Shown here piece after piece: positions 1 to 64,000 of a stretch of DNA of 64,000 nt (position 1 is the stretch's first letter; the number at the start of each line of letters is the position of its first letter). Location of the stretch: the IMG/VR virus record IMGVR_UViG_3300033153_013547, positions 186,001-250,000 of that record; one strand, given 5' to 3'. Position numbers and translations under genes: made by a program. The notes beneath the pieces were generated by a model. That model saw nothing but the letters and a program-made list of their open reading frames with translations. It was not told where the DNA came from and searched no databases. Source of the stretch: a virus.

Positions 1-1
1 G

Positions 2-151
2 CAAAGATATGCTGTTGGACAAGGACTCATGGGAGATATCAATCCTTCTGATGGTACAATATCTATAGTTATTGAAATACAAAGACCCAGTGGGACGTCT
101 TTTGCTACTTATAGTCCATATGTAAAGTATGTAACTATTGGAGGATTTTAG
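2..151 (+). CDS. C-terminal end of a virion protein (partial)
   Basis: An open frame runs from the window edge for 49 codons to TAG at 149-151. The peptide is rich in beta-type residues (it ends ...KYVTIGGF) and has no motif I recognise. It lies 6 nt upstream of the next structural-type gene in the same direction, so I infer that it belongs to the virion gene run. The start and most of the protein are outside the window. Confidence 0.6.
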   Translation, partial: QRYAVGQGLMGDINPSDGTISIVIEIQRPSGTSFATYSPYVKYVTIGGF

Positions 152-157
152 CAGCCA

Positions 158-2041
158 ATGGGTGAAAGAGATAAGCATGCCAATTTTCTATTACGTAAAT
201 CTGCAGAACTTGGTGCAACCCTTGATCTTGACAATATGTTTGACAAAGAACCTGCAGATAATCTTGCAGACACACTGCCTTCTATAAAATCCAATGAACA
301 ATCCTCTCCTGAAAAAATAAATACCATACTGCATAAATTGTGTCGTAGATCCTCAGATGTCCACTTTGATTCCAAAGAATCATATAGATCTATTCTCATG
401 ACCTTTTTGCGCACACAATATGTGTTGAATTCGATTACTGACAAACTTTCTAGTCTAGCTGTTCAAACATCTAATGTTACAACGGTAGATTTCCCATCAT
501 ATGGCACGGAAATTGCGTCTAATGGCATAATAAGCCATAATAAAAAACTAATAATGTCAGGATATGATGTTATATATAGAGACACCCCAATCTTGTCAAA
601 TATAAAGCCAATCATTGGCAACGTGACATCCAGTGATATTGGCTCTGGTTATTTTACCACAACACTAAGCTCCACCATACAAACCAGGCTTGCTGGATCA
701 GTTAGCATAACAACACATAAGCCAATCAATTATTTAGAAATTGAGCTGATCAATCCAGATGTGTCAGTAAGCATATCTGATTCTACAGGCCATCCAATAG
801 AATTCGTAAAATCAGGATACCATATTTTTTGCTTAAACATATTGGATGCAGGAACATATTCAATGACCATTCAGTGTTCTCCCACCAAAATGAGAAATGA
901 ATATGTAGGCATTATAGGCATAAAAAATATCAAAACATCCATGGTCAAATATGACAAAACCAATTCATTTGACTTTTGGATACTCAACAACAACTCTGGC
1001 ATCTATGCCTCCTCAATTACAATACTGAATGAAGGTGTTGTTTCTAATAATAACAATAGCATTCTCATAAATATTCATTTGCCAGATATAGTAGATGAAG
1101 ATATAGTAGCATTACCTAATCAAACCATTAAATTGTATCACAATATTGGATATGAACCCACAATAACTTTAGACACAGACATATACAATTCCAAATACAA
1201 TGTTAATACATTTAGTAACAAGCAAGATATATACAGACACCAGTGGTCTTTGCCTGCAGATTATCCTACTGGATATCCAGCAATAGAATTTACAAAGATC
1301 ATCCCAAGCAGTGGTAGGTGTCTGACTACCCACATGCAAAGCGAAACGGCTGTTGATTTTGATCCTACTTCGATAGATTGGTCAGATGATTCTATTGAAT
1401 CTCGAAGCTTGTTCGGTCATATTCGACAAGAATTCAAATCAGACGATAAGCTCTTTGGTGACGCTGTATTATTTTACATACATAGCCCTTCAGAAGAGTA
1501 TATCAGTTCAAATATCATTGTAACCAATTGTTCTTGTAATGTGTATATCAACGATGAACTAACATCTAGTGCATCATGCAATGATACAACCATTCCAATG
1601 AGTATTGCTGCCAGGATGAAAAAAGACACAATGAACAAGGTTATTATTATGACATCCTATAACTCTACAACTCCTGGAACATCAGAAGTCGACATAAGTG
1701 ACTTCATCAAAATATTTACGGATGATGACAAATATATTGTATCATCACAGCCAGATTTTATCAAACCAATTCCTTTTTACGAATTCATAATCAATACTTA
1801 TCAAGATTCTACTAAATATTGTGGATACAAGATCACAGATGATCGCAAGTTGCAACTATTCTTTAGGCCCGACAGCCTAATTGCTACGAAGCTTCGCATT
1901 GCTTATTATAAGCACCCAATAAAAACAGCAACCATCAATATCGTTATGGACAAAACGTCAAAAGATATTGGCTACGATGATCAATTAAGCAACAACACTG
2001 GCTTGTTGCTATCCAACAACAAATTCATTTTTAATTGGTAA
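158..2041 (+). CDS. Putative virion structural protein, 627 aa
   Basis: Long plus-strand frame starting at ATG 158. A GGAGG at 140-144, inside the end of the preceding gene, is a slightly distant ribosome binding site. The protein is low in cysteine and rich in Ser, Thr, Asn and Ile, with alternating hydrophobic strands over most of its length, as in baseplate or fibre-type phage proteins. The N-terminal 100 residues are more helical. There is no signal peptide or membrane segment. I do not recognise a family. The structural role is inferred from the next five genes, which share its strand, composition and close spacing. Confidence 0.7.
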   Translation: MGERDKHANFLLRKSAELGATLDLDNMFDKEPADNLADTLPSIKSNEQSSPEKINTILHKLCRRSSDVHFDSKESYRSILMTFLRTQYVLNSITDKLSSLAVQTSNVTTVDFPSYGTEIASNGIISHNKKLIMSGYDVIYRDTPILSNIKPIIGNVTSSDIGSGYFTTTLSSTIQTRLAGSVSITTHKPINYLEIELINPDVSVSISDSTGHPIEFVKSGYHIFCLNILDAGTYSMTIQCSPTKMRNEYVGIIGIKNIKTSMVKYDKTNSFDFWILNNNSGIYASSITILNEGVVSNNNNSILINIHLPDIVDEDIVALPNQTIKLYHNIGYEPTITLDTDIYNSKYNVNTFSNKQDIYRHQWSLPADYPTGYPAIEFTKIIPSSGRCLTTHMQSETAVDFDPTSIDWSDDSIESRSLFGHIRQEFKSDDKLFGDAVLFYIHSPSEEYISSNIIVTNCSCNVYINDELTSSASCNDTTIPMSIAARMKKDTMNKVIIMTSYNSTTPGTSEVDISDFIKIFTDDDKYIVSSQPDFIKPIPFYEFIINTYQDSTKYCGYKITDDRKLQLFFRPDSLIATKLRIAYYKHPIKTATINIVMDKTSKDIGYDDQLSNNTGLLLSNNKFIFNW

Positions 2042-2046
2042 CAATT

Positions 2047-3174
2047 ATGGCAATAACAATACTTTCTCCCAAAAATAATAGTACTACAAACTATCTTAGG
2101 ATTTTTGGCACTGCTGATGCCCAATCTATAGATTTACAAATTGGTGCTGAGATTGTCAAACAAGTTCATGTTGATTCTCAAGGCAAATGGGAAGTATCCA
2201 TATCATCTGACTCCTTGTCTAGTGGATATTATTCAATCATGGCTACAGATGGCACAGATATTCATTCTATCAACATTAAATTTGACAAAACACAGCCTGC
2301 TTCTCCTACATTATATGTATACAGAGAATCTCCTACACAAATAATTGTTTATGGCTTGTCAGAACCAGGATCAAAGATTGTGCTATCAGATGGTGAATTT
2401 CTATATGCTCTAGAAAAACCAGTGGAAGAATCTGGTATGTTTAGATTTTATTATACTCTAACCAAGCCTCTTGTCAAAATATCTGCTCAAGCACAGGATC
2501 CAACTGGTAATACCAGTGAATTGGGAGATTCTATTACTCTTATGTTGGATGATTATTTAGATACTTATGAACCAATCTATGACATCTTCCCTATTCATAG
2601 AATGTATCATAAAGGGGCACTAAATAGTGATAAAACTAATGACCTGTTTGGATCCATGCAAAACACCATGGACACCATGAATGAAGCCATGGATTTTAGC
2701 AGAGCATTGTCAAATATTACAAATAATGAAATTGATGCTACTATGACACATGTGGCATATCAATTCAATCAATTTGATTTTGCGTTTGATCAAGAGATTC
2801 TTTGTAACAATGTGTTTGCCAACATAGAGCAAGAAATAACTGCACTTATATCATTAGATCTGGACTTTAGTCCTGAAATAATATCTGCCCCCATAAAAAA
2901 CATATATCTTTTATTATATTTGAGATCAGAATTGGAAACACCCACAACGCTAGATCTAAATATTATATCTGGTGGAACAATCCGCAAAAAGATCACTATA
3001 GAGACTAATAACTCATATCAGCATAAGGCTATTGATATAACTAATCTTGTCATTGGAAATTTGCTTGGATCAAGTGATTTTTCTATTCTATTACAGCCTG
3101 TTACAGGTAGCGCTAATATATGTTCGGGTGATCAATTAAAGCCAAGGCTGTTGATCAACTATCTAGCCATGTAG
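2047..3174 (+). CDS. Ig-like-domain virion protein, 375 aa
   Basis: The N-terminal 170 residues read as two bacterial Ig-like (Big-type) beta-sandwich repeats. Typical patterns are ADAQSIDLQIG, GKWEVSISSDSLSSGYYSIMATDG and ALEKPVEESGMFRFYYTL. Such domains decorate phage tails and capsids and are thought to bind surface carbohydrates. The C-terminal half is of unknown type, with a helical stretch near MQNTMDTMNEAMDFSRAL and then beta-rich sequence. ATG 2047 is preferred; a TTG at 2035 in the same frame would overlap the upstream gene and has no ribosome binding site. It lies directly downstream of the 627-aa protein. Confidence 0.72.
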   Translation: MAITILSPKNNSTTNYLRIFGTADAQSIDLQIGAEIVKQVHVDSQGKWEVSISSDSLSSGYYSIMATDGTDIHSINIKFDKTQPASPTLYVYRESPTQIIVYGLSEPGSKIVLSDGEFLYALEKPVEESGMFRFYYTLTKPLVKISAQAQDPTGNTSELGDSITLMLDDYLDTYEPIYDIFPIHRMYHKGALNSDKTNDLFGSMQNTMDTMNEAMDFSRALSNITNNEIDATMTHVAYQFNQFDFAFDQEILCNNVFANIEQEITALISLDLDFSPEIISAPIKNIYLLLYLRSELETPTTLDLNIISGGTIRKKITIETNNSYQHKAIDITNLVIGNLLGSSDFSILLQPVTGSANICSGDQLKPRLLINYLAM

Positions 3175-3184
3175 GTGGTTTGCT

Positions 3185-4201
3185 GTGAAAACACACATAA
3201 AAACAATAATTGCCAAAGGAAAGGTTGATTCCTCTGCATACAACCAACTAATAGAAGATTCTGTTGGTGATTTATATGACATGCGTCTAGACATTGACGA
3301 ATTGCTTGCTACAACTAAAGCCCGTTACATAACATCTAATATCAACACTATCACACAAAATGGTATGTTGAACAATATCAATTCATTACTAACTGAAAGC
3401 TTGCTAAAGCCAAGGTATTCTATTATTCGTCCTTACATAACCAAGGGGGCACCATTGATTGGTGGGAATAGCTATGATATTATCTCGCTATCTTCAAGTG
3501 TTTTCCCGGACTATGGCGTTATCACGCCCCCACTATTATCAACTATTACAAAGTTACCCAATCCAGAAAGTGCTGAATATCAACTCAGCTACACTGACTT
3601 GTCTGCCCTTGTCGTTGGCAAGCCACACCTGGCTGTTAGAAACACAGGATGGATAGCAAGCATGGATGAATCTGACAGAACAGATATTGTTCTTACAATC
3701 AGCATTGATCAAGATAGTATTACAAATTTATCTTCTAACACCATAGAAGTTTATCCTCTGATGAATTCATCCATTAGTTCAATATCTGTGATAACCAATG
3801 ATGGCACAGAACAAGTGATAGCCACCAATGTTAATAGAAATGCTTTACTTCCATTTATAGAACAGGAAGTGTCTGCAGTCAAGATGGTGTTTAGTGCTGA
3901 TGATTACTTGGCTTACAATGGAACAGCCTATACTGGACTAAAGCATTTTGATCTTAAAAAGAACATATATGGAGATACTGGGGTTTTTCAAATAGATTTT
4001 GCAAATGCCACTTCTGTTGTGTCAGTTGATACATACCTACAAGGATTTGATAGCAACTATGAACTGACTGAAGAACTATCTTCAACATCAGAAAATATTG
4101 CTTATGAATTCGTATCAAACAACATTGTTCTCAGATTTGGGGTATTAGATACTGAAACTGGCGTCCCAAGACTTATCAGATATTTAAAAGTAAAGCGTTA
4201 A
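3185..4201 (+). CDS. Putative virion protein, 338 aa
   Basis: Starts with GTG at 3185, chosen because AGGTGG lies 6-7 nt upstream. It follows the Ig-like protein by 10 nt. An acidic helical N-terminal section (about residues 20-60, containing YDMRLDIDELL) is followed by beta-rich sequence ending in a basic tail. No family is recognised. The position and composition match the surrounding structural genes. A 90-nt gap follows before the next gene. Confidence 0.65.
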   Translation: MKTHIKTIIAKGKVDSSAYNQLIEDSVGDLYDMRLDIDELLATTKARYITSNINTITQNGMLNNINSLLTESLLKPRYSIIRPYITKGAPLIGGNSYDIISLSSSVFPDYGVITPPLLSTITKLPNPESAEYQLSYTDLSALVVGKPHLAVRNTGWIASMDESDRTDIVLTISIDQDSITNLSSNTIEVYPLMNSSISSISVITNDGTEQVIATNVNRNALLPFIEQEVSAVKMVFSADDYLAYNGTAYTGLKHFDLKKNIYGDTGVFQIDFANATSVVSVDTYLQGFDSNYELTEELSSTSENIAYEFVSNNIVLRFGVLDTETGVPRLIRYLKVKR

Positions 4202-4291
4202 AGCATAACCTTGTCTTTTCTTGCAATAATTTTCAAAAAAGCCATGGTTACCAAAAACTAACTGAAGACAAAAAAGGATTAGCACTCTCTA

Positions 4292-7200
4292 ATGACTGAT
4301 TTTAGAGAAACAAAATCGCTATTAGCATCAATAGGATCATCTATTGGACAAGCCGATCTATACGAAAGATCCGAATACGTGCGCGAAGATATGACAAGTA
4401 GCAATATGAGACTATCGCTGCTTAGAAGAATCTGGGACACAGATATATTTGGATCCTTCCCATTTGATAGTATCACTGACAATACAACAGACTCATTGGT
4501 AGAAGATGGTAAAAAACTATTATCCATCTATTTCTCAGACATAATAAAAGCAGTACTTGATATAGATTATGGTCTTGTGACCATGTCTAATAGTATAGAC
4601 AAATTGCTCAATGAACGTATAGGTATCAGCCAAATTTCTGATGAAACCAATGAAATTAAATACACTTCTGGCAAATATTTGGTTTCTTATCACAAAGCCA
4701 TACACAATCTGAGCAGCTTTGGTGAAGATACTGATTTCAGGATACATAGTGATTACCAAACTTGGGCAATGCATGGGCCACAAGGTAAAACTTGGTCTGC
4801 AATAAAGCCTACACACCTTTCTTGGTCTATAACATCATTGGTGCATAATACCAGTGCTAAAACAATCACCTTCAACCTGCCAGCCAGTATTGCCGCAGGA
4901 TGTAACTTAGACATAGATGGCGGTCTTGTGGGATTGTTTGTGTCTGCCAATATTGGTGGATCAGAAACATTTAGAATTACAAATTATATTGCAGGAGAAA
5001 ATGAAGGCGATATATGTACAATCACTTATACGGACGGCATACTTGGAATCTCTAATGGCGATGTTTTTTACATAGGACTTAGAGATAGTGCATCACGCTA
5101 TGTTTCAGAAAAATTCTGCAACGATCTCGGTTTACCCCAATATTATTGGATGTACGCAGCATCTGACAGCGGAGTATCTTTATCATCTATCACCGATGTT
5201 ATCAATTATACCAACCAAATGTTGTTGATTTATGAACCAATAATAACAAGGTTAGAAAACGCATTAGGATCCAAAGAATGGAGGGGATCCACACTCAGTA
5301 ACAAAAACATACTGGAACATTATGAATACATAAGAAGCAAAATAACAAACGTCTTGGTTCCTGTTATAATGGGCAACGCCTATTATCCAGGTCTAACTGA
5401 ATGCAGAGATGATCTCATCAATTTCAACACATATGGTTATATTGTCCCAGCAGATCCTGCAATAGATGCAATTTCAAATAGTGATCCACCATACTACGCA
5501 AATCCACAAGATGCCTGGGTTCCTGGTGGGCTTTTCAATTTTCTTACCAATACATATTCTGGTTTCAGCACAATATTTAGAATATTATTGGGCACTGATG
5601 TTGCCTTGAAAAGCACCATAATGCCAGGAACATATGAGTTTGATACATTTTATGGGGACTTCATTCTAAATGGTTATTCAACCACAAGCATTGGGAAAAA
5701 TGCTGGACTATATTTCAAGATAAAAGACTTACTTACATATGGATATGTTGATGAATTTGGTAGGCTTTCCTTTATAGATACACTAAATGTCCTATCTGAA
5801 CAATGTAAAAGCTTACTGGCAATGAATACTTTTACCAACACCAACATTACAGACACCACACTACTTACAGATAAGATAAAAACCAATGCATTAGCCCTAC
5901 AAACAGTGAATGACACATTTGGTGCTGCTAAATCATATGTTTCTGATATAAATGTTGCTACCAACACCATTGGTGTTCCCTATGACAATTTTGCAATAAA
6001 GCAGAATAGTCTTATTTCTAAACTCAACTCAATTGCTGCTAAACTTAGATATTTGAGAGTCACTTCATTTGGTTTTGGTGATGCCAATTCTTTCGTTCCA
6101 TCAGGAGCAGTCTCTGGATCTGTTGGATCAGACTTTGGGACTGTTTTACCCCTTTCTATTCCTTACTTTATCCAGTGGAAAATGTATGATGATATAGATG
6201 GCAGAAAACTGTGGGCACCAGAATACGAACATGGATTCCAGCCAACTAATAATCGAGCCCTCGTAGTCAAAGCCCTTCAATTGCCAGCAAATGATGAGGA
6301 TCCTGTTCAGAAACGTGATATAGCCGAATATGATATAGCCGAACGCGAACTTGCCTGCGTCAAATATATGAACGTTGAAACATCGGGCTTTGGATCTGTG
6401 AGCGGAGACTACAACGGACTATATCTAAAAGAACAACGTGGCGCAGAAGCGCTCACCAGGTATTATAAGATTGTATCTCATATCATATGGGGTGAGGATA
6501 ACATAAAGTTTGGATATCTATATCTCAACCCAGGGTTTGGCACGGGTGACGATGAAGATGTTCCTCAAACAAATAGCACATATTCTATTGTCACAACTTT
6601 TCCCCATGAGTTCTTAAGATCAAGCACTTCCCTAACTCCAGTTCCACAAAGACCAGCCATATCCAAGCATTTTAGAATTCTTCCTCTAAATTACAATAAC
6701 TGGTCTGAGTTCAATGATAGAGCCACACATCACTTACGTGATGATAAGGATAATTATAATATTGATCCATATTTTGACAGCACTTTCAGTTTGGCTAACC
6801 TGCAAAACAACTCCATAGCCATCAACAATGCCTGTATTGTTTTCAACATTCCCAGCCAGAGAGCTGTGGGAGATTTCAATGCCCAGTTGCTCAATGTATA
6901 TTTTGATCAACGTAATTTGCTACCATTAACTGCACAGTTTATGCAGCCAGCAGGTGCTGGGGGCTTTGATCATCATGATTCATCTGTCTGGGCAGGAATA
7001 GGTGTGGATGGTGATGATCTCCCTAGTGCTTTTCATAATATTAAACCATATAGAACCCAAATAGGAGATAATCCAGATTCTAATCCATATTACTATAAGA
7101 CATATTTGAACAATGCCCTAATGGAAACATATGATGATAGTGCCCCTTCTTTCATGACCCAATCACTTATTGCAGAAATTTCCCAAACCAAAACATGGGA

Positions 7201-9799
7201 TGAAACATATTTCTCCCCACCAATGTCTAGTACTTCATCTGCTGATGATTATTATAGGCTCTATGATCCTGCAAGTGCCATCAAATTTGATTATTTGCCA
7301 GGAAATGTCAATGTTCGTTCTGATTCTGACAATGATCCAGCAGATTATACGTTAGAAAATTATCCCATATTTTCTATTGATCATGCCTGTACCATAAATG
7401 AAGCAGACAATGATGGATATGTGAGATCACATGATCCACCTGGCAAGGCTATTGGTTCAATAATAATATCCAACAATTTGGTCTATTATGCATCTATCAT
7501 ATACCCATCAGATGGTAGTGGAGAAACATATTTTTCCATAAAGAAAATCATTGATCCCAATCTGTATGTTCAGCCTCAATTTGGATTTGTTGCAATAGCC
7601 CCCAATGGATTTGGAACATTTGATACTAACACCACTACTGGTGGGGATCAAAAGTGGGATAGCAGTGAATGTTATTATTATCTTGTGCTTGCTGACAATA
7701 ATGACGGAGATCCTATCGTCCGTTACATCAATTTAGGACTTGTTTCTAATATATGCAGTGCAGAATCCTATGAAATCAATGCTTATCAAGTCTATGCTAT
7801 CCACTTGAAGCAATCTCTAAGCATAACTACAGGTAATTGGGAATTCTTTGGACTAGACTATAATGGATCAAGCACTCCCATTCTGTTCTATGACTTCCGT
7901 AGAGGTGGTTTCAATGGCTATTTAGACGATGAGAGGTCGTTTAGAATATGGGTGGGCATAAAAAGCATCAAATCAGGAGATACTGATGAGCCTAATTATC
8001 AAATTGCTTATTCTACAAGACAGAATCCCTTCCAGTTCTCTCAACTATTGATAGATCTTGACAATGTAAATAACACAGAAGACAATCTTGTTCCTTGGTC
8101 TATGGCATCTACTAAGGTAGAGATATGGCATGATAGTGATGGGGACGAGTTTACCATCTCAGACGGTGAATCTGGCAGCATTGACTATCTCGAATCTGCC
8201 ACTATAAAAGTCACTGTTCCCCCAGGTGGCAACCAATATAACGGCAAACTTGCAATGATCAATGATGTTCTGGTTATTATAAAAGTCAGTCAATTTGCTA
8301 ATTCTCAATTTATTGTGCAAAACATAGATCCAAGACTTAGAACAATGAGTTGGGCTGTTGGGGAAAAGATACATATACTTAGAGATCTGAGGCATTATGT
8401 TGTTCCTGCTACTACGTTTTCTCTATCCACAGCATTATCTACAAACATAACTCTTAGTAGTACGGGGACTAGAAGTGCAGTTATAATAGGCCGAAACATT
8501 GAGTTAAGTGATCTAATGGACGATGGATATTTGGGCAACGTACCCAACAGTCTTGTTGGGTGTCTGTTGGTATTGCACAATGAAAAGGGTGAGACAGATA
8601 GCCATCTTATAACTTATAATTCTGCAATTAGTGCTGGTCCTGACAGCACCATGACACTAAACCTTGATTCTACAATAGATGGAAAATTTCCTGTGGAAAT
8701 TGGAGATATGGGCAAACACTATAAAACACATTGTTCTATATTTACCACCTTTCATGATGGCTCTTATAATTTAGGTCACCTAATCAATAATCACTCACAC
8801 AACTATCCAGATCAATCTCAGTTGTTAAGCCAGTTTGATCTATACATAACTTCCAACAAAAGAATATTCAGGCTAAGCCCCACTACTGGCTTCAGGACCA
8901 CAGCAGCAGGCTCACATGGACATTATTTCACAGACGACACCACATTTGGTGATAGTGTAAAGGATCAATATGAAATAGTGGGGCCAATTATTACCAATGA
9001 TGACTACTTTGACAGTATTGAAATATTCAATATGGCCACTGCCAGATCATCAACAGATTTGGACAATAAACTAACTTGTAATGCCCCCTGTTTGTTTGCT
9101 TATAATCTAAATAGTGGTGGATCAGCAGTATATGAACTTCCTGTTTTCAAAATGGTAGACTATACGAGTCTAATCAATCCACCTGCTAATGGCATTCATG
9201 ATTTCATCTTCTATGTAGATCATGAAGCACCAGCAAGTAATTATCCAAAACCCTATACGGCTATCACTAATATATTTATCAACGGTAACACAATAGACAC
9301 TGGCATAATACAACATAATTTTCAAGGACATACTGGTAATTTTGAGAGCAATATTGATTTTGATCTGTTCTCCATAGGTTCTGCAGAAACTCAAGATCTA
9401 TTGCTTGATCACATTGAAACAGAAATTAATCAACTTACTGGTGACCAGTGGGATAAGGCAAAATTGAGTTCTGTCAGAAAAGGAGTGGCCAATTTAGCAA
9501 CCAAACGTTATGGTATCAATGAAGTTCCAGCAGCAGATGGTGGCATAACATTTAGAGCTAATAGAATAACAGAGAGAAATGAAACAGCAATCAATATGAC
9601 ACTTGGAGATGTTGCTGTCTCACCATATGGAGCACAAAATGTTGCTTCCATAGGTGTAATAAAACGTGACACCAACCTTGTTCACAGTAGAACTATGATT
9701 TCTAAATCAGCAGGTACACTAAAACTAACTGCTGGAGAAGCCCAAGACATTTGGGGCTATCTATTTGTAAAATCTAACTTGTCTGAGTTATTTGAATAA
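4292..9799 (+). CDS. Giant virion protein, first of three tandem paralogues, 1835 aa
   Basis: Very long uninterrupted frame starting at ATG 4292, with AAGGA about 14 nt upstream. It has no transmembrane segment and very little Lys/Arg clustering, and is mostly beta-type sequence rich in Asp, Asn, Gly and Ser. Near residue 85 is the motif IKAVLDID, found as YRAVLDLD and IKAILDID in the two following genes. Near residues 200-250 a segment reading GGLVGLFV...FRITNYI...TITYTDG reappears near the C-terminus of the 904-aa protein. I infer three related fibre, baseplate or decoration proteins derived by duplication. It overlaps the next gene by 1 nt (TAATG), so the two are probably translationally coupled. 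The molecular function is unknown. Confidence 0.8.
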   Translation: MTDFRETKSLLASIGSSIGQADLYERSEYVREDMTSSNMRLSLLRRIWDTDIFGSFPFDSITDNTTDSLVEDGKKLLSIYFSDIIKAVLDIDYGLVTMSNSIDKLLNERIGISQISDETNEIKYTSGKYLVSYHKAIHNLSSFGEDTDFRIHSDYQTWAMHGPQGKTWSAIKPTHLSWSITSLVHNTSAKTITFNLPASIAAGCNLDIDGGLVGLFVSANIGGSETFRITNYIAGENEGDICTITYTDGILGISNGDVFYIGLRDSASRYVSEKFCNDLGLPQYYWMYAASDSGVSLSSITDVINYTNQMLLIYEPIITRLENALGSKEWRGSTLSNKNILEHYEYIRSKITNVLVPVIMGNAYYPGLTECRDDLINFNTYGYIVPADPAIDAISNSDPPYYANPQDAWVPGGLFNFLTNTYSGFSTIFRILLGTDVALKSTIMPGTYEFDTFYGDFILNGYSTTSIGKNAGLYFKIKDLLTYGYVDEFGRLSFIDTLNVLSEQCKSLLAMNTFTNTNITDTTLLTDKIKTNALALQTVNDTFGAAKSYVSDINVATNTIGVPYDNFAIKQNSLISKLNSIAAKLRYLRVTSFGFGDANSFVPSGAVSGSVGSDFGTVLPLSIPYFIQWKMYDDIDGRKLWAPEYEHGFQPTNNRALVVKALQLPANDEDPVQKRDIAEYDIAERELACVKYMNVETSGFGSVSGDYNGLYLKEQRGAEALTRYYKIVSHIIWGEDNIKFGYLYLNPGFGTGDDEDVPQTNSTYSIVTTFPHEFLRSSTSLTPVPQRPAISKHFRILPLNYNNWSEFNDRATHHLRDDKDNYNIDPYFDSTFSLANLQNNSIAINNACIVFNIPSQRAVGDFNAQLLNVYFDQRNLLPLTAQFMQPAGAGGFDHHDSSVWAGIGVDGDDLPSAFHNIKPYRTQIGDNPDSNPYYYKTYLNNALMETYDDSAPSFMTQSLIAEISQTKTWDETYFSPPMSSTSSADDYYRLYDPASAIKFDYLPGNVNVRSDSDNDPADYTLENYPIFSIDHACTINEADNDGYVRSHDPPGKAIGSIIISNNLVYYASIIYPSDGSGETYFSIKKIIDPNLYVQPQFGFVAIAPNGFGTFDTNTTTGGDQKWDSSECYYYLVLADNNDGDPIVRYINLGLVSNICSAESYEINAYQVYAIHLKQSLSITTGNWEFFGLDYNGSSTPILFYDFRRGGFNGYLDDERSFRIWVGIKSIKSGDTDEPNYQIAYSTRQNPFQFSQLLIDLDNVNNTEDNLVPWSMASTKVEIWHDSDGDEFTISDGESGSIDYLESATIKVTVPPGGNQYNGKLAMINDVLVIIKVSQFANSQFIVQNIDPRLRTMSWAVGEKIHILRDLRHYVVPATTFSLSTALSTNITLSSTGTRSAVIIGRNIELSDLMDDGYLGNVPNSLVGCLLVLHNEKGETDSHLITYNSAISAGPDSTMTLNLDSTIDGKFPVEIGDMGKHYKTHCSIFTTFHDGSYNLGHLINNHSHNYPDQSQLLSQFDLYITSNKRIFRLSPTTGFRTTAAGSHGHYFTDDTTFGDSVKDQYEIVGPIITNDDYFDSIEIFNMATARSSTDLDNKLTCNAPCLFAYNLNSGGSAVYELPVFKMVDYTSLINPPANGIHDFIFYVDHEAPASNYPKPYTAITNIFINGNTIDTGIIQHNFQGHTGNFESNIDFDLFSIGSAETQDLLLDHIETEINQLTGDQWDKAKLSSVRKGVANLATKRYGINEVPAADGGITFRANRITERNETAINMTLGDVAVSPYGAQNVASIGVIKRDTNLVHSRTMISKSAGTLKLTAGEAQDIWGYLFVKSNLSELFE

Positions 9800-12513
9800 T
9801 GCTTCAATCACAGATACAAAAAAGGTTTGTTCAAAAAAGATCAATATATTCTGACATCTATTTGTCTGATTATAGCACGCTTGCACGCAACTTACTTTAT
9901 AGAATATGGCAATTCAACACAGAACCAGAGGGTGGATGGGAAAATTTCATTGCACTCCCTTATTCTAGCACAAATCTTCCAGACAAAGTTATTCCTTCAA
10001 CAGATATTGTTGATCATTATTCACAAACAGAATCAATTTTAGATGTATACAGGGCTGTGCTGGATCTTGATGTAGCCATCAGGAAAATACTATCCCCCTG
10101 GGATGATACTACAAATGACTATGCCAACATATATTCACTCATAAATCTTCTTGGGGAAATTACACTAGACAAGAATATTCCAGAATCAATAGCAGATCTA
10201 ACTTCTATAATAGGACCACTCAGTTATCAAGCCAATTTTTTAGCAGATGTTATAGGTCCATTTCCCTTTGCTGAGGAAGAAGTTACAGAATATTCTTCTG
10301 ATGGATTATTTTCTGCCACAACTACCACTAAATTTATAGGAGAATCTACTACTGAAGTCAATCTTGTTATTACCATTCAAGAATTAGTGAATGGATCAAC
10401 CAGTGCTTTTGTGCCTGGAGGCACCATTAGCATTCGTCCTTATCCAACAAATGCCAATGAATTCAGGCTGAAGGGGCATGTCAATCCCAATGGTATGGAA
10501 ATTCTTGTTACCACTTCGTCTTTCAATATTGCACTGGACGAATGGGGACCTATTCCTGGCAATGGATTTGTTACTACTATAATAACATCAGACGTTCCTG
10601 GTGATTTTTCTGTAAAAGTCCCCTTTGTCACTTTGTTAGATCCTACTGTCAAAACGTTAGAAGTAATTATAGATATTGATGGCTCTGAGATTATCTTACC
10701 CATAGGACACACATGTATATCTGTCTATGACACATTTCTCAACATTGGAAACATCTATAAAAAAACAGCTTCTTCTGAATGTAAAATAGATGGTTATAAT
10801 GGCAATATTTCTCAATACTACCTACTGGAAAACATACATTCAGCACTATTTGGATCAACCACCGTTGCTTCCTATCCCCTTGTAGATATACCACTAATCG
10901 AGAAATTTAGGTTGCTAATATCTGATAAAGCCGTTGCTACTAACGGTGCCATGACATATCATAGTATTGCTGAACTGTCAGATATCAGTGAAAATTCTGG
11001 CACCCTATTTGTTTATGGAATGCTGTTTAATTTCTCATATAATAAACCAGATGAATATGGTGTTGTGTTATATCCTAGTGGTGTATATGACCCTTATAGA
11101 GACGACGTAAATGCCTCGTCTGACAAAATATCTGATAGAGGACTAATCTCAAGGGATCCTTGTTGTACCATGCATTCTTCTAATATATCATTAGGATCTG
11201 CCAACCCAAAACCAACCAATTATTCTTATGCTTATTCTAATAGAAATATAGACCAGAACGTGGGAACGGCATTGAGCTCAGATTTAGATATTGACATGCT
11301 ACTACCCATAATAGATGGATATATTGAAATAACCAATGATCTGTCTAATTTTAGTGAAGATATTGATCTTGTTTCAAAAGAATTTGCTAATACCAGGGAA
11401 GAATCAATAGCCATTGGGCAAACAGTAGGGGTTGCCAACCCAATTGGAAGTGTTTCCCCAACACTATTAGACAAAATCTCTGAATTAGAAACGTCTGTTA
11501 ATAAGGTGATTCAAATGTCAGCTGTTTCAGGTGTAACTGACAGCATAGACGATCTCTCCATTGCTGAAAGATACAGCACTCTGAAAGAACTGGCTAACAA
11601 AATTGGTGCAGCAAAATTTGGCATAACAAATGCTGACATAATGAACTTTGCTAAGTCTGACCAAACAACCAGGATACTCAAGATATTTAGGGATATATTA
11701 GGCATTCTTGCTCTCAAAGATTCAATAGATAATATAGTAAGCAACCCCAACTTCAAGGGTATAAACAACATTGCTATTGGAAGTAATGGAGGGCAGTCTT
11801 GTTTGATGGATGTTGCTACTGATGATGAGCTTCAGGGAAGTCTTAATACCAGCATAAGTCTTGGAGATTTTTTCAATGCCCATTGTGATATCTATCCAAG
11901 AACAGTTGTGCCCTATCATTTCATAGCAGGACCATTAGATAAATCTTCAGCTCAAAAAGAATATTATCAAAGCATTCAGTGGAATATAGATAGCATTGAC
12001 ATGGCTGAAACAACAGATGTTGTAACAGATATTAAACTTAGTGCCAACGGTGCTGGCAATGTTTTTACTATTATTGTTACTACTTCCATGCCAGATATGT
12101 TTAGGCAAAATCAAGGGCTTGTGGGTTTCTGGTTCAAATTAAAAGACGAATACAATTTTAGTCCACATGTACCATCAAGATATGGCTTTGATGAAGGCCC
12201 CAATCATTTTATAACCAATTATATATATGATTCCACAACAGAAAGAGGAACCATAACATATAGAGGAAGACTCACCGCCATCATGAAATATATGGGCCCA
12301 ATCACATTGATCACTTTCAATTCAGGAAAGATAAATGTGGGATGGCAGACCCACTTTGGCAACCCCGAAAGCGACAAAGATTACGGCACTTGGTCTACAT
12401 TTGGATGGATTGCTGTGAGAAATGATTTTATTGGAGCTACAAGAAATGGGCTCCAACACGTGGGTATATACACAGAAGCACCTACTGACGAGGATATGTT
12501 AGGTTATATTTAG
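9799..12513 (+). CDS. Large virion protein, second tandem paralogue, 904 aa
   Basis: Starts at the ATG of a TAATG overlap with the 1835-aa gene. The N-terminus carries YRAVLDLD near residue 85, matching the position of IKAVLDID in the upstream paralogue. The C-terminal 110 residues contain QGLVGFWF, FITNYI and GTITYRG, matching a domain in the upstream protein. The middle holds long amphipathic helices (for example SIDDLSIAERYSTLKELANKIG split by short turns). It is probably a structural protein of the tail or fibre. It ends in TAG overlapping the GTG start of the third paralogue. Confidence 0.78.
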   Translation: MLQSQIQKRFVQKRSIYSDIYLSDYSTLARNLLYRIWQFNTEPEGGWENFIALPYSSTNLPDKVIPSTDIVDHYSQTESILDVYRAVLDLDVAIRKILSPWDDTTNDYANIYSLINLLGEITLDKNIPESIADLTSIIGPLSYQANFLADVIGPFPFAEEEVTEYSSDGLFSATTTTKFIGESTTEVNLVITIQELVNGSTSAFVPGGTISIRPYPTNANEFRLKGHVNPNGMEILVTTSSFNIALDEWGPIPGNGFVTTIITSDVPGDFSVKVPFVTLLDPTVKTLEVIIDIDGSEIILPIGHTCISVYDTFLNIGNIYKKTASSECKIDGYNGNISQYYLLENIHSALFGSTTVASYPLVDIPLIEKFRLLISDKAVATNGAMTYHSIAELSDISENSGTLFVYGMLFNFSYNKPDEYGVVLYPSGVYDPYRDDVNASSDKISDRGLISRDPCCTMHSSNISLGSANPKPTNYSYAYSNRNIDQNVGTALSSDLDIDMLLPIIDGYIEITNDLSNFSEDIDLVSKEFANTREESIAIGQTVGVANPIGSVSPTLLDKISELETSVNKVIQMSAVSGVTDSIDDLSIAERYSTLKELANKIGAAKFGITNADIMNFAKSDQTTRILKIFRDILGILALKDSIDNIVSNPNFKGINNIAIGSNGGQSCLMDVATDDELQGSLNTSISLGDFFNAHCDIYPRTVVPYHFIAGPLDKSSAQKEYYQSIQWNIDSIDMAETTDVVTDIKLSANGAGNVFTIIVTTSMPDMFRQNQGLVGFWFKLKDEYNFSPHVPSRYGFDEGPNHFITNYIYDSTTERGTITYRGRLTAIMKYMGPITLITFNSGKINVGWQTHFGNPESDKDYGTWSTFGWIAVRNDFIGATRNGLQHVGIYTEAPTDEDMLGYI

Positions 12514-15500
12514 TGATGACATTTAACAATACAACTTTTATCAGATCTTATGATGAGTGGAAATCTGACATAGCATGGTCACACTCAGATTACACTGATC
12601 TCACTCCAGACATATTCAGCACCAAGGTGCATTTATATTCATCAGATCTCAGAGATGCTATCATTGCCAGGCTGGGAGCAGAATATGCAGTTAGCAATCA
12701 TACATATAATCCTGATACAGATGATATAAAATACTACAAAAGAATCATGCCCAACACTGTCATTTATGCTAGACATGTGACAGATGGTATTAAGGCTATT
12801 TTGGATATAGATTCTAATGTTATAGCAGCCTCTGATACACTTGATCAATTGTGGGATTATACTGGTCTACTTGGTCAAGACACAATTTCTTATGTTTTAG
12901 TTTCTCAAGTGCTGGCTAATCTAAAAACAATCCATGATGTTTGTTTTTCATATAACTTTAATCTTTACAATGAATCATATCAGACGTTGTTCAATGCCAC
13001 AACAGAACAATACCGTCAACTGGGTTCTCTTTTCAACATTTTCTTTGGACATGATTATGGATCATATACAGATGCCACAACTGATTCATTGCCAATAGCA
13101 ATGCTTCCTCGTTGTGACTATGCTTTCCCATATATGCTGAATATCAATAGGTCTTTATTTGGTGATCATTCATTTGTCAATGAAGAAACAAGAAAAACAC
13201 TGAATATCAGCAACATATTTGGAAACATCAAATCCATATATCTCAATTATTATAGAGATCTTCTTACCCTTGACAACTATAAACATTCTCTATATGATAC
13301 AATCAGACTACTCATAATTGGATCAGCATTATCTGGCTCAACCCTAACTGGAGTAGGAAGATTATATCATAATAAACTAAGCCCCTATGCATATTTCAAT
13401 GTCAATAACTACACTTTCAAAGACAAAAGTTATTCCTACACTCCAGGAGTAACTGCTAACGTGTTGTATGCTGGAGACAATCTTTCCATATCTGACAAAT
13501 TGTGTTATATGGACGAATATTATGATGGAATGTATCTAACTGGCACGGACAATGCCTCAAGCATGGCCACATCAATGGGACACATTGTTATAGATAGATT
13601 TATTGGCTGGCGTTTTGATTCTGATAACACTTCATTTGTCAATAATCCTACAATTCATGTTTCAAAAGTTCATGACAATCATCCAAAAATTGAGATTATA
13701 CAAACATCTTCTTCTGATTACAGTACATCAGAACTGAAGAATATTTGTGAGAGAATCTTGGATGATTCCGTTTTTGATAGTGATAAAATTGTATTTCACA
13801 ATGCTTCCATTATAGATTACAGACTTTACTCCCGATTCAATCTAAAATACTTCTTTCCTTCTTCCACAGGAATCAAGACGGTTGTAAACATAGAAGAAAT
13901 GATGTTTTCCACTGGCGGTGCAGATATCAATATAGGAAGCACAGGATCTTATGGTACGGAAGATGATCAACTTGGTAGAAGTTTTGATTATAATACAAGA
14001 TATAGCCTGTATCCTTCATCACTAATTGATGTCTTTAACAATCTTAGTAAAATCAACAAGGTATATTTAGCAGATGGAACATTCTACACTAATAGCAACA
14101 ATACTGATCCAGAATACTTGAAATTTCCTATTCCTTTTGGCACAGTCGATGCAGAAGGCGGAAATATTAAAATAGATGAGGGAAATTTAGACCCCCTTGG
14201 TTGTTGCAATGATGATTTAGTAGGAATGTATGATGAAATAACTTACACAACCACGGCGTCTCCTCCTACCATTCATAAAATTTTCAAATCATCCAGAAGT
14301 ACAGCGGCTGATTATTCAAATTCTGATAGTCATTATTGCACTCTCGAAATTAGGCCAGATGTTGACAGTATAGAATCCATATCACAATCTAATATTTTTT
14401 ACAATGGCATCAGTCATGGTGATCTTGGTTTCCTTGATAGTAAATATTCTTATAACAACAACTATCCAGCAGCCATGGTGCTTGATGATGGATCAATCAA
14501 GGTATGTTTTTATGGAGAAATACATCCCAATGGATTTGGAACATATCCTTATTATCTTGGCCTATTCCAAATAAGGTTTTATAGAAGGCCTACATATAGT
14601 TCTACTCACTCAACAACTTTGGATCCCCTGTTCATAAATACCATCAATGCCAATGCAACTGCTGGTAAAACAGACAAGCTTATTAGATCAGCCAAGGTGC
14701 TTGCAGATGAGGTTGGTAGCACAAGTGGGGATCAATTAGCAGGTAGTATCAAAAAATTAGAAACATTTGTCAACACTTTGTTATCTAAATCAATACCACC
14801 AGGTAGCACAGCTAAACCTGCTTTGGCAACCCAAAATGACTTTACCTTGACCAACAGCAATGATTCACAAAAAACATTTGTGTCTGACAATCCTATAATA
14901 TATTATGGAATACAGAGAATTGATGGTACTGTTGCTGGCAATGAGGATAATATAGGTGATCCAATGCTTGAATATATGTGTGGAGGGTTTGGTGGATTTG
15001 AGATGGGGGATCTTAGCACATATAAAGACAACATGGTTGTTTGGCACAATGGACAGACCTATAATATTGCCAGCATTGTTGGTGGGCTAATAACTTTAGA
15101 GGCAGGAGAAGACCCAGCCATTCCTTTGGGTGATCCATATGTCATTAAGTGGAGAAATAGTGATATAAGTGAGATTTCTAAACTCAATGCAATCTTTGGT
15201 GGATCTGATGAGTTTGTAGGTAGTATAGGATATTTCCCCAAACACGACCATGCTCGTTTATTGTCAGAACTACGTATACGTTTAGATCAAGCCAAAAATC
15301 ACAAGATATTTGAAGCATACAATAGTATCAATGCACCTATTGCTATATCTGGAGAATTTGGAATTAGTATTGGTGGATCAGGAGAAGTAATAATACCAAA
15401 CTCTTCTGGTTGGACAGATGCCCCTGCTGTTATGTGTGCAGGGACTTCTTTCAGAAATCCGGGTAACAATGATTATAGTAAGGGTGATGGACCACCAATG

Positions 15501-15656
15501 ACCCTGGATTATAGTGTTATTCGCGGTAGTACTGCCATCACTGACAACTGGAAAATTGCTTGGACACATACGGGCAACTTTACATCACTAATGACGGTTT
15601 CATATCTTGCCGTCAGATCATATCTCATTTCACCTTCAATTTATACCGCAGGATAG
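12513..15656 (+). CDS. Large virion protein, third tandem paralogue, 1047 aa
   Basis: Starts with GTG in a TAGTG overlap with the 904-aa gene; an in-frame ATG follows immediately at 12516. IKAILDID near residue 90 marks the shared N-terminal module, followed by a helical segment (SDTLDQLWDYTGLL) like those in the other two. A PNGFGTY motif near residue 670 parallels PNGFGTF in the 1835-aa protein. The C-terminal 100 residues are Gly/Ser rich beta sequence typical of exposed fibre tips. Function is inferred only from relationship and position. The region of non-overlapping genes begins after its stop. Confidence 0.78.
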   Translation: MMTFNNTTFIRSYDEWKSDIAWSHSDYTDLTPDIFSTKVHLYSSDLRDAIIARLGAEYAVSNHTYNPDTDDIKYYKRIMPNTVIYARHVTDGIKAILDIDSNVIAASDTLDQLWDYTGLLGQDTISYVLVSQVLANLKTIHDVCFSYNFNLYNESYQTLFNATTEQYRQLGSLFNIFFGHDYGSYTDATTDSLPIAMLPRCDYAFPYMLNINRSLFGDHSFVNEETRKTLNISNIFGNIKSIYLNYYRDLLTLDNYKHSLYDTIRLLIIGSALSGSTLTGVGRLYHNKLSPYAYFNVNNYTFKDKSYSYTPGVTANVLYAGDNLSISDKLCYMDEYYDGMYLTGTDNASSMATSMGHIVIDRFIGWRFDSDNTSFVNNPTIHVSKVHDNHPKIEIIQTSSSDYSTSELKNICERILDDSVFDSDKIVFHNASIIDYRLYSRFNLKYFFPSSTGIKTVVNIEEMMFSTGGADINIGSTGSYGTEDDQLGRSFDYNTRYSLYPSSLIDVFNNLSKINKVYLADGTFYTNSNNTDPEYLKFPIPFGTVDAEGGNIKIDEGNLDPLGCCNDDLVGMYDEITYTTTASPPTIHKIFKSSRSTAADYSNSDSHYCTLEIRPDVDSIESISQSNIFYNGISHGDLGFLDSKYSYNNNYPAAMVLDDGSIKVCFYGEIHPNGFGTYPYYLGLFQIRFYRRPTYSSTHSTTLDPLFINTINANATAGKTDKLIRSAKVLADEVGSTSGDQLAGSIKKLETFVNTLLSKSIPPGSTAKPALATQNDFTLTNSNDSQKTFVSDNPIIYYGIQRIDGTVAGNEDNIGDPMLEYMCGGFGGFEMGDLSTYKDNMVVWHNGQTYNIASIVGGLITLEAGEDPAIPLGDPYVIKWRNSDISEISKLNAIFGGSDEFVGSIGYFPKHDHARLLSELRIRLDQAKNHKIFEAYNSINAPIAISGEFGISIGGSGEVIIPNSSGWTDAPAVMCAGTSFRNPGNNDYSKGDGPPMTLDYSVIRGSTAITDNWKIAWTHTGNFTSLMTVSYLAVRSYLISPSIYTAG

Positions 15657-15663
15657 GCAAAAA

Positions 15664-15692
15664 GCAATAATTTACATTTTTTTGGGTATAAT
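15664..15692 (+). promoter_or_regulatory. Candidate promoter with perfect -10 box
   Basis: TATAAT at 15687-15692 lies in the 181-nt gap between the last giant virion gene and the resolvase gene, about 145 nt upstream of the resolvase start. No good TTGACA lies 16-18 nt upstream. The T-rich stretch just before the box could help melting. It may start transcription of the resolvase/sigma/GroES-like trio, but a chance match in AT-rich DNA is possible. Confidence 0.3.
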
Positions 15693-15837
15693 ATACTGTG
15701 ATTCGAAAAATTATTTCAATAATTGGTATTCTCTTCTCAATATATTGTCTGTATCAATATATCAAGAAACACAAAGTCAATCCTGCTGTTCTACATACCT
15801 ACAAATTGCTAAGCAATGGGCTACGCTTAGCTATGTC

Positions 15838-16428
15838 ATGTGGGGTGAAGATGTAAATTTGACTGATAATTATATCTATGGCATTGATCCATCTATACAC
15901 AACACTGGTTTCTGTATAAGCTTGCTGGACAAGTCATCTATAATTTTTGCTACTAACATTGTGGGTACTCATGATAATTACTATGACAATGCTATCAAGA
16001 TCACCAATGTTATTGGTGATTATGTAAAAAAATATCCTCCTAAATATGCTATCATTGAGTCAGTATATTCTGGTTTCAATGCCCAAACAACAATAAAATT
16101 ATCTATGTTAAGAGGTATGCTATGTTATGTGCTAAATAGCCGTGCTAAATGCAATGTTTACACTGGATATCTCTCTACTGCCAAACATTTACTAGGCATA
16201 AAAAAAGAAACAGATTTACTATTTCCTCACATGTGGTCAGGTCCAAGGATCAAAAAATTCAATAATAAACCATCTATAAAAGACACAAAAATAGCATCTC
16301 ATAATTATATCTTTCACAATAAAGTGTGGGATAAACCAATAGATGACAACATATCTGATGCAATCATTCTTGCTCATACTTTTCAGAAATATCCCAATGG
16401 ATTTTCCAGTATAAAGGATTTTGTATAG
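15838..16428 (+). CDS. RuvC-like Holliday junction resolvase, 196 aa
   Basis: Predicted RNase H-fold nuclease that would cut branched recombination or packaging intermediates. The first strand carries GIDPS..NTGF (Asp17 as first metal ligand), then YAIIES supplies the Glu, and near the C-terminus DDNISDAIILAH supplies the final acidic pair. This is the order expected for RuvC-type resolvases. Its length is close to the family norm of about 170-190 residues. ATG 15838 is used because the family homology begins just after it; upstream sequence in the same frame overlaps the virion gene and looks noncoding. Phages often place such a resolvase beside late genes. Confidence 0.75.
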   Translation: MWGEDVNLTDNYIYGIDPSIHNTGFCISLLDKSSIIFATNIVGTHDNYYDNAIKITNVIGDYVKKYPPKYAIIESVYSGFNAQTTIKLSMLRGMLCYVLNSRAKCNVYTGYLSTAKHLLGIKKETDLLFPHMWSGPRIKKFNNKPSIKDTKIASHNYIFHNKVWDKPIDDNISDAIILAHTFQKYPNGFSSIKDFV

Positions 16429-16429
16429 C

Positions 16430-17209
16430 ATGGCAACAAAAAAGGCAAGAAAAAAAAGAAAGATCTCTGATGCCCAGAAACAAAAAGAAGCAAGAATCAC
16501 AGAATTAGTGATTGAGTACCAGAATGGTAGTGTTGCATCTGATGAATTATTGGATTACTACAACAACTTGTTTAATGCCTATAAATCTTTACTTAAAGAT
16601 GGGAATTACAGGGTCAATAGCAAAAGTGTGACGGAATTTGTCAAATTATTCATGGGAGACAAGGTATCACGTCGAAAAACAAAAAGATACAAGGTTTATA
16701 GTGAATTTTACAACACAGTAAATCATATAAGATATTATATGCAGGATCTTGATGCCAAAGACATAGAACATGAGCTCAAAGTCATATTTCTAACTCTTGC
16801 TAAAAATTGGAAGAAGATGGAGGGAATCGTATTTACAGGATACATAAATGGATTATTTCACTACTATGTCAAGGACTGGGTTAAACGCCACATGACTGGC
16901 GTTCCTAAAGACAAAGATCAAGAAGACATTAATTCTCTCACAAACGTCGTTGCTGATCATGAAGATCCTGCTGATATTGTTATTTCTGACGATATTGACG
17001 AAGACTGGGTTGTAGGACTTACTTGTAAATGGCCATGGACAGAACTAACCAAAGAAGAAAGAGAAGATGTTGTCCTACTTTGGCAAAAAAAGCTCAATCG
17101 TAAAGAATATGCCTATCTCAAGTGTATGAGGCAGTTGGCAGATGTTAGTACAAGAAAAAAACAGATCAAAGACAAGATCAGAACAATTATTAACAAAGGA
17201 AAACAATGA
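16430..17209 (+). CDS. Sigma-factor-like transcription protein, 259 aa
   Basis: ATG 16430 is chosen because AAAGGA lies about 11 nt upstream; a TTG at 16421 has worse spacing. The N-terminus is highly basic (ATKKARKKRK). The middle section (HELKVIFLTLAKNW, then FTGYINGLFHYYVKDWVKRH) resembles sigma-70 region 2, including the pattern seen in late sigma factors such as T4 gp55. The C-terminal 50 residues (LTKEEREDVVLLWQKKLNRKEY...) are laid out like a region 4 helix-turn-helix. I infer a phage sigma factor that redirects host RNA polymerase, perhaps to late promoters. The assignment rests on pattern resemblance only. Confidence 0.5.
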   Translation: MATKKARKKRKISDAQKQKEARITELVIEYQNGSVASDELLDYYNNLFNAYKSLLKDGNYRVNSKSVTEFVKLFMGDKVSRRKTKRYKVYSEFYNTVNHIRYYMQDLDAKDIEHELKVIFLTLAKNWKKMEGIVFTGYINGLFHYYVKDWVKRHMTGVPKDKDQEDINSLTNVVADHEDPADIVISDDIDEDWVVGLTCKWPWTELTKEEREDVVLLWQKKLNRKEYAYLKCMRQLADVSTRKKQIKDKIRTIINKGKQ

Positions 17210-17469
17210 TTGACATAAACAAAGTAAAAATGATCAAGAACAAAGTGTTGATAAAGAAAAATGCCCTGGAAGACATTGTACTAAACTCAGGTATTATTAT
17301 TACTAAAGGAGTTCAACAAAGAACCAACAATGGTGTGGTTTTGAGTGTTGGACCAAAGGCAAAATCTGTCAATGTGGGAGACCATGTATGCTTTGTGAAT
17401 TTGATCTGGGATATAAGTGCTGATTATGTTGTTGTGCTAGACAAAGATGTTATTTTGAAATGGAGTTAG
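17206..17469 (+). CDS. GroES-like co-chaperonin, 87 aa
   Basis: Small cpn10-type beta-barrel protein: IKNKVLIKK, then SGIIITKG (mobile-loop-like position), NNGVVLSVGPKAKSVNVGDHVCF and a final VVLDKDVIL strand. This is the family order, although it is slightly shorter than canonical GroES (about 97 residues). It overlaps the sigma-like gene by 4 nt (ATGA). It is clearly similar to the protein at 63211-63606 and less so to that at 41055-41372. It may modify the host GroEL cage for folding phage proteins, as T4 gp31 does. It is the last plus-strand gene; its stop overlaps the stop of the convergent gene. Confidence 0.75.
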   Translation: MIDINKVKMIKNKVLIKKNALEDIVLNSGIIITKGVQQRTNNGVVLSVGPKAKSVNVGDHVCFVNLIWDISADYVVVLDKDVILKWS

Positions 17470-18455
17470 CCCCACATCTCCAAAAAATCATTTTTTAGAT
17501 TTAGCTCTTCTCCTAATATTCCATCCATATAAGGTATAATCTGATCTATAGCATCAGATACAGCCTGTTTGACATTCTTTGTTTCAGTCATTTTTACTTT
17601 GAGACCTGTAACCAATGCTTGGGTGATAGGATGAAGAACTTCCTCCTGCTTATCAAATGTCAACGAGTAATTCATCGCATACGCGGCGTTCGATGCGACT
17701 TCAAATATATCGTCAGGATCAGGTAAATCAATTTTCCCATAGGCACTTCGTAACACCGAAACAGATAAAATGCAATCACATTCAATATCTGCATAATGCA
17801 TAAAATTACTCACACTACCATCTGGAACTAATTCCAAGGTTCCGCCATCTATAAATTTACGTGTTCCAATATCCATTGGTCTAAATACACATGGAATAGC
17901 ACTCGACGCTCGCACAAGATCAGATAGTCTCAAGGTAGGTTCGTAAACAAAATTCCACTTGTTCTCCTTGATTACCTCTTGGCTCACAAACTGAAAATCA
18001 TATGGAGGAACACCATCAATAGCTGCTGTGGTAATTAATAATGGGAGATCTACATCTATCATGAGCTTTTTGTTATAAAGTTTTTCTAAAGCTTTATGAA
18101 GGGCAGTCCCTCTCAATAAACCTGTGAAATCAGAATTCTTTCTAAACTTACCCAATATTGGTAGCCTATCTAAAATATATTGTGTAAGATCTTGATCAAG
18201 AATATTTTTCTTCTTGAATTTAGAAATAGCGTCAATCATTTGTTTAATAACAAAGGGATCTTCTAAGACTTTTTTATGATTGAGGGCAATATGAGCTGCT
18301 GCTATAGCCCCTCCAGAGGCTCCTGCAACAGCCACCAACTCTACTTTATCTTTCAGAAGATTACTAAGAATATAATAAGCACCTATACCTGCAGCATAGC
18401 TTTTTAGAGAACATACAGAAATTGATAATGCAATTTTTTTTCTACTCATTGGCAA
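17466..18455 (-). CDS. Patatin-like phospholipase, 329 aa
   Basis: Predicted lipid acyl hydrolase. It has the nucleophile elbow G-A-S-G-G (Ser47) and the downstream D-G-G (Asp203), the patatin Ser-Asp dyad, with RASSAIPCVF before the Asp as usual in the family. The glycine-rich oxyanion loop normally found at the N-terminus is replaced by SISVCSLKSYAAG, which is unusual. The start is TTG 18455, 6 nt after GGGAGA; ATG 18449 is an alternative two codons later. It is the last gene of the lysis cluster, 13 nt after the holin-like gene, so attack on membrane lipid during lysis is one possibility. No signal peptide is present. Confidence 0.8.
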   Translation of the reverse strand: MPMSRKKIALSISVCSLKSYAAGIGAYYILSNLLKDKVELVAVAGASGGAIAAAHIALNHKKVLEDPFVIKQMIDAISKFKKKNILDQDLTQYILDRLPILGKFRKNSDFTGLLRGTALHKALEKLYNKKLMIDVDLPLLITTAAIDGVPPYDFQFVSQEVIKENKWNFVYEPTLRLSDLVRASSAIPCVFRPMDIGTRKFIDGGTLELVPDGSVSNFMHYADIECDCILSVSVLRSAYGKIDLPDPDDIFEVASNAAYAMNYSLTFDKQEEVLHPITQALVTGLKVKMTETKNVKQAVSDAIDQIIPYMDGILGEELNLKNDFLEMWG

Positions 18456-18468
18456 TTATGTTCTCCCT

Positions 18469-18726
18469 TTAATTTGTGTTGCCATTTTTCTTGATAAGAC
18501 TAAGAAAACCAGGAAATTTATACAGGTTTGCTGAGGAAATCACACCCAAAGTCAAAATATACAAATAGGGATCAGCAGAAATTTGTATTAGCTCAGGATA
18601 CCAAATAATCATTATTTTACTAGCCCAAGACAAAATAATATTTAGGGCTAGCAAACTAAATGAAGCTATGATCAATGACATATGCAATGCACTAATTTTA
18701 TCTGATCCTCTGCGTCTTTCTGTCAT
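18469..18726 (-). CDS. Holin-like two-helix membrane protein, 85 aa
   Basis: A basic N-terminus (TERRRGSDK) is followed by hydrophobic segments at about residues 14-36 and 52-75 and a short basic tail (LIKKNGNTN). Size, topology and position downstream of the endolysin fit a class II-type holin, which would let the endolysin cross the inner membrane. AAGGA lies 9 nt upstream of ATG 18726. The sequence family is not recognised, so the role comes from topology and context. Confidence 0.55.
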   Translation of the reverse strand: MTERRRGSDKISALHMSLIIASFSLLALNIILSWASKIMIIWYPELIQISADPYLYILTLGVISSANLYKFPGFLSLIKKNGNTN

Positions 18727-18814
18727 GTTTTTGTTCCTTCTGTGTGTTGCTTATAGTAATTTGGCACACATCACTGATCCATAGGTTGGATCCGTATAAT
18801 TCACTGTTTTGTTT

Positions 18815-18892
18815 TTAGCCAGCACTAAGAGTTGCTACTGCAGCTGCTCCCAAAATAATTGCCATTATTGTATAAAGAATCAATTCAAGCAT
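18815..18892 (-). CDS. Tiny hydrophobic peptide, 25 aa (lysis cluster)
   Basis: Very short gene starting at ATG 18892, 15 nt after the endolysin stop, with GGTGAT as ribosome binding site. The peptide is a single membrane helix beginning MLELILYTIMAIILG and ending AAAVATLSAG. It shares the pattern LG-x-AAVAT with the 24-aa peptide at 19902-19976, with the same length and topology. A two-copy conserved mini-protein flanking the endolysin argues that it is real. The role is unknown; a pinhole-forming, holin or antiholin-type peptide is a reasonable guess. An upstream ATG at 18904 would add four residues. Confidence 0.55.
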   Translation of the reverse strand: MLELILYTIMAIILGAAAVATLSAG

Positions 18893-18907
18893 CGTTATCA
18901 CCATTTT

Positions 18908-19660
18908 TCAATAAGTCAGTATACCATACAAACTACTAATTTTTCTTTCTCTAATATAAACTCCTCCACCTTCTCTTGATCCTGATGGATTAGTATTCCC
19001 TTCAATAGTTACTACATAACCTGGTCTATCAGATAATCGAACGATAAATCCAATATGTCCAACTCTCTTCAGTTTTTTATAATATAACAAAAAACATGCC
19101 CCTGGCTTGATCAATTTCCAATCAGCAAGCAAAGAATTGACAGGCAACCATGTTTTAGATTTCTTAGCTGCATTTAACCAACTTGGAGTGTATCCTTTAT
19201 ATGCTGTGGGAATTTTTATAGGAGAGGATTTGCCCAAGGTTGCTGCAGCTTCTGCAATACACCACCATGTAAAGGCAGCACACCATGGTTGAGGAGAATC
19301 ATAGCCAGCAGATTTCAAATATTTCTTTACTGGTCCCCAATTGCTATTTTTAGGCACTTCTCTAACACCATTTTCTTCAAGAGCTATTTCCAGTGCCTTT
19401 TTCATCATACCTTTAGGTTTAGCAGTATTCCATCCTGGTACTTGAGAATTGTTGAGAGCCCACCAAGTTGCTGGTCCAACTATTCCATCTATTTCCAGTG
19501 GAAGATCATCTGGTCCATCACACTTGGCTTGAAAATCTAATACAGATTCCAGTGTTTTAGGACCAAATATACCATCTACTACAATCTTGAAACCAACTGA
19601 TTTCAATAGACGTTGTAGTTTTTTTACAGGTGCACCCTTAGTACCAATTGTGATCCACAT
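18908..19660 (-). CDS. Endolysin: peptidoglycan-binding plus CHAP domain, 250 aa
   Basis: Cell-wall hydrolase that would degrade peptidoglycan at lysis. Residues 8-70 form a PG_binding_1 module with the paired signatures VDGIFGPKT and DGIVGPATWWAL. Residues 85-250 form a CHAP (NlpC/P60-like) amidase/endopeptidase domain with Cys127 (QPWCAAFTWW), His202 (VGHIGF) and Asn222 (EGNTN) in the catalytic order. There is no signal peptide, so export would depend on a holin. It sits among small membrane-protein genes on both sides. The binding domain is N-terminal here, the reverse of many endolysins. Confidence 0.88.
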   Translation of the reverse strand: MWITIGTKGAPVKKLQRLLKSVGFKIVVDGIFGPKTLESVLDFQAKCDGPDDLPLEIDGIVGPATWWALNNSQVPGWNTAKPKGMMKKALEIALEENGVREVPKNSNWGPVKKYLKSAGYDSPQPWCAAFTWWCIAEAAATLGKSSPIKIPTAYKGYTPSWLNAAKKSKTWLPVNSLLADWKLIKPGACFLLYYKKLKRVGHIGFIVRLSDRPGYVVTIEGNTNPSGSREGGGVYIRERKISSLYGILTY

Positions 19661-19725
19661 TGTGTCCTCCAGTAATCATATATTTATTAGTTTGTTTTTT
19701 ACTATTTTTTTCATTTATATGCTAC

Positions 19726-19842
19726 TTATTTGTTGTCTTCTTCCTTCTTCCTAACAAAAGCCCCAATCAAAGACCAGAAGACAGTTCTAAGTCCTTTCCA
19801 AATTGATTTACGAATTATTGTCCAGTTAATTTTCTTACTCAT
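19726..19842 (-). CDS. Small basic amphipathic/membrane peptide, 38 aa
   Basis: Starts at ATG 19842 with a strong GGAGG 12 nt upstream. The peptide begins MSKKINWTIIRKSIWKG, has a hydrophobic stretch LRTVFWSLIGAFV and ends with a highly charged RKKEEDNK. It lies between the first tiny hydrophobic peptide and the endolysin. The very good ribosome binding site and the lysis context support a real gene. It may be a membrane-active accessory of lysis, but no family is recognised. Confidence 0.6.
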   Translation of the reverse strand: MSKKINWTIIRKSIWKGLRTVFWSLIGAFVRKKEEDNK

Positions 19843-19901
19843 TGTTGTTATCCTCCAGTGGCCCTTCTGTTTTTCATTGTTGTTCCTCTTTTGTTGTTGT
19901 G

Positions 19902-19976
19902 TTAGGCAAAGGTGGCTACAGCTGCAATACCCAAAACAACTGCAAGCACTGTTGCAATAATTAGGTCAAAAAACAT
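19902..19976 (-). CDS. Tiny hydrophobic peptide, 24 aa (paralogue)
   Basis: Starts at ATG 19976, 35 nt downstream of the tail-fibre stop, with GAGGTG about 8 nt upstream. It is a single predicted membrane helix (MFFDLIIATVLAVVLG, then IAAVATFA). It is similar to the 25-aa peptide on the other side of the endolysin, especially at LG-x-AAVAT. It is the first gene of the lysis cluster. Function is unknown; a single-helix holin-type role is possible. Confidence 0.55.
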   Translation of the reverse strand: MFFDLIIATVLAVVLGIAAVATFA

Positions 19977-20010
19977 TTTCTGCACCTCATTTTTATTATT
20001 ATCCACATAA

Positions 20011-23000
20011 TTACCCTGCCCATATCCTTATACCAATCCACTCAACATAGACATTTATCAATTCCATAGTTGGTCCAGGGGCAGGTATATCATTTCCTAC
20101 TGCCCATACCCCTATTCTCAAGCCACCATTAGTAGCAACAGTTGGAAGTGTTATGTTCCATGAGGCTTCATACCATGTATCATTAGCCATGTTCCCAAGC
20201 ACATCTGTTCTTCCTCTGGTTGTTATGGCATTAGCATTTGAAACATCATTCCACCACAAATAGAATTTATCCAAATAACTAACATCATTCACTTTTATCC
20301 TTGCCCTAATAGTTGCATCACCACCATTAGCCCATGCTTTGATTGGCACACCTATTGATACTTCAGACTGCTCATATGTAGGAACATCATCTCTTCGTGC
20401 CATCCATGACCATATTCCATGAGCATCTGTGCATCCATAATTAGCTCCAAAAGTGAAACCATATACTGGAGCAGCAGTTACTGTGGCTGCTGCAGTTTCC
20501 CCACCATGAGCAGTCATATCAGAATACCATCTTAGCCCACCTTCAGCATCTTCAGCAAGGTCTTGACCTTGGAAAACTTCTCCATTTTCAATACCTAATT
20601 GATGAACTTTTCCATTTGGGTCTACACCTTTGAAACGATTGTCATTGCTGTCATTGATCCATTGCCCATAATTAGCAATTATATCAGGGAGACCCAGATT
20701 TTGTTCCCTAGTAGAAAGAACACCCTCAACAGTTAGTAAAGTTACTGGTGCTGCTGTTCCTATACCAATTCTATCAAGACCAGCATCCAAGAAGAATAAA
20801 TTAGCATCTCCAGTAGAAGCCATCCTCCAATTGAAATCCCCTGCAGCATTATTGATCACAGTATCTGCCGTAGGTTGTCTTAACACATATTGGGTATGAA
20901 CATCTCCAACAGCAAGATTGTTCAATACATTGTGATCAATAGCAGTTTCATCTAAATCTATAGTAACAAAGTCCCCACCATCTGTGTAGGTTAAGGGTGT
21001 TAAAGTTCTCAAAACCCCATCATTAGAAGCTGCACCAATATATCCTGCTGTTGCTGCTGCATCTATTTTTACTTTTTCATCTGCTCCTCCTCCTGCTCCC
21101 CAACTAAGGACACCCCCACCATTTGTTTGTAAGACATCTCCTGCTCCACCATCAGCATTGGGTAACACCCAAATTTGATCTGCTCCTAGAGCAGGAGCCT
21201 CAAATCCTACATAATTAGTGCCTTCATAAAATCTACACTCACCTTGATCTTTGATCAGAACGTTTGTTGCTACTTGTAATTGGTCAGTTACATTTGTGCC
21301 TGTATAAGTAATTGTTCCAGAGGTTGAGTTGTTGATCAATACACAATCATGCAACTCTACAGTGCCACTGCTACTTGACTTTACATCATCATCTGTGGCA
21401 TTGAATACACAATTATCTGCATAAATATAGGCATTATCACCAGATGCATTGCTACCATAACTACTGGCTGCTGCACTTTCAGTAACCAATGTAGAACAAT
21501 TGTATAAATACAGAAAAGCATCATTAGAGGAACCATTATCATAACAATAAAATCCCCGTCCAGAGCCGCCACCAATAGAAAGCGTAGTTTGCACATTATA
21601 ACAACGTAGAGTGGTGGCTGCCTCAGAACTTGCAGTAGTATAATAGTAAATACCATAACAAGAATTATCAGTGGAAGTAATATTTATAGTTGTGTCCCAG
21701 ATCTCACCACTGGCACACAAGAAATAAATACCTCTCTGAATGCCAGTATGACTGTTCATATTTATCTCAACATTTTGGATAAAAATGTCAGTCAAATTAT
21801 TTCCACCACTACCATCAGCTCTGATACTATAACAACCTGCAGCAGTGACATCAATAGTTAGATCTCTGATACACACATGGCTAACAATAATATCAAAAAT
21901 GCTCTTACTGTCTGTAACACAGGTAATTGTAGTAATGCCCTTGCCCTGGCCAACAATAGATATACTTTTAGTAATATCAATATTGTCTGTAATAGTATAT
22001 GTGCCAGCAGCCAATACCAGAGTGTCACCTGCAGTTGCTGCGGTTATGGCAGCATCAATATCATCAGTAATATCTAAATAAGTAATGTTGCTACCAGTAA
22101 TCTCAAGATTTTTTGTAGTTGTTTTCCCAGTGGTGATTAGGTTTTCGTCATCAAAACTGATATCTCCACCAGTGGCAGTTATCTCAAGATCTGCACTTAC
22201 TGCAGCGATATGACATATATCTGGGATAGTGGTTGTTGTAAAACTTAGATAATTAGTATTATCACCACTTGCTTTTAGATTGAAAGATCCTGTGGTTTTG
22301 AAGTCAAAATTACCACCATCTGAATTAACGCCGTCATGTTCTAAAACATCTCCATCATGAAGATGTGCAGGTATGGGCCCCCAAGACAGAACTCCTGCTC
22401 CATTGGTTATCAATAGATCATTGAGATTTCCATCAACAGCAGGTAATACCCAGATCTGGTCCGCACCTAATGCTGGAGCCTCAAATCCTACATAATTAGC
22501 ACCCTCATAAAAACGAAGTTCGTTGTTGGAACCTCCAATAAGTATGTTGCCACTTGTCTGCAAACTATGAATATCTACATCCCCATTCTTATCCCATTCA
22601 TAGAGTGTAACAACACCAATCTTCATTGTAGTAGGTATTGGTGCCCCTGGGTCTGGGTTGGCTGTTCTGATAATTTTTATCCAATAGCCTGCACTTGTTT
22701 CTGCACCACCTGGGTCTCCATTATTTGTCCAGAGAGCAGATATGTCTTCTAAGGGCCAGTGAATAAGCCCTGATTTCTGGAAACCATCTGTGGCATCTTC
22801 TGGATAAAATTGTGTCCAAGTATCTGCTGCTGTATTATACCAAAAAGTTGGGGTCACAGGCTTTGTCCCTGGTGTCCCCATAACAACTTCTATTTCTGAA
22901 AATTGAGAAGTAGAGCCAATATAAACCTCATCATTTTTTTTCACAAAACATTCTATGCCATCTATACCATCAGCCCAATTTACTCCACTATTGATTTTTC

Positions 23001-24690
23001 TACCAGCATATTCTGTCTGTGAAGGAGAGGCATAAGTGCCAATATGTTGATGAATAGGTGCAACATAAGCATGAACACCCAGCCCCACAATCTTCCCACT
23101 TGGCTCACCATTAGCAGTAGAAACATCAAAGAAATGAATATGTGAATTGGCATGTTGCAAACTTACATCAGCAATAGCATCATAAGCAGTAAAAAGTGCT
23201 CCTGCTGTGTTTGGAACAGAGAAGTCATGATGAATGTCTCCCTCTGTAATATGAATTGCATCTGTATTAGCTCTTGCTGGGCCAATAAGACCAGAAGGCA
23301 TTACAATCCTAATACCCTCAAGGCTTTCTGGAACATTAGACGCATCTACTCCACTCAAATTAACGGCTATTCCTCTAATTCTTGTGTCTGCTCCAGTGGG
23401 GTCTAAAGCATCACCCAAAATACGAAGACAAGTAAGATGAGCCTCAGCATCCAGTGCAACTTGGTTCTGTATGTCTATAATTTGATTACCTGTTCCAGTA
23501 GCAATAGATGGCTTTACTTCAAGTGCTCCTGTGAGTGGATCATTTGAACAATCTAACTTTAGAAAAGTAGCATCTACTTCTGCTTCTGTGTAATATCTAT
23601 TATCTAACTGCCCAGCATCAAGTTCTACTTGAGTATAAAATCTTGCTTCTGGGTCTTGCCAGGCAGGAATGCCTGCTGCTATACCAAGATAATCACCTGC
23701 ACTGCCTATACCAAGTCTTGTGGGTGTGCCTGTGTTGTTAGAGGAATAAATAATGTCTCCAGTGGTTGTAAGGGGGTTGGTTATTGCTGCTACCCATGCT
23801 GTATTGTTGCCATAATACATGGTGTGGGTATCTTCTGCATAAATTACTTTGCTCTCATCATCTGCTGTCCATGTTGGTAAAGTTTCTGCACGTTCTATTT
23901 CACAATATCCATTGAAATAACTTACTGGTAGCTCAAATCTTGAAAGGGTATTCCCCTCCACATATATTTCTATAGTTGGATCAACAACTGAAGAACCCTC
24001 AAGATCATCAACTATAATGGCATGTAGTTTTACAACAATTCTATCTGTCTGGCTGATCAAATGATCCCTGAGTTTGATCTCAAGATTGAATTCTTCTTGG
24101 GGTATGTATTCAGATGGTATAGTGTCAGACGTTTCTCTCTGTAATTCTGGAGATAATTGACTAATTGCCAATAGGGTTTCTACCCCAGTTTCACTCCTGG
24201 AGTAAATATCATAATATAGTCTTATGCCTCTATATTGAGCACTTATTCTCAATGCATGAATATGCATGTGAGCTATTCCATCACCAATTACTTCAACTCC
24301 AGGAACACCTACGTCTGTGATCCATTGACCTATAATATTGTCTTCATATGTAAGCACAAAACGTAGAGCTGTTACATTGTTGGGTGATCTTGTCTCCAAC
24401 ATTTCCATGTAATCAGTTACATCAGAAGTGGATTCATCTGAATATAAATAATAATATATGGAATTAGGGTTGTGTCCTAATGGTTCCCATCCAAAATAAT
24501 CTCCTGAATAATTTACTCCTTCATTTCTTTCATATATCAAGGAACCCTGTCTTCTTTCTGTCCAGTGGGGTAAAGATAACAATCTACGGATAAGTGATCC
24601 ATTTTGTGTAAGAGTATTGACTGTATTCCTAACCAACGTTTGTTGCTTGTTGATTAGTTCTCTTTTCAGGGATTCTTGTGATTGAGCCAT
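20011..24690 (-). CDS. Tail fibre / tailspike with beta-helix domain, 1559 aa
   Basis: Receptor-binding or spike-type protein. Roughly the central part (AAITAATAGDTLVLAAGTYT, then ITKSISIVGQG, then many short Asn/Ser/Gly-rich turns) is a right-handed beta-helix of the pectate-lyase fold. A module reading FYEG-NYVGFEAPALGADQ with IWVLP and a following L-TNG-GVLSWG occurs twice, before and after the helix. The N-terminal 330 residues are probably for virion attachment. The C-terminal 150 residues form a jelly-roll-like tip. The start is ATG 24690; a TTG at 24705 in frame is less likely. A fibre on the minus strand while other virion genes are on plus suggests separate acquisition or regulation. 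Enzyme activity on polysaccharide is not established. Confidence 0.8.
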   Translation of the reverse strand: MAQSQESLKRELINKQQTLVRNTVNTLTQNGSLIRRLLSLPHWTERRQGSLIYERNEGVNYSGDYFGWEPLGHNPNSIYYYLYSDESTSDVTDYMEMLETRSPNNVTALRFVLTYEDNIIGQWITDVGVPGVEVIGDGIAHMHIHALRISAQYRGIRLYYDIYSRSETGVETLLAISQLSPELQRETSDTIPSEYIPQEEFNLEIKLRDHLISQTDRIVVKLHAIIVDDLEGSSVVDPTIEIYVEGNTLSRFELPVSYFNGYCEIERAETLPTWTADDESKVIYAEDTHTMYYGNNTAWVAAITNPLTTTGDIIYSSNNTGTPTRLGIGSAGDYLGIAAGIPAWQDPEARFYTQVELDAGQLDNRYYTEAEVDATFLKLDCSNDPLTGALEVKPSIATGTGNQIIDIQNQVALDAEAHLTCLRILGDALDPTGADTRIRGIAVNLSGVDASNVPESLEGIRIVMPSGLIGPARANTDAIHITEGDIHHDFSVPNTAGALFTAYDAIADVSLQHANSHIHFFDVSTANGEPSGKIVGLGVHAYVAPIHQHIGTYASPSQTEYAGRKINSGVNWADGIDGIECFVKKNDEVYIGSTSQFSEIEVVMGTPGTKPVTPTFWYNTAADTWTQFYPEDATDGFQKSGLIHWPLEDISALWTNNGDPGGAETSAGYWIKIIRTANPDPGAPIPTTMKIGVVTLYEWDKNGDVDIHSLQTSGNILIGGSNNELRFYEGANYVGFEAPALGADQIWVLPAVDGNLNDLLITNGAGVLSWGPIPAHLHDGDVLEHDGVNSDGGNFDFKTTGSFNLKASGDNTNYLSFTTTTIPDICHIAAVSADLEITATGGDISFDDENLITTGKTTTKNLEITGSNITYLDITDDIDAAITAATAGDTLVLAAGTYTITDNIDITKSISIVGQGKGITTITCVTDSKSIFDIIVSHVCIRDLTIDVTAAGCYSIRADGSGGNNLTDIFIQNVEINMNSHTGIQRGIYFLCASGEIWDTTINITSTDNSCYGIYYYTTASSEAATTLRCYNVQTTLSIGGGSGRGFYCYDNGSSNDAFLYLYNCSTLVTESAAASSYGSNASGDNAYIYADNCVFNATDDDVKSSSSGTVELHDCVLINNSTSGTITYTGTNVTDQLQVATNVLIKDQGECRFYEGTNYVGFEAPALGADQIWVLPNADGGAGDVLQTNGGGVLSWGAGGGADEKVKIDAAATAGYIGAASNDGVLRTLTPLTYTDGGDFVTIDLDETAIDHNVLNNLAVGDVHTQYVLRQPTADTVINNAAGDFNWRMASTGDANLFFLDAGLDRIGIGTAAPVTLLTVEGVLSTREQNLGLPDIIANYGQWINDSNDNRFKGVDPNGKVHQLGIENGEVFQGQDLAEDAEGGLRWYSDMTAHGGETAAATVTAAPVYGFTFGANYGCTDAHGIWSWMARRDDVPTYEQSEVSIGVPIKAWANGGDATIRARIKVNDVSYLDKFYLWWNDVSNANAITTRGRTDVLGNMANDTWYEASWNITLPTVATNGGLRIGVWAVGNDIPAPGPTMELINVYVEWIGIRIWAG

Positions 24691-24720
24691 GAACACTACA
24701 TCCAATTATATCATACATGC

Positions 24721-24742
24721 AGTCCTAAGTTTTTTTAGGACT
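24721..24742. other. Perfect hairpin between Ntn hydrolase and tail-fibre genes
   Basis: An 8-bp perfect inverted repeat, AGTCCTAA at 24721-24728 and TTAGGACT at 24735-24742, encloses a 6-nt loop. It sits in the 54-nt gap between the Ntn hydrolase stop and the tail-fibre start. The T-run lies inside the hairpin rather than after it, so it is not a clear Rho-independent terminator in either direction. It could be an RNA processing or stability element. Confidence 0.4.
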
Positions 24743-24744
24743 GG

Positions 24745-25332
24745 CTATTCAACTATAAATGATTCTCCATTGGTGTTGAGTATTTTATAAGGAGGCTTTA
24801 CATTAGAAGCTGTAGCTCCACCAGTTCTAAGAGTTAGAGCCAACCTATCTATTGAACTCATATTTAGATTCATAGTTGCATATAAAGCACCATAGGCTTG
24901 TGAAACAGCAATACCAATTGCAGCAAAGTCATAAGGATGTTCAATATGAGCAAATGATCCATCAATAATATACATATTCCCAGGCCAAGCTACAATGGTG
25001 TGACCAAGAATGTAGGCTCTGTTGTTGTCTTCAGAAATAAATAGGCCATCTCCCGTGGCCTCAATCAAGTTGTTGATGAATTCCCACATAATTTGGTCAG
25101 AAGATCGAAAGTTCCCTCTTTTGTCAGTAGTTTTAGGGAATTTCATGCTGTTCTGGAGTATTTTGATAAATCTCACACAACCAGCAGAGCCAACAATAAA
25201 TCCATCCTTGGCAAAAACTTTAAGCAAATTAGAATTAGATATACAATACTCATCACCATCCACACTGATACTACTATCAGCACCCATCCAAATTACGTCG
25301 TCTTTACCATGAATACCAACAACAAGTGTCAT
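24745..25332 (-). CDS. HslV/proteasome-beta-like Ntn hydrolase, 195 aa
   Basis: Threonine-protease fold. After removal of Met the N-terminus is Thr-Leu-Val-Val-Gly-Ile, followed by VIWMGADSSIS and SNLLKVF and then a GSAG turn. Counting from that Thr, Thr1, Asp18 and Lys37 line up with HslV Thr1, Asp17 and Lys33. The later DFAAIGIAVSQAYGALYA matches the family's helix-leading segment. ATG 25332 is chosen over TTG 25338 because it exposes the Thr, overlaps the upstream stop as ATGA and has AGGAG 7 nt upstream. No HslU-type unfoldase lies next to it. It could form a self-compartmentalised peptidase in the host; the substrate is unknown. Confidence 0.78.
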   Translation of the reverse strand: MTLVVGIHGKDDVIWMGADSSISVDGDEYCISNSNLLKVFAKDGFIVGSAGCVRFIKILQNSMKFPKTTDKRGNFRSSDQIMWEFINNLIEATGDGLFISEDNNRAYILGHTIVAWPGNMYIIDGSFAHIEHPYDFAAIGIAVSQAYGALYATMNLNMSSIDRLALTLRTGGATASNVKPPYKILNTNGESFIVE

Positions 25333-25745
25333 ACACAACTCCTGACAAAAGCTTTCCTGTCTAATATATTAGTCTCAATACCAAATTTCTGTAGTATATT
25401 CTCAAATATTTCTGTGTGGCTCTGTGATGATCTTATTGTAAGTGTTTTCTGTGTAGCAACTTGTGAAATTCCTTCAATCAATATAACCATGTAGTCAGCA
25501 CTATGACCAAATCTAATAATAAACACTGGTATGCTATTATTAGCCATAGCTCGTCTAAAATGGACTACTAAACCTTCTCTGCTCAAAATATATTTATTAC
25601 TTGACGTATGTTTGGCTTCTACATAGTAGCCCTGCCCACGAACATCAGATTTGTCTATAGGTTTGGCGCCGGAGGCGACCGTGCGCCTCCCGGATAGGTC
25701 CTTGGCAATGTCTTCCTCCAAAATTATCCAGTTAGGCTTTCCCAT
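25329..25745 (-). CDS. PD-(D/E)XK nuclease, resolvase-like, 138 aa
   Basis: Small nuclease of the Hjc/RecU-like PD-(D/E)XK type: GRRTVASGA, then Asp34 (KSDVRGQGYY), then Glu43-Ala-Lys45 followed by HTSSNKYILS. It probably cuts branched or structured phage DNA. A GC-rich palindrome lies in the codons for GRRTVASG. It overlaps the Ntn hydrolase start by 4 nt. The start region (MGKPNWII) contains a short sequence repeated near other genes (see findings). A second resolvase-like gene exists at 15838. Confidence 0.7.
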   Translation of the reverse strand: MGKPNWIILEEDIAKDLSGRRTVASGAKPIDKSDVRGQGYYVEAKHTSSNKYILSREGLVVHFRRAMANNSIPVFIIRFGHSADYMVILIEGISQVATQKTLTIRSSQSHTEIFENILQKFGIETNILDRKAFVRSCV

Positions 25746-25996
25746 TATCCCCTGATATTTCTTGGATCCTTGCCATATGTTCTCTTGTCCTTGGATATTG
25801 TGCCATCTACATTGTGAATAGTTAGCTCTGCCTTACCACCTTCTTCCTTGATAGCACGACCAACTTCTACAGCCTTCCTGACTGTCTTTGACTTAGTGCT
25901 ATACACGTCTAATATCCTTCCGTTCTTCTTGACTTTCCACTCTTTGCTTTTTTTATTATACGTTACACTCAAATTTTGTCTTTTCTTACTCATCAT
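25745..25996 (-). CDS. DUF2188-like small basic protein, 83 aa
   Basis: Reads VTYNKKSKEWKVKKNG, then a helix with KAVEVGRAIKEEGG and a final strand AELTIHNVDGTI followed by the basic YGKDPRN end. This layout matches small DUF2188-type proteins common in bacteria and phages, whose function is not known. A second ATG lies one codon in. It overlaps the downstream nuclease start by one base and directly abuts the upstream gene, so it is part of an operon. Confidence 0.6.
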   Translation of the reverse strand: MMSKKRQNLSVTYNKKSKEWKVKKNGRILDVYSTKSKTVRKAVEVGRAIKEEGGKAELTIHNVDGTISKDKRTYGKDPRNIRG

Positions 25997-26320
25997 TTAT
26001 TCCTTTGCAAAACCTTTTCCATTATCATACATATCTAAGGGATTACACACAATCTCTTCATCCATATCAATCTTTTGAGCAAGATATTGGGACACTATTC
26101 CTGCCTCAAAAATAGCTGAAGACCCAGACATCGCAAAACCCTTATGGTTTGTCACAACAACCTGATCATTATCTACAAGTATTTCCCAAAGAAAATAACA
26201 TTGCTTGTTTTCATCATGAGTCTTAGTAATTGTTACAACAAACAAGAAATTGAAATATTTGAACTTGGCTACTGACATGCCATCCATTCCTTCTACTTCT
26301 TCAAAATATAGATCCATCAT
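25997..26320 (-). CDS. Hypothetical protein, 107 aa
   Basis: Acidic small protein with an alternating hydrophobic core (FNFLFVVTITKTH and CYFLWEILVDNDQVVVTN), suggesting a small alpha/beta fold, then a helix containing AIFEAGIVSQYLAQ. No membrane segment or known motif. It abuts genes on both sides without spacing, typical of a translated phage operon. Confidence 0.6.
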   Translation of the reverse strand: MMDLYFEEVEGMDGMSVAKFKYFNFLFVVTITKTHDENKQCYFLWEILVDNDQVVVTNHKGFAMSGSSAIFEAGIVSQYLAQKIDMDEEIVCNPLDMYDNGKGFAKE

Positions 26321-26647
26321 TTACTCCTCAATTCTTTTTACCTGATCAATTGAAATAGGCTCATAGCACCTTATTTGCCAATCATCACCTGCATACTTTC
26401 CTACAGGCAGCGTTACTTCCAACAATACTTCTGGAACAGCCCATTCTCCACTGCCATCGTTTTTGCCATATCGAGCATGTTCTTTCTTCAAAGCAAGCCA
26501 TGTTACACGACTCATCAAAGAGCCTTCCCAATATTGGTTCTTACGCCCCCATAAAACCCCTTCTTCCTGTATTTCCTTCCATGCTTTCTCTGTTGTGGCA
26601 TGATATGCCTTAAAGACTGGTTTATTCATCAACACTTCTTCCGTCAT
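26321..26647 (-). CDS. Possible ART-fold protein, 108 aa
   Basis: The sequence YHATTEKAWKEIQEEGVLWG, then VTWLALKKEHARYG, then VLLEVTLPVG and a final YEPISIDQVKRIE resembles the pattern of ADP-ribosyltransferase-fold or KptA-like proteins: His-containing first strand, 'I..eG' helix, aligned 'lt...e.A..Y' segment. Catalytic residues cannot be assigned with certainty. If correct, it could modify host proteins or RNA. ATG 26647 is used; ATG 26629 (MNKPVFKAYH) with GGAAGA upstream is an equal alternative. Confidence 0.5.
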   Translation of the reverse strand: MTEEVLMNKPVFKAYHATTEKAWKEIQEEGVLWGRKNQYWEGSLMSRVTWLALKKEHARYGKNDGSGEWAVPEVLLEVTLPVGKYAGDDWQIRCYEPISIDQVKRIEE

Positions 26648-26736
26648 TTATTTTGTCACCCCAATGACTATACATACTTCCTGCCATCAATAAATCTCTG
26701 TAAAACTTTCTCTTGAATGCTCTTGTTCAGTTCATT

Positions 26737-27024
26737 TTACTCATCATCCAAATACTCAGGCTCATATTCTTCCCCATCCATATATGCCTGTATTTTTTTA
26801 TATGCTTGTTTTCTATTGTTGTCAGCCTCAGCATTTTTCTCTGCATTCTCTGCTGCTTTTCTTAATATTGTGGTTGTTTTGTATTTCAACACTTCTTCTA
26901 CTCGTGAATCTGGCTGATCATCTCTCCATGCCTTACATTTAGGACAGCATTCCATAGACTTTGGATGAATATAATCATGCTCACATTCACAATCCCAATA
27001 CCTTGGATCAAGTTCAATAGTCAT
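26737..27024 (-). CDS. Zinc-ribbon protein with helical tail, 95 aa
   Basis: N-terminal zinc-binding pattern CECEHDYIHPKSMECCPKC provides Cys/His ligands, followed by a charged helix rich in Ala, Glu and Lys (about residues 45-80). Such small phage zinc ribbons often act as adaptors, but no function is known. After the TAA stop the same frame stays open for 22 codons (a stretch ending QRFIDGRKYV), so the gene may once have been longer. Confidence 0.6.
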   Translation of the reverse strand: MTIELDPRYWDCECEHDYIHPKSMECCPKCKAWRDDQPDSRVEEVLKYKTTTILRKAAENAEKNAEADNNRKQAYKKIQAYMDGEEYEPEYLDDE

Positions 27025-27030
27025 TTTGTC

Positions 27031-27381
27031 TCACCTCACATTCACTGGTTTGTCTGTTATATCTATCAGACAAAGATTTGGGGCATCTCCATAACCATCA
27101 GACCCATCTATCTCAAGATAGAAGATCTTCTTCTCTTGTAGAACATTGTATAAATAGTCAATGATACCATCTATATCATATTGATCTATCTTATTTACAA
27201 ATGCCTTTGTAAAATAACTATATTCATCCTCATCAAAAGATCCTGATGTAATAGAACTCTTGATGTTATCAAGATCTGGCTTGAACCGTTTAAACAGATT
27301 CTTTATGCCTTCTTTGCTATAATTCACTAGATAAATATATTCACCACCAAATGAAGTATAAACTATCATTGTTGTCGTCAT
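27031..27381 (-). CDS. Hypothetical protein, 116 aa
   Basis: Begins MTTTMIVYTSFGGEYIYLV, then a helix IKNLFKRFKPDLDNIKSS, and ends with a beta strand FYLEIDGSDGYG. The acidic small alpha/beta protein shows no known motif. It is co-oriented and 6 nt upstream of the zinc-ribbon gene. A ribosome binding site (GTGGAGGAAG) lies 8-15 nt upstream of its start. Confidence 0.55.
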   Translation of the reverse strand: MTTTMIVYTSFGGEYIYLVNYSKEGIKNLFKRFKPDLDNIKSSITSGSFDEDEYSYFTKAFVNKIDQYDIDGIIDYLYNVLQEKKIFYLEIDGSDGYGDAPNLCLIDITDKPVNVR

Positions 27382-27595
27382 TGTGCTTCCTCCACTTTTT
27401 ATTATTGACTACCAGCAGAATTACCCAGTTAGGTTTTTTCATTCTGACCCCTGTTTATCAACCCATTATATGATTGTTGCTCTATACAAATGGACATTCC
27501 CGTCATCTGCTATAGCATAGAAATACCATGTAACCTGATCATTAGAATAGTACGCTACTCCATCTATTATAACTGTATAAGCAAAACCACTGTTA

Positions 27596-27934
27596 TCACT
27601 TACATCCCCAAATAAAGTAGATTATATGAATAATTATGGACGATACAGATAGCAAGATTGCCCAATTGGCTTTCCAGATAGCACTTCTACCAAGAAAAAT
27701 GTCTCTCGCATCCTTCAGATCATTTTTCCAGTGTTCCTCGCTTAAACATATTTCTCTACCATAATAAATTGCGCTCGGATCAGCGTAAATTTTAACCCTC
27801 CACCACTTATTTCGTATATCAATAATGGTTTTGTCTGGCAGCATTTTAGAATACAAACTTTCTAAACGCAATCTTTCTTTACTTTCACGGGTAGGCAGAT
27901 CTGACTTACTTTGTCCTATGATCTCATCATTCAT
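27596..27934 (-). CDS. Tail-anchored membrane protein, 112 aa
   Basis: A charged N-terminal domain with ESLYSKMLPDKTIIDIRNKWW and a helix EEHWKNDLKDARDIF ends in one C-terminal membrane helix (about residues 88-110, ILLSVSSIIIHIIYFIWG). It is a paralogue of the protein at 31997-32308: SKE..R.E..Y.K..P...I..I...WWR and KW..DL.DA...F align through both proteins. The function is unknown; the topology would display the N-terminal domain in the cytoplasm. AGAGGTG lies upstream of the start. Confidence 0.65.
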   Translation of the reverse strand: MNDEIIGQSKSDLPTRESKERLRLESLYSKMLPDKTIIDIRNKWWRVKIYADPSAIYYGREICLSEEHWKNDLKDARDIFLGRSAIWKANWAILLSVSSIIIHIIYFIWGCK

Positions 27935-27991
27935 TTTTTCACCTCTTACCTCTTTATTATCCTTATCCCATCTCCTTCCATGATCACCCAG

Positions 27992-28345
27992 TTAGGTTTG
28001 GGGAACAATAGCAACACCTGCTACTCCTTCATCAGAATCATTTAGTAATTGATCTATAAGGTCTTGAACTTTTTTGTCATCTTGCTGGGCTTTTTTTATT
28101 GCAATTATCAGTTGAATAGCATCAACAATACTCATAACAGACATGATCAAGAGCAATGCAGCAGCAATTTGGGGATTGATGCCAAGGAACTTGACGAGAC
28201 GAAATGCCTGTGTTTTAGCGTTTCCTTTTAGAATATACCTGCCAACAAACACAGTCAGACCCCTAATACCATATATGCCTCCAATACCGATAGTCATCCC
28301 ATCACGAGTTTTTTGCCACCAAGATTTTGACTGTTCGTTCATCAC
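27992..28345 (-). CDS. Membrane protein, 117 aa
   Basis: Has Gly-rich and hydrophobic segments at about residues 16-38 (MTIGIGGIYGIRGLTVFVG) and 58-85 (QIAAALLLIMSVMSIVDAIQLIIAI), then a charged C-terminal helix (KKAQQDDKKVQDLIDQLL). No known family. It neighbours three other membrane-anchored proteins (27596, 28361, 28899), so this stretch seems to make an envelope-located set. Confidence 0.6.
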   Translation of the reverse strand: MMNEQSKSWWQKTRDGMTIGIGGIYGIRGLTVFVGRYILKGNAKTQAFRLVKFLGINPQIAAALLLIMSVMSIVDAIQLIIAIKKAQQDDKKVQDLIDQLLNDSDEGVAGVAIVPQT

Positions 28346-28360
28346 TTGTTCTCCTATCTC

Positions 28361-28882
28361 TTATTTCTTCAAGTTTCTATCCAAATCCAGCATACGAATT
28401 ATGATTTGCTGGGGATTGATATCAGATCCTTTGCTACGATTGAACGATTTATCAACCATCATCATATTTGACACGGTTGTTTGACCGCCTTTTGAATATG
28501 GTATCACATGATCTGCATCCATATTGCTCAATGCCTTATCAAGATTATAGTATGTTTTGTCTGTCATAGGACATTGCATGCCTTGTTTGGCAGCAACTTC
28601 TGCACGTATTTTATCACTAAAAATACGCTTACTTCCACCAGCAAATCGTCCATTATAAATGAATCCTGCTATATTGATCACATTTGCCACACAATATGTT
28701 GCAAGCAATAGACCAATAGTCATTCCCAAGATGTTTTTGTTAGCATTTTCTATAACTATGTAACCATCTTTGTAATAGTTTTGCACAAGAAACTTTGCAT
28801 TTTCGTATGATAATCTGCCATCACGAACTAATTGTCTGATGTCTTGATAGTCTATACGATAGCCCGTGTCCTTCTGTTTCAT
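28361..28882 (-). CDS. Membrane-anchored HNH endonuclease, 173 aa
   Basis: A charged N-terminal 45 residues is followed by a predicted membrane helix (about residues 50-76, NILGMTIGLLLATYCVANVI). The C-terminal half is an HNH nuclease module: KQGMQCPMT, then ADHVIPYSKGGQTTVSN, then a final NRSKGS. Anchoring an HNH nuclease in the membrane would place it where DNA enters the cell, which suggests a superinfection-blocking role; this is inference. A mobile homing-type HNH gene normally lacks a membrane helix. Confidence 0.68.
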   Translation of the reverse strand: MKQKDTGYRIDYQDIRQLVRDGRLSYENAKFLVQNYYKDGYIVIENANKNILGMTIGLLLATYCVANVINIAGFIYNGRFAGGSKRIFSDKIRAEVAAKQGMQCPMTDKTYYNLDKALSNMDADHVIPYSKGGQTTVSNMMMVDKSFNRSKGSDINPQQIIIRMLDLDRNLKK

Positions 28883-28898
28883 TTACTTTTACCTCAAG

Positions 28899-29342
28899 TT
28901 AATCAGATACAGAAACCGAATAATAATGTTCTCCAGTTTCTCTATTTATCCAGCTCCATGTACAGGTTATCAAATAACCTTCATCGTCCAATCGTCCTTC
29001 CCAAATCTCGTCAGCATGACCATATGGAGAAACTTTTTTGAAACCACAAACATGCATTCTATTCAAAAATGTTTGATAATCACCCTTCATGTGATTACCA
29101 AAACCTATTTTGATGACTTGTATATCTTGTGTGTGATCATCAGTTATATGATTGTCGATTGTCTCTTTAGCGGGTGCTATAATATCTGTTTTCCCCTTGT
29201 CAATGGTTTCTTCTGATATAAAGGACGACATTGATAAACTCTGTAAAATCATTCCAACAAACAATGAAATGATAATACATACGATAAGGGCTCCGGCAGG
29301 TACACCCTGCCCCTTTGGCTTGTTACTATATTTGTTGGTCAT
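28899..29342 (-). CDS. Single-pass membrane protein, 147 aa
   Basis: A short basic N-terminus (TNKYSNKPKGQG) and a strong membrane helix at about residues 17-38 (ALIVCIIISLFVGMILQSL) are followed by a soluble domain of about 100 residues ending in GYLITCTWSWINRETGEHYY. The predicted orientation puts the soluble domain outside the cytoplasm. Family unknown. It stands between the two HNH-containing genes. Confidence 0.62.
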   Translation of the reverse strand: MTNKYSNKPKGQGVPAGALIVCIIISLFVGMILQSLSMSSFISEETIDKGKTDIIAPAKETIDNHITDDHTQDIQVIKIGFGNHMKGDYQTFLNRMHVCGFKKVSPYGHADEIWEGRLDDEGYLITCTWSWINRETGEHYYSVSVSD

Positions 29343-29357
29343 TAGCCACTCTCCCGA

Positions 29358-30440
29358 TTACTTCCCAGATTTAGCTCTATTACATGCCTTACATAACATT
29401 TGACAATTTTCAGGAATTGTCTTTCCACCCTTATGCCATGGGGTTATGTGATCTGCTTGCATTTCATCTATCTCAAAATGCTTTTCACATTTTACACAAA
29501 TGCCCTTCTGCCTTTCATATGCTTCCCTCTTCTGTCCTTCTGTAAATGCTCTAATATTTAGGTATTTTTCTTCTCTTGTCAAAACATATGAAAAAATACC
29601 AGACTTCTTGGTCACATCCTCATCTTGCATCAATTCAAATATTTCCTTATCCAACTTAACGGGGTCTATTTGTTTGTCTTTGAATTTATTGTATAAAAGT
29701 CCAAGTGGAACTTTCTTTATTTCCCTACGATAGGTAAGAAAAGTAGTTCTTGTCCAATTTATAACACGTTGGAAATATGTCCATAGATCAAGGGCGTCTG
29801 AATTATGCTGATTACGAGCCATATAATCTTCAATATTTTTATCACTGATCCACTCAATTGCAGTTTCTAAATAATCTTGACGAATTGGAGAACCAGGCAC
29901 ATAATCATGAGCCAAATCATAAGCAGGACAACCAGTCTTACTGAAATATCTTTTTGCATCAGTCAACCAAGGACCAGTGTAAATAGCATTACGAAGTTCT
30001 TGATCTGTCAACTTCTCACCAGCTATATTGATGGTTTTAAACCAGTCTAACTTTTCCTTGTCATTTCCTTCACAAAAATAAATCATCAACTTATAGTCAA
30101 GAATCTGCTCTTTCTCTGTGTCCTCAAGATTGTGAAAATACTGATAATCCAGTGAGAAATTGCCTGCTACATATTCACAAATGCTTATGGTTCTTTGCTG
30201 TCCATCCATAACTTCATAGGAACCATCTGTGTTCTTGACCCAATACATTACATTTAGGGGAAAATCCTTTCTTACTGTTTCAATTACAGCTGCCCTTTGC
30301 TTGTCTTTGTAAATAAATTCTCGTTGATATTTTGGACGAATGTTGAGCTTTCCACCATAACCAATAACACCTTCTTCGTTGTTATTGATGTATTCATTTA
30401 CTACTTCTCTGATAGTAATTTCTTTAAGTTCTATTTTCAT
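29358..30440 (-). CDS. DUF262-HNH nuclease, 360 aa
   Basis: The N-terminal DUF262 (ParB/Srx-like) domain has RPKYQREFIYKDKQR and the diagnostic DGQQR at residues 79-83. This domain is the nucleotide-using part of type IV modification-dependent restriction enzymes such as GmrS. The C-terminal 50 residues form a classical HNH nuclease with two CxxC pairs (CVKC and CKAC) and ADHITPWHKGGKT. The layout resembles the single-chain DUF262/HNH architecture known from SspE-type defence nucleases. In a phage it could attack modified DNA of competitors. It lies inside the methyltransferase island. Confidence 0.78.
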   Translation of the reverse strand: MKIELKEITIREVVNEYINNNEEGVIGYGGKLNIRPKYQREFIYKDKQRAAVIETVRKDFPLNVMYWVKNTDGSYEVMDGQQRTISICEYVAGNFSLDYQYFHNLEDTEKEQILDYKLMIYFCEGNDKEKLDWFKTINIAGEKLTDQELRNAIYTGPWLTDAKRYFSKTGCPAYDLAHDYVPGSPIRQDYLETAIEWISDKNIEDYMARNQHNSDALDLWTYFQRVINWTRTTFLTYRREIKKVPLGLLYNKFKDKQIDPVKLDKEIFELMQDEDVTKKSGIFSYVLTREEKYLNIRAFTEGQKREAYERQKGICVKCEKHFEIDEMQADHITPWHKGGKTIPENCQMLCKACNRAKSGK

Positions 30441-30456
30441 TTATTTATCCTGATAT

Positions 30457-30741
30457 TTATAAAATAACAACTGCATCAAGATGACCTGGTTCAAAATCTT
30501 CAAATGTAACAAAGAAATATTCGTCTTGACCATTATCAGGAGGAGATCTATTAATGATTAGGTAAGTTAGATATCCTGGTCTATATATTGCATACCATTC
30601 TTCGTTTTCGTTTCTATCTTTCTGTGATATTCTTTGTAATGATTTTTTAAACTCAGATTTTAATCTATGTTGTGCATCAATAAATGAATCAATCCCCTTC
30701 AGTAATTTTTCTAATTCACTTTTATGTTTGGCCTGTGTCAT
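30457..30741 (-). CDS. Hypothetical protein, 94 aa
   Basis: An N-terminal coiled-coil-like helix (about residues 5-45, rich in Lys, Glu and Leu) is followed by a beta-rich part (EEWYAIYRPGYLTYLIINR, YFFVTFEDFEPGHLDAVVIL). No known motif. Its ATG overlaps the end of the EcoRI-type methyltransferase gene by 4 nt, so it is cotranslated with it and might be a partner. Confidence 0.55.
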   Translation of the reverse strand: MTQAKHKSELEKLLKGIDSFIDAQHRLKSEFKKSLQRISQKDRNENEEWYAIYRPGYLTYLIINRSPPDNGQDEYFFVTFEDFEPGHLDAVVIL

Positions 30742-31682
30742 TTCATTCTCCTGTTTTTTATGAAAATTCTACTATACATTCTTTTGCCATTTATATACCC
30801 ACGCCCTTTGGAAATTTCTAAATCATACTCATTTCCCAATATTTCAAACTGCTCAGGATTGTATTTACTTAAAAATGTAATAGGCACACCCATAACACCA
30901 TCATAATCCATGGGTATATTTTTCACTTTATTAACCTCGATAGCATCGTAGTTATCATATTTTGGGTAGACCTCTTCATTTTTATAGTATTTCTTATACA
31001 AAATCAAATCTTCATGTCTTTTGGGATAGTCTAAATTGGTGAACCAACTTATAGCAGGAACCTTCCCATATTTCTTGCCAGTTTTTTCATCAATTCTATT
31101 CCATCTTTCATAATCATCAGATAGTCCAAATTCCATTACTATATTGGAGCTATTGCCCAACCAAATCTTATTTTCCTTGATCAACTTGAAAATTTCTTTG
31201 TAAGTAATAGCATTTTGATTACCAATTATTATAAATTTCTTGTCATATTCTATCAATTGATCAACATATTCCCTAAACAATGAAAAGGGTGGATTGGTGA
31301 CTACAACATCTGCTTCCTTCAATATCTCTATACATTCAGGACTTCTAAAATCACCATTTTGCTTCAAGGGGGTTTTTATGGTGTCCATCTTATTTATCTT
31401 GCCATCATCATTGATGTCAGCAATAAGTTCCAGTTTATATGACGGCTTATCTGTCTCAAAATGGGTGGCAATTAGTTTTTTTAGCCCCAGATGCTCAAAA
31501 TTCAAGGCAAAATAATTCCAGAAATTACTCTCTTCAGGATCATCACAATTGCAGAATATAATTTTACCTTTTAGGTGATCTTTATAGTGCTTCAATTCCC
31601 TTTCTATATCTGCTAATTGCGTATAAAATTCATCATTCTTTGCTTTCTTTGCTTGATGTAAATTTTTATTGGCTGCCATCAC
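30738..31682 (-). CDS. EcoRI-type adenine DNA methyltransferase, 314 aa
   Basis: N6-adenine methyltransferase of the M.EcoRI-like family. The N-terminal signature NKNLHQAKKAKNDEFYTQ, then DIERELKHY and FCNCDDPEESNFWNYF, is characteristic, and the catalytic motif NPPF is at residues 130-133. Its length (about 314) is close to M.EcoRI (326). Without a cognate nuclease beside it, it probably protects phage DNA from host restriction. Recognition of GAATTC-like sites is only suggested by family. It overlaps genes on both sides by 4 nt. Confidence 0.85.
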   Translation of the reverse strand: MMAANKNLHQAKKAKNDEFYTQLADIERELKHYKDHLKGKIIFCNCDDPEESNFWNYFALNFEHLGLKKLIATHFETDKPSYKLELIADINDDGKINKMDTIKTPLKQNGDFRSPECIEILKEADVVVTNPPFSLFREYVDQLIEYDKKFIIIGNQNAITYKEIFKLIKENKIWLGNSSNIVMEFGLSDDYERWNRIDEKTGKKYGKVPAISWFTNLDYPKRHEDLILYKKYYKNEEVYPKYDNYDAIEVNKVKNIPMDYDGVMGVPITFLSKYNPEQFEILGNEYDLEISKGRGYINGKRMYSRIFIKNRRMK

Positions 31683-31948
31683 TCATCCCTCATCATACTA
31701 ATATCTTTCAATCTTTCTACTGCCTTCTCATAATATTCCATACTTTCGACAACATGTTTCCATTGAATATAAACAACATCAAGCTGTCCATGTTCATCAA
31801 CAAGTTTTTTGGCTGATTCCAGTACTGCTTGTTCTGTATTTTCTGCTGGAATATCAATAAATTTTAGAAATGTTGTGTCTAATTTCACAACATACCAGCC
31901 ATCCTCTTCTCCGTCCATTTCTGTTATACGATATTTATCTTCGCCCAT
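31679..31948 (-). CDS. Small hypothetical protein with methyltransferase-like tail, 89 aa
   Basis: The first 60 residues resemble a recurrent small phage module (WYVVKLDTTFLKFIDIPAENTEQAVLESA). The last part, YYEKAVERLKD, matches the C-terminus of the methyltransferase at 33605-34378 (YYDKAVERLKD), also in DNA: 34 of 35 bases agree between 31703-31737 and 33662-33696. It looks like a fusion produced by recombination. It overlaps the EcoRI-type methyltransferase gene by ATGA. Confidence 0.55.
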   Translation of the reverse strand: MGEDKYRITEMDGEEDGWYVVKLDTTFLKFIDIPAENTEQAVLESAKKLVDEHGQLDVVYIQWKHVVESMEYYEKAVERLKDISMMRDE

Positions 31949-31996
31949 CTAATCACCTCGGTTATCATTCCACTTTGTCCAGGAATTGTCTTTCCA

Positions 31997-32308
31997 CTAA
32001 ATATAGTATAAGCCAACAATACTTACCACAACAGACGTGATAGACACAACGAGCGCCGTGATACTTATTGCACGATTCCTTTGTCCCTCCCAGTATACCA
32101 TAAAAACCTCTGCAGCGTCCTGAAGATCTTGCTTCCATTTGTCTATGCCCAGACATTTTTCTATGCCCATATTATCTATATATGGATCAATCCTCCACCA
32201 CATATCACCAATGGCTTTTATTTCTTTCAAGGGCATAATTTTGGCATATATTCGTTCGACCCTAGCTTTTTCCTTGCTTCGGTGTATTGACTTGTATTTT
32301 TTGCTCAT
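31997..32308 (-). CDS. Tail-anchored membrane protein, 103 aa (paralogue)
   Basis: Paralogue of the protein at 27596-27934: SKEKARVERIYAKIMP, WWRID and KWKQDLQDAAEVF align with it. One C-terminal membrane helix (about residues 80-102, SITALVVSITSVVVSIVGLYYI) anchors it, with the N-terminal domain probably cytoplasmic. It lies between the nuclease/methyltransferase pair and the EcoRI-type methyltransferase. The function is unknown. Confidence 0.62.
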   Translation of the reverse strand: MSKKYKSIHRSKEKARVERIYAKIMPLKEIKAIGDMWWRIDPYIDNMGIEKCLGIDKWKQDLQDAAEVFMVYWEGQRNRAISITALVVSITSVVVSIVGLYYI

Positions 32309-32309
32309 T

Positions 32310-32924
32310 TTACTTTCTTAGTACGAATTTGTCGATACTTCGCTGATACACTTTCCATCGATCAAATATTTTATCTTGATCTGATATCTCGAAGCGAATT
32401 GCGTATTCGTTGTTGGTATTGTTCTTGCCTGATTCCCTTGTGCCATGAGCATAACCAGCCTTAGTTAGATCAAGCTCTTTATGCATTTCATTATTGGTTA
32501 ATAGGAAAGTATAACGAACGAACTCCTCACTTCTTATGTCAAATGCTTCAACAATATAGTCTACTTCCTGCCAAGGTCTGATCTGCACTATGTTTACATT
32601 GGAACCATCGTGCATCAGCAGCGAGCACTTATATTCGAAATGGATACCATTAGCATTTCTACAATCTCCCCTACCATCAGATGCCTTGACTTTCACCAGC
32701 CCGTTTTCTCTTATGAATCTATTTTCTATTCTAGGAGCAAATGCCTGACTACTTAAGAACGACATACCATATATAAAATATTCCCAACTTTCATTGTTTC
32801 CCCAGCTCCTATCTTTGCCAATAGTTGTCTTGATATAGTTCGGTATTTTACTAGCCTCTTTTAATTGTTGCAAAGTTAGCTTGATTTTCTGCAATTCTTT
32901 TGACCGCCTTGTCGTAAAACTCAT
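32310..32924 (-). CDS. Candidate type II restriction-like nuclease, 204 aa
   Basis: The central sequence SDGRGDC...GIHFEYKCS gives Asp87 and Glu97-Tyr-Lys99, the PD-(D/E)XK arrangement of type II restriction enzymes. The N-terminal 50 residues are helical and the rest alpha/beta. Its ATG lies 74 nt inside the end of the methyltransferase gene at 32851-33603, and the tight overlap suggests a restriction-modification pair. No recognition sequence can be given. It could also be a non-restriction nuclease of the same fold. Confidence 0.5.
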   Translation of the reverse strand: MSFTTRRSKELQKIKLTLQQLKEASKIPNYIKTTIGKDRSWGNNESWEYFIYGMSFLSSQAFAPRIENRFIRENGLVKVKASDGRGDCRNANGIHFEYKCSLLMHDGSNVNIVQIRPWQEVDYIVEAFDIRSEEFVRYTFLLTNNEMHKELDLTKAGYAHGTRESGKNNTNNEYAIRFEISDQDKIFDRWKVYQRSIDKFVLRK

Positions 32925-33603
32925 TATTAGATTCTATACCAACGAATTGCCTATTCAAATTAGTAGCGGCTACAGCCGTAGTCCCACTACCAATACAATT
33001 ATCTAAAACTAAATCATTTTCATTGGTATATACTTTGATTAAATACTCAAATAACTCAAGTGGTTTTTGGGTAGGATGCCCTCCCTTGATCCTCGGATTA
33101 CTTATTTTGATCACGGACCTGGCATGTCTGAAGCCTTCGTTATTTTTATAGCTTGATTTTTGCTGATTATACATATCACTTTTGTAACCAGCCTTTCGGC
33201 TTATGGAATATGGTGTTCCAATCGTTTTCTGCTCATTATATACTGGTATTTTCGTGTAAAATACCAGTATATTCTCATGCACTCTTAGGGGCTGGTGTTT
33301 TATGTTGAGCTGTCCTGATCCTATAGTCTTTTCCCATATCAACTCATATTTAAATAACTCAATATTACTTGCTATCAATAATGAAGTAAATGGTTGTGAA
33401 GCCGTCAAGACGATGGCCCCGTTGTTCTTGATAATCCTTTTATATTCTTTCCACAATGGCTCAAAAGGTATGATCACATCCCATTTACAGTTGGTCGTTC
33501 CATATGGCAAATCACACAGGATCATATCAATAGATCCGTCTTCAATATGTGGCATTATATCCAAACAATCTCCAAGGTAGATATTATTAGGCTCTATTTT
33601 CAT
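32851..33603 (-). CDS. DNA methyltransferase, beta-type, 250 aa
   Basis: Amino-DNA methyltransferase with catalytic DLPYGTT at residues 31-37 and the SAM-binding motif LDNCIGSGTTAVAA near residue 200, so in the permuted beta-class order. HPTQKPLELF precedes the SAM motif, as is usual. Probable N6-adenine specificity by family. It overlaps the candidate nuclease gene downstream by 74 nt and follows another methyltransferase gene by 1 nt. Role: self-protection or half of a restriction-modification pair. Confidence 0.85.
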   Translation of the reverse strand: MKIEPNNIYLGDCLDIMPHIEDGSIDMILCDLPYGTTNCKWDVIIPFEPLWKEYKRIIKNNGAIVLTASQPFTSLLIASNIELFKYELIWEKTIGSGQLNIKHQPLRVHENILVFYTKIPVYNEQKTIGTPYSISRKAGYKSDMYNQQKSSYKNNEGFRHARSVIKISNPRIKGGHPTQKPLELFEYLIKVYTNENDLVLDNCIGSGTTAVAATNLNRQFVGIESNNEFYDKAVKRIAENQANFATIKRG

Positions 33604-33604
33604 T

Positions 33605-34378
33605 TTACATCAACCCTTCTTCCTTCTCCTTCACATCATCCATTTCTGCATGCCTTCTTACATCTTTCAATCTTTCTACTGCCTTATCATAATATTGTTT
33701 GTCTAATTCACAACCCATAGCATTTCTACCTTGCTGTATTGCAGCTACAAGCATAGTGGCAGATCCACAAAAAGGATCCAAAACAACATCTCCAGCATTA
33801 GAATGTATATCTATAAGCTCATGCATCAATTTCAATGGTTTTTGGGTAGGATGTAATCTCTTGCCCCCATCTCTATGTATTGGCTGACTAAAAACACCAT
33901 TATGATATTTTGCATGAAATGTAGGTTTTGATCCCTTTGTGGCTACAATAGCAACTTCACGAGCATTTGTCAAATAAGATACCTTAGAATTTATAGGCAC
34001 AGGAATTGTCTTGATCCATTCAATGAAACGAAGCATTTTGAACTTTTTGCTCTTCAGCAGACAAGCCAGGGATTCTAATTTCCATAGATCATAGAACACA
34101 ATGATAGTGCCCCCTTTTCTTAGCACACGATAACATTCTCCAAAAACATTGTCAAATAAACTAGCATGATCTTCTGCAGCAATCTTGTCCCACTTACCAA
34201 AATCCATAGATATTCTTAGACGCTCAACTCCCTTGTCACCCATAGCCTGAAACCCTGTTTTCTTTGATATTTGATAAGGTGGATCAGTAAGCACAAGATC
34301 AATAGAATTATCATCTATTTCCTTGAGAAAGTCCTGGGCATCTCTATTTTCAAAAACAAGATTAGGCTTTATCTCCAT
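33605..34378 (-). CDS. DNA methyltransferase, beta-type, 257 aa
   Basis: Catalytic DPPY at residues 32-35, RVLRKGGTIIVFYD, then HPTQKPLKLM and the SAM-binding motif LDPFCGSATMLVAA. It is another permuted amino-methyltransferase, similar in layout to the next gene but distinct in sequence. Its C-terminal coding DNA (33662-33696) nearly repeats inside the small gene at 31679. It directly abuts the candidate nuclease gene at 34379. It may modify adenine or cytosine N4; the site is unknown. Confidence 0.85.
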   Translation of the reverse strand: MEIKPNLVFENRDAQDFLKEIDDNSIDLVLTDPPYQISKKTGFQAMGDKGVERLRISMDFGKWDKIAAEDHASLFDNVFGECYRVLRKGGTIIVFYDLWKLESLACLLKSKKFKMLRFIEWIKTIPVPINSKVSYLTNAREVAIVATKGSKPTFHAKYHNGVFSQPIHRDGGKRLHPTQKPLKLMHELIDIHSNAGDVVLDPFCGSATMLVAAIQQGRNAMGCELDKQYYDKAVERLKDVRRHAEMDDVKEKEEGLM

Positions 34379-35026
34379 CTACACCAGTTCCTCTTTCACA
34401 ACATCTAAAAGATTGTTGTATATTATGCCCAATCCATTATGGAATTCTTTATCTAATTTGTTGCCTATATCCAGATAGTTTTTATTACTAACAGAATGTA
34501 ATCCACTGAAATAATTATAGCCATCATTGGGTATTGATGTGGTTATTTGATCGCCACTACTACGAAGGTTGGGTATATCCTCCCTCGATATCACGGCAAA
34601 CCCTATATCCATTGTTCCCTTGCGATTGTTGCCTCTTTGTATAGTCATTAGATAGTCAAACTCTAAATCATGTACATCTGGATCTTGACTATTATTACCC
34701 AATTTATTCTTGATCACTATTGACTTTGCAGTTGTGAGTCGATTGGGAGATTTTTTGAGCGGTTGTTGAAACATATATGTCTGGATTTTGACAGAGATTC
34801 TATCTTTATTATTGTACATTAAATCATATCCAACATTGTACGATGATTCCAAAACATTCTTACCAACATAAGGCTTAACAATAGTATAACACAACAAATG
34901 ACTAATATGAAATCTATAATCGGGCTTATTCATTTCTGGCGGTATTCCTCTAGACGCCATCTCAATAGATTTTAATATATTGTTATGTTCCAATCGACAA
35001 AATCGTATAAAACTGCATCCAAACAC
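34379..35026 (-). CDS. Candidate restriction-type nuclease, 215 aa
   Basis: YNVGYDLMYNNKDRISVKIQTY gives an Asp (68) followed by S-V-Lys80-x-Gln82, a pattern seen in divergent PD-(D/E)XK restriction enzymes where the middle acid is replaced. It sits exactly between two methyltransferase genes, with one-base overlap upstream and no gap downstream, the usual layout of a restriction-modification unit. The call is tentative because the motif is incomplete; it could be a nuclease remnant or another DNA-binding protein. Confidence 0.4.
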   Translation of the reverse strand: MFGCSFIRFCRLEHNNILKSIEMASRGIPPEMNKPDYRFHISHLLCYTIVKPYVGKNVLESSYNVGYDLMYNNKDRISVKIQTYMFQQPLKKSPNRLTTAKSIVIKNKLGNNSQDPDVHDLEFDYLMTIQRGNNRKGTMDIGFAVISREDIPNLRSSGDQITTSIPNDGYNYFSGLHSVSNKNYLDIGNKLDKEFHNGLGIIYNNLLDVVKEELV

Positions 35027-36009
35027 TACTTACTTCCTTTACAATACTTGTCTATAATATTTTTGATTGAGAATTTTCCTCTTCCGTATTTCTGTTGCAA
35101 GAATAAATTCACTTCGCCCTGTCCTAAACCTTTGTCTAACAACGATTTATAATCATTACGGATCGAGGCAATTTCTCCTTCTTCTATCTTTTTGCCCTGA
35201 TTTTTGGGCACAACATTTACCACTTTTTTCATGTTATCAAGATCACAACCAAATTTTATCTCTCCCAATTTACTAATATGATGATCAAAAATACTCTTAT
35301 TAATCTCATATCCCACTATCTTTCTGCCCAATTTGATAGCATTATATGCTGTAGTAAAATTACCCATAAAAAAATCACACACCATATCCCCAGCATTGGA
35401 TGAATATAAAATCATTTTTCTAACCAATTCATTTGGTAGTTTGTTTTGGTTTTTTGGTATTTTGGGATCATATTCTTTATTAATAATAAAGACATCTTCT
35501 AGATCCTGATATAACAATGACTTACCTGTGGAGGTCTTTTCTTGTGATCCAAATCTACAATAGGTATTGAAAATATTTTTGCTTTTTATGCTTTTGCTAT
35601 AATATAAAATATGATAATGTGAAGTTACATATTTCTTTTTTGTATACACACCAAAATTATATTTCCAGATAATATGATTAATCTCATGTAACTTTAGGGC
35701 ATAAGCTGCATTTAACACATGCCTCAAATTACTATGTCCCATGATAATATACATTGACCCATTTGGTTTCAATATTCTGGATGCTTCTGTCATCCACTCA
35801 TGCGTCCATTTCCCGTAATCTGCAGGGGCTTCGACATAACCATCTATGATATTAGACGAATCTCTTTTATAGTGTTTATCAAATGATATCTCATCAATGC
35901 CAAATGGTGGATCATATATCCCTAAATCAACATGATTATCTGGGATATCTGCTCTGCTGCTCATACAATCAGCATTAAATATCTGAATTTTGGGTTTTCT
36001 TTCTCTCAT
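35026..36009 (-). CDS. DNA methyltransferase, 327 aa
   Basis: Catalytic DPPF at residues 33-36 (LGIYDPPFGIDE), followed by SRILKPNGSMYIIMGHSN and a late SAM-binding-type segment DMVCDFFMGNFTTAYNAI. This is the permuted amino-methyltransferase order with an altered SAM motif (FMGN for the usual FxGSG). The C-terminal 60 residues look like a DNA-binding extension with a helical hairpin (DYKSLLDKGLGQGEVNLFLQQ). It is the first gene of the methyltransferase/nuclease run in transcription order. Confidence 0.8.
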   Translation of the reverse strand: MRERKPKIQIFNADCMSSRADIPDNHVDLGIYDPPFGIDEISFDKHYKRDSSNIIDGYVEAPADYGKWTHEWMTEASRILKPNGSMYIIMGHSNLRHVLNAAYALKLHEINHIIWKYNFGVYTKKKYVTSHYHILYYSKSIKSKNIFNTYCRFGSQEKTSTGKSLLYQDLEDVFIINKEYDPKIPKNQNKLPNELVRKMILYSSNAGDMVCDFFMGNFTTAYNAIKLGRKIVGYEINKSIFDHHISKLGEIKFGCDLDNMKKVVNVVPKNQGKKIEEGEIASIRNDYKSLLDKGLGQGEVNLFLQQKYGRGKFSIKNIIDKYCKGSK

Positions 36010-36043
36010 TTAACCATCTCTCTTACGTGTCATCACCATCCAT

Positions 36044-36367
36044 CTACTCTTCCTCATAATACTCAAGAAGTTCTTGAATAAGATTAGCTTTCTCTATGCT
36101 TTTTGTATAACCTGCTCGTATTCTAGCATGGTGTTGCCTTTTCACAGAATCCTTCGTTTCTTCTGGTTCCTGACATTCCTTGGTCTCTTCACCATAAATC
36201 TTGATAGACTGTGGCTGATATTGTGGATCACTATGTTGCGCACAATAAACCAAACAAGCCAAATCAGACAAGTCTTCTAATTTCTGAAGAGCTTCTCTCT
36301 TTGTCTGTGCCTCAACCATTACTTCTGCATCAATAATCCATTCAACAGGAATGATAAATTGTTTCAT
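36044..36367 (-). CDS. Small acidic protein, recurrent A-x-(T/S)-x-x-EA module, 107 aa
   Basis: Begins KQFIIPVEWIIDAEVMVEAQTKREALQKLEDL split by strand and helix, the pattern of a small module found repeatedly in this region (36367, 37381, 38454, 41657, 62979, 63612). The second half is charged and helical. No function is known. It is joined to the upstream gene by one shared base. Confidence 0.6.
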   Translation of the reverse strand: MKQFIIPVEWIIDAEVMVEAQTKREALQKLEDLSDLACLVYCAQHSDPQYQPQSIKIYGEETKECQEPEETKDSVKRQHHARIRAGYTKSIEKANLIQELLEYYEEE

Positions 36368-36576
36368 TATAACTCCTCCACAAAATCTTCCATTTCCTCT
36401 ATAGAATCTTCATCAACATGAAACGAGTCATCTACATACCAAGCATCTCCTCCACTTTCAACACATTCTCTAGTAGACATTTTCCATGCTAATTCTAGTG
36501 CCTCTTTCTCTGTTTCAGCTTTAACATATACATCAACACCTACTCTCCATGTAACGAAGATGGCAAACTCTTTCAT
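36367..36576 (-). CDS. Small acidic protein, recurrent module, 69 aa
   Basis: A strand FAIFVTWRVGVDVYVKAE is followed by a helix TEKEALELAWKM and an acidic tail (about 15 Asp/Glu in the last 25 residues). It is a paralogue of the neighbouring 107-aa protein in its first 35 residues. The strong acidity might mimic DNA or bind basic host proteins, but that is speculation. Overlaps both neighbours by one base. Confidence 0.6.
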   Translation of the reverse strand: MKEFAIFVTWRVGVDVYVKAETEKEALELAWKMSTRECVESGGDAWYVDDSFHVDEDSIEEMEDFVEEL

Positions 36577-37148
36577 TATAACTCCTCCATAACTTTTTCC
36601 AAAATCTCATCAAGGTCAAGTGGTTTTCCTAATAATTCAGCCCATTCTGTCAACTTGATTGTTTGATGATAATCACCATCAGGATAGTAATTGGAAAGAT
36701 AGGGCCAATCAAACTCAGTAAGCACTTGTTTAGCATATTCTTTTGCTATGCCATAGGCTGTTTCATGATCATCTGCTATGATCTCAAAATAAAATTTGAA
36801 GTCGTGGCCTTTTGGTTTATAAAATCGTTTTATAATATCATGTTCACCATAAACCGTATAACAAGGACGATGCTCCCACAATTTGAGATTCTCATCAGCA
36901 CCTTCGTCTTCAATAATAATATAACCCTTACGATCAGTATAAAAGTCCCAATTAGCTTCAGTTATACTGAAACTATATTTCATTTGGTAATCCACAATAG
37001 TCTCTATTGGATAACCAAGGATTTCACAATACTGTTGCTGATCACTATCTAATTTAGCAACAGATTTCTCAGCCAGTTCTTCTGTAGCAAACACTCCATG
37101 AATAGATGCCTTGCAATCCCTGTTGATAACTACCCATACTTCTACCAT
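36576..37148 (-). CDS. Hypothetical acidic protein, 190 aa
   Basis: Two alpha/beta parts. The first (VEVWVVINRDCKASIHGVFA, then TEELAEKSVAKL) resembles small phage regulatory or modulator proteins. The second contains KFYFEIIADDHETAYGIAKEYAKQ, again the strand plus 'A..EA/ETA' helix layout. So it may be a tandem version of the module seen next to it. No motif gives a function. Confidence 0.6.
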   Translation of the reverse strand: MVEVWVVINRDCKASIHGVFATEELAEKSVAKLDSDQQQYCEILGYPIETIVDYQMKYSFSITEANWDFYTDRKGYIIIEDEGADENLKLWEHRPCYTVYGEHDIIKRFYKPKGHDFKFYFEIIADDHETAYGIAKEYAKQVLTEFDWPYLSNYYPDGDYHQTIKLTEWAELLGKPLDLDEILEKVMEEL

Positions 37149-37372
37149 TCCTCTCCCTCCTCATACTCTTCCACAGGACAAACAGATTCAAGAACTCCAT
37201 AATCTGTGATCTTAGCATAGAATTCCTTGCCTTTTTGTAGCAAACCTAGATCTTGTAGAGTTTCTATACCTCTGTGTTCTACATATACCATTTGATCAAT
37301 TAGTTCAAGGACACCAATTGTGCCACCATTGTAGTTGAAATCAACTACCTCTACTAATTTATAATCTGTCAT
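37142..37372 (-). CDS. Hypothetical protein, 76 aa
   Basis: Short beta-rich protein (YKLVEVVDFNYNGGTIGVLELID, KGKEFYAKITDYGVLESV) with an acidic C-terminus EEYEEGEEW. It overlaps the downstream gene by 7 nt. No family recognised. Confidence 0.55.
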   Translation of the reverse strand: MTDYKLVEVVDFNYNGGTIGVLELIDQMVYVEHRGIETLQDLGLLQKGKEFYAKITDYGVLESVCPVEEYEEGEEW

Positions 37373-37380
37373 TTTCTCTC

Positions 37381-37878
37381 CTAATTAGGCTCAATTTCTT
37401 TTACAGACACAATGTCTTTCCACGTATTAGGCACATCCATATTGTAAGACAAGTGAAGTTCTGCTTCACCCAATGTCTTTACAATTTCTTTAGCATGCTT
37501 GGCATTCTTTGCAACAACATGTGTAGTATAATTTTTGGTAACATCCAGTTCCACAGCATATTCTTTACCCTCAGTGTTTTCTGAATCTTCAATAATTTCT
37601 ACATCCATTAGAGAAGCCACAAGACTAAGATCTAATACCACAGGTGTGCAATCCATTTTACCTATCCCAGACTCATACCATCTATAGATTGTAAGATTGT
37701 GCCGTTTATTATAATCCTGCGTATCAGCACTTGCCTCATCTTCTTCTACCAATCCATAAGATGGATCATGATCATCTTCTGGCAATCCTAATTCCATGGT
37801 ATATTCAGAAATACCAGCAATCTTTGTTCTTGCATATGCCAAAAATACCTTAGGAGTCATTTTGGTTTTCTCTGTCAT
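37381..37878 (-). CDS. Hypothetical protein with recurrent module, 165 aa
   Basis: The C-terminal 55 residues (YAVELDVTKNYTTHVVAKN, then AKHAKEIVKTLGEAEL) carry the strand-helix module shared with several small neighbours. The N-terminal part is of unknown type, with FLAYARTKIAGISEYTMELG. Acidic overall. It stands 8 nt upstream of the 76-aa gene. Confidence 0.58.
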   Translation of the reverse strand: MTEKTKMTPKVFLAYARTKIAGISEYTMELGLPEDDHDPSYGLVEEDEASADTQDYNKRHNLTIYRWYESGIGKMDCTPVVLDLSLVASLMDVEIIEDSENTEGKEYAVELDVTKNYTTHVVAKNAKHAKEIVKTLGEAELHLSYNMDVPNTWKDIVSVKEIEPN

Positions 37879-37885
37879 AATGTCC

Positions 37886-38080
37886 TCACTTTGCTTTAAA
37901 ATTGAACATACTAAGACAAATACTCAATAGAAGAGCTTGCCAATAATTGATAGCAGGTAGGCCAAATATACAACACATAAACCACACATTCCAGAATAAC
38001 TGGATAAACAAAGCAATCACAAATATTAAGCAAACTCCTGCCACAATTGCTCCCCACATTGTTTGTTTCTCATTCATCAT
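37886..38080 (-). CDS. Two-helix membrane protein, 64 aa
   Basis: ATG 38080 is used because AGAGGA lies immediately upstream; a longer frame from 38140 overlaps the preceding gene heavily. Hydrophobic segments at about residues 9-30 (WGAIVAGVCLIFVIALFIQLF) and 34-58 give a hairpin membrane topology. It is small and basic at its end (FNFKAK). Function unknown. Confidence 0.58.
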   Translation of the reverse strand: MMNEKQTMWGAIVAGVCLIFVIALFIQLFWNVWFMCCIFGLPAINYWQALLLSICLSMFNFKAK

Positions 38081-38330
38081 TTTTCCTCTCAAGATCTTCT
38101 GTCTCTTGCTCAAGATCTCTAATATCTTGTTTGAGATCACCCACTTTCTCTTGCAGAAATTCTTTGTCTTCTTTCAATGTGTTTCTGGTATCAAGCAATG
38201 TTGTATATTGTTTCCAATAATCAATTAAGGCTCTTACCTCTCGTTGTGACAACTGCACAAATTCATTGTCTAACAGCCTTTTCTCTATATCTGAAATATC
38301 TTCCTTGCCTAATCTATATTCATATACCAT
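38070..38330 (-). CDS. Coiled-coil protein, 86 aa
   Basis: After a short N-terminus the protein is one long helix; the last 35 residues (EDKEFLQEKVGDLKQDIRD, then LEQETEDLERKN) have clear heptad spacing of Leu and Val. It may oligomerise or tether a partner. It overlaps the start of the small membrane protein gene by 11 nt, so the two could be partners. Confidence 0.6.
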   Translation of the reverse strand: MVYEYRLGKEDISDIEKRLLDNEFVQLSQREVRALIDYWKQYTTLLDTRNTLKEDKEFLQEKVGDLKQDIRDLEQETEDLERKNDE

Positions 38331-38348
38331 TCCTCAATCTCCTTTGGA

Positions 38349-38450
38349 CTATAATACTGGTAATTTATTGTTATGCCATGAATGCAAATCTTCTGCCAAA
38401 CCTGATCCAGTGCATCCAGCAAGTTCAATGTTTTCTAAATGGTAATTCAT
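38349..38450 (-). CDS. Very small protein, 33 aa
   Basis: A frame from ATG 38450 to TAG at 38349-38351 fills the gap between two genes and has GGAG 8 nt upstream, at the end of the preceding gene. The peptide starts MNYHLENIELAG and contains a CTGSGLAEDLHSWH segment. Good spacing in an otherwise gap-free operon supports it; no homology is claimed. Confidence 0.45.
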   Translation of the reverse strand: MNYHLENIELAGCTGSGLAEDLHSWHNNKLPVL

Positions 38451-38453
38451 TTT

Positions 38454-38651
38454 CTACTCCTCCAATTCATTTACTGTCCACTCATCTGGATCAAGGGTGT
38501 GATTATATTCAAAACCAGTGAGCATAATTCCCTTTGATTCGTCCTCTTCACAAAGACCATCATTTAACTTTTTGACTGCTTCTTCTTTTGAACCAGCATT
38601 AACTACAAAATATGCGAAATGAATTTCCTTGACTCCTACTTCAAATTTCAT
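38454..38651 (-). CDS. Small acidic protein, recurrent module, 65 aa
   Basis: ATG 38651 is preferred (GAGGTG 6-7 nt upstream) over an in-frame start at 38693. Begins KFEVGVKEIHFAYFVVNAG and continues SKEEAVKKLNDG, the strand plus 'sxEEAv' helix of the recurrent small module. The acidic C-terminus is DPDEWTVNELEE. Function unknown. Confidence 0.58.
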   Translation of the reverse strand: MKFEVGVKEIHFAYFVVNAGSKEEAVKKLNDGLCEEDESKGIMLTGFEYNHTLDPDEWTVNELEE

Positions 38652-38711
38652 TTTACACCTCGTCAGATAATTGCACCATCCATCGATCAACATTTTGTTT
38701 TTCTTCAGTCA

Positions 38712-39197
38712 TTAGTCAGGCATAGATGAATAGTGATAAGTATAATAAACCTCCATCCGCACGGGGATCGCCCCATATTGTCTGGTATCAGTGTATGTTT
38801 GGCCAGTTATACAACCCACAGCAGTCGTTACAATATCTCCGAAAAACACAACGCGTTCCATAGACCCAAGCCTGTGTCGCAATTTTATTGTGTCTCCACA
38901 ATCAAGATAAGCAGAGTGTTTAAGGACTGCTTTATCTTTTTCTCCTGATGTATTTAAAAATACAAAACTTACTGTAATTTGCTTGATAGGTTCTTTAGTA
39001 TAATTGACAATATAAGCTTCTACTACGTTGATATCTCCATTATTACGATTGTTTGATCTGATTTTCTCCAGTAGTTTTGTATTACCTTCTGGCGATGTAT
39101 ATGGGATCGTGTCAGACTCATAATTATTACAACAAATATAGTAAATAATTATTCCGACTATTATAATACCCAATGTCACGAAGATCCACATAATCAT
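38712..39197 (-). CDS. Membrane-anchored protein, 161 aa
   Basis: An N-terminal membrane helix (residues 2-24, IMWIFVTLGIIIVGIIIYYICC) acts as signal anchor. The remaining 135 residues are beta-rich (KQITVSFVFLNTSGEKDKAVL, GDTIKLRHRLGSMERVVFFG) and resemble a small beta-sandwich displayed outside the cytoplasm. Family unknown. Confidence 0.62.
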   Translation of the reverse strand: MIMWIFVTLGIIIVGIIIYYICCNNYESDTIPYTSPEGNTKLLEKIRSNNRNNGDINVVEAYIVNYTKEPIKQITVSFVFLNTSGEKDKAVLKHSAYLDCGDTIKLRHRLGSMERVVFFGDIVTTAVGCITGQTYTDTRQYGAIPVRMEVYYTYHYSSMPD

Positions 39198-39267
39198 TTT
39201 ATTTCTCCTCTATGCTTACTCCCCAAAGAATCCTATCAGACTATCAAAAAGTTCATAGATTGATTGA

Positions 39268-39441
39268 CTATTCACTTCTTGTTCCAAGAGCGTTTTTACT
39301 AAGAGACCTCTCACTTGCGCTCCATTTGGTTACTTTTATTGTTAGTTTACCTTCATCATCTGACGGATGCAATCCAATATTCACACCACCACTACCGTCC
39401 TCAAAATTTAGGGTAAACCCTATTTTCTTATTCAGTTTCAT
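39268..39441 (-). CDS. Small beta-rich protein, 57 aa
   Basis: A frame from ATG 39441 to TAG 39268-39270 fills a stretch otherwise without a gene; GAGGGT lies 8 nt upstream of the start. The peptide begins MKLNKKIGFTLNFEDGSGG and continues GKLTIKVTKWSASER. Composition is like a real small protein. Function unknown. Confidence 0.55.
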   Translation of the reverse strand: MKLNKKIGFTLNFEDGSGGVNIGLHPSDDEGKLTIKVTKWSASERSLSKNALGTRSE

Positions 39442-39450
39442 TGTCTACCC

Positions 39451-39636
39451 TCACTTGTCTTTGTTTTTTCTTCCCAATACTTCATCCAACCATTTTTGTG
39501 TTTCCTCAGGGAGATCTTCGTCATCATCGCCCATCAATTTTTCTAACTTTTTGTCAATACTATATGAGCTCTCAAGGATCTTGATCAATATTTCAGCAAT
39601 GAGTTTCTCACCATCTGTGGCATACTTATTGGTCAT
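39451..39636 (-). CDS. Small helical protein, 61 aa
   Basis: ATG 39636 has AGAGGAA 6 nt upstream and is preferred over 39654. The protein is mostly helical (KLIAEILIKILESSYSIDKK) with an acidic centre and a basic end (GRKNKDK). It overlaps the upstream gene by 11 nt. Function unknown. Confidence 0.55.
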   Translation of the reverse strand: MTNKYATDGEKLIAEILIKILESSYSIDKKLEKLMGDDDEDLPEETQKWLDEVLGRKNKDK

Positions 39637-40054
39637 TCTGTTCCTCTCCATCATCTACTGTCGCGGCAATCATATGATCAGCAGCAACTTTTATTACAGG
39701 CTTATCAGGCATCATCTGTTTTAGTTCTTCTATAGGATTGATACTATTCCAGTCTGAATTTTCAATAGCATGAACAACCATTTCTACCCCATGTTTGTCT
39801 TCAAGATCAGATAAAAACTCTTTGTGGTTTTCAGAACCCACATTGCTAAAATCTATATCACGCAGCCCTGGAAACTGTTTTAGAAGACGTTCCTTTGCCC
39901 AATCAAATGCTCGTGGAATCTGATGAGTGTAAATCTCATCTCCCGTCAGGAAGTTTAGTATTTCATATACTTCAGACATTCCACATAATAGTCTACCACC
40001 AATAACTGTCAAAACAGCACCTGTACTAAAAACTTTTGACTTTATTTCACTCAT
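39626..40054 (-). CDS. Conserved-looking phage protein, 142 aa
   Basis: The N-terminal half reads FSTGAVLTVIGGRLLCGMSE, then VYEILNFLTGDEIYTHQIPRA, a pattern I associate with small uncharacterised phage proteins. The second half holds amphipathic helices (IEELKQMMPDKPVIKVA). No catalytic motif is visible. Overlaps the upstream gene by 8 nt. Confidence 0.6.
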   Translation of the reverse strand: MSEIKSKVFSTGAVLTVIGGRLLCGMSEVYEILNFLTGDEIYTHQIPRAFDWAKERLLKQFPGLRDIDFSNVGSENHKEFLSDLEDKHGVEMVVHAIENSDWNSINPIEELKQMMPDKPVIKVAADHMIAATVDDGEEQNDQ

Positions 40055-40313
40055 CAGAACCCTCTTTTTTATTTATTATTCTCATAAATTCTTCATGTGA
40101 ATAATAATTATCATTGATTGTTATACCTTTTTCAATCTCTATTGCAAAATCGAACAAGATTGTTTCGCCTTCGTCAGCATGAGCCATAACATCTCGAAGT
40201 AACATAACATCGTCTATGATCAATTCTTTATGATAACTCCCATAATAATTGTTATAGTCATCATTCAAAACATATCCATACAAAACATTATCATGTATAT
40301 CAGTAAACTTCAT
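40047..40313 (-). CDS. Hypothetical acidic protein, 88 aa
   Basis: Begins MKFTDIHDNVLYGYVLNDDYNN and contains a strand ETILFDFAIEIEKGITIND. The frame stays open upstream of ATG through a short sequence related to the repeated CTAACTGGGT element (40321-40348). No family recognised. Confidence 0.55.
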   Translation of the reverse strand: MKFTDIHDNVLYGYVLNDDYNNYYGSYHKELIIDDVMLLRDVMAHADEGETILFDFAIEIEKGITINDNYYSHEEFMRIINKKEGSDE

Positions 40314-40352
40314 AGCCCTGAGACTAACCCAGTTAGACGTCTTTCCATCCTC

Positions 40353-40694
40353 CTATGGATCCCACACAGTATTTACATAGTTATCCACCATAGTATATTC
40401 ACCATTGGATTCCCATGCATAGATTTCCATACGCCAATTAGGATATTCATAGGTGATTACAGTAACAACAGAACCATTAACACAGGTCAGAATATATGTC
40501 CTTGTATTTTCCTTTTTCACAGCCAGAACATACCCATCATCATATAATTCTTTCTCAAGATTTATAAACACTGGTGATTTCCAATCTGGACCATTGACTG
40601 TTTGTTGCTGATGATGACTCATAAGAAATATAGTTATGATTCCACAAATACAGACAAGAAGCCACAAACCTTTTGTATAACTATTTGTGTTCAT
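40353..40694 (-). CDS. Membrane-anchored protein, 113 aa
   Basis: Signal-anchor helix at about residues 9-26 (LWLLVCICGIITIFLMS), then a soluble beta-rich domain of 85 residues with YDDGYVLAVKKENTRTYILT and TVITYEYPNWRMEIYA. Likely faces outside the cytoplasm. Family unknown. One base shared with the upstream gene. Confidence 0.6.
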   Translation of the reverse strand: MNTNSYTKGLWLLVCICGIITIFLMSHHQQQTVNGPDWKSPVFINLEKELYDDGYVLAVKKENTRTYILTCVNGSVVTVITYEYPNWRMEIYAWESNGEYTMVDNYVNTVWDP

Positions 40695-41044
40695 TATCCT
40701 ACCACTTCAAGCCCAAACTTTTTGCAAACACTCCATAAAACCTCATCCCTCATTTGAGCACTCAATGGATCAAGTAGTTCTGTTATCTGAATACATACAC
40801 TGTTTTCACGAGCATTAAGAGCCCTGTCATACTCATGGCTTACTAATATTTCAAGATGTCTGATCAGATCTCTCATATCAGGTTTATCCAGAACAACCCA
40901 TAAGTTATCATGGCCAATAAGTATGCCAAACTCTTTTCCATCATCTCCACTGGAAAAATAGATCTGATTCCCCTGATTGTCACCTATTTCTATTTCCATA
41001 ACGGGATCATCTTTCTTGTTTGGCCTTGTTTGTTTTACTGCCAT
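40694..41044 (-). CDS. Hypothetical protein, 116 aa
   Basis: A basic N-terminus (MAVKQTRPNKKDD) precedes a beta section (IEIGDNQGNQIYFSSGDD, FGILIGHDNLWVVLDKP) and helical segments (MRDLIRHLEILVSHEYDRAL). No motif recognised. AAGGAGAATAAAATG gives a good ribosome binding site. Confidence 0.58.
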   Translation of the reverse strand: MAVKQTRPNKKDDPVMEIEIGDNQGNQIYFSSGDDGKEFGILIGHDNLWVVLDKPDMRDLIRHLEILVSHEYDRALNARENSVCIQITELLDPLSAQMRDEVLWSVCKKFGLEVVG

Positions 41045-41054
41045 TTTATTCTCC

Positions 41055-41372
41055 TTATTCCATTCCTAAATCTATACCTTCAGTGCTATCAACAGTCCCA
41101 ACTATGTTTTCTTCTTTGGCTACAAATAGAGCTTGTCCATCCTCTATGATCTCAGTAGTCCCAAACTTTCTGAATAATACTATCTGATCTGTTTTTAGCT
41201 CTTCTTTACAATCAGGACCTACACTCATTACTATACCAAGAGCAAGTCTGTCTCTCACACCCTCTCTTTCTACCACTGATTCTGGTATAATAACTCCACC
41301 ATCTGTTTTCTTCTCTGATGGTTCAACAGCTAATTTCAAAACAACTCTATCAAACAGAGGTATGACTGTCAT
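41055..41372 (-). CDS. GroES-like co-chaperonin, 105 aa
   Basis: Closest of the set to canonical GroES: PLFDRVVLKL, then KKTDGGVIIPES (mobile loop with hydrophobic VII in place of the GroEL-contacting IVL), LGIVMSVGP, KTDQIVLFRKFGTTEI and ENIVGTV. ATG 41372 is used because AGGAG lies 7 nt upstream. It is expected to form a heptameric lid and interact with a chaperonin cage. No GroEL is visible in the window, so a host GroEL is the likely partner. Confidence 0.85.
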   Translation of the reverse strand: MTVIPLFDRVVLKLAVEPSEKKTDGGVIIPESVVEREGVRDRLALGIVMSVGPDCKEELKTDQIVLFRKFGTTEIIEDGQALFVAKEENIVGTVDSTEGIDLGME

Positions 41373-41673
41373 ATTGATCTCCTTTTCCATGCACAACAAG
41401 ATACATATTTTCTACAGCACACATTTTATTACTTGCTGCCAATTTGTAAATTACAAAGTCAGCATTGTCACTTTGAGAATGTCTCAGTTTATCAAATCTT
41501 CTACACCTATATTCTATACCTTGACTATCTTTGAAGCCAACAGATGGTACTGCTATACAAGCTTGACAAGCTATTTTGAAAATGAGTTCTGGAAGATCAT
41601 CAAAACCTATGTGAGGATCTCCCCTTACCCATGTAATACGAAAATCGTTGGACATATCATTGATCGTTATCAT
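41350..41673 (-). CDS. Hypothetical protein, 107 aa
   Basis: Begins MITINDMSNDFRITWVRGD and includes a helix LPELIFKIACQACIAVP and a beta part YLVVHGKGDQYD. GAGGA lies 5-9 nt upstream of ATG 41673. It overlaps the GroES-like gene start by 23 nt. No family recognised. Confidence 0.55.
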   Translation of the reverse strand: MITINDMSNDFRITWVRGDPHIGFDDLPELIFKIACQACIAVPSVGFKDSQGIEYRCRRFDKLRHSQSDNADFVIYKLAASNKMCAVENMYLVVHGKGDQYDSHTSV

Positions 41674-41920
41674 TGTTATCCTCTTCGTTATACTCCAATA
41701 CTATCTCGTATTCGTCCTCAGACTCTTCACAACATTCTTCGTGGTCTATCTCGTAAAAACAATAACCATCTGTAGTTGTAAGTTCGTCATTAACTCGATA
41801 TACTTCGCAGTCTAAATGGCTTTTCAGTTTTTCTACGGCTTCTTCCAGACTATCTGCCTCTACCATCTCAGTCATATATTCGGAATTGATCCACCAGTAT
41901 TTCAAATCAAATTTAGTCAT
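41657..41920 (-). CDS. Small acidic protein, recurrent module, 87 aa
   Basis: A strand FDLKYWWINSEYMTEMVEAD followed by a helix SLEEAVEKLKSHL is the recurrent small module of this region. The C-terminal 30 residues are extremely acidic (EECCEESEDEYEIV, EEDNNDND). Function unknown. Overlaps the downstream gene by 17 nt. Confidence 0.6.
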   Translation of the reverse strand: MTKFDLKYWWINSEYMTEMVEADSLEEAVEKLKSHLDCEVYRVNDELTTTDGYCFYEIDHEECCEESEDEYEIVLEYNEEDNNDNDQ

Positions 41921-41932
41921 TTATTTATACCT

Positions 41933-42238
41933 CTATACATCAATTTCATCATCAGTATTGAGCTTAACTTCCATCTTTTGTGAAGCCTTGAATCCCACAG
42001 CCTTACGTGCTGGAATAATAATAGCCTCTCTGGTTCTTGGATTATATCCACCACGTTCCTTCTTTGTCTTGACAAATATTTTACCAATACCTCTCAATGA
42101 TACACCATTACCTGCAGATAGCTGATCCTCAATTACCTCACAAAATGCATCATACATTTTTCTACCAGTGGTAGTGTAGCAATTGAGCTTTTCAGCTAGT
42201 GCTTTAGCAACTTCTTCTTTACCACAAATATCAGACAT
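41933..42238 (-). CDS. HU/IHF-family DNA-binding protein, 101 aa
   Basis: Histone-like protein that bends or coats DNA. KEEVAKALAEKL and a second helix give the dimerisation core; VSLRGIGKIFVKTKKERGGYNPRTRE carries the beta-arm start, and the NP followed by IIIPARKAVGFKAS matches the intercalating arm and saddle of HU. ATG 42238 is used (AAGGAG upstream). Length matches the family norm of about 90-100. It may organise the phage genome or assist replication and recombination. Confidence 0.85.
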   Translation of the reverse strand: MSDICGKEEVAKALAEKLNCYTTTGRKMYDAFCEVIEDQLSAGNGVSLRGIGKIFVKTKKERGGYNPRTREAIIIPARKAVGFKASQKMEVKLNTDDEIDV

Positions 42239-42344
42239 TTTATCTATTCTCCTTTGAATTCTATACATAATACCTACTATGTAGTGAGATTATTGCATAT
42301 TTCAGGATATTTACACAACCTAACGTTTTTCATTTTACTTGCTT

Positions 42345-42443
42345 CTACAATTGACTCAATAATTGTGCAGACACTGTCTCCAAATATTCTGCTATAACCT
42401 TAGCAGAATCTTTGAGGTCCAGCATAATTTGATCCATAGACAT
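42345..42443 (-). CDS. Very small helical protein, 32 aa
   Basis: A frame from ATG 42443 to TAG 42345-42347 begins 3 nt after the preceding stop, with GGGTAG just upstream as a weak ribosome binding site. The peptide starts MSMDQIMLDLKDSAKVIAE and continues as one amphipathic helix. It might be a real micro-protein, but support is limited to spacing and composition. Confidence 0.4.
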   Translation of the reverse strand: MSMDQIMLDLKDSAKVIAEYLETVSAQLLSQL

Positions 42444-42446
42444 AGA

Positions 42447-42620
42447 CTACCCATAAGTCCTACCTTGTATCAAAATTGGTCTCCAGGCAAGTTTGCTATC
42501 TATTGCTTCTAAACGTGCATATGCAGACATTCCTATATCTTCTCTAAAATCCCAGATTTCATAAACCAGTCGTATATGATTGTTATTATAGACTACTGTT
42601 TCTTTCCCTGTCACTTCCAT
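42447..42620 (-). CDS. Small protein, 57 aa
   Basis: A frame from ATG 42620 to TAG 42447-42449 overlaps the upstream gene by 10 nt and has AAGGAAA upstream. The peptide reads MEVTGKETVVYNNNHIRLVY, then EIWDFREDIG and ends LIQGRTYG, a plausible small beta/alpha protein. Together with the 32-aa gene it fills a 340-nt stretch. Function unknown. Confidence 0.55.
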   Translation of the reverse strand: MEVTGKETVVYNNNHIRLVYEIWDFREDIGMSAYARLEAIDSKLAWRPILIQGRTYG

Positions 42621-42931
42621 AAGCCATTTTCCTTGGAAACATTATATTCATCTTCATCTAAGAGTCCAATAGGCAAATATACATAGCCATACCTATTGAC
42701 CACATGACTACCACGACACATAAAAACATGTTCTTCTACATCATCATAGTCCATAAATACTGTCCACTGTTCCATCCCAGTTGTATCACCAAGATCCAGG
42801 GGTGTATCATGAACATTCATTACAATTTTCAACTTTGTTGCTGCCTTGGCACTGGCAAGCACAAATCCTATGGAAAGATTATTAGAATCCTCTGGAACTA
42901 TAAGAACAGGTCCTTGCGTAAGCATAAACAC
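42611..42931 (-). CDS. Hypothetical protein, 106 aa
   Basis: Start is probably GTG 42931 (AAAGGAAG about 9 nt upstream); ATG 42925 follows two codons later. Beta-rich sequence (GPVLIVPEDSNNLSIGFVLASA, WTVFMDYDDVEEHVFMCRG) suggests a compact fold. It is the first gene after a transcription terminator, so a promoter should lie between 42931 and about 43070, but none is clear. Confidence 0.55.
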   Translation of the reverse strand: MFMLTQGPVLIVPEDSNNLSIGFVLASAKAATKLKIVMNVHDTPLDLGDTTGMEQWTVFMDYDDVEEHVFMCRGSHVVNRYGYVYLPIGLLDEDEYNVSKENGLWK

Positions 42932-42965
42932 TACAAATACTTCCTTTAGATATATTCAGGCAAAT

Positions 42966-43002
42966 AAAAAAGGGATGGGCCGTTGACCTTCAGACCCATC
43001 CC
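42966..43002 (-). terminator. Rho-independent terminator
   Basis: On the minus strand GGGATGGG (complement of 42995-43002) pairs perfectly with CCCATCCC (complement of 42972-42979), with two more pairs possible inside the 15-nt loop. A run of six T follows directly (42966-42971). This is a strong intrinsic terminator for the gene at 43071-43505 and divides the minus-strand genes into at least two transcription units. Confidence 0.8.
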
Positions 43003-43070
43003 ACACGTATGGAGGAGGAGGAACAATTTTACTTGTCATATTACTATTAGTGCATTTTTAGCCAATTTTA

Positions 43071-43505
43071 TCAATCATGATGTCTGTAAAACACATTGAG
43101 AATAAAGCCTAACTGATCACAATAGCCCACCAGTGCTTTCAAACGTGAGGTAATAGCAGTAGCTTCTTCCATAGCATCATTTACTTCACTATACTCTTCT
43201 GCAAACATCAGATGAGCAGCACTTTTTCTATCAGTTACACTTGATCCTTCCATTTGTCCAACCATTGGATCAAATATGTTATTTTTCTTGATATTCAAAG
43301 CATCTAACAACCCATCCCAACGTCCATATTCATCTCTCAAAGCCAAGGATATCTCAGTAAATCTATTAAGCACTCTTTTCCTGCCAGCCTGTGTCATAAC
43401 ATCAGCACTATTCATGTCTTTAGTTATTTCTTGTAAAACCTCATGAAACTTGTCACACTGGCTTATGTGTTCTTTAATTCTATCTACTACTTCTTGTCCT
43501 GTCAT
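43071..43505 (-). CDS. Helical hypothetical protein, 144 aa
   Basis: Almost entirely helical (VVDRIKEHISQCDKFHEVLQ, FAEEYSEVNDAMEEATAITS), so probably a helical bundle or coiled coil. No membrane segment or motif. It is the last gene before the terminator at 42966-43002. Confidence 0.6.
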   Translation of the reverse strand: MTGQEVVDRIKEHISQCDKFHEVLQEITKDMNSADVMTQAGRKRVLNRFTEISLALRDEYGRWDGLLDALNIKKNNIFDPMVGQMEGSSVTDRKSAAHLMFAEEYSEVNDAMEEATAITSRLKALVGYCDQLGFILNVFYRHHD

Positions 43506-43522
43506 AATAATTTTCTCCTACT

Positions 43523-43687
43523 TTACTCTTGTGATGATATAATATTATCACACACTTTGGAAATGAGTAAATCTATCCTTTCCTTTATTCTATCTATTTC
43601 TGTTGTAAGATCATTGATTTTATCCTCAACAGTTACCAACCTATTTTCCAATTTGATAGGACTAGTTTCATAATTGAGAGTCATCAT
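43523..43687 (-). CDS. Small coiled-coil protein, 54 aa
   Basis: ATG 43687 is chosen (AGGAG 5 nt upstream). The protein is a single heptad helix (NRLVTVEDKINDLTTEIDRI, KERIDLLISKV). It overlaps the dNMP-kinase end slightly in a longer frame but not from this start. Function unknown. Confidence 0.5.
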   Translation of the reverse strand: MMTLNYETSPIKLENRLVTVEDKINDLTTEIDRIKERIDLLISKVCDNIISSQE

Positions 43688-43694
43688 ATATCTC

Positions 43695-44402
43695 CTACAC
43701 ATCATATGTCATTATTGCTGGTGATAGTGTTTTGAACAAAACTTTCTTTACTGCTCTATGGAGATCCTCAATAGTTCCATCATTGATCACCATAGCATCT
43801 ATACCTTCAATAGAATCAACAAGAGTCTCACTTGGATGACCATCATCATCAGACATCCCTGGTCTATACACTTTTAGAATAAAAGCACCAAATTTGTCAG
43901 CCAATAGTTTTCTCTCATAGGGAAACCTACAGTCTGATATTACAATTAGATCTTGTCTATCTTCTGCAATCCTATCTATTGTATATTGTAGCCACACATC
44001 CTGTCCAAATATTCTTCTAGTTATATCTCCCAACAGCTGTAACATTATCCTTGGCTTGTTACCTTCCATTACGGGAAATAGTCTATTATCAATTGTCACA
44101 AAAGCATTAGATGCATATATGTAATCAGCAATGTTCATGGCAATTTCAGGAACTGATTCACTACCCTTATACTGAATTGTTCCTACTATTTCATACACAT
44201 GCTGAATTATACTCACAGCCATAGACATCCTGTCTGTAGCTTTATAGCATTCATTGTTTGTTTGCAAAGCCAGTGTTATACTATTAGCCATTTCTTTTAG
44301 TTTAGCAGCAAACACATATTGTTTGAAACCCAAGCTAGACAGAGCATTAGCACATTCGTCCTTACCATGACGTTTTTTGCCTGTTATTGCTACTACGAAC
44401 AC
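43695..44402 (-). CDS. Deoxynucleoside monophosphate kinase, 235 aa
   Basis: P-loop kinase that phosphorylates dNMPs for phage DNA synthesis. The Walker A is GKKRHGKD at residues 8-15 and is followed by CANALSSLGF. LIVISDCRFPYE and a later VYRPGMSDDDGHPSE match the T4 gp1-like dNMP-kinase family, including the D-HPSE signature. Length (235) agrees with the family (about 240). It provides nucleotides to the replication genes encoded upstream. Confidence 0.82.
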   Translation of the reverse strand: MFVVAITGKKRHGKDECANALSSLGFKQYVFAAKLKEMANSITLALQTNNECYKATDRMSMAVSIIQHVYEIVGTIQYKGSESVPEIAMNIADYIYASNAFVTIDNRLFPVMEGNKPRIMLQLLGDITRRIFGQDVWLQYTIDRIAEDRQDLIVISDCRFPYERKLLADKFGAFILKVYRPGMSDDDGHPSETLVDSIEGIDAMVINDGTIEDLHRAVKKVLFKTLSPAIMTYDV

Positions 44403-44476
44403 CCTGCTGTCTCCTCTGATTTATCTTATCTTTATTTGATTCTACTGAATAATATAGATACACAAGACTTGTGGCT

Positions 44477-44776
44477 TCAATTAGACCACAACATTCTTGC
44501 CATAGCCTTTACTTCATCTATCAATTCTTTATTTTTTATACCTTCATCACCCAATGTTTCAACTGACATTTTCTCAGCAGCATCCTTCAATATTTCACCA
44601 AGATCATGTGCTAACTCGTCATTCTTTGACTTTTTGGCATAGCCAAATAATGCCAGCCAAGCAGCAGGATCTGAATATGGCTTCAAAACGAAACTTGTCT
44701 TATCCATGACATCTACTGCTTCTTTCATCAATGATGACGTTGGTATAATTCTATATTTATCTCTAAATCCAGGCAT
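44477..44776 (-). CDS. Hypothetical helical protein, 99 aa
   Basis: Helix-rich protein (SLMKEAVDVMDKTSFVLKP, AAWLALFGYAKKSKNDEL, LIDEVKAMARMLW). No known motif. It follows the AAA+ gene by 4 nt, and so may be its partner. A 13-nt palindrome lies at 44461-44473, just after its stop. Confidence 0.55.
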   Translation of the reverse strand: MPGFRDKYRIIPTSSLMKEAVDVMDKTSFVLKPYSDPAAWLALFGYAKKSKNDELAHDLGEILKDAAEKMSVETLGDEGIKNKELIDEVKAMARMLWSN

Positions 44777-44780
44777 TTAT

Positions 44781-46142
44781 CTATCCCTTCCTTTTAAATC
44801 CCATTGTAGCCACATGTTTCTGGAAATATTCCATAGATTGATTCATGGTGTCTTGATCTATTATTACTTTCTTTTTCTTGTTCTTGCTTTTAGCAAACTC
44901 TGTTATAACAGCAAAATCAATAATCTCTCTTAGCTGGGCACCAGTAAGGCCTGCTTCCACACATTCCTTAGCCAATTTATCCATATCAAAATTACATGTT
45001 GCTTGCTTATTGTCTTTTAGAAACAAATCAATCATATCTCTACATTGTTTCTCGTTAGGAGGCTTAAATTCTAACACTTTGTCAAAACGACCTGGTCTAT
45101 CCTTAAGTGCCTGATCAATAGACTCAAGGTTATTTGTTGTTGCTACAGTAACAACACATTTCTTGTCATTTAGTCCCTGCAAACATTGTAACATTTCAGA
45201 CAAGGGATCAGCATACCCACTACCTCTAGTTGGTATAGCCAAATCTATATCTTCCATAATCAACAAAGTAGGAGAAAGAGATTCTGCTGTTTTGTATATT
45301 TGTGATATGTGCTGAGGAGATGAAAGATCTGATCCATAAGCAAGAATTATTGTGCATTTGCCCATCAATTCTCTACATATAGCCATAATTGTCCTAGTCT
45401 TCCCTGTTCCTGGCATTCCATATAATATAGTGCCTCTACTTCTGGCAATTCCCATAGACTCAAACATATTGCCATTTGTTATAGGCTGAATGCAATTTAG
45501 CCTAAGCACGTTCTCTATTTCACGATCTATGATTACATCATCCCATGATGTTTCTTGAATACTTGATGAAGACACAAATTGTATGTTGGTGCCATTTTCA
45601 ATTCTCAAAAGCTGATCTTTGAATATGTTTCCATATTTTAGTTTGTGTTTTATAGATTTTGTAAATGCTTCAGCACTATCGTTATCAGCAGCAGTGATAT
45701 AATAATTACTGTTACTTCCCCCATTGCCATAAACTATCTTTACATTTCCATCAGTAATAAAAAACAAATCACCAGTCTCCATCTGACGATATTGATCAGG
45801 ACCTATCAATACATCAGAGAAATCCTTTCTGGTTGAAACACAAATATTGCTGTCATCATCATAATCATATGATTTGATGCTCTTTATCCTAAAAGTTCTT
45901 TTCTTATCAGCCACTATGTTAGTAAATCCATCATGCAAGACTTTCAATATAAACATCATGCTCAATGGATCAGATTGCACTGTAACTTCAATGAAATTTG
46001 CAGACTTTACTCCCAAAAACTTCTCCATATCCTCAGTCTGTTCATTGGTAGTTTCTTGAATAGGTAGCTTGTTGATGATACGTACAAACATTTTGATAAA
46101 TATATCTAAGAGCTTCCTTGTGACATTATCAGATGTTGACAT
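44781..46142 (-). CDS. AAA+ ATPase, 453 aa
   Basis: The C-terminal half is a classic AAA ATPase: Walker A GMPGTGKT at 242-249, Walker B LLIMEDID, sensor 1 VATTNN, arginine-finger region DRPGRFDK, and a helical lid with AGLTGAQLREIIDFA. It is closest in style to Cdc48/FtsH-type AAA proteins. The N-terminal 230 residues are an unrecognised substrate or adaptor domain. It may remodel protein complexes, for instance of the replisome or the virion. It does not lie next to the HslV-like gene, so a joint protease is not implied by position. Confidence 0.82.
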   Translation of the reverse strand: MSTSDNVTRKLLDIFIKMFVRIINKLPIQETTNEQTEDMEKFLGVKSANFIEVTVQSDPLSMMFILKVLHDGFTNIVADKKRTFRIKSIKSYDYDDDSNICVSTRKDFSDVLIGPDQYRQMETGDLFFITDGNVKIVYGNGGSNSNYYITAADNDSAEAFTKSIKHKLKYGNIFKDQLLRIENGTNIQFVSSSSIQETSWDDVIIDREIENVLRLNCIQPITNGNMFESMGIARSRGTILYGMPGTGKTRTIMAICRELMGKCTIILAYGSDLSSPQHISQIYKTAESLSPTLLIMEDIDLAIPTRGSGYADPLSEMLQCLQGLNDKKCVVTVATTNNLESIDQALKDRPGRFDKVLEFKPPNEKQCRDMIDLFLKDNKQATCNFDMDKLAKECVEAGLTGAQLREIIDFAVITEFAKSKNKKKKVIIDQDTMNQSMEYFQKHVATMGFKRKG

Positions 46143-46168
46143 ATTGTTATTTTACTCCTGGAAATTTA

Positions 46169-46549
46169 TTACAAATTACGATTACATTGAAGGGCTTTTA
46201 TGCCATATTTGCCAACCACAGCAAATCCAAACAATAACCTAAGATTAGTTGCAATCATAATATCTCTTGAAAAATATGATGTACTACTTTGCCAATTGTC
46301 AAAGTTCATTACAACATCTTTACGTACAAAAACAATTATTTCATCTTTTTTTTTGCCCTTTATAAAGATATAATCCTTGGTGCTTACAACACCAACAACT
46401 AGAAACATATCAAGAGCAATTGAAATATCATCAGTATGTTCTGTTGCCTTTTTAGGAAAAGAACCTGGTGGTCCAGGAGATCTTTTTAGTGATTCTATAA
46501 CCCCAGGTAAGGTGATTTTAGAACCTGCTTTTAGTATAACTTCCATCAT
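46169..46549 (-). CDS. Hypothetical protein, 126 aa
   Basis: Begins MEVILKAGSKITLPGVIESL and contains a helical/strand part DISIALDMFLVVGVVSTKDY and KKDEIIVFVRKDVVMNF. A basic, compact small protein without known motifs. It overlaps the next gene upstream by 4 nt, and precedes the AAA+ gene, so it is a candidate partner of it. Confidence 0.55.
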   Translation of the reverse strand: MMEVILKAGSKITLPGVIESLKRSPGPPGSFPKKATEHTDDISIALDMFLVVGVVSTKDYIFIKGKKKDEIIVFVRKDVVMNFDNWQSSTSYFSRDIMIATNLRLLFGFAVVGKYGIKALQCNRNL

Positions 46550-47253
46550 GCATGCCTATCACTTACATAAAACTCAATCACTTTATCCACTGGTAATTTT
46601 ACTATATGTCTCTTGAGAATTGGAGAATCATTGTGAGGATCAGTGGGCACAGCAGCCACCAAAGAATCCATATCTACCTTTATATCTGCTATATGAACAC
46701 CACCAGTGCCTGCATCTCCAGCCTTGACATAGGCATCATAAATATCAGGATGACTGCTCAAGTCAGGCTCAAAACCTATGTGTGATGATTGTGTTCTATA
46801 TTCTATATCATAACCAGCAGTAACAACAGCATAAACTGCATTGCCACCAAATCTACTAGTGCTTCTAAAAGCAACAGACCCCACTATGTGAGTCTCTTGA
46901 CCCTTAGACGTATGCACAATAAGCAGACACTGCTTGTCCACAAACTGCAAGTCTGCATTGTTATGTAATTTGATAGTGGTCTTGTTAGGAATAAAGCATC
47001 TATATCTCATATCATACAAATCTGCCATTACATTGTTGTCAACATGTTTAGGTCTTACATCAAAATAGAATAACCATGATTCATCATCATAATATATTCC
47101 ACATTCTATGATATGATCTGTACACAATTGCATATCATAATATAGTTCAACTTGTCTTGTTGGAACAGTAGATTCTTCTGAGTCATTGATGGAGACCATT
47201 ATGTCTTTATCACTGGGTCTCAGAGACACTTTGTGCAAATTATCATGAGGCAT
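46546..47253 (-). CDS. Hypothetical protein, 235 aa
   Basis: Beta-rich throughout (VELYYDMQLCTDHIIECGIY, WLFYFDVRPK, CLLIVHTSKGQETHIVGSVA) with no membrane helix. It overlaps both neighbours by a few bases. The family is unknown; the run 46169-47794 leading to the AAA+ ATPase looks like one functional unit. Confidence 0.6.
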   Translation of the reverse strand: MPHDNLHKVSLRPSDKDIMVSINDSEESTVPTRQVELYYDMQLCTDHIIECGIYYDDESWLFYFDVRPKHVDNNVMADLYDMRYRCFIPNKTTIKLHNNADLQFVDKQCLLIVHTSKGQETHIVGSVAFRSTSRFGGNAVYAVVTAGYDIEYRTQSSHIGFEPDLSSHPDIYDAYVKAGDAGTGGVHIADIKVDMDSLVAAVPTDPHNDSPILKRHIVKLPVDKVIEFYVSDRHA

Positions 47254-47695
47254 AATAATTATCCTTTTCCATCCAGTAATAAATGCTGGACCAACTGGTA
47301 ACTAACCAGTCTCTATCAAGGTTATATTTTAGTCTATTTAGCACCACACTGAAACTTCCAAATCCTATGATCATGCCAGGCTTTAGCCTTTTATTGCCAC
47401 ATGAGTAGACTATTCCTTCATAACAGTCATTATTTCCAAACTTATAAGCCAATGTGTGTATTACTACATGAGATTTTGTCATAGGAACAGAATATTCTAC
47501 ATCCACCGTGCCATTATCCAATACTTTTAGCGTTTCTTTATCAACAGAGGAATCCTCAGGCAAAACTGATACCATATCTGATTCTTCTCTAAACAGTTTC
47601 TGCCTCTCACGTGTTAGCAAAGGAATAACTATTATGTTATCTCCAAAAGCCTTGATCTCACCAAAATTTTTTATGATCAGTTTTTTATTCTTCAT
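47243..47695 (-). CDS. Possible divergent GroES-like protein, 150 aa
   Basis: ATG 47695 (or 47701) is preferred; the frame further upstream lies inside the next gene. FGDNIIVIPLL, a long insert, then YEGIVYSCGNKRLKPGMIIGFGS and a last strand near SWSSIYYW follow the cpn10 layout (opening strand, mobile loop, G-V/I..G....PG..I.FG). If correct, this is a fourth GroES-like protein here, with an enlarged loop. Sequence similarity is weak, so this is a suggestion only. Confidence 0.4.
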   Translation of the reverse strand: MKNKKLIIKNFGEIKAFGDNIIVIPLLTRERQKLFREESDMVSVLPEDSSVDKETLKVLDNGTVDVEYSVPMTKSHVVIHTLAYKFGNNDCYEGIVYSCGNKRLKPGMIIGFGSFSVVLNRLKYNLDRDWLVTSWSSIYYWMEKDNYYAS

Positions 47696-48266
47696 CTTCA
47701 TTCCAGGGCACAAAATCCGCAGGATTGTCACGACGGTTCCATGCTCTTGCAGCTTCCATAGATGTCTTATGACAACCATTGGTACACAAACCACAATCCA
47801 TACATTCTATCCATGCGAAGGCAACCCCTTCCACATCTCTATCTGTGGACATTATTCTTTGTGAACCACAACAAGGGCATTGTTTTATAACAGCAGGCAA
47901 ATCTACTTCTACAGGTTCAGGGCAAAAACACTCAATCAACTTAGAATCAGCTTGATCTAATATTTTCCCAAAATTATCGCCCGAGAAAGAGATTCTAAAT
48001 GCTCTGCCGCTAGCGTCTTTAGCAATTCTATAACTCTTGTTTTTGTCATAATAAAGATTGATTGTTGCATTAATCACAGCATCAGTAGGATACATAACCC
48101 TCAAAGTAGCATACCAATGATCAGATAACATTTTACGATAACGAAGGAGATGGTGAGTAGGAAATGGATCACCCTCATTAACAAACTTCATCCATCTTTC
48201 AGATTTTATTTTCTCCTTACTAAAGGTAAGGGAAAATTCATCCATTCTATCTGTCCAAATCTTCAT
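47685..48266 (-). CDS. Protein with Lar-type zinc ribbon, 193 aa
   Basis: The C-terminal 60 residues read CPCCGSQRIMS, then WIECMDCGLCT, then TSMEAARAWNRR: two zinc-knuckle pairs followed by the 'A..WN.R' end typical of Lar-family restriction-alleviation proteins. The N-terminal 120 residues are unrecognised and beta/alpha mixed. Lar of the Rac prophage alleviates type I restriction; whether this one does is unknown, but the theme fits the methyltransferase island. Confidence 0.6.
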   Translation of the reverse strand: MKIWTDRMDEFSLTFSKEKIKSERWMKFVNEGDPFPTHHLLRYRKMLSDHWYATLRVMYPTDAVINATINLYYDKNKSYRIAKDASGRAFRISFSGDNFGKILDQADSKLIECFCPEPVEVDLPAVIKQCPCCGSQRIMSTDRDVEGVAFAWIECMDCGLCTNGCHKTSMEAARAWNRRDNPADFVPWNEDEE

Positions 48267-48311
48267 GTTGCTCTCCTTTTATATGCCTACTATTCCCACA
48301 CCATTAAAAAA

Positions 48312-48551
48312 CTATATTGGCCACTGCCCTGCATCTTTCAACTCAATCATTATGTCTTCTAACCCTGACCAAAAGTATTCCATCAAAACATCTCCAAGAC
48401 ACTCTCCTATATGCTCCAGATCATCTTGTGTGATAACAATACCACGAAATCCACCAGACTCGTGGGTGGGCATACGTGTTATAACCCCATAGACATCTTC
48501 AGCTGATAATTTTACAACAACAACGGGCTCAACTTTTTCTTTGCTTACCAT
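48312..48551 (-). CDS. Hypothetical protein, 79 aa
   Basis: ATG 48551 has GAGGAA 6 nt upstream and is preferred over an in-frame start at 48581. A strand VEPVVVVKLSAEDVYGVI, then VITQDDLEHIGECLGDVLME with strong helical pattern. Acidic, no motif. 30 nt after the primase stop. Confidence 0.55.
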   Translation of the reverse strand: MVSKEKVEPVVVVKLSAEDVYGVITRMPTHESGGFRGIVITQDDLEHIGECLGDVLMEYFWSGLEDIMIELKDAGQWPI

Positions 48552-48581
48552 TTTATTCCTCACTGTAATTATAGGACTCAA

Positions 48582-49541
48582 CTAAAACCCCAACAGTTCC
48601 TTGACTTCCTTCAGACTAAATTCATCAGGATCCATACCATATGGGGTGTCAATAATAGTGGTTACACCCCTATATCCTACACTATTCATCATAGTCAAAA
48701 ACCTTGTTGCCATATCATCTCCGCCTTCATCTCCATCTCTAAAGCACAAGATATGATCAAATGAAGATAAGAGCTGAGCTTGTATAAAACTTATTGACTT
48801 ACCCATGGAAGCTACTGCCTGAATTCCATATTCAAACATTTTCATAACCTTGAACTCACCTTCCACAAGCACAATATATGATGAATCATCTATGTTGCTG
48901 TAATTGAATAATATTCTTGACTTACTGACACCAGAGGGAACTGTCACATATTTACTGTGTGCTTTACCTGATATATCTCTCAACTTAAACATAACAGGAT
49001 CACCCACACAATTAAATACAGGAATAACAACCCTATCACGAAAGATGCCATAAGGCTTGCCCATAGCTATCTGAAAAAACTTGAGAGTATATGGATTGAA
49101 ATCTCTATATGTATTGATAGACATACAATGCTCTCTATATGCCACTCTTAGATCATGCACTATCTGAGGATTTGCTGTAAATTCTTCTCCATCTCCAAAA
49201 CCAACTAAAGGATGTTGTTGAGAATGATATTTATTAGGAATCTTTCTACCCAAAAGTCCTTCAAGTTTTTTCTTTGCAGCAGCAATGTCACAATGTTCTA
49301 CAAGTGATATGAGCTGGGCAATACTACCCCCTGCTTGACATTTTGTGTGACATATGTACACAAGCTTCTGGTAATTTACATTGAGAGCTTGTGGATTGGT
49401 TCCTCCATGGATTGGGCAAGAGGAGTAAATTTCATGCCTTGCTGGATTGACTCTTACATTTATAGCTCCATATCCACTGAGTAACTCTACAATAACATCA
49501 CAGCTTGATCTACTCTCATTACTGGATGTTTTGTTGCTCAT
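48582..49541 (-). CDS. DnaG-type DNA primase, 319 aa
   Basis: Makes RNA primers for phage DNA replication. An N-terminal zinc-binding region (YSSCPIHGG, then YICHTKCQAGG) is followed by a TOPRIM domain: VEGEFKVMKMFEYG with the catalytic Glu, and CFRDGDEGGD with the Asp pair, ending DPDEFSLKE. ATG 49541 is taken because the earlier frame start overlaps the previous gene; binding-site quality is poor for both. It is shorter than bacterial DnaG (about 580) and lacks a helicase-binding C-terminal domain; no DnaB-type helicase is visible in the window. Confidence 0.85.
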   Translation of the reverse strand: MSNKTSSNESRSSCDVIVELLSGYGAINVRVNPARHEIYSSCPIHGGTNPQALNVNYQKLVYICHTKCQAGGSIAQLISLVEHCDIAAAKKKLEGLLGRKIPNKYHSQQHPLVGFGDGEEFTANPQIVHDLRVAYREHCMSINTYRDFNPYTLKFFQIAMGKPYGIFRDRVVIPVFNCVGDPVMFKLRDISGKAHSKYVTVPSGVSKSRILFNYSNIDDSSYIVLVEGEFKVMKMFEYGIQAVASMGKSISFIQAQLLSSFDHILCFRDGDEGGDDMATRFLTMMNSVGYRGVTTIIDTPYGMDPDEFSLKEVKELLGF

Positions 49542-49554
49542 ATTTTGCTCATCA

Positions 49555-50562
49555 CTACATCTCAAAACAGGATGTGGCTTGTTTCCCTGACTCAATAGCA
49601 GAATAAATTGTTTTATATTTTTCTATACACTTATTATAGCCAAAATTGTTAATCACATGATCAAAGATTTTGCTATAATTCATAGCAGTTGTCATACATT
49701 TCTTATACGACAATCCTGCTTGCTCAATCAATGATAGAATATTAGCATCAGGATTCTTCCGATTCTTACGCATGATAGCATCAGCTATGTACATAGAAGA
49801 TATTTCTGTTACAGCATCACCCAATGTACGCATTTCACTGGTACTTATATTGGGTGGATTGAAGTCACTATTGTACAGTAACTCCCAACTATTAGGAATT
49901 ACTGGTGCAACTTTACCAGTACTATAGTTGGGTATCAAAACAGGCACCTTAGAAGCCAAACATGCTAAAACTTTGATACCTGATGTTATAACACAAGCAC
50001 TTTTCTTTGCTACAAGATTGATTAGTGGCACAATAGGTGCTATCTTTAGTATTTCTGGAGGCATCTTCTCTTTGATCACAAGTTGATTCATCTCATCAAC
50101 TCTATCAAAAGGTACCATCAATATCATTGACATATTCATGCTCAGAAAAAATCTGACTGTTGATAGAGCAAGCCTACAGGCAGCAAGAGGGTTTTGGTGT
50201 TCTATCATTACTACCGTGCCACAATAGGACCTTTTTTCTGTTATAACACAAGGAGGAGCTCTAGGTATTCCATACTTTCTGGATAAAACCAGTGAGTGAC
50301 ATATTGTATTTTCAGGATGTAAATTCAGTGCTTGCTTGCATTCTTTGTCTGAATACACACTCCAAAGTACTTTATGATCCTTGAGAATATCTTTATCAAA
50401 AAGATATCCATGATAGTGCAAAACACCTGATCCATGCTCTGAAAAATTGTCTAAATGAACCAATTCTGACATATTGCCATTAGTCAATTGCAGAGCATGG
50501 AATACTGAATCCTCAGTTGAATAGACATCCTGTTTATTCAATACTTGTAAAACTTTACTCAT
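49555..50562 (-). CDS. Hypothetical protein, possible GT-B-like fold, 335 aa
   Basis: The middle part has Rossmann-like segments (GTVVMIEHQNPLAACRLALS; ACVITSGIKVLACLASKVPV followed by LIPNYS), which resemble the second half of GT-B glycosyltransferases. The C-terminal 80 residues are helical. No catalytic residues can be named. It lies between primase and the polymerase genes, so a replication-related role is equally possible. Confidence 0.45.
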   Translation of the reverse strand: MSKVLQVLNKQDVYSTEDSVFHALQLTNGNMSELVHLDNFSEHGSGVLHYHGYLFDKDILKDHKVLWSVYSDKECKQALNLHPENTICHSLVLSRKYGIPRAPPCVITEKRSYCGTVVMIEHQNPLAACRLALSTVRFFLSMNMSMILMVPFDRVDEMNQLVIKEKMPPEILKIAPIVPLINLVAKKSACVITSGIKVLACLASKVPVLIPNYSTGKVAPVIPNSWELLYNSDFNPPNISTSEMRTLGDAVTEISSMYIADAIMRKNRKNPDANILSLIEQAGLSYKKCMTTAMNYSKIFDHVINNFGYNKCIEKYKTIYSAIESGKQATSCFEM

Positions 50563-51007
50563 CGACCTGCAAGCCTAAGTCCTTATCAAGTTGTGCCATT
50601 GATCTCTTATATGCTGCTTCTGTATATGAAGATGACCACCCATAGCGTGCTCCAAATCTCATCAGAAAACTGGCAGCTCTTTTCATGGCAGTAATCCTCT
50701 GAGTTGGTGCCATAGTTACATCAACCTGCATGGCATCAATGATTACCATAGCCACATGCAATGGATCATCTTTGCCAAAGATCTCTTCGTCCCTTTCTCT
50801 TATACGTTGTTCTATTTCTGCTAACTGCTTGTAAGTGATCTGATCACCTGGCTTGATGTGTGGCTTGATATGTGGAGGAATAAGTTCCTCTGGAACCATA
50901 TCATTTTCACTAGGCTTGGCATCTACTTCCTCAGCAGGCTGTTCCCTTTTGTCCTCTACCACAACTTCTTCAATTACTGCCTCTTCAATCAATTTTTCAT
51001 CACTCAT
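50555..51007 (-). CDS. Hypothetical protein with acidic N-terminus, 150 aa
   Basis: The first 45 residues are highly acidic and low complexity (EEAVIEEVVVEDKREQPAEE), probably disordered. The C-terminal 90 residues are helical (YKQLAEIEQRIRERDEEIFG, ITAMKRAASFLMRFGARYGW). No family recognised. Overlaps the downstream gene by 8 nt. Confidence 0.55.
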   Translation of the reverse strand: MSDEKLIEEAVIEEVVVEDKREQPAEEVDAKPSENDMVPEELIPPHIKPHIKPGDQITYKQLAEIEQRIRERDEEIFGKDDPLHVAMVIIDAMQVDVTMAPTQRITAMKRAASFLMRFGARYGWSSSYTEAAYKRSMAQLDKDLGLQVDE

Positions 51008-51048
51008 ACGTTCAAATACCTCCGTCTATTTATCAAACAATATCATAG

Positions 51049-51300
51049 TTAATGTTGCAATGTAGCAATAACACTCACTATATGATCGAATTTTACATAA
51101 TAATATCGATCAATAACCGTAGGTTTGGTGACATCAAACATCGATCCACAGATATCTCTTCTGTCTTTCATTTGATGAACCAATTCTTCTACTTCATGAG
51201 AAGATATGTTCTCTAAATCTATTACATGTAACTCCCCATGAATTTCCACTTTTATTTCAACATCATAGAAATCATCATCTCTAAAATTCAGTTCTTTCAT
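51049..51300 (-). CDS. Hypothetical protein, 83 aa
   Basis: Small acidic alpha/beta protein (FYDVEIKVEIHGELHVIDLE, then SHEVEELVHQMKDR, then YYVKFDHIVSVIATLQ). It overlaps the C-terminal polymerase gene by ATGA and so is cotranslated with it. Function unknown. Confidence 0.55.
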   Translation of the reverse strand: MKELNFRDDDFYDVEIKVEIHGELHVIDLENISSHEVEELVHQMKDRRDICGSMFDVTKPTVIDRYYYVKFDHIVSVIATLQH

Positions 51301-52391
51301 GATGGTTCTTTTACCTCCAACTGTTCCAACTCAAACACTTTCTTAATTACTATTGTGCCTCTATTACTTACCTTTCCCTCAATACACACAGGATTATTAT
51401 TAACCAGTAATCCCAGTGAGGCAATATCTTTCTCATCATCTTCATCATAAAAATATATGCATGGTAGATGAGTTATCCCGTCAGAAATTTCAAACACAAG
51501 GTAAGGGGTTCCTTTTCTGCTAATAAATGATCTTCTTGAAGAAACAAGACCAACATACTGCCCCTGAACCTTGCCTATTTGTCTTGATTCCGTAGGATTA
51601 TGAGCTCCTGCAGGTATATTATAAGCATCTAAAATGCCACCAGAAATATACACTCCCAAGATCTCAAACTCCATGGAACTTAATTCAGCCTTACTAAACT
51701 CCCCTATGATTACAAGTTCATCTATATCTAGATCAAGAGGTAATGGCTCACGTGATTCTGCCTTTTTATTCTTTAGCCTTGCTTTATTCTTAGCATTCCA
51801 TTCATGTATTTTTCTATAAGCATATAAGAGAGCTTTACGTGTCAGCACAACATCACTATTATCTAACAGAGGTATACCATCAAACGCACCTATTTTGATT
51901 AGATTAATCATTCCATCTTTACGTGCTGTGCCCCTAACTACAATATCCTGCACAGATTTATATGGTCCATTGTCTTCTCTGTTTTTTACAATGACACTGG
52001 CTGAATTTAGCCCCACCTTCCTTACAGAAGTCAGCCCAAACATAATATGTCTAACTTTGTCATCGTCTTCATATGGTGTAAACATAGTACCAGAAATGTT
52101 GATCCTTGGTGGTGAGAGCTTTATTTTCAATTGTTTACACTCCTTCATGAAATCCCTAAGAGTATTCTCAAGATCATCTCCACTTTTAGACTCAATAGCA
52201 TCAATCATAGATGCAGCAATAAAAATATGTGGCCAGTATGTTTTTACATAGGCAGTATGATAGGTCAAGATAGCATAAGATACTGAATGACTGTTCTGAC
52301 TAACCAAAAATTGTTTAGCCCTTTCATCTGTTACTAGATAATTGTGAGGAGGACCATCAAGTGAAAGACTTATAAAGGCTTTTTTATTCAT
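51297..52391 (-). CDS. dnaE: C-intein plus C-terminal part of DNA polymerase III alpha, 364 aa
   Basis: Third piece of the fractured polymerase. Residues 1-33 are a C-terminal intein half: FISLSLDGPPHNYLVTD (block F) and FLVSQN (block G) with terminal Asn33. The extein begins at Ser34 with SHSVSYAILTYHTAYVKTYW, exactly the DnaE sequence that normally follows YGFNK. Then come fingers sequence (FGLTSVRKVG, GPYKSVQDI) and a C-terminal OB-fold-type region (GKVQGQYVGLVSSRR...GTPYLVFEISD). ATG 52391 is chosen because it gives a C-intein of typical length and overlaps the preceding stop as ATGAATAA. Protein trans-splicing to the 558-aa piece is inferred. The penultimate intein residue is Gln instead of the usual His. 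Confidence 0.88.
   Translation of the reverse strand: MNKKAFISLSLDGPPHNYLVTDERAKQFLVSQNSHSVSYAILTYHTAYVKTYWPHIFIAASMIDAIESKSGDDLENTLRDFMKECKQLKIKLSPPRINISGTMFTPYEDDDKVRHIMFGLTSVRKVGLNSASVIVKNREDNGPYKSVQDIVVRGTARKDGMINLIKIGAFDGIPLLDNSDVVLTRKALLYAYRKIHEWNAKNKARLKNKKAESREPLPLDLDIDELVIIGEFSKAELSSMEFEILGVYISGGILDAYNIPAGAHNPTESRQIGKVQGQYVGLVSSRRSFISRKGTPYLVFEISDGITHLPCIYFYDEDDEKDIASLGLLVNNNPVCIEGKVSNRGTIVIKKVFELEQLEVKEPS
52293..52391 (-). other. C-terminal half of split intein (33 aa)
   Basis: Protein splicing element. It codes for MNKKAFISLSLDGPP followed by HNYLVTDERAK and QFLVSQN. Block F (D..PHNYLV) and block G (ending in Asn before Ser+1) are visible. Length matches known IntC fragments (about 35 residues). 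Its partner is at 52868-53155. Confidence 0.85.
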
Positions 52392-52872
52392 ACCTTGTTC
52401 CCATCCATCTACAGACAATTAATCCAGAATTGATCTTTTCATAATTCACACAAATATCCAAAAACTGATCAACAGTAGCAATAGCACTATCAGTTCCTGC
52501 TGTTTTTAGTGCTCTTGCAAATATTTGCCTATTTTTATCCTGATCTATTACACCACGAATATTCTCCATTACATTCCACTTTTGAGCCATTTGTCTAATA
52601 CAAGTCCAGTGAGTCATCAATATAGGATCCTTGTTGATATTACGTCCATATCCACGAATTGTGGGTAGTTCAGAGGCACCAGCCTGCTTAAATACTTTTG
52701 ACATACTACGTATTATGCTTGATCCCTTACAATAAAAATAATCAGTTCCTGGTAACTCATCACGTTTAACTACAATAGCTGTTGTTGATCTCATCCTTGT
52801 ATCTTTAGGTAATTTGATCAAATAGTAATTATTACCACATATACTAACTTTGCCAATTATATTGTTATCCAT
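52384..52872 (-). CDS. Unknown protein encoded between the split-intein halves, 162 aa
   Basis: ATG 52872 overlaps the end of the N-intein gene by 8 nt and its stop overlaps the C-intein gene start by 8 nt, so all three are translationally coupled. Sequence: IIGKVSICGNNYYLIKLPKD at the start, then STTAIVVKRDELPGTDYFY, KVFKQAGASELPTIRGYGRN, MTHWTCIRQMAQKWN and a helical end. I find no LAGLIDADG, HNH, GIY-YIG or EDxHD nuclease motif, so it is not an obvious homing endonuclease. Fractured genes in metagenomes often hold a homing endonuclease in this place. Function unknown. Confidence 0.75.
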   Translation of the reverse strand: MDNNIIGKVSICGNNYYLIKLPKDTRMRSTTAIVVKRDELPGTDYFYCKGSSIIRSMSKVFKQAGASELPTIRGYGRNINKDPILMTHWTCIRQMAQKWNVMENIRGVIDQDKNRQIFARALKTAGTDSAIATVDQFLDICVNYEKINSGLIVCRWMGTRYE

Positions 52873-54541
52873 CAATTAATAGTCCTTTATTATCTATTAC
52901 AACTAGACAATTACACTCATTTGGCATTTTATACCCATCTTCATTGAGGAAGTAATGATCTCTTGTGCATTCTATTTCAACATTTTCATTGCCTACTTTA
53001 ACTATTGGTTCATCAAAAGCAAAAGTTACTGCTCTCACAGTATTAGTTATTATTCCACCATTGCCCACATAAGAATAAATAGTATCTCCAAAGTTCAACT
53101 GATCTATTCTTACAAGACCACTTGGTGTCAAAACCAAAGTATCTTCACTCAGACACTTATTGAAACCATAATTTCCAAAACCTTCTATCTGTTCCCATAG
53201 TTTGGTAGCTTCTTCTAACGTCCAGCCTGAATGACGGACACAACCATCAATAAATTTTGGCTTAGCCTGAGCAAGCTTAGAGGACAACTTTTTACCAACA
53301 ATTCTTCTTAGGTTATCCCCCTCATTAGGACTAAACCCAGCAATTTTCTGAGCTATTTCTATAATACTTTCTTGGTATATGATAAGACTAGAAGTTTTTT
53401 CCAATATAGGTTTCAGATCATCATGCAAATATTCTGGCTTTGTCCTTCCATGCCTAAGAGAAAGGTATTTTTCTTCAAATCCTGCTGACATAGGTCCAGG
53501 TCTGTGTAGAGCTATAACATCTGAAATATCTTCTATGCTAGTAGGCATACATTTCTGCATAGTTTTCCTGATCCCCACAGATTTCATTTGAAATAACCCA
53601 GCATACAAGCCTTTTTGCATAAATTCAAAAACCTTAGGATCATTCATGGGAATATCATCAATAGTCATACTATTTTCAATGTATCCCATGCTATGAGCCA
53701 TATTCAAAGTGTTTTGTATAACTGACAATGTGCCAAGACCTAAAAAATCTATTTTACATAAGCCTGCTAACCCTGCAGACTTCATATCTAGTTGCACAAC
53801 ATTGTTACCACTAGCATCTACATACATAGGCACAATTGACTGCAATGGCTCATTAGATATTATGATCCCAGCAGCATGCAATCCAGTCTGTCTATAATTT
53901 TGCCTGAGGGAATTAAATATAGCAATAAATTCATCTATGTCCTCAAGACAATTTTCACCCAAAGTCTGCTTGCTTACCTCAACAATTTTAGCAACATACT
54001 GCCTTAGTTCTTCATGAATAAATATTTCATCAGTCCCTATCCAGTCTCCAGTGCTCATATCTACATTAGTAGCAGGCAAATACATTTTAGATATCAAGCC
54101 AACAGATGCTTCTTCACTGCTTCCACATATACATCTAACTATGTCTCTAAAAGCAGACTTAGGTTTGTATTCTGCATAAGTGCCTATGCTGGCAAAATAT
54201 TTGTTACCATATTTACTTCTGACAGCATCTTTCACTCTGTCTCTACCATACTTGTCAAAATCTATGTCAAAATCTGGTTGCTCTCTTTTGACAACAAGAC
54301 CAAACTCTCCATCAGGTTTTTTGCTTGTGATCCCAAGAGCATATGCTAACAATGAATTAGTCTTGTTCTTGTTGCCTGCTCCACAATCACAAGCCTTATT
54401 GATCATATAAATCATATGATCATCAACATGATAGAATTCATATAAATCAAGTTCGTTAGAGATCCTGTCCATCTCTTCTTTACTAAACTTTTTCTCCCAT
54501 CGTTCAGTCTGCTGGTGACAAAAATCCCTTAGTTGGCTCAT
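52865..54541 (-). CDS. dnaE: Central part of DNA polymerase III alpha with N-intein, 558 aa
   Basis: Second piece of the polymerase. Catalytic palm motif PDFDIDF at residues 89-95 (Asp90, Asp92) and KIDFLGLGTL with Asp265 supply the three metal-binding acids of the C-family polymerase. Fingers motifs follow (LFQMKSVGIRKTM, HRPGPMSAGF, IIYQESIIEIAQKIAGFSPNE, LRRIVGKK) up to FGNYGFNK at 455-462. At Cys463 a 96-residue N-intein begins. Residues 25-88 contain a degenerate second copy (CGAGNKNKTNSLLAYALGIT) of the segment ending the PHP piece. Splicing would join Lys462 to Ser34 of the downstream piece. Confidence 0.9.
   Translation of the reverse strand: MSQLRDFCHQQTERWEKKFSKEEMDRISNELDLYEFYHVDDHMIYMINKACDCGAGNKNKTNSLLAYALGITSKKPDGEFGLVVKREQPDFDIDFDKYGRDRVKDAVRSKYGNKYFASIGTYAEYKPKSAFRDIVRCICGSSEEASVGLISKMYLPATNVDMSTGDWIGTDEIFIHEELRQYVAKIVEVSKQTLGENCLEDIDEFIAIFNSLRQNYRQTGLHAAGIIISNEPLQSIVPMYVDASGNNVVQLDMKSAGLAGLCKIDFLGLGTLSVIQNTLNMAHSMGYIENSMTIDDIPMNDPKVFEFMQKGLYAGLFQMKSVGIRKTMQKCMPTSIEDISDVIALHRPGPMSAGFEEKYLSLRHGRTKPEYLHDDLKPILEKTSSLIIYQESIIEIAQKIAGFSPNEGDNLRRIVGKKLSSKLAQAKPKFIDGCVRHSGWTLEEATKLWEQIEGFGNYGFNKCLSEDTLVLTPSGLVRIDQLNFGDTIYSYVGNGGIITNTVRAVTFAFDEPIVKVGNENVEIECTRDHYFLNEDGYKMPNECNCLVVIDNKGLLIDG
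52868..53155 (-). other. N-terminal half of split intein (96 aa)
   Basis: Begins with Cys1 as CLSEDTLVLTPSGLVRIDQL and NFGDTIYSY (block A) and contains IECTRDHYFLNEDGYKMP (block B with the T-x-x-H motif). It ends with a stop after NKGLLIDG and carries no endonuclease domain. Length is normal for IntN of split inteins (about 100). The insertion is between GFNK and SHS of DnaE, a few residues from the site of the cyanobacterial split DnaE intein. Confidence 0.9.
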
Positions 54542-54599
54542 ATCCTCTCCACTATATTTCTTTTGTCTCAGTAGCTTCTTTGTCTAATGGTTCTCTCAT

Positions 54600-54917
54600 T
54601 CAGTCTGCTTCTTTGTCAAACAACTGGGGCATCATGGATTCTAACATATCTGTTACATCATCTAACCTTTCCTTTAGTATATCAATCTTTTCTTCCAGTG
54701 CTTCAAGCTTCTGACTCATGTCTTCTGTATAGATCACATGGGTTGGAGCAGGAGGATAACCACCATCAGGATAAGGTAAGGGAGTACCAATAAATGAGTC
54801 AGGAATTAGTGGATCCTGCTTCCATGTATAATCAGTTGTTCCACTATCTGTGATTTCTATCCAATTGTGATCATTGGTGCGGTAAATTCCATGCATACTA
54901 TTATCATCACTAAACAT
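54600..54917 (-). CDS. Coiled-coil protein, truncated paralogue, 105 aa
   Basis: The C-terminal part (KLEALEEKIDILKERLDDVT, then DMLESMMPQLFDKEAD) is a coiled coil nearly the same as in the protein at 55539-55910 (KIDKLQEDIGILKDKLED, DMLESAMPKLSDKEADWMR). Here TGA replaces the Trp codon after KEAD, and the frame continues open for 15 codons (MREPLDKEATETKEI). So it looks like a copy with a shortened end. The N-terminal 55 residues are unrelated. It lies between two polymerase pieces. Confidence 0.6.
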   Translation of the reverse strand: MFSDDNSMHGIYRTNDHNWIEITDSGTTDYTWKQDPLIPDSFIGTPLPYPDGGYPPAPTHVIYTEDMSQKLEALEEKIDILKERLDDVTDMLESMMPQLFDKEAD

Positions 54918-54925
54918 TTACACTC

Positions 54926-55549
54926 TCACTTCCTTTGGTAATTGTGCGCCAATAATTGTATATCATCACTATGACGCAAACCTACTTTCTCTAACCTCTC
55001 TGCCTCGCGTTTTATTACATACAAACACAATGACGGCTTAGCAAGTAACATTCGCTTTGTTGCAGTAAAGGCATAATCATTACAATAACCATAATAACCA
55101 CCCTTACACAAATTATCTAATTTGTGGGCATAACGTTTGCCTGCAGAGGTAAGATCTAGTCTATAGGTGAATTTTTCATTCCACTCTAACATTTGAAAGG
55201 GAAATTCTGCCACATAATGACTTTCTATGTATGCCCTATATGGATCAAGTAAATAAGCATGTCGACCTGCATTTATTCTGGTAGTCTTGATCATCCCAAA
55301 TGCCACTAAATAATTTATTGCTTCAAATAGTTGCTTACTACATGCACCATACTTTGTCATAATAAAATCATTTTTCAGATTTATTTTATTATGCCTATGT
55401 CCTAGTATACCTATACCAGGATGCATGTAAAGACACAGATAAGTCATGTCATCAAGACCCAGCACAGGTTTACTATTGTTATAAAACAGTATTCTAACAA
55501 CATAATCACGTATACCAAGGTCTAGAGGTTGCCATGTATTACCATTCAT
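54926..55549 (-). CDS. Hypothetical protein, possible winged helix, 207 aa
   Basis: ATG 55549 is preferred (GAGGAT 8 nt upstream). The segment CSKQLFEAINYLVAFGMIKT followed by AYLLDPYRAYI resembles the winged helix and 'YliNP' pattern of plasmid and phage initiator-like proteins. The rest is basic with several Tyr and His. DNA binding is a possibility only. It lies between polymerase pieces. Confidence 0.5.
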   Translation of the reverse strand: MNGNTWQPLDLGIRDYVVRILFYNNSKPVLGLDDMTYLCLYMHPGIGILGHRHNKINLKNDFIMTKYGACSKQLFEAINYLVAFGMIKTTRINAGRHAYLLDPYRAYIESHYVAEFPFQMLEWNEKFTYRLDLTSAGKRYAHKLDNLCKGGYYGYCNDYAFTATKRMLLAKPSLCLYVIKREAERLEKVGLRHSDDIQLLAHNYQRK

Positions 55550-55910
55550 GAGCACTATCCTCATCTAACGATTTTCTCATCCAATCTGCTTCCTTATCAG
55601 ACAATTTTGGCATCGCAGATTCTAGCATATCTATTATGTCTTCTAACTTATCTTTTAGTATGCCAATATCTTCTTGCAATTTATCAATCTTTTCTGCCAT
55701 GGATAGAGGCATAGCATATGATAACATGTTGGACATCATTGCCTGTGTATCTATTGCAACATCATTGTTGGGATCATTAAGAACACGTAAATCATCAATA
55801 TGATAATCACCCTGCACTCTATTTACGTCTGCTACCAATCTTGCTCTTGCTGGCTCTGACAACGATGACCAATCAAAAGATTGCAGAATTTCACCATCGT
55901 AATATACCAC
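55539..55910 (-). CDS. Coiled-coil protein, 123 aa
   Basis: Starts with GTG 55910 directly after the PHP-piece stop (TAGTG). A globular N-terminal part (LQSFDWSSLSEPARARLVAD) is followed by a coiled coil (MAEKIDKLQEDIGILKDKLE) and an amphipathic tail KEADWMRKSLDEDSAHEW. Full-length paralogue of the protein at 54600-54917. It might tether the separated polymerase pieces, but nothing shows this directly. Confidence 0.6.
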   Translation of the reverse strand: MVYYDGEILQSFDWSSLSEPARARLVADVNRVQGDYHIDDLRVLNDPNNDVAIDTQAMMSNMLSYAMPLSMAEKIDKLQEDIGILKDKLEDIIDMLESAMPKLSDKEADWMRKSLDEDSAHEW

Positions 55911-57142
55911 TATTCTTCACCTATTCCAAAATCATCATAGCACACAGTAGATCTACCATAATTCAAAAACCTGCTAAACATCAGCCCATACTTTATTGGA
56001 TCAACACTAGTTATACCAAGTGAGTATGCTGCAATTGATCCTGCTCCAGAACCTCTGCCTGCACCCACACCAACATTCAGCGTCCTTGCAGTATCTACTA
56101 TATCAGACACTAAAAGAAAATAATCTACATAGCCCATCTTGTCAATAATGAACAATTCATGATCTAATCTATCAGTAATTTCTTTAGACAAATTCTGGCT
56201 ATAGAGTTGTCTGGCTCCATCATAGCATTTGTCTCTAAGAATTTTTGTCTTATATGCATATGAAAGTGTCTTGTCTCTGATCCTAAATTCAGGCATATAT
56301 GATTTGCCAAGAGCAAGTTTAAACTCTACCTTATCTACTATTTCCATTGTATTCTGACAAAGAGGGATTGCATCTATGCCCACACTATTATATCTTTCTA
56401 TAATTTCATCATATGAATGAAGATAATAAGAATGAGTGCCTGAGAATGGTTTAATACCTATTTTGTTAGATGAAGAAAACCTTACTGCCTGCAAGAAGCC
56501 ATGAGCCTTCCAGTCAGAAGCATTTAGATAATGGGCATCTGTGGCACAAATAGTTTTGATGCCCATCTCATTCAGAAATACTTCTGCCACAACCTTTTCT
56601 TCTGGAATATCATGTGCATGAACTTCAAGATAAAAATCTTCCTTGAAGGCTTCTACAAACCTATCAAGCAGGGTTTTATACACATCCATATGTCCTGATG
56701 TAATAAGCCTTTGCAGACTTCCAGATATACAACTTGCTGTTGCTATGAGACCTTCAGAATTCTGCAAAACGCTGTCCATGGGAAAAATCGTTCGGCTGAT
56801 ATTGTCTCTACCCACTCTCGTTTTAGAAGCACCCAAAAGCTTGAGAAGATTATGCCAGCCTGCTTCGGTCTTTGCTATCAGAACCAGATGTGACTTAGGA
56901 TATTCTATGCCAAAATCAGAGTTGATATACTTTACATAAGCTTCTATTGCTATAATAGGTTTAATACCATAATTCTCACATTCAATAGTTTGCTCAACAC
57001 AAGCACCCAATGAGCCATGATCACTTATGGAGACTGCTTTTTGTCCTAGTTCTATAGATCTTTTAATAATATCTTTGGGTCTTCCAAGGGCATCAAGAAC
57101 AGAATAAGAACTATGAATATGAAGATCACAGAATTCACTCAC
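55910..57142 (-). CDS. dnaE: PHP-domain part of DNA polymerase III alpha, 410 aa
   Basis: First piece of the polymerase. An intact PHP domain with metal-ligand pattern H8-I-H10, D41-H42-G, E68, later H-A-H near 175-177 and D202-A-H204 suggests an active 3'-5' proofreading nuclease. The following palm part carries GRGSGAGS at 362-369 and ITSVDPIKYGLMFSRFLN. The normal continuation to the catalytic P-D-x-D motif is missing: the protein ends RSTVCYDDFGIGEE. It must pair with the 558-aa piece for catalysis. No intein is seen at this break. GTG start. Confidence 0.88.
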   Translation of the reverse strand: MSEFCDLHIHSSYSVLDALGRPKDIIKRSIELGQKAVSISDHGSLGACVEQTIECENYGIKPIIAIEAYVKYINSDFGIEYPKSHLVLIAKTEAGWHNLLKLLGASKTRVGRDNISRTIFPMDSVLQNSEGLIATASCISGSLQRLITSGHMDVYKTLLDRFVEAFKEDFYLEVHAHDIPEEKVVAEVFLNEMGIKTICATDAHYLNASDWKAHGFLQAVRFSSSNKIGIKPFSGTHSYYLHSYDEIIERYNSVGIDAIPLCQNTMEIVDKVEFKLALGKSYMPEFRIRDKTLSYAYKTKILRDKCYDGARQLYSQNLSKEITDRLDHELFIIDKMGYVDYFLLVSDIVDTARTLNVGVGAGRGSGAGSIAAYSLGITSVDPIKYGLMFSRFLNYGRSTVCYDDFGIGEE

Positions 57143-57384
57143 TATCTATCTCCCTTCAGGCTTTTCTCATTTTTATGCAATTGCATTTGTATTTTCTTGA
57201 TACAATCTCGTAGAGAGTCTATAGAAAGCATGGCAAGTGCTATTTCATGTGTCTCCTCATCCAATATATGCTTATTTGATATAAATTCTAACACATTAGC
57301 CTCAAGCCATTCTAAATTAAGAAGACAGACATCTCCTTTATCTACTACAGACTGAGCACTTTCTGGTGCTTTTATTACATTCAT
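57142..57384 (-). CDS. Hypothetical protein, 80 aa
   Basis: Helical acidic protein (LNLEWLEANVLEFISNKHIL, LAMLSIDSLRDCIKKIQMQL) with a basic end (EKSLKGDR). It shares a base with both neighbours. No motif recognised; it may be a small partner of the polymerase PHP piece. Confidence 0.55.
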   Translation of the reverse strand: MNVIKAPESAQSVVDKGDVCLLNLEWLEANVLEFISNKHILDEETHEIALAMLSIDSLRDCIKKIQMQLHKNEKSLKGDR

Positions 57385-58082
57385 TATGCATCTCCTGCAA
57401 CATCAAGACCACCAAATGTTTTCATGTCTGGCAGACTAATAGAAGGTTTTATGTCTTGATTACCTTGACTTGAGAATTGTTTATGCTCTTCTCTGCTACT
57501 AAATAAATCTAGATAGGTAGCATGGGCTATCATTATGGCTGCTGCAATAACTCCACCAACATCCTCCCTACCAAGAATTTTAGATCCCAACATAACACCT
57601 GTTAAGATCTCTTGTCTGTTATCATTTATTCCAAGCCGTTGATCCCTAGTAAATACTGGTAGCAAATGGAAGAGCATCTTAGACACAAAATCTACCCACA
57701 TATCAGTTACATCATAATATTTGTGCTTGCAAGACCCCAATATGAAATTGATAAATATTGCCGTCGTTACTACAGATTCTATGAGCAATGGATGCTCAAG
57801 ATCACCTAAATCAACGTCACTCAAAACTAATTGCATATCCAATGTTTCATTTAATTTACCACCATCAAAATCAAGCCTACGCAATTCGTTTGTTCCTGCT
57901 GATATGAATTCTTTACTGATACTATCTGCGGATTTGGTTATCATTTTGACAGCTTCTGCAGGAGTTAGTGTAACGACCTCAGCACCAGATTTCTCCTCTA
58001 GCTCAGATTCAATCTCACTCAAATCTTTTGCGTTTTTCATCCTAGACAATTTTCCACCCATAAGATCATTCAAAATTGACAT
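57384..58082 (-). CDS. Hypothetical protein, 232 aa
   Basis: The N-terminal 60 residues are charged and helical (KLSRMKNAKDLSEIESELEE). The core is hydrophobic and helical (LLIESVVTTAIFINFILGSC, DVGGVIAAAIMIAHATYLDL), more like a buried helical bundle than clear membrane spans. Disordered Gly/Ser-rich end. Family unknown. Confidence 0.58.
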   Translation of the reverse strand: MSILNDLMGGKLSRMKNAKDLSEIESELEEKSGAEVVTLTPAEAVKMITKSADSISKEFISAGTNELRRLDFDGGKLNETLDMQLVLSDVDLGDLEHPLLIESVVTTAIFINFILGSCKHKYYDVTDMWVDFVSKMLFHLLPVFTRDQRLGINDNRQEILTGVMLGSKILGREDVGGVIAAAIMIAHATYLDLFSSREEHKQFSSQGNQDIKPSISLPDMKTFGGLDVAGDA

Positions 58083-58519
58083 TATTTGTCTCCCTCAACA
58101 TCTATTGGAACTAGATCTACGGTAATACTCTTGACAGTATCATACTGTAGATTATTTATTATGTTTCTGCCTTCTATCAATTTGGCAGAAACCACAAAAC
58201 ACATGTTGTTAGACTCAATCTCCAACGATACATCATATAGTTTCTTACCATCTTCTACAATATAATCGTTGGCATCAACAACAATTACAGCATATATTGC
58301 TTGATCACAACAGAGCACTGGGTATATGCTGTTTCTAGTTATTCCTAATTCATGTAATATTTGATGATAAGCCTGTCCTAGCTGTATAAATGCTTCTGCA
58401 TTACCATGATCCATATCTGGATGAACTTCTTTAGCAAGCTTTTTATATGCTCTATCAAGAGACTGCTTGGACAATTTCTCCATCTTTTGCTTCAACAGAG
58501 CGTGATAATTCTGCTTCAT
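58082..58519 (-). CDS. J-domain (DnaJ-like) protein, 145 aa
   Basis: The N-terminal 70 residues form a J-domain: NYHALL, LDRAYKKLAKEVHPD with the HPD triplet at 33-35, and EAFIQLGQAYHQIL. A DnaK-type chaperone of the host would be the partner. The C-terminal 75 residues are beta-rich and unrecognised (AVIVVDANDYIVED, FVVSAKLIEG), so it is not a full DnaJ. Its start lies 65 nt inside the UDG gene. With the GroES-like genes it points to chaperone manipulation. Confidence 0.75.
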   Translation of the reverse strand: MKQNYHALLKQKMEKLSKQSLDRAYKKLAKEVHPDMDHGNAEAFIQLGQAYHQILHELGITRNSIYPVLCCDQAIYAVIVVDANDYIVEDGKKLYDVSLEIESNNMCFVVSAKLIEGRNIINNLQYDTVKSITVDLVPIDVEGDK

Positions 58520-59174
58520 GTTCTAATACCAACTCAATTACTGTAGAAAGTGCATCTACCATACGAGATCTAACCTGTATAGCTTTATTAGTATTTTGGC
58601 TCAACATTCTATGGTAAAAAGCTGGATGATACATGGGCACAAACTTACAACTAACTCCATTCCTAGTAACATCATATGTTCCACCACAACATTTACTAAT
58701 TGGGATATGAATATCAAACAACTTTAGCACTGCAGCTCCACATCCCAACACAACAGAAGGACGAACATGATTCCACATATGATCAAATACTGGAATACAA
58801 GCAGCATATTCATCATCAGAAGGTGTTCTGTTACGTTGTGTTCCTTCAAACACAAACTGGCATCTGGCCATATTAGTAAATAATCCTCTTCTTAGAGGTG
58901 TATCATCAGAATCTGTGTCCTTTTGCCAATTAGTCTGGGCTTCTTTCATTATACCTCTTAGAACCTTACCAGCTGCTCCTACAAATGGTCTGCCCTGTTT
59001 GATTTCGTCTCTGCCAGGATTCATGCCAATTATTACATAGCTAGGATCTGCTGCCCCTTCATCAAAAACAGGTCTTAGCCCATTGACTGGATCATTGTAA
59101 CGTATAGCTCCTGGGCATTTCTGACAATCAAAAAAATCTTTGTAAAACAACACATTGTTAGGTTTGTATATCAT
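58455..59174 (-). CDS. Uracil-DNA glycosylase, family 4-like, 239 aa
   Basis: Removes uracil from DNA. GMNPGRDEIKQGRPFVGAAG is the UDG active-site signature, LFTNMARCQF follows, and MYHPAFYHRM supplies the catalytic His motif near the end. N-terminal CQKCP is consistent with the iron-sulphur ligands of family 4. The C-terminal 30 residues are a charged extension. It suggests the phage keeps uracil out of its genome. Confidence 0.85.
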   Translation of the reverse strand: MIYKPNNVLFYKDFFDCQKCPGAIRYNDPVNGLRPVFDEGAADPSYVIIGMNPGRDEIKQGRPFVGAAGKVLRGIMKEAQTNWQKDTDSDDTPLRRGLFTNMARCQFVFEGTQRNRTPSDDEYAACIPVFDHMWNHVRPSVVLGCGAAVLKLFDIHIPISKCCGGTYDVTRNGVSCKFVPMYHPAFYHRMLSQNTNKAIQVRSRMVDALSTVIELVLEHEAELSRSVEAKDGEIVQAVS

Positions 59175-59571
59175 CTACATCACCCTGTTCTTTCAATACA
59201 CTTTGTGGATCTTGCTCCATCATTTCTGTGAGTTCTTGAGCTATTTTTTCATGCATTTCATTGGCTTCTTTATCACTACCATGATTGATATGATCTATAT
59301 GCCATGGGCTGGAAAAGCAAGATATCTGCCTGCTAATATCAGCATCCCAATATGGATCATCCCAATGTGCATGAAAAACCATAGTTTCATAATAACGATC
59401 AAGTCCTATTTCCTCAAATTCCTTACCTTCTGACATTTGCATTGCTCCAACACTCGAAACCACTATACGAATGTCACCACACTCCAAAAGTGTATTACGT
59501 CTGAAATTACAATGATGAGCAGCACCAAAATGTGCAGTCCAACCGCGCTCTGTTCTGGTTACTCTATTCAT
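59158..59571 (-). CDS. Conserved-looking phage protein, 137 aa
   Basis: Opening TERGWTAHFGAAHHCNFRRN followed by NTLLECGDIRIVVSSVGAM resembles small uncharacterised phage proteins often found next to YopX-family genes. Several His and Cys residues suggest metal binding. The C-terminus is helical and acidic. It overlaps the YopX-like gene by 4 nt. Confidence 0.6.
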   Translation of the reverse strand: MNRVTRTERGWTAHFGAAHHCNFRRNTLLECGDIRIVVSSVGAMQMSEGKEFEEIGLDRYYETMVFHAHWDDPYWDADISRQISCFSSPWHIDHINHGSDKEANEMHEKIAQELTEMMEQDPQSVLKEQGDVDDIQT

Positions 59572-59981
59572 TTTCTCTCTCCGACTAACCCGGGATTATC
59601 ATGAATATTGCCCAATTTCTTATATTTTCCTTTCTTCTGCACCATAAGTGCCAATTCATTATAACCTGAATCCAGATCTGGTGTTAGATCAAATGCTGGG
59701 TAGTTCCTATCATCACAATATGTAACCACACGCACATCAGTAGGATCATCAGGATTGGGAAGATAAACATCTCCCTCAAATATTTTTTCTTCATTATAGT
59801 CTAACAATCCAGTATATTGCCCAACTGTATCAGGATCTACTACAACATATCTAAATCCATTAGTTATACAACATTCTTTGCTGCTAATCCACATAATCCA
59901 GCCATAAACCCACTTGCCATATGTATGTGACAACATACTTGATGTATCTATACTTTTAGCACGAAACCAAATCTCTCTCAT
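59568..59981 (-). CDS. YopX-family protein, 137 aa
   Basis: ATG 59981 is chosen (GAGGTG 6 nt upstream). MREIWFRAKSID, then DTVGQYTGLLDYNEEKIFEGD followed by V and a final GNIHDNPGLV are the YopX family signatures, found in many phages and prophages. Function is not established. Length matches the family (about 120-145). Confidence 0.8.
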   Translation of the reverse strand: MREIWFRAKSIDTSSMLSHTYGKWVYGWIMWISSKECCITNGFRYVVVDPDTVGQYTGLLDYNEEKIFEGDVYLPNPDDPTDVRVVTYCDDRNYPAFDLTPDLDSGYNELALMVQKKGKYKKLGNIHDNPGLVGERK

Positions 59982-59992
59982 TTTAATCACCT

Positions 59993-61177
59993 CTATAATC
60001 CAGCAGCAAATCCTGTTTTCTCATGATCAACAGGATCACCACGTAATCCCACGCTCAGTTCAATAGCTCTTGTAATCACTTCATCTACTAAACCAAGTTC
60101 TTTCAACTTTATAGCTAGCCTACCCTCACCCTGTTCCTTAACTTCTGTTCCATCAAGAGATTTATAATTATACCATGAACCAGATCTTGTAATTAGTCCC
60201 TCTATCTTCCCTGCCTGGATTACTCCATGCAAATTGTCAAATCCTGGTTCATGAAAACCATAAAATTGACTCTTACTATCAGCTATATTGACTTGTTTCA
60301 CCCAAAATCTTGTGGCCACAGGTTCATTACCAAATGGAGAACCATATTTATTCTTCATTACACGAACATTGATTTCATAGGCATATGCCTCTTTGATCTT
60401 GTTCTTGTCAATATCATTAGCAGTTATACATGGCTTGGTATATTTATAGAGATCTATTCTCTGCTGAGCATAATATGGCAAAGCCCTTCCTCCACCACCA
60501 ATCTTAGTCTTAGCCCCAGGCATTGTAGCCATTGTTGCTCTATACTGATTGGTGATCAAAAGAGTGCATTCATTAGGTGAAAGTAACCTAGGAATCCTCC
60601 TAAAAAAAACAGAATTTAGCTTAGGTTTGGTGTCCCTGATTCGAGCATCTATATTCATCTGCCCATCACTCTTACCTCTGATTTTGTCAATAGTATCTGC
60701 TGTTTGCATAGTATCCATAGAATCTATGATCACTAACCCAAACAAACCAGTAGCTACTGCTTCATTTATGAAATTGTAGATCTCCTCAGCACTTTCAATG
60801 CTAGACATATTATCTACAACAAAGAGCTTATTACTCTTAGTATCACCCTCATAGTTGCCACCTAGTGCATTATACCATGAAGGATCTAAGGATTGTTCTA
60901 GATCAAAAAACAACACTGATCTATCATAATTCTTGATCATGCTTATAGCTGATACAATACACAAGGCTGTTTTGCCACTATGTTCATCACCCAGTATTTC
61001 AACTGTCTTACCAACACCCCATCCTCCATGCAACATATAATCCACTGCAGAAGAACCTGTGGCATAAAACTTCTTTTCCATAACCTTATCTGTTTTGAGA
61101 GGAATGTTGAACTTGGCTCTCAGATCATTGAGAATTTGGGAGGCAGGAGTGACTTTACTAACTTCTTTCTTACTCAT
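59993..61177 (-). CDS. recA: RecA recombinase, 394 aa
   Basis: Strand-exchange ATPase for recombination and recombination-dependent replication. Walker A GDEHSGKT at 63-70, Walker B FGLVIIDSMD, the ITNQYRA segment with the conserved Gln, and GGRALPYYAQQRIDL as in bacterial RecA loop/core. Longer than E. coli RecA (353) with a distinct C-terminal domain. It stands with SSB-like and Rad52-like genes in one co-oriented run. Confidence 0.9.
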   Translation of the reverse strand: MSKKEVSKVTPASQILNDLRAKFNIPLKTDKVMEKKFYATGSSAVDYMLHGGWGVGKTVEILGDEHSGKTALCIVSAISMIKNYDRSVLFFDLEQSLDPSWYNALGGNYEGDTKSNKLFVVDNMSSIESAEEIYNFINEAVATGLFGLVIIDSMDTMQTADTIDKIRGKSDGQMNIDARIRDTKPKLNSVFFRRIPRLLSPNECTLLITNQYRATMATMPGAKTKIGGGGRALPYYAQQRIDLYKYTKPCITANDIDKNKIKEAYAYEINVRVMKNKYGSPFGNEPVATRFWVKQVNIADSKSQFYGFHEPGFDNLHGVIQAGKIEGLITRSGSWYNYKSLDGTEVKEQGEGRLAIKLKELGLVDEVITRAIELSVGLRGDPVDHEKTGFAAGL

Positions 61178-61226
61178 AAATACATAACTTCCTATATCCT
61201 AATTCCTTGTTCATCAGTCCAGCCTT

Positions 61227-61634
61227 CTAAATATCTATACCATCAGTGCTTGGTACAGCAGTAGTACTTGCTTCTTCTCTGTTATCAACCTTGGGAATGA
61301 TTTTGATGTTATACGGAGTAATCTGAGACCTAACATCAGCATCTTCCCCAGCAGGCTTCCAGTAGTCAAAGACACCAGAAACTACCAACTGATCCCACTT
61401 CTTGGCTGTTTTGTAGTAATTGATCTGCCCTTCACTATACACTAACTGACTTATGTTATAGGTCTGACTGATCCATTCTACTGACCCATCTGTTCCCTTG
61501 AGTCTTTTACTATCTTTTACAAAGAAACTTACACTCCATGCCTTTCTGCTACTACCATCTCTACCTACAATTTCTTTTTCTGTAATAGTAGGCAAGCACA
61601 ACAGAGTTACAACACCAGTTACATACAAACTCAT
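61227..61634 (-). CDS. SSB-like single-stranded DNA-binding protein, 135 aa
   Basis: An OB-fold layout: YVTGVVTLLCLPTITEKEIV, KAWSVSFFVKDSKRLKG, YYKTAKKWDQLVVSGVFDYW, with aromatic residues at DNA-contact positions, and a disordered Pro/Ser/Thr-rich C-terminus ending DGIDI. The acidic tip is weaker than in bacterial SSB (DDDIPF). Location beside recA supports the call. Confidence 0.6.
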   Translation of the reverse strand: MSLYVTGVVTLLCLPTITEKEIVGRDGSSRKAWSVSFFVKDSKRLKGTDGSVEWISQTYNISQLVYSEGQINYYKTAKKWDQLVVSGVFDYWKPAGEDADVRSQITPYNIKIIPKVDNREEASTTAVPSTDGIDI

Positions 61635-61650
61635 ACGTTTTCTCCTTTAA

Positions 61651-61878
61651 CTAATCCTTGATTTTTTTCTGTCTCTTTAGATCCCTTACTTGATCTAATC
61701 CACACTCTCCACAAGTTTTGATTGTACAATCCTCAAATTTCCACACAATGTGAGGTACAGTAAACATCCTTTTTGCATCTTCACCACATTTAGGACATGT
61801 TGTTATACCAGGTGCTTCACCAAGTCTAAATGATATTTCTTGCTCTCCACACTTTTCACACCAATATGAATAGATCAT
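61651..61878 (-). CDS. FmdB-like zinc-ribbon protein, 75 aa
   Basis: IYSYWCEKCG and TTCPKCGEDAKRMF form the FmdB-type zinc ribbon (CxxC...CxxC). A second pair CTIKTCGECG lies in the tail, and the end is strongly basic (LKRQKKIKD). Such proteins are common in phages as small adaptor or transcription-related proteins. Overlaps the upstream gene by 4 nt. Confidence 0.72.
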   Translation of the reverse strand: MIYSYWCEKCGEQEISFRLGEAPGITTCPKCGEDAKRMFTVPHIVWKFEDCTIKTCGECGLDQVRDLKRQKKIKD

Positions 61879-62189
61879 ATATTTTCCTCTCCCTCAACAA
61901 CGATACTATCTATCGTTGAGAATGCATTATAAACCTTTTCTGCTGCAGATTGTATCTTGGCATTATCAATAACAGACATATCTTCTATTACTAGCAACAA
62001 ATCATAAGAAGTAAGCATAAGAGACTTTAGGAACTCTATGGCTGTGTGATTATCATTACACATACACCCAAACCCTGTTAGCAGCTTTCTAACAGTATCA
62101 CCAAATAATACTGGATCCTCACATTCATCAAAAATTTGGATCAGTGTAGCCATAAACACTCTTGATATTTCTGTAAGGTCATTAGACAT
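61875..62189 (-). CDS. Hypothetical helical protein, 104 aa
   Basis: Mostly helical and acidic (VFMATLIQIFDECEDPVLFG, YDLLLVIEDMSVIDNAKIQS). No known motif. It overlaps the Rad52-like gene by 8 nt and could be a partner in recombination. Confidence 0.55.
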   Translation of the reverse strand: MSNDLTEISRVFMATLIQIFDECEDPVLFGDTVRKLLTGFGCMCNDNHTAIEFLKSLMLTSYDLLLVIEDMSVIDNAKIQSAAEKVYNAFSTIDSIVVEGEENI

Positions 62190-62979
62190 AAGGACTCCAT
62201 GGTCTGCCTGATCTTTCCTCCATGATTATAGACAGATCTCTCATAACTTTAGTAAAAGTACTTGGATCCTTCTTAGAATCCAATTTGCTAAGATCATATT
62301 CATAGTCAATATTGTGTTCCTTCAACCACGCTGTAATTGCTTCCCAATCTGTTTTACCATCAGCTTTAGCAGCAATTCCAGCATTACGCCATGCTTGTGT
62401 AAACCTTACAAGATCTATAGTATTAACTTTACAGGTATCGTCTCCCTCCATGATATCTTTTAGCACGCTTCCTTTATACATTTGTAGTCCAATACCAAAA
62501 AGCGTAGCAGCCTTTTTCATAGCATCACTCACAGCACCTTTAATAGCAGTATCTACACCACCTGCTGTTACGGTGCAAGTGCCAGTATGAGACCTCTTCC
62601 CAACGCCTTCTATACCAATAGACACACATGCATTAACATATGGTTCTATTATTATATTAAGCTCCTGAACCACATAATACTGGTTCTTTATAGACACAAG
62701 TCTTTTTGCCCTAGGATCATCCGAGTCGCGCAATTTAACATATTCTTCCTTGCTAATTTTCGTTTTATCAAAAGACTTCAACATACAACCATCATGTAAT
62801 TCTACATTTTCTACGGTAAGATCCCATGGTATTCTCGCCTTATTTAGTATATCGATCACAACAGGTGGACGAATGTATTCATGACCACCATAATCTTTAT
62901 CTATATGTTTTTGATCTATAGAACCATAGAAAACAGAGTATGCCTTCTGTACTGTAGACACTGATTTTTCATTAACCAT
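62182..62979 (-). CDS. Rad52-like single-strand annealing protein, 265 aa
   Basis: Recombination mediator that would anneal complementary strands. YIRPPVVIDILNKARIPWDL, then VNACVSIGIEGVGKRSHTG and DTAIKGAVSDAMKKAATLFG with GIGLQMY follow the Rad52/22 domain (first helix, central sheet, and the 'KGA.tDA.KrAa...G' helix). The C-terminal 90 residues are helical. It has the expected length and neighbours RecA and SSB-like genes. Confidence 0.8.
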   Translation of the reverse strand: MVNEKSVSTVQKAYSVFYGSIDQKHIDKDYGGHEYIRPPVVIDILNKARIPWDLTVENVELHDGCMLKSFDKTKISKEEYVKLRDSDDPRAKRLVSIKNQYYVVQELNIIIEPYVNACVSIGIEGVGKRSHTGTCTVTAGGVDTAIKGAVSDAMKKAATLFGIGLQMYKGSVLKDIMEGDDTCKVNTIDLVRFTQAWRNAGIAAKADGKTDWEAITAWLKEHNIDYEYDLSKLDSKKDPSTFTKVMRDLSIIMEERSGRPWSPYV

Positions 62980-63221
62980 TACAGACCTCCTGGTCCTTTT
63001 TTACCTAGTGGACATATGGGTCGTATCCACTGAATTTCTCCACCAGAGCAATAATCCAGAGCATATTGTTTAGCCTGTTCCACACTTTTAGCACTAACCA
63101 ACACCGTTGCTACCCCAGAATCACACAAAAAAGATTTTTCCAATAATAATACTCTTACTTCAAATGATCTCAACTTAGTACTTAAATATCCAACTCTGAT
63201 GATATGATGTTTATCTAACAT
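62979..63221 (-). CDS. Small protein with recurrent strand-helix module, 80 aa
   Basis: FEVRVLLLEKSFLCDSGVAT, then VLVSAKSVEQAKQYALDYC, the strand plus 'SxEqA' helix seen in many small proteins of this genome, and a Gly/Pro-rich end. One base overlap with the Rad52-like gene. Function unknown. Confidence 0.55.
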   Translation of the reverse strand: MLDKHHIIRVGYLSTKLRSFEVRVLLLEKSFLCDSGVATVLVSAKSVEQAKQYALDYCSGGEIQWIRPICPLGKKGPGGL

Positions 63222-63606
63222 ATGCTATCACATCTTTCTCCAGAACAATAACAATATCATCAGATACTTTAGTAGGCCTTGAATCATTTTCAAATGCTAT
63301 TAAATTTAGTAGATCAAGATGATACCTGCTACCTTGTCTAGCCTTTTGGTACATTTCCACAGCACCATCAATATCATCATTCAATATTTTGTTGAGCCAT
63401 CTATTTGGTCCTTTTATGATAACTTTTTGCCCTACAGTCACACTATTGATATCATTAGCTACAGCCAAAACAATACCACTTAAACTAGACACTTTGGTTG
63501 CCCCATAATCAGGTATTACTATTCCTGAATCCAAGACGTTGTCTATTGCTTTCATTCGTATCATCACAGCTTTGGAAGGAAGATTGATCTTTGAGTAATC
63601 CATCAT
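63211..63606 (-). CDS. GroES-like protein with insertion, 131 aa
   Basis: Clear cpn10 pattern: SKAVMIRMKAID, DSGIVIPDYG (mobile-loop position), LSGIVLAVANDINSVTVGQ, then KVIIKG and a last strand IVIVLEKDVIAYV. It aligns with the 87-aa protein at 17206-17469 but has about 45 extra residues (NRWLNKILNDDIDGAVEMYQ and on) before the final strand. The insertion sits in the region that forms the roof in GroES. Suggests a specialised lid or a repurposed fold. Confidence 0.75.
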   Translation of the reverse strand: MMDYSKINLPSKAVMIRMKAIDNVLDSGIVIPDYGATKVSSLSGIVLAVANDINSVTVGQKVIIKGPNRWLNKILNDDIDGAVEMYQKARQGSRYHLDLLNLIAFENDSRPTKVSDDIVIVLEKDVIAYVR

Positions 63607-63611
63607 GTCTC

Positions 63612-63839
63612 CTACAAATCAATTTCTGGAAACCTTAATTCAGTTTTAGAAGAAGATTGCCTAACCAAATAATATCCACCCACAATCTTCCCATTAGCCT
63701 TCCTTGCTTTCTGTACTGCTTCAGCCGGAGCAAGAGCCACTACTCTAGTAGTAAATCTAATTTCATTATTACAATCAAACGCCTTTACGAAATACATTCT
63801 ATCATTACGTTTTCCTCCACAACCTTTGCAGCCCATCAT
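63612..63839 (-). CDS. Small protein with recurrent module, 75 aa
   Basis: Begins MGCKGCGGKRND, a Cys-rich possible metal site, then MYFVKAFDCNNEIRFTTRVV and ALAPAEAVQKARKAN, the recurrent strand-helix module. ATG 63839 or 63836; the latter overlaps the upstream stop. Function unknown. Confidence 0.58.
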   Translation of the reverse strand: MMGCKGCGGKRNDRMYFVKAFDCNNEIRFTTRVVALAPAEAVQKARKANGKIVGGYYLVRQSSSKTELRFPEIDL

Positions 63840-64000
63840 TCGTTATACCGCCACGTATTATAACCAATGCTATCATAAAACTTACCATTGAATAATGTTT
63901 CCAATATTTCTGCCATCTCTGCGGAAATATCGGACCAATTATCTAAATCATCCCATATAGTTCCCCGAGGATCAATTGTGGTTTTATAATAGTCTCCGCT
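63836..64000 (-). CDS. C-terminal end of a hypothetical protein (partial)
   Basis: An open frame of 54 codons enters from the window edge and ends in TGA 63836-63838, overlapping the next start. The peptide (WDDLDNWSDISAEMAEILET, then LFNGKFYDSIGYNTW) is acidic and helical. No family recognised; the start lies outside the window. Confidence 0.55.
   Translation of the reverse strand, partial: SGDYYKTTIDPRGTIWDDLDNWSDISAEMAEILETLFNGKFYDSIGYNTWRYNE

What the first reader, a model, noticed from the sequence alone, without database searches (positions are those of the whole stretch)
51297..54541. Phage DNA polymerase III alpha split by a trans-splicing intein
Seen in sequence: the 558-aa gene ends FGNYGFNK then Cys-initiated intein blocks A and B and a stop; the 364-aa gene starts with a 33-residue C-intein (blocks F and G, final Asn) followed by SHSVSYAILTYHT. 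In ordinary DnaE, YGFNK is followed directly by SHS. So the two genes encode adjacent exteins joined by a split intein. Split DnaE inteins are known from cyanobacteria, and fractured genes with split inteins have been described in metagenomes; one in a phage replisome with this insertion point appears unusual.
Basis: partly seen in the sequence, partly recalled or inferred. Interest (0 to 1): 0.95.

Follow-up and report, generated by a model that had tools for sequence, protein, structure and literature searches.

The report
Split-intein phage DNA polymerase III gene
A large uncultured phage encodes its DNA-copying enzyme in separate pieces, two of which end and begin with the halves of a self-removing protein tag (a split intein) that should weld them into one chain; this is a variant of an arrangement already known, and the same gene spot turns out to be a common target of such elements in phages and bacteria.

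Summary
On the minus strand, 52865-54541 encodes the DnaE polymerase core ending YGFNK followed by a 96-residue N-intein, and 51297-52391 begins with a 33-residue C-intein ending Asn, directly followed by SHSVSY. With the intein removed, the exteins align across the junction without a gap to Taq and E. coli Pol III alpha (E 2e-79). A split intein working in trans is the best explanation. The insertion point is not unusual: a pattern scan found inteins at this FNK^SH site in 28 viral contigs (13 with a stop ending the N-half, most with endonuclease-like ORFs between halves) and in at least 58 bacterial DnaE genes. In one viral contig the two halves lie on opposite strands, so joining there must be in trans. 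This is therefore a variant of the published 'fractured gene'. Window-specific oddities: no recognisable endonuclease between the halves, and a C-intein lacking the strand that other C-inteins at this site carry, which suggests a shifted split point. Splicing itself is inferred, not shown.

The parts
53156..54541 (-). N-extein: DnaE palm and fingers (462 aa), with the catalytic-aspartate motifs PDFDIDF and KIDFLGL, ending YGFNK
52868..53155 (-). N-intein, 96 aa: Cys1, block A CLSEDT, block B ECTRDHYF
52384..52872 (-). 163-aa gene between the intein halves (162 aa from the ATG; a TTG lies at 52875). No family, no relative found; codon usage like phage genes
52293..52391 (-). C-intein, 33 aa, ending ...HNYLVTDERAKQFLVSQN; lacks the KIxSI strand present in other C-inteins at this site
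51300..52292 (-). C-extein: rest of DnaE (331 aa) from SHSVSY; helix-hairpin-helix and weak OB-fold matches
55910..57142 (-). separate PHP-domain gene (410 aa), the N-terminal third of DnaE; its last ~100 residues overlap in homology with the start of the 558-aa protein and keep the intact GRGSGAGS motif

Best explanation
This is a 'fractured' phage dnaE gene. A mini-intein inserted between Lys and Ser of the conserved YGFNK^SHS motif has been split into two genes, with a small third gene between them. The N-precursor (palm-fingers-IntN) and C-precursor (IntC-C-extein) should associate through the intein halves, which fold into one Hint domain. Cys1 attacks the Lys-Cys bond, Ser+1 takes over the N-extein, the terminal Asn cyclises, and the exteins are left joined as ...YGFNK-SHSVSY..., an ordinary DnaE core of about 793 aa that works with the separately encoded PHP protein. 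Shown: gene structure, homology, adjacency of exteins, IntN family, retained Cys1/TxxH/Asn/Ser+1. Inferred: association, splicing, and function of the joined enzyme.
For: IntN is an intein N-domain by curated family and by a window-excluded model. IntC has the block F-G signature ending Asn before SHS; 8.5 bits against the window-excluded C model, 1 of 2000 shuffles as high, and the signature occurs at 8 of 22,660 ORF positions. Exteins join without a gap to Taq and E. coli Pol III alpha. No other Pol III alpha gene exists in the 261-kb record, so the broken one is presumably needed. The same site holds contiguous and split inteins in other phages; one contiguous 126-aa relative models as the gp41-1 fold (pLDDT 95.7, TM 0.92). 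In a sister contig the halves lie on opposite strands several genes apart, so joining there must be in trans.
Against: IntC alone is weakly supported by sequence and has no curated family hit. It is short and lacks one strand found in all compared C-inteins. Block F position 4 is Ser instead of Asp and the penultimate residue Gln instead of His, though several other split inteins here also have Ser or Asn at F:4, and cyanobacterial DnaE inteins have Ser or Ala at the penultimate position (PMC5874633). The joined intein could not be folded here.
Confidence: 0.82

Rival explanations
1. Decayed intein: the halves no longer splice, and the two DnaE fragments work, if at all, as a non-covalent complex.
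For: C-intein short, missing a strand, F:4 Ser, penultimate Gln. PHP and core pieces are already separate proteins, so this phage tolerates a multi-piece DnaE.
Against: Cys1, block B Thr/His, block F His, terminal Asn and Ser+1 are all kept. The break lies inside the highly conserved fingers motif, with intein residues appended to both ends of it, which a non-covalent assembly would have to accommodate. Codon usage and reading frames are intact in both intein parts.
Confidence: 0.12
2. A contiguous intein read through by two ribosomal frameshifts, or broken by two assembly errors, with the 163-aa ORF as an internal domain.
For: The three ORFs overlap by 8 bases each and successive frames differ.
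Against: Both junctions are start/stop overlaps of a kind seen elsewhere in this operon, including another 8-base overlap; two slips or errors exactly there are unlikely. Other phages at this site have IntN ending in a stop at the usual place and a separate ORF next, and in one the halves are on opposite strands.
Confidence: 0.03
3. The intein is real and split, and the gene between the halves is a homing endonuclease of an unrecognised family that mobilises the locus, as the Vsr-like and LAGLIDADG-like ORFs may do in relatives. This is compatible with the best explanation.
For: Same position as endonuclease-like ORFs in L098, L102, L103, L106, L109, L115 and L116. Uma2-like ORF (by eye) at the same place in bacterial L140.
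Against: No nuclease family, motif or relative found; AlphaFold model too poor to judge (pLDDT 45); L093 also has a short ORF without a family there.
Confidence: 0.3

Closest known systems
Fractured genes with split inteins (Dassa et al. 2009, doi 10.1093/nar/gkp095; paper not held here, known from citations and memory)
   Same: Conserved replication gene broken by a split intein, halves in neighbouring genes, a free-standing ORF between them, in phage
   Different: The ORF between is not a recognisable endonuclease. Whether DnaE at this site was among their loci could not be checked.
Split PolB of Pseudomonas jumbo phage MIJ3 (PMC6892783) and the Aes123/CP21 PolB1 split inteins (PMC12707363; PDB 9hth)
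   Same: Split intein in a phage replicative DNA polymerase; MIJ3 has an HNH gene between the halves
   Different: Family B polymerase, other insertion site; Aes123 and CP21 are cysteine-less inteins, here Cys1
Cyanobacterial split DnaE inteins (Ssp, Npu)
   Same: Split intein in DnaE; weak sequence match of IntN (E 0.04)
   Different: Cyanobacterial site is four residues upstream (from knowledge); +1 residue Cys there, Ser here; genes far apart in the cyanobacterial genome, adjacent here
gp41-1 split intein (PDB 6qaz)
   Same: Mini-intein of similar size, Ser+1; a relative at this DnaE site (L120) models as this fold, TM 0.92
   Different: gp41-1 sits in a helicase; its C-intein is 37 aa (from knowledge), here 33
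Phage split inteins in DnaE at FNK^SH found here (L098, L102, L106, L109, L114/L118, L115, L116, L108, L093)
   Same: Same insertion site, same split arrangement; several also lack PHP in the core gene
   Different: DnaE phylogeny does not put the window with them (a single clade is not rejected, AU p 0.255); different ORF between; canonical split point

Membership tests
Split intein (trans-splicing) | N-half with Cys/Ser1 and blocks A and B, ending in a stop before block F | tested here: met
   TIGR01445 over cut-off in own genome; stop after 96 aa
Split intein (trans-splicing) | C-half with blocks F and G, terminal Asn/Gln and Ser/Thr/Cys+1, in a separate gene | tested here: met
   Signature present at the junction; 8.5 bits, 1 of 2000 shuffles; but not found by TIGR01443
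Split intein (trans-splicing) | Exteins adjacent in the intact host protein | tested here: met
   Gap-free across the junction to Taq and E. coli Pol III alpha
Split intein (trans-splicing) | Halves fold as one Hint domain and splice | not testable with these tools
A contiguous relative models as a Hint fold
Fractured gene (Dassa type) | Split intein halves in neighbouring genes of a conserved enzyme | tested here: met
Fractured gene (Dassa type) | Free-standing endonuclease gene between the halves | tested here: not met
   A gene is there but no nuclease family, motif or relative was found
Cyanobacterial split DnaE intein | Insertion at Tyr^CysPheAsnLys of DnaE | tested here: not met
   Insertion is after YGFNK, before SHS
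DnaE-type DNA polymerase III alpha | PHP, palm with catalytic aspartates, fingers, C-terminal HhH/OB | tested here: met
   Domains found over three genes; the OB match is weak (E 0.05)

The most novel reading that the evidence does not exclude
The intein is split at a non-canonical place, inside the long hairpin strand before block F rather than in the loop where endonucleases insert, so that the N-half carries a strand that belongs to the C-half in all other split inteins compared at this site; and the gene captured between the halves belongs to no known homing-endonuclease family.
Probability: 0.3. Interest if true: 0.6.

Novelty: new variant of a known kind. Interest (0 to 1): 0.45.

Why it matters
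It adds a replicative family C polymerase, rare in phages, to the phage enzymes made in pieces and presumably welded by trans-splicing. It shows one DnaE site where intein-free, contiguous, endonuclease-bearing, split-with-endonuclease-like-ORF, split-without and opposite-strand forms all exist, a ready series for studying how inteins become split. New natural split inteins, especially one with a short C-half, are also useful protein-ligation tools.

Tried and rejected
1. Single-sequence search of viral contigs with the 558-aa protein found no relative. 2. MT836517 looked as if its match ran into the intein (query 4-496); it is an ordinary intein-free bacterial DnaE. 3. The idea that the N-terminus of the 163-aa protein is a strayed C-intein hairpin: rejected, 1221 of 2000 shuffles score as well. 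4. AlphaFold of the 163-aa protein: pLDDT 45, unusable. 5. One split event shared with the main split clade of phages: the tree does not show it, but the AU test does not exclude it (p 0.255). 6. A second, intact Pol III alpha in the same genome: none. 7. Dassa 2009 (PMC2677866) and Carvajal-Vallejos 2012 (PMC3436554) are not held, so whether DnaE at this site was listed there is unchecked. 8. RNA-level explanations: no Rfam family in 48-58 kb, no tRNA in the window.

Full report
What is there. The window is part of a 261,124-base virus record. Its minus strand holds a dnaE-type DNA polymerase III alpha gene in three main pieces: a PHP gene (55910-57142), a palm-fingers gene (52865-54541) and a C-terminal gene (51297-52391). 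It is the only Pol III alpha in the record. The palm-fingers protein ends YGFNK followed by 96 residues that open with Cys; the NCBIfam intein N-terminal model matches from exactly that Cys. The C-terminal protein opens with 33 residues ending in Asn and continues SHSVSYAILTYHT. Joining YGFNK to SHSVSY gives a protein that runs through the junction of Taq and E. coli Pol III alpha without a gap (E 2e-79).

Strength of the two intein halves. The N-half is solid. Among 1260 ORFs of the window, a model of other N-inteins at this site, built without the window, picks it alone (E 4.7e-5). The C-half is weaker. No curated family finds it. The window-excluded C model gives the 33 residues 8.5 bits, which 1 of 2000 shuffles reaches, and its ...HNY...N signature occurs at 8 of 22,660 ORF positions; but in the scan of all ORFs the intein-only model ranks this ORF third with E about 1.4, and only with eight extein residues is it the clear best (E 1.1e-5). 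Position is the stronger argument: the 33 residues sit exactly where the intein must end. Cys1, block B Thr-x-x-His, the block F His, terminal Asn and Ser+1 are present. Block F position 4 is Ser, as in L103 and L115. The penultimate residue is Gln; DnaE inteins of cyanobacteria also lack the penultimate His (PMC5874633).

Between the halves lies a gene of about 163 aa (52384-52872) that overlaps both neighbours by 8 bases. Its codon usage is that of phage genes (0.205 against 0.214 +/- 0.052 for true frames; wrong frames at most 0.08). No family, solved structure, phage record or viral contig shows a relative, and its predicted structure is of too low confidence to use.

Comparison with relatives. 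The closest DnaE proteins in viral contigs are 32-37% identical and nearly all intein-free. A DNA-pattern scan for F..Y[GA]FN[KR]-C-block A in viral contigs gave 30 stretches, of which 28 are DnaE genes with an intein start exactly there. They include contiguous inteins with HNH domains, contiguous mini-inteins, and 13 in which the N-half ends in a stop after about 100 residues: L093, L098, L100, L102, L103, L106, L108, L109, L112, L114, L115, L116, L118 (several near-identical). Most of the split ones have a long ORF with zinc-finger and Vsr-like features between the halves, L116 a LAGLIDADG-like ORF, L108 a DUF559-like ORF; these calls rest largely on weak Pfam matches and on reading the sequences. 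L093 has a short ORF with no family. In the contig of L100 the IntN gene is on the minus strand (30771-32615) and the IntC gene on the plus strand (26328-27578), about 3.2 kb apart with several genes between; such halves can only be joined in trans. In bacterial genomes the same site held contiguous inteins in 58 of the 80 stretches kept, plus one split case in a Blastocatellia assembly with a Uma2-like ORF (identified by eye) between the halves. So the insertion point is common, not unusual.

Origin of the split. In a tree of the palm-fingers part the window sits apart from the main clade of split phage DnaEs and near intein-free and contiguous forms. But its branch is long, and one clade of the window with the main split clade is not rejected (AU p 0.255). 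Independent splitting is possible, not shown.

Split point. All compared C-inteins at this site include a strand of the type KIxSI before block F; the window's does not, while its N-half runs several residues further (VVIDNKGLLIDG) than that of L102 (VVRP). A contiguous 126-aa intein at this site (L120) is predicted with high confidence as a gp41-1-like Hint fold, TM 0.92; in that model the strand and block F form one long hairpin (residues 91-110). Placing the window on it by eye puts the break inside this hairpin, whereas canonical splits fall in the loop before it. Automatic alignment leaves these residues unaligned, so this is an inference. An upstream TTG start would lengthen the C-intein to 42 aa, but the added residues do not resemble the missing strand.

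How it most likely works. Two precursors associate through the intein halves, the Hint domain forms, the usual class 1 reaction joins Lys to Ser, and a DnaE core of about 793 residues results, with its conserved fingers motif restored. It presumably works with the separate PHP protein, which carries the intact GRGSGAGS motif that is degenerate in the core protein (GAGNKNKTNS). Gene layout and homology are shown; association, splicing and enzyme function are inferred.

Known or new. Split inteins with a gene between the halves are the published 'fractured genes' (Dassa 2009, not held, cited in the paper). A jumbo-phage split PolB with an HNH gene between the halves is published (PMC6892783), as are phage PolB1 split inteins (PMC12707363). 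Family C polymerases are the rarest kind in tailed phages (PMC11348598). I found no held paper on a split DnaE intein in a phage at this site, but the key 2009 paper could not be read. I therefore file it as a new variant of a known kind: same mechanism by anatomy, different host protein and site from the published phage cases seen, no recognisable endonuclease, and probably a shifted split point.

Noticed in passing
G000:C1:115545-116324 (outside the window; locus L087): The same phage has a second, contiguous intein in a terminase-like gene at the P-loop (ARRQGK^C...HN^S).
   Followed up: partly
window 55910-57142 and 52865-54541: PHP protein and polymerase core both carry the first ~100 residues of the DNA_pol3_alpha domain (30% identical to each other); the GRGSGAGS motif is intact only in the PHP protein.
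   Followed up: partly
window 54600-54917 and 55539-55910: Two small genes between the PHP and polymerase genes share a 39-residue C-terminal segment (59% identity, E 9e-14), flanking an unrelated 212-aa gene.
   Followed up: partly
L137 (G001:C1:20000-38000): Phage dnaE whose split-intein halves lie on opposite strands, about 3.2 kb apart, with a duplicated 139-aa ORF next to the IntN gene.
   Followed up: partly
L140: Blastocatellia assembly with bacterial dnaE split at the same FNK^SH site; a Uma2-like ORF (by eye) lies between the halves.
   Followed up: partly
L116 and L108, upstream of the FNK^SH intein: A further C-intein-like end (...HN^SAAGS and ...HN^CTGQ) lies upstream in the same dnaE, suggesting more than one intein per gene.
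   Followed up: no
L082:6373-7876: In a phage with a contiguous HNH intein at this site, the PHP part of DnaE is separate and a 187-aa ORF lies between it and the polymerase gene.
   Followed up: no
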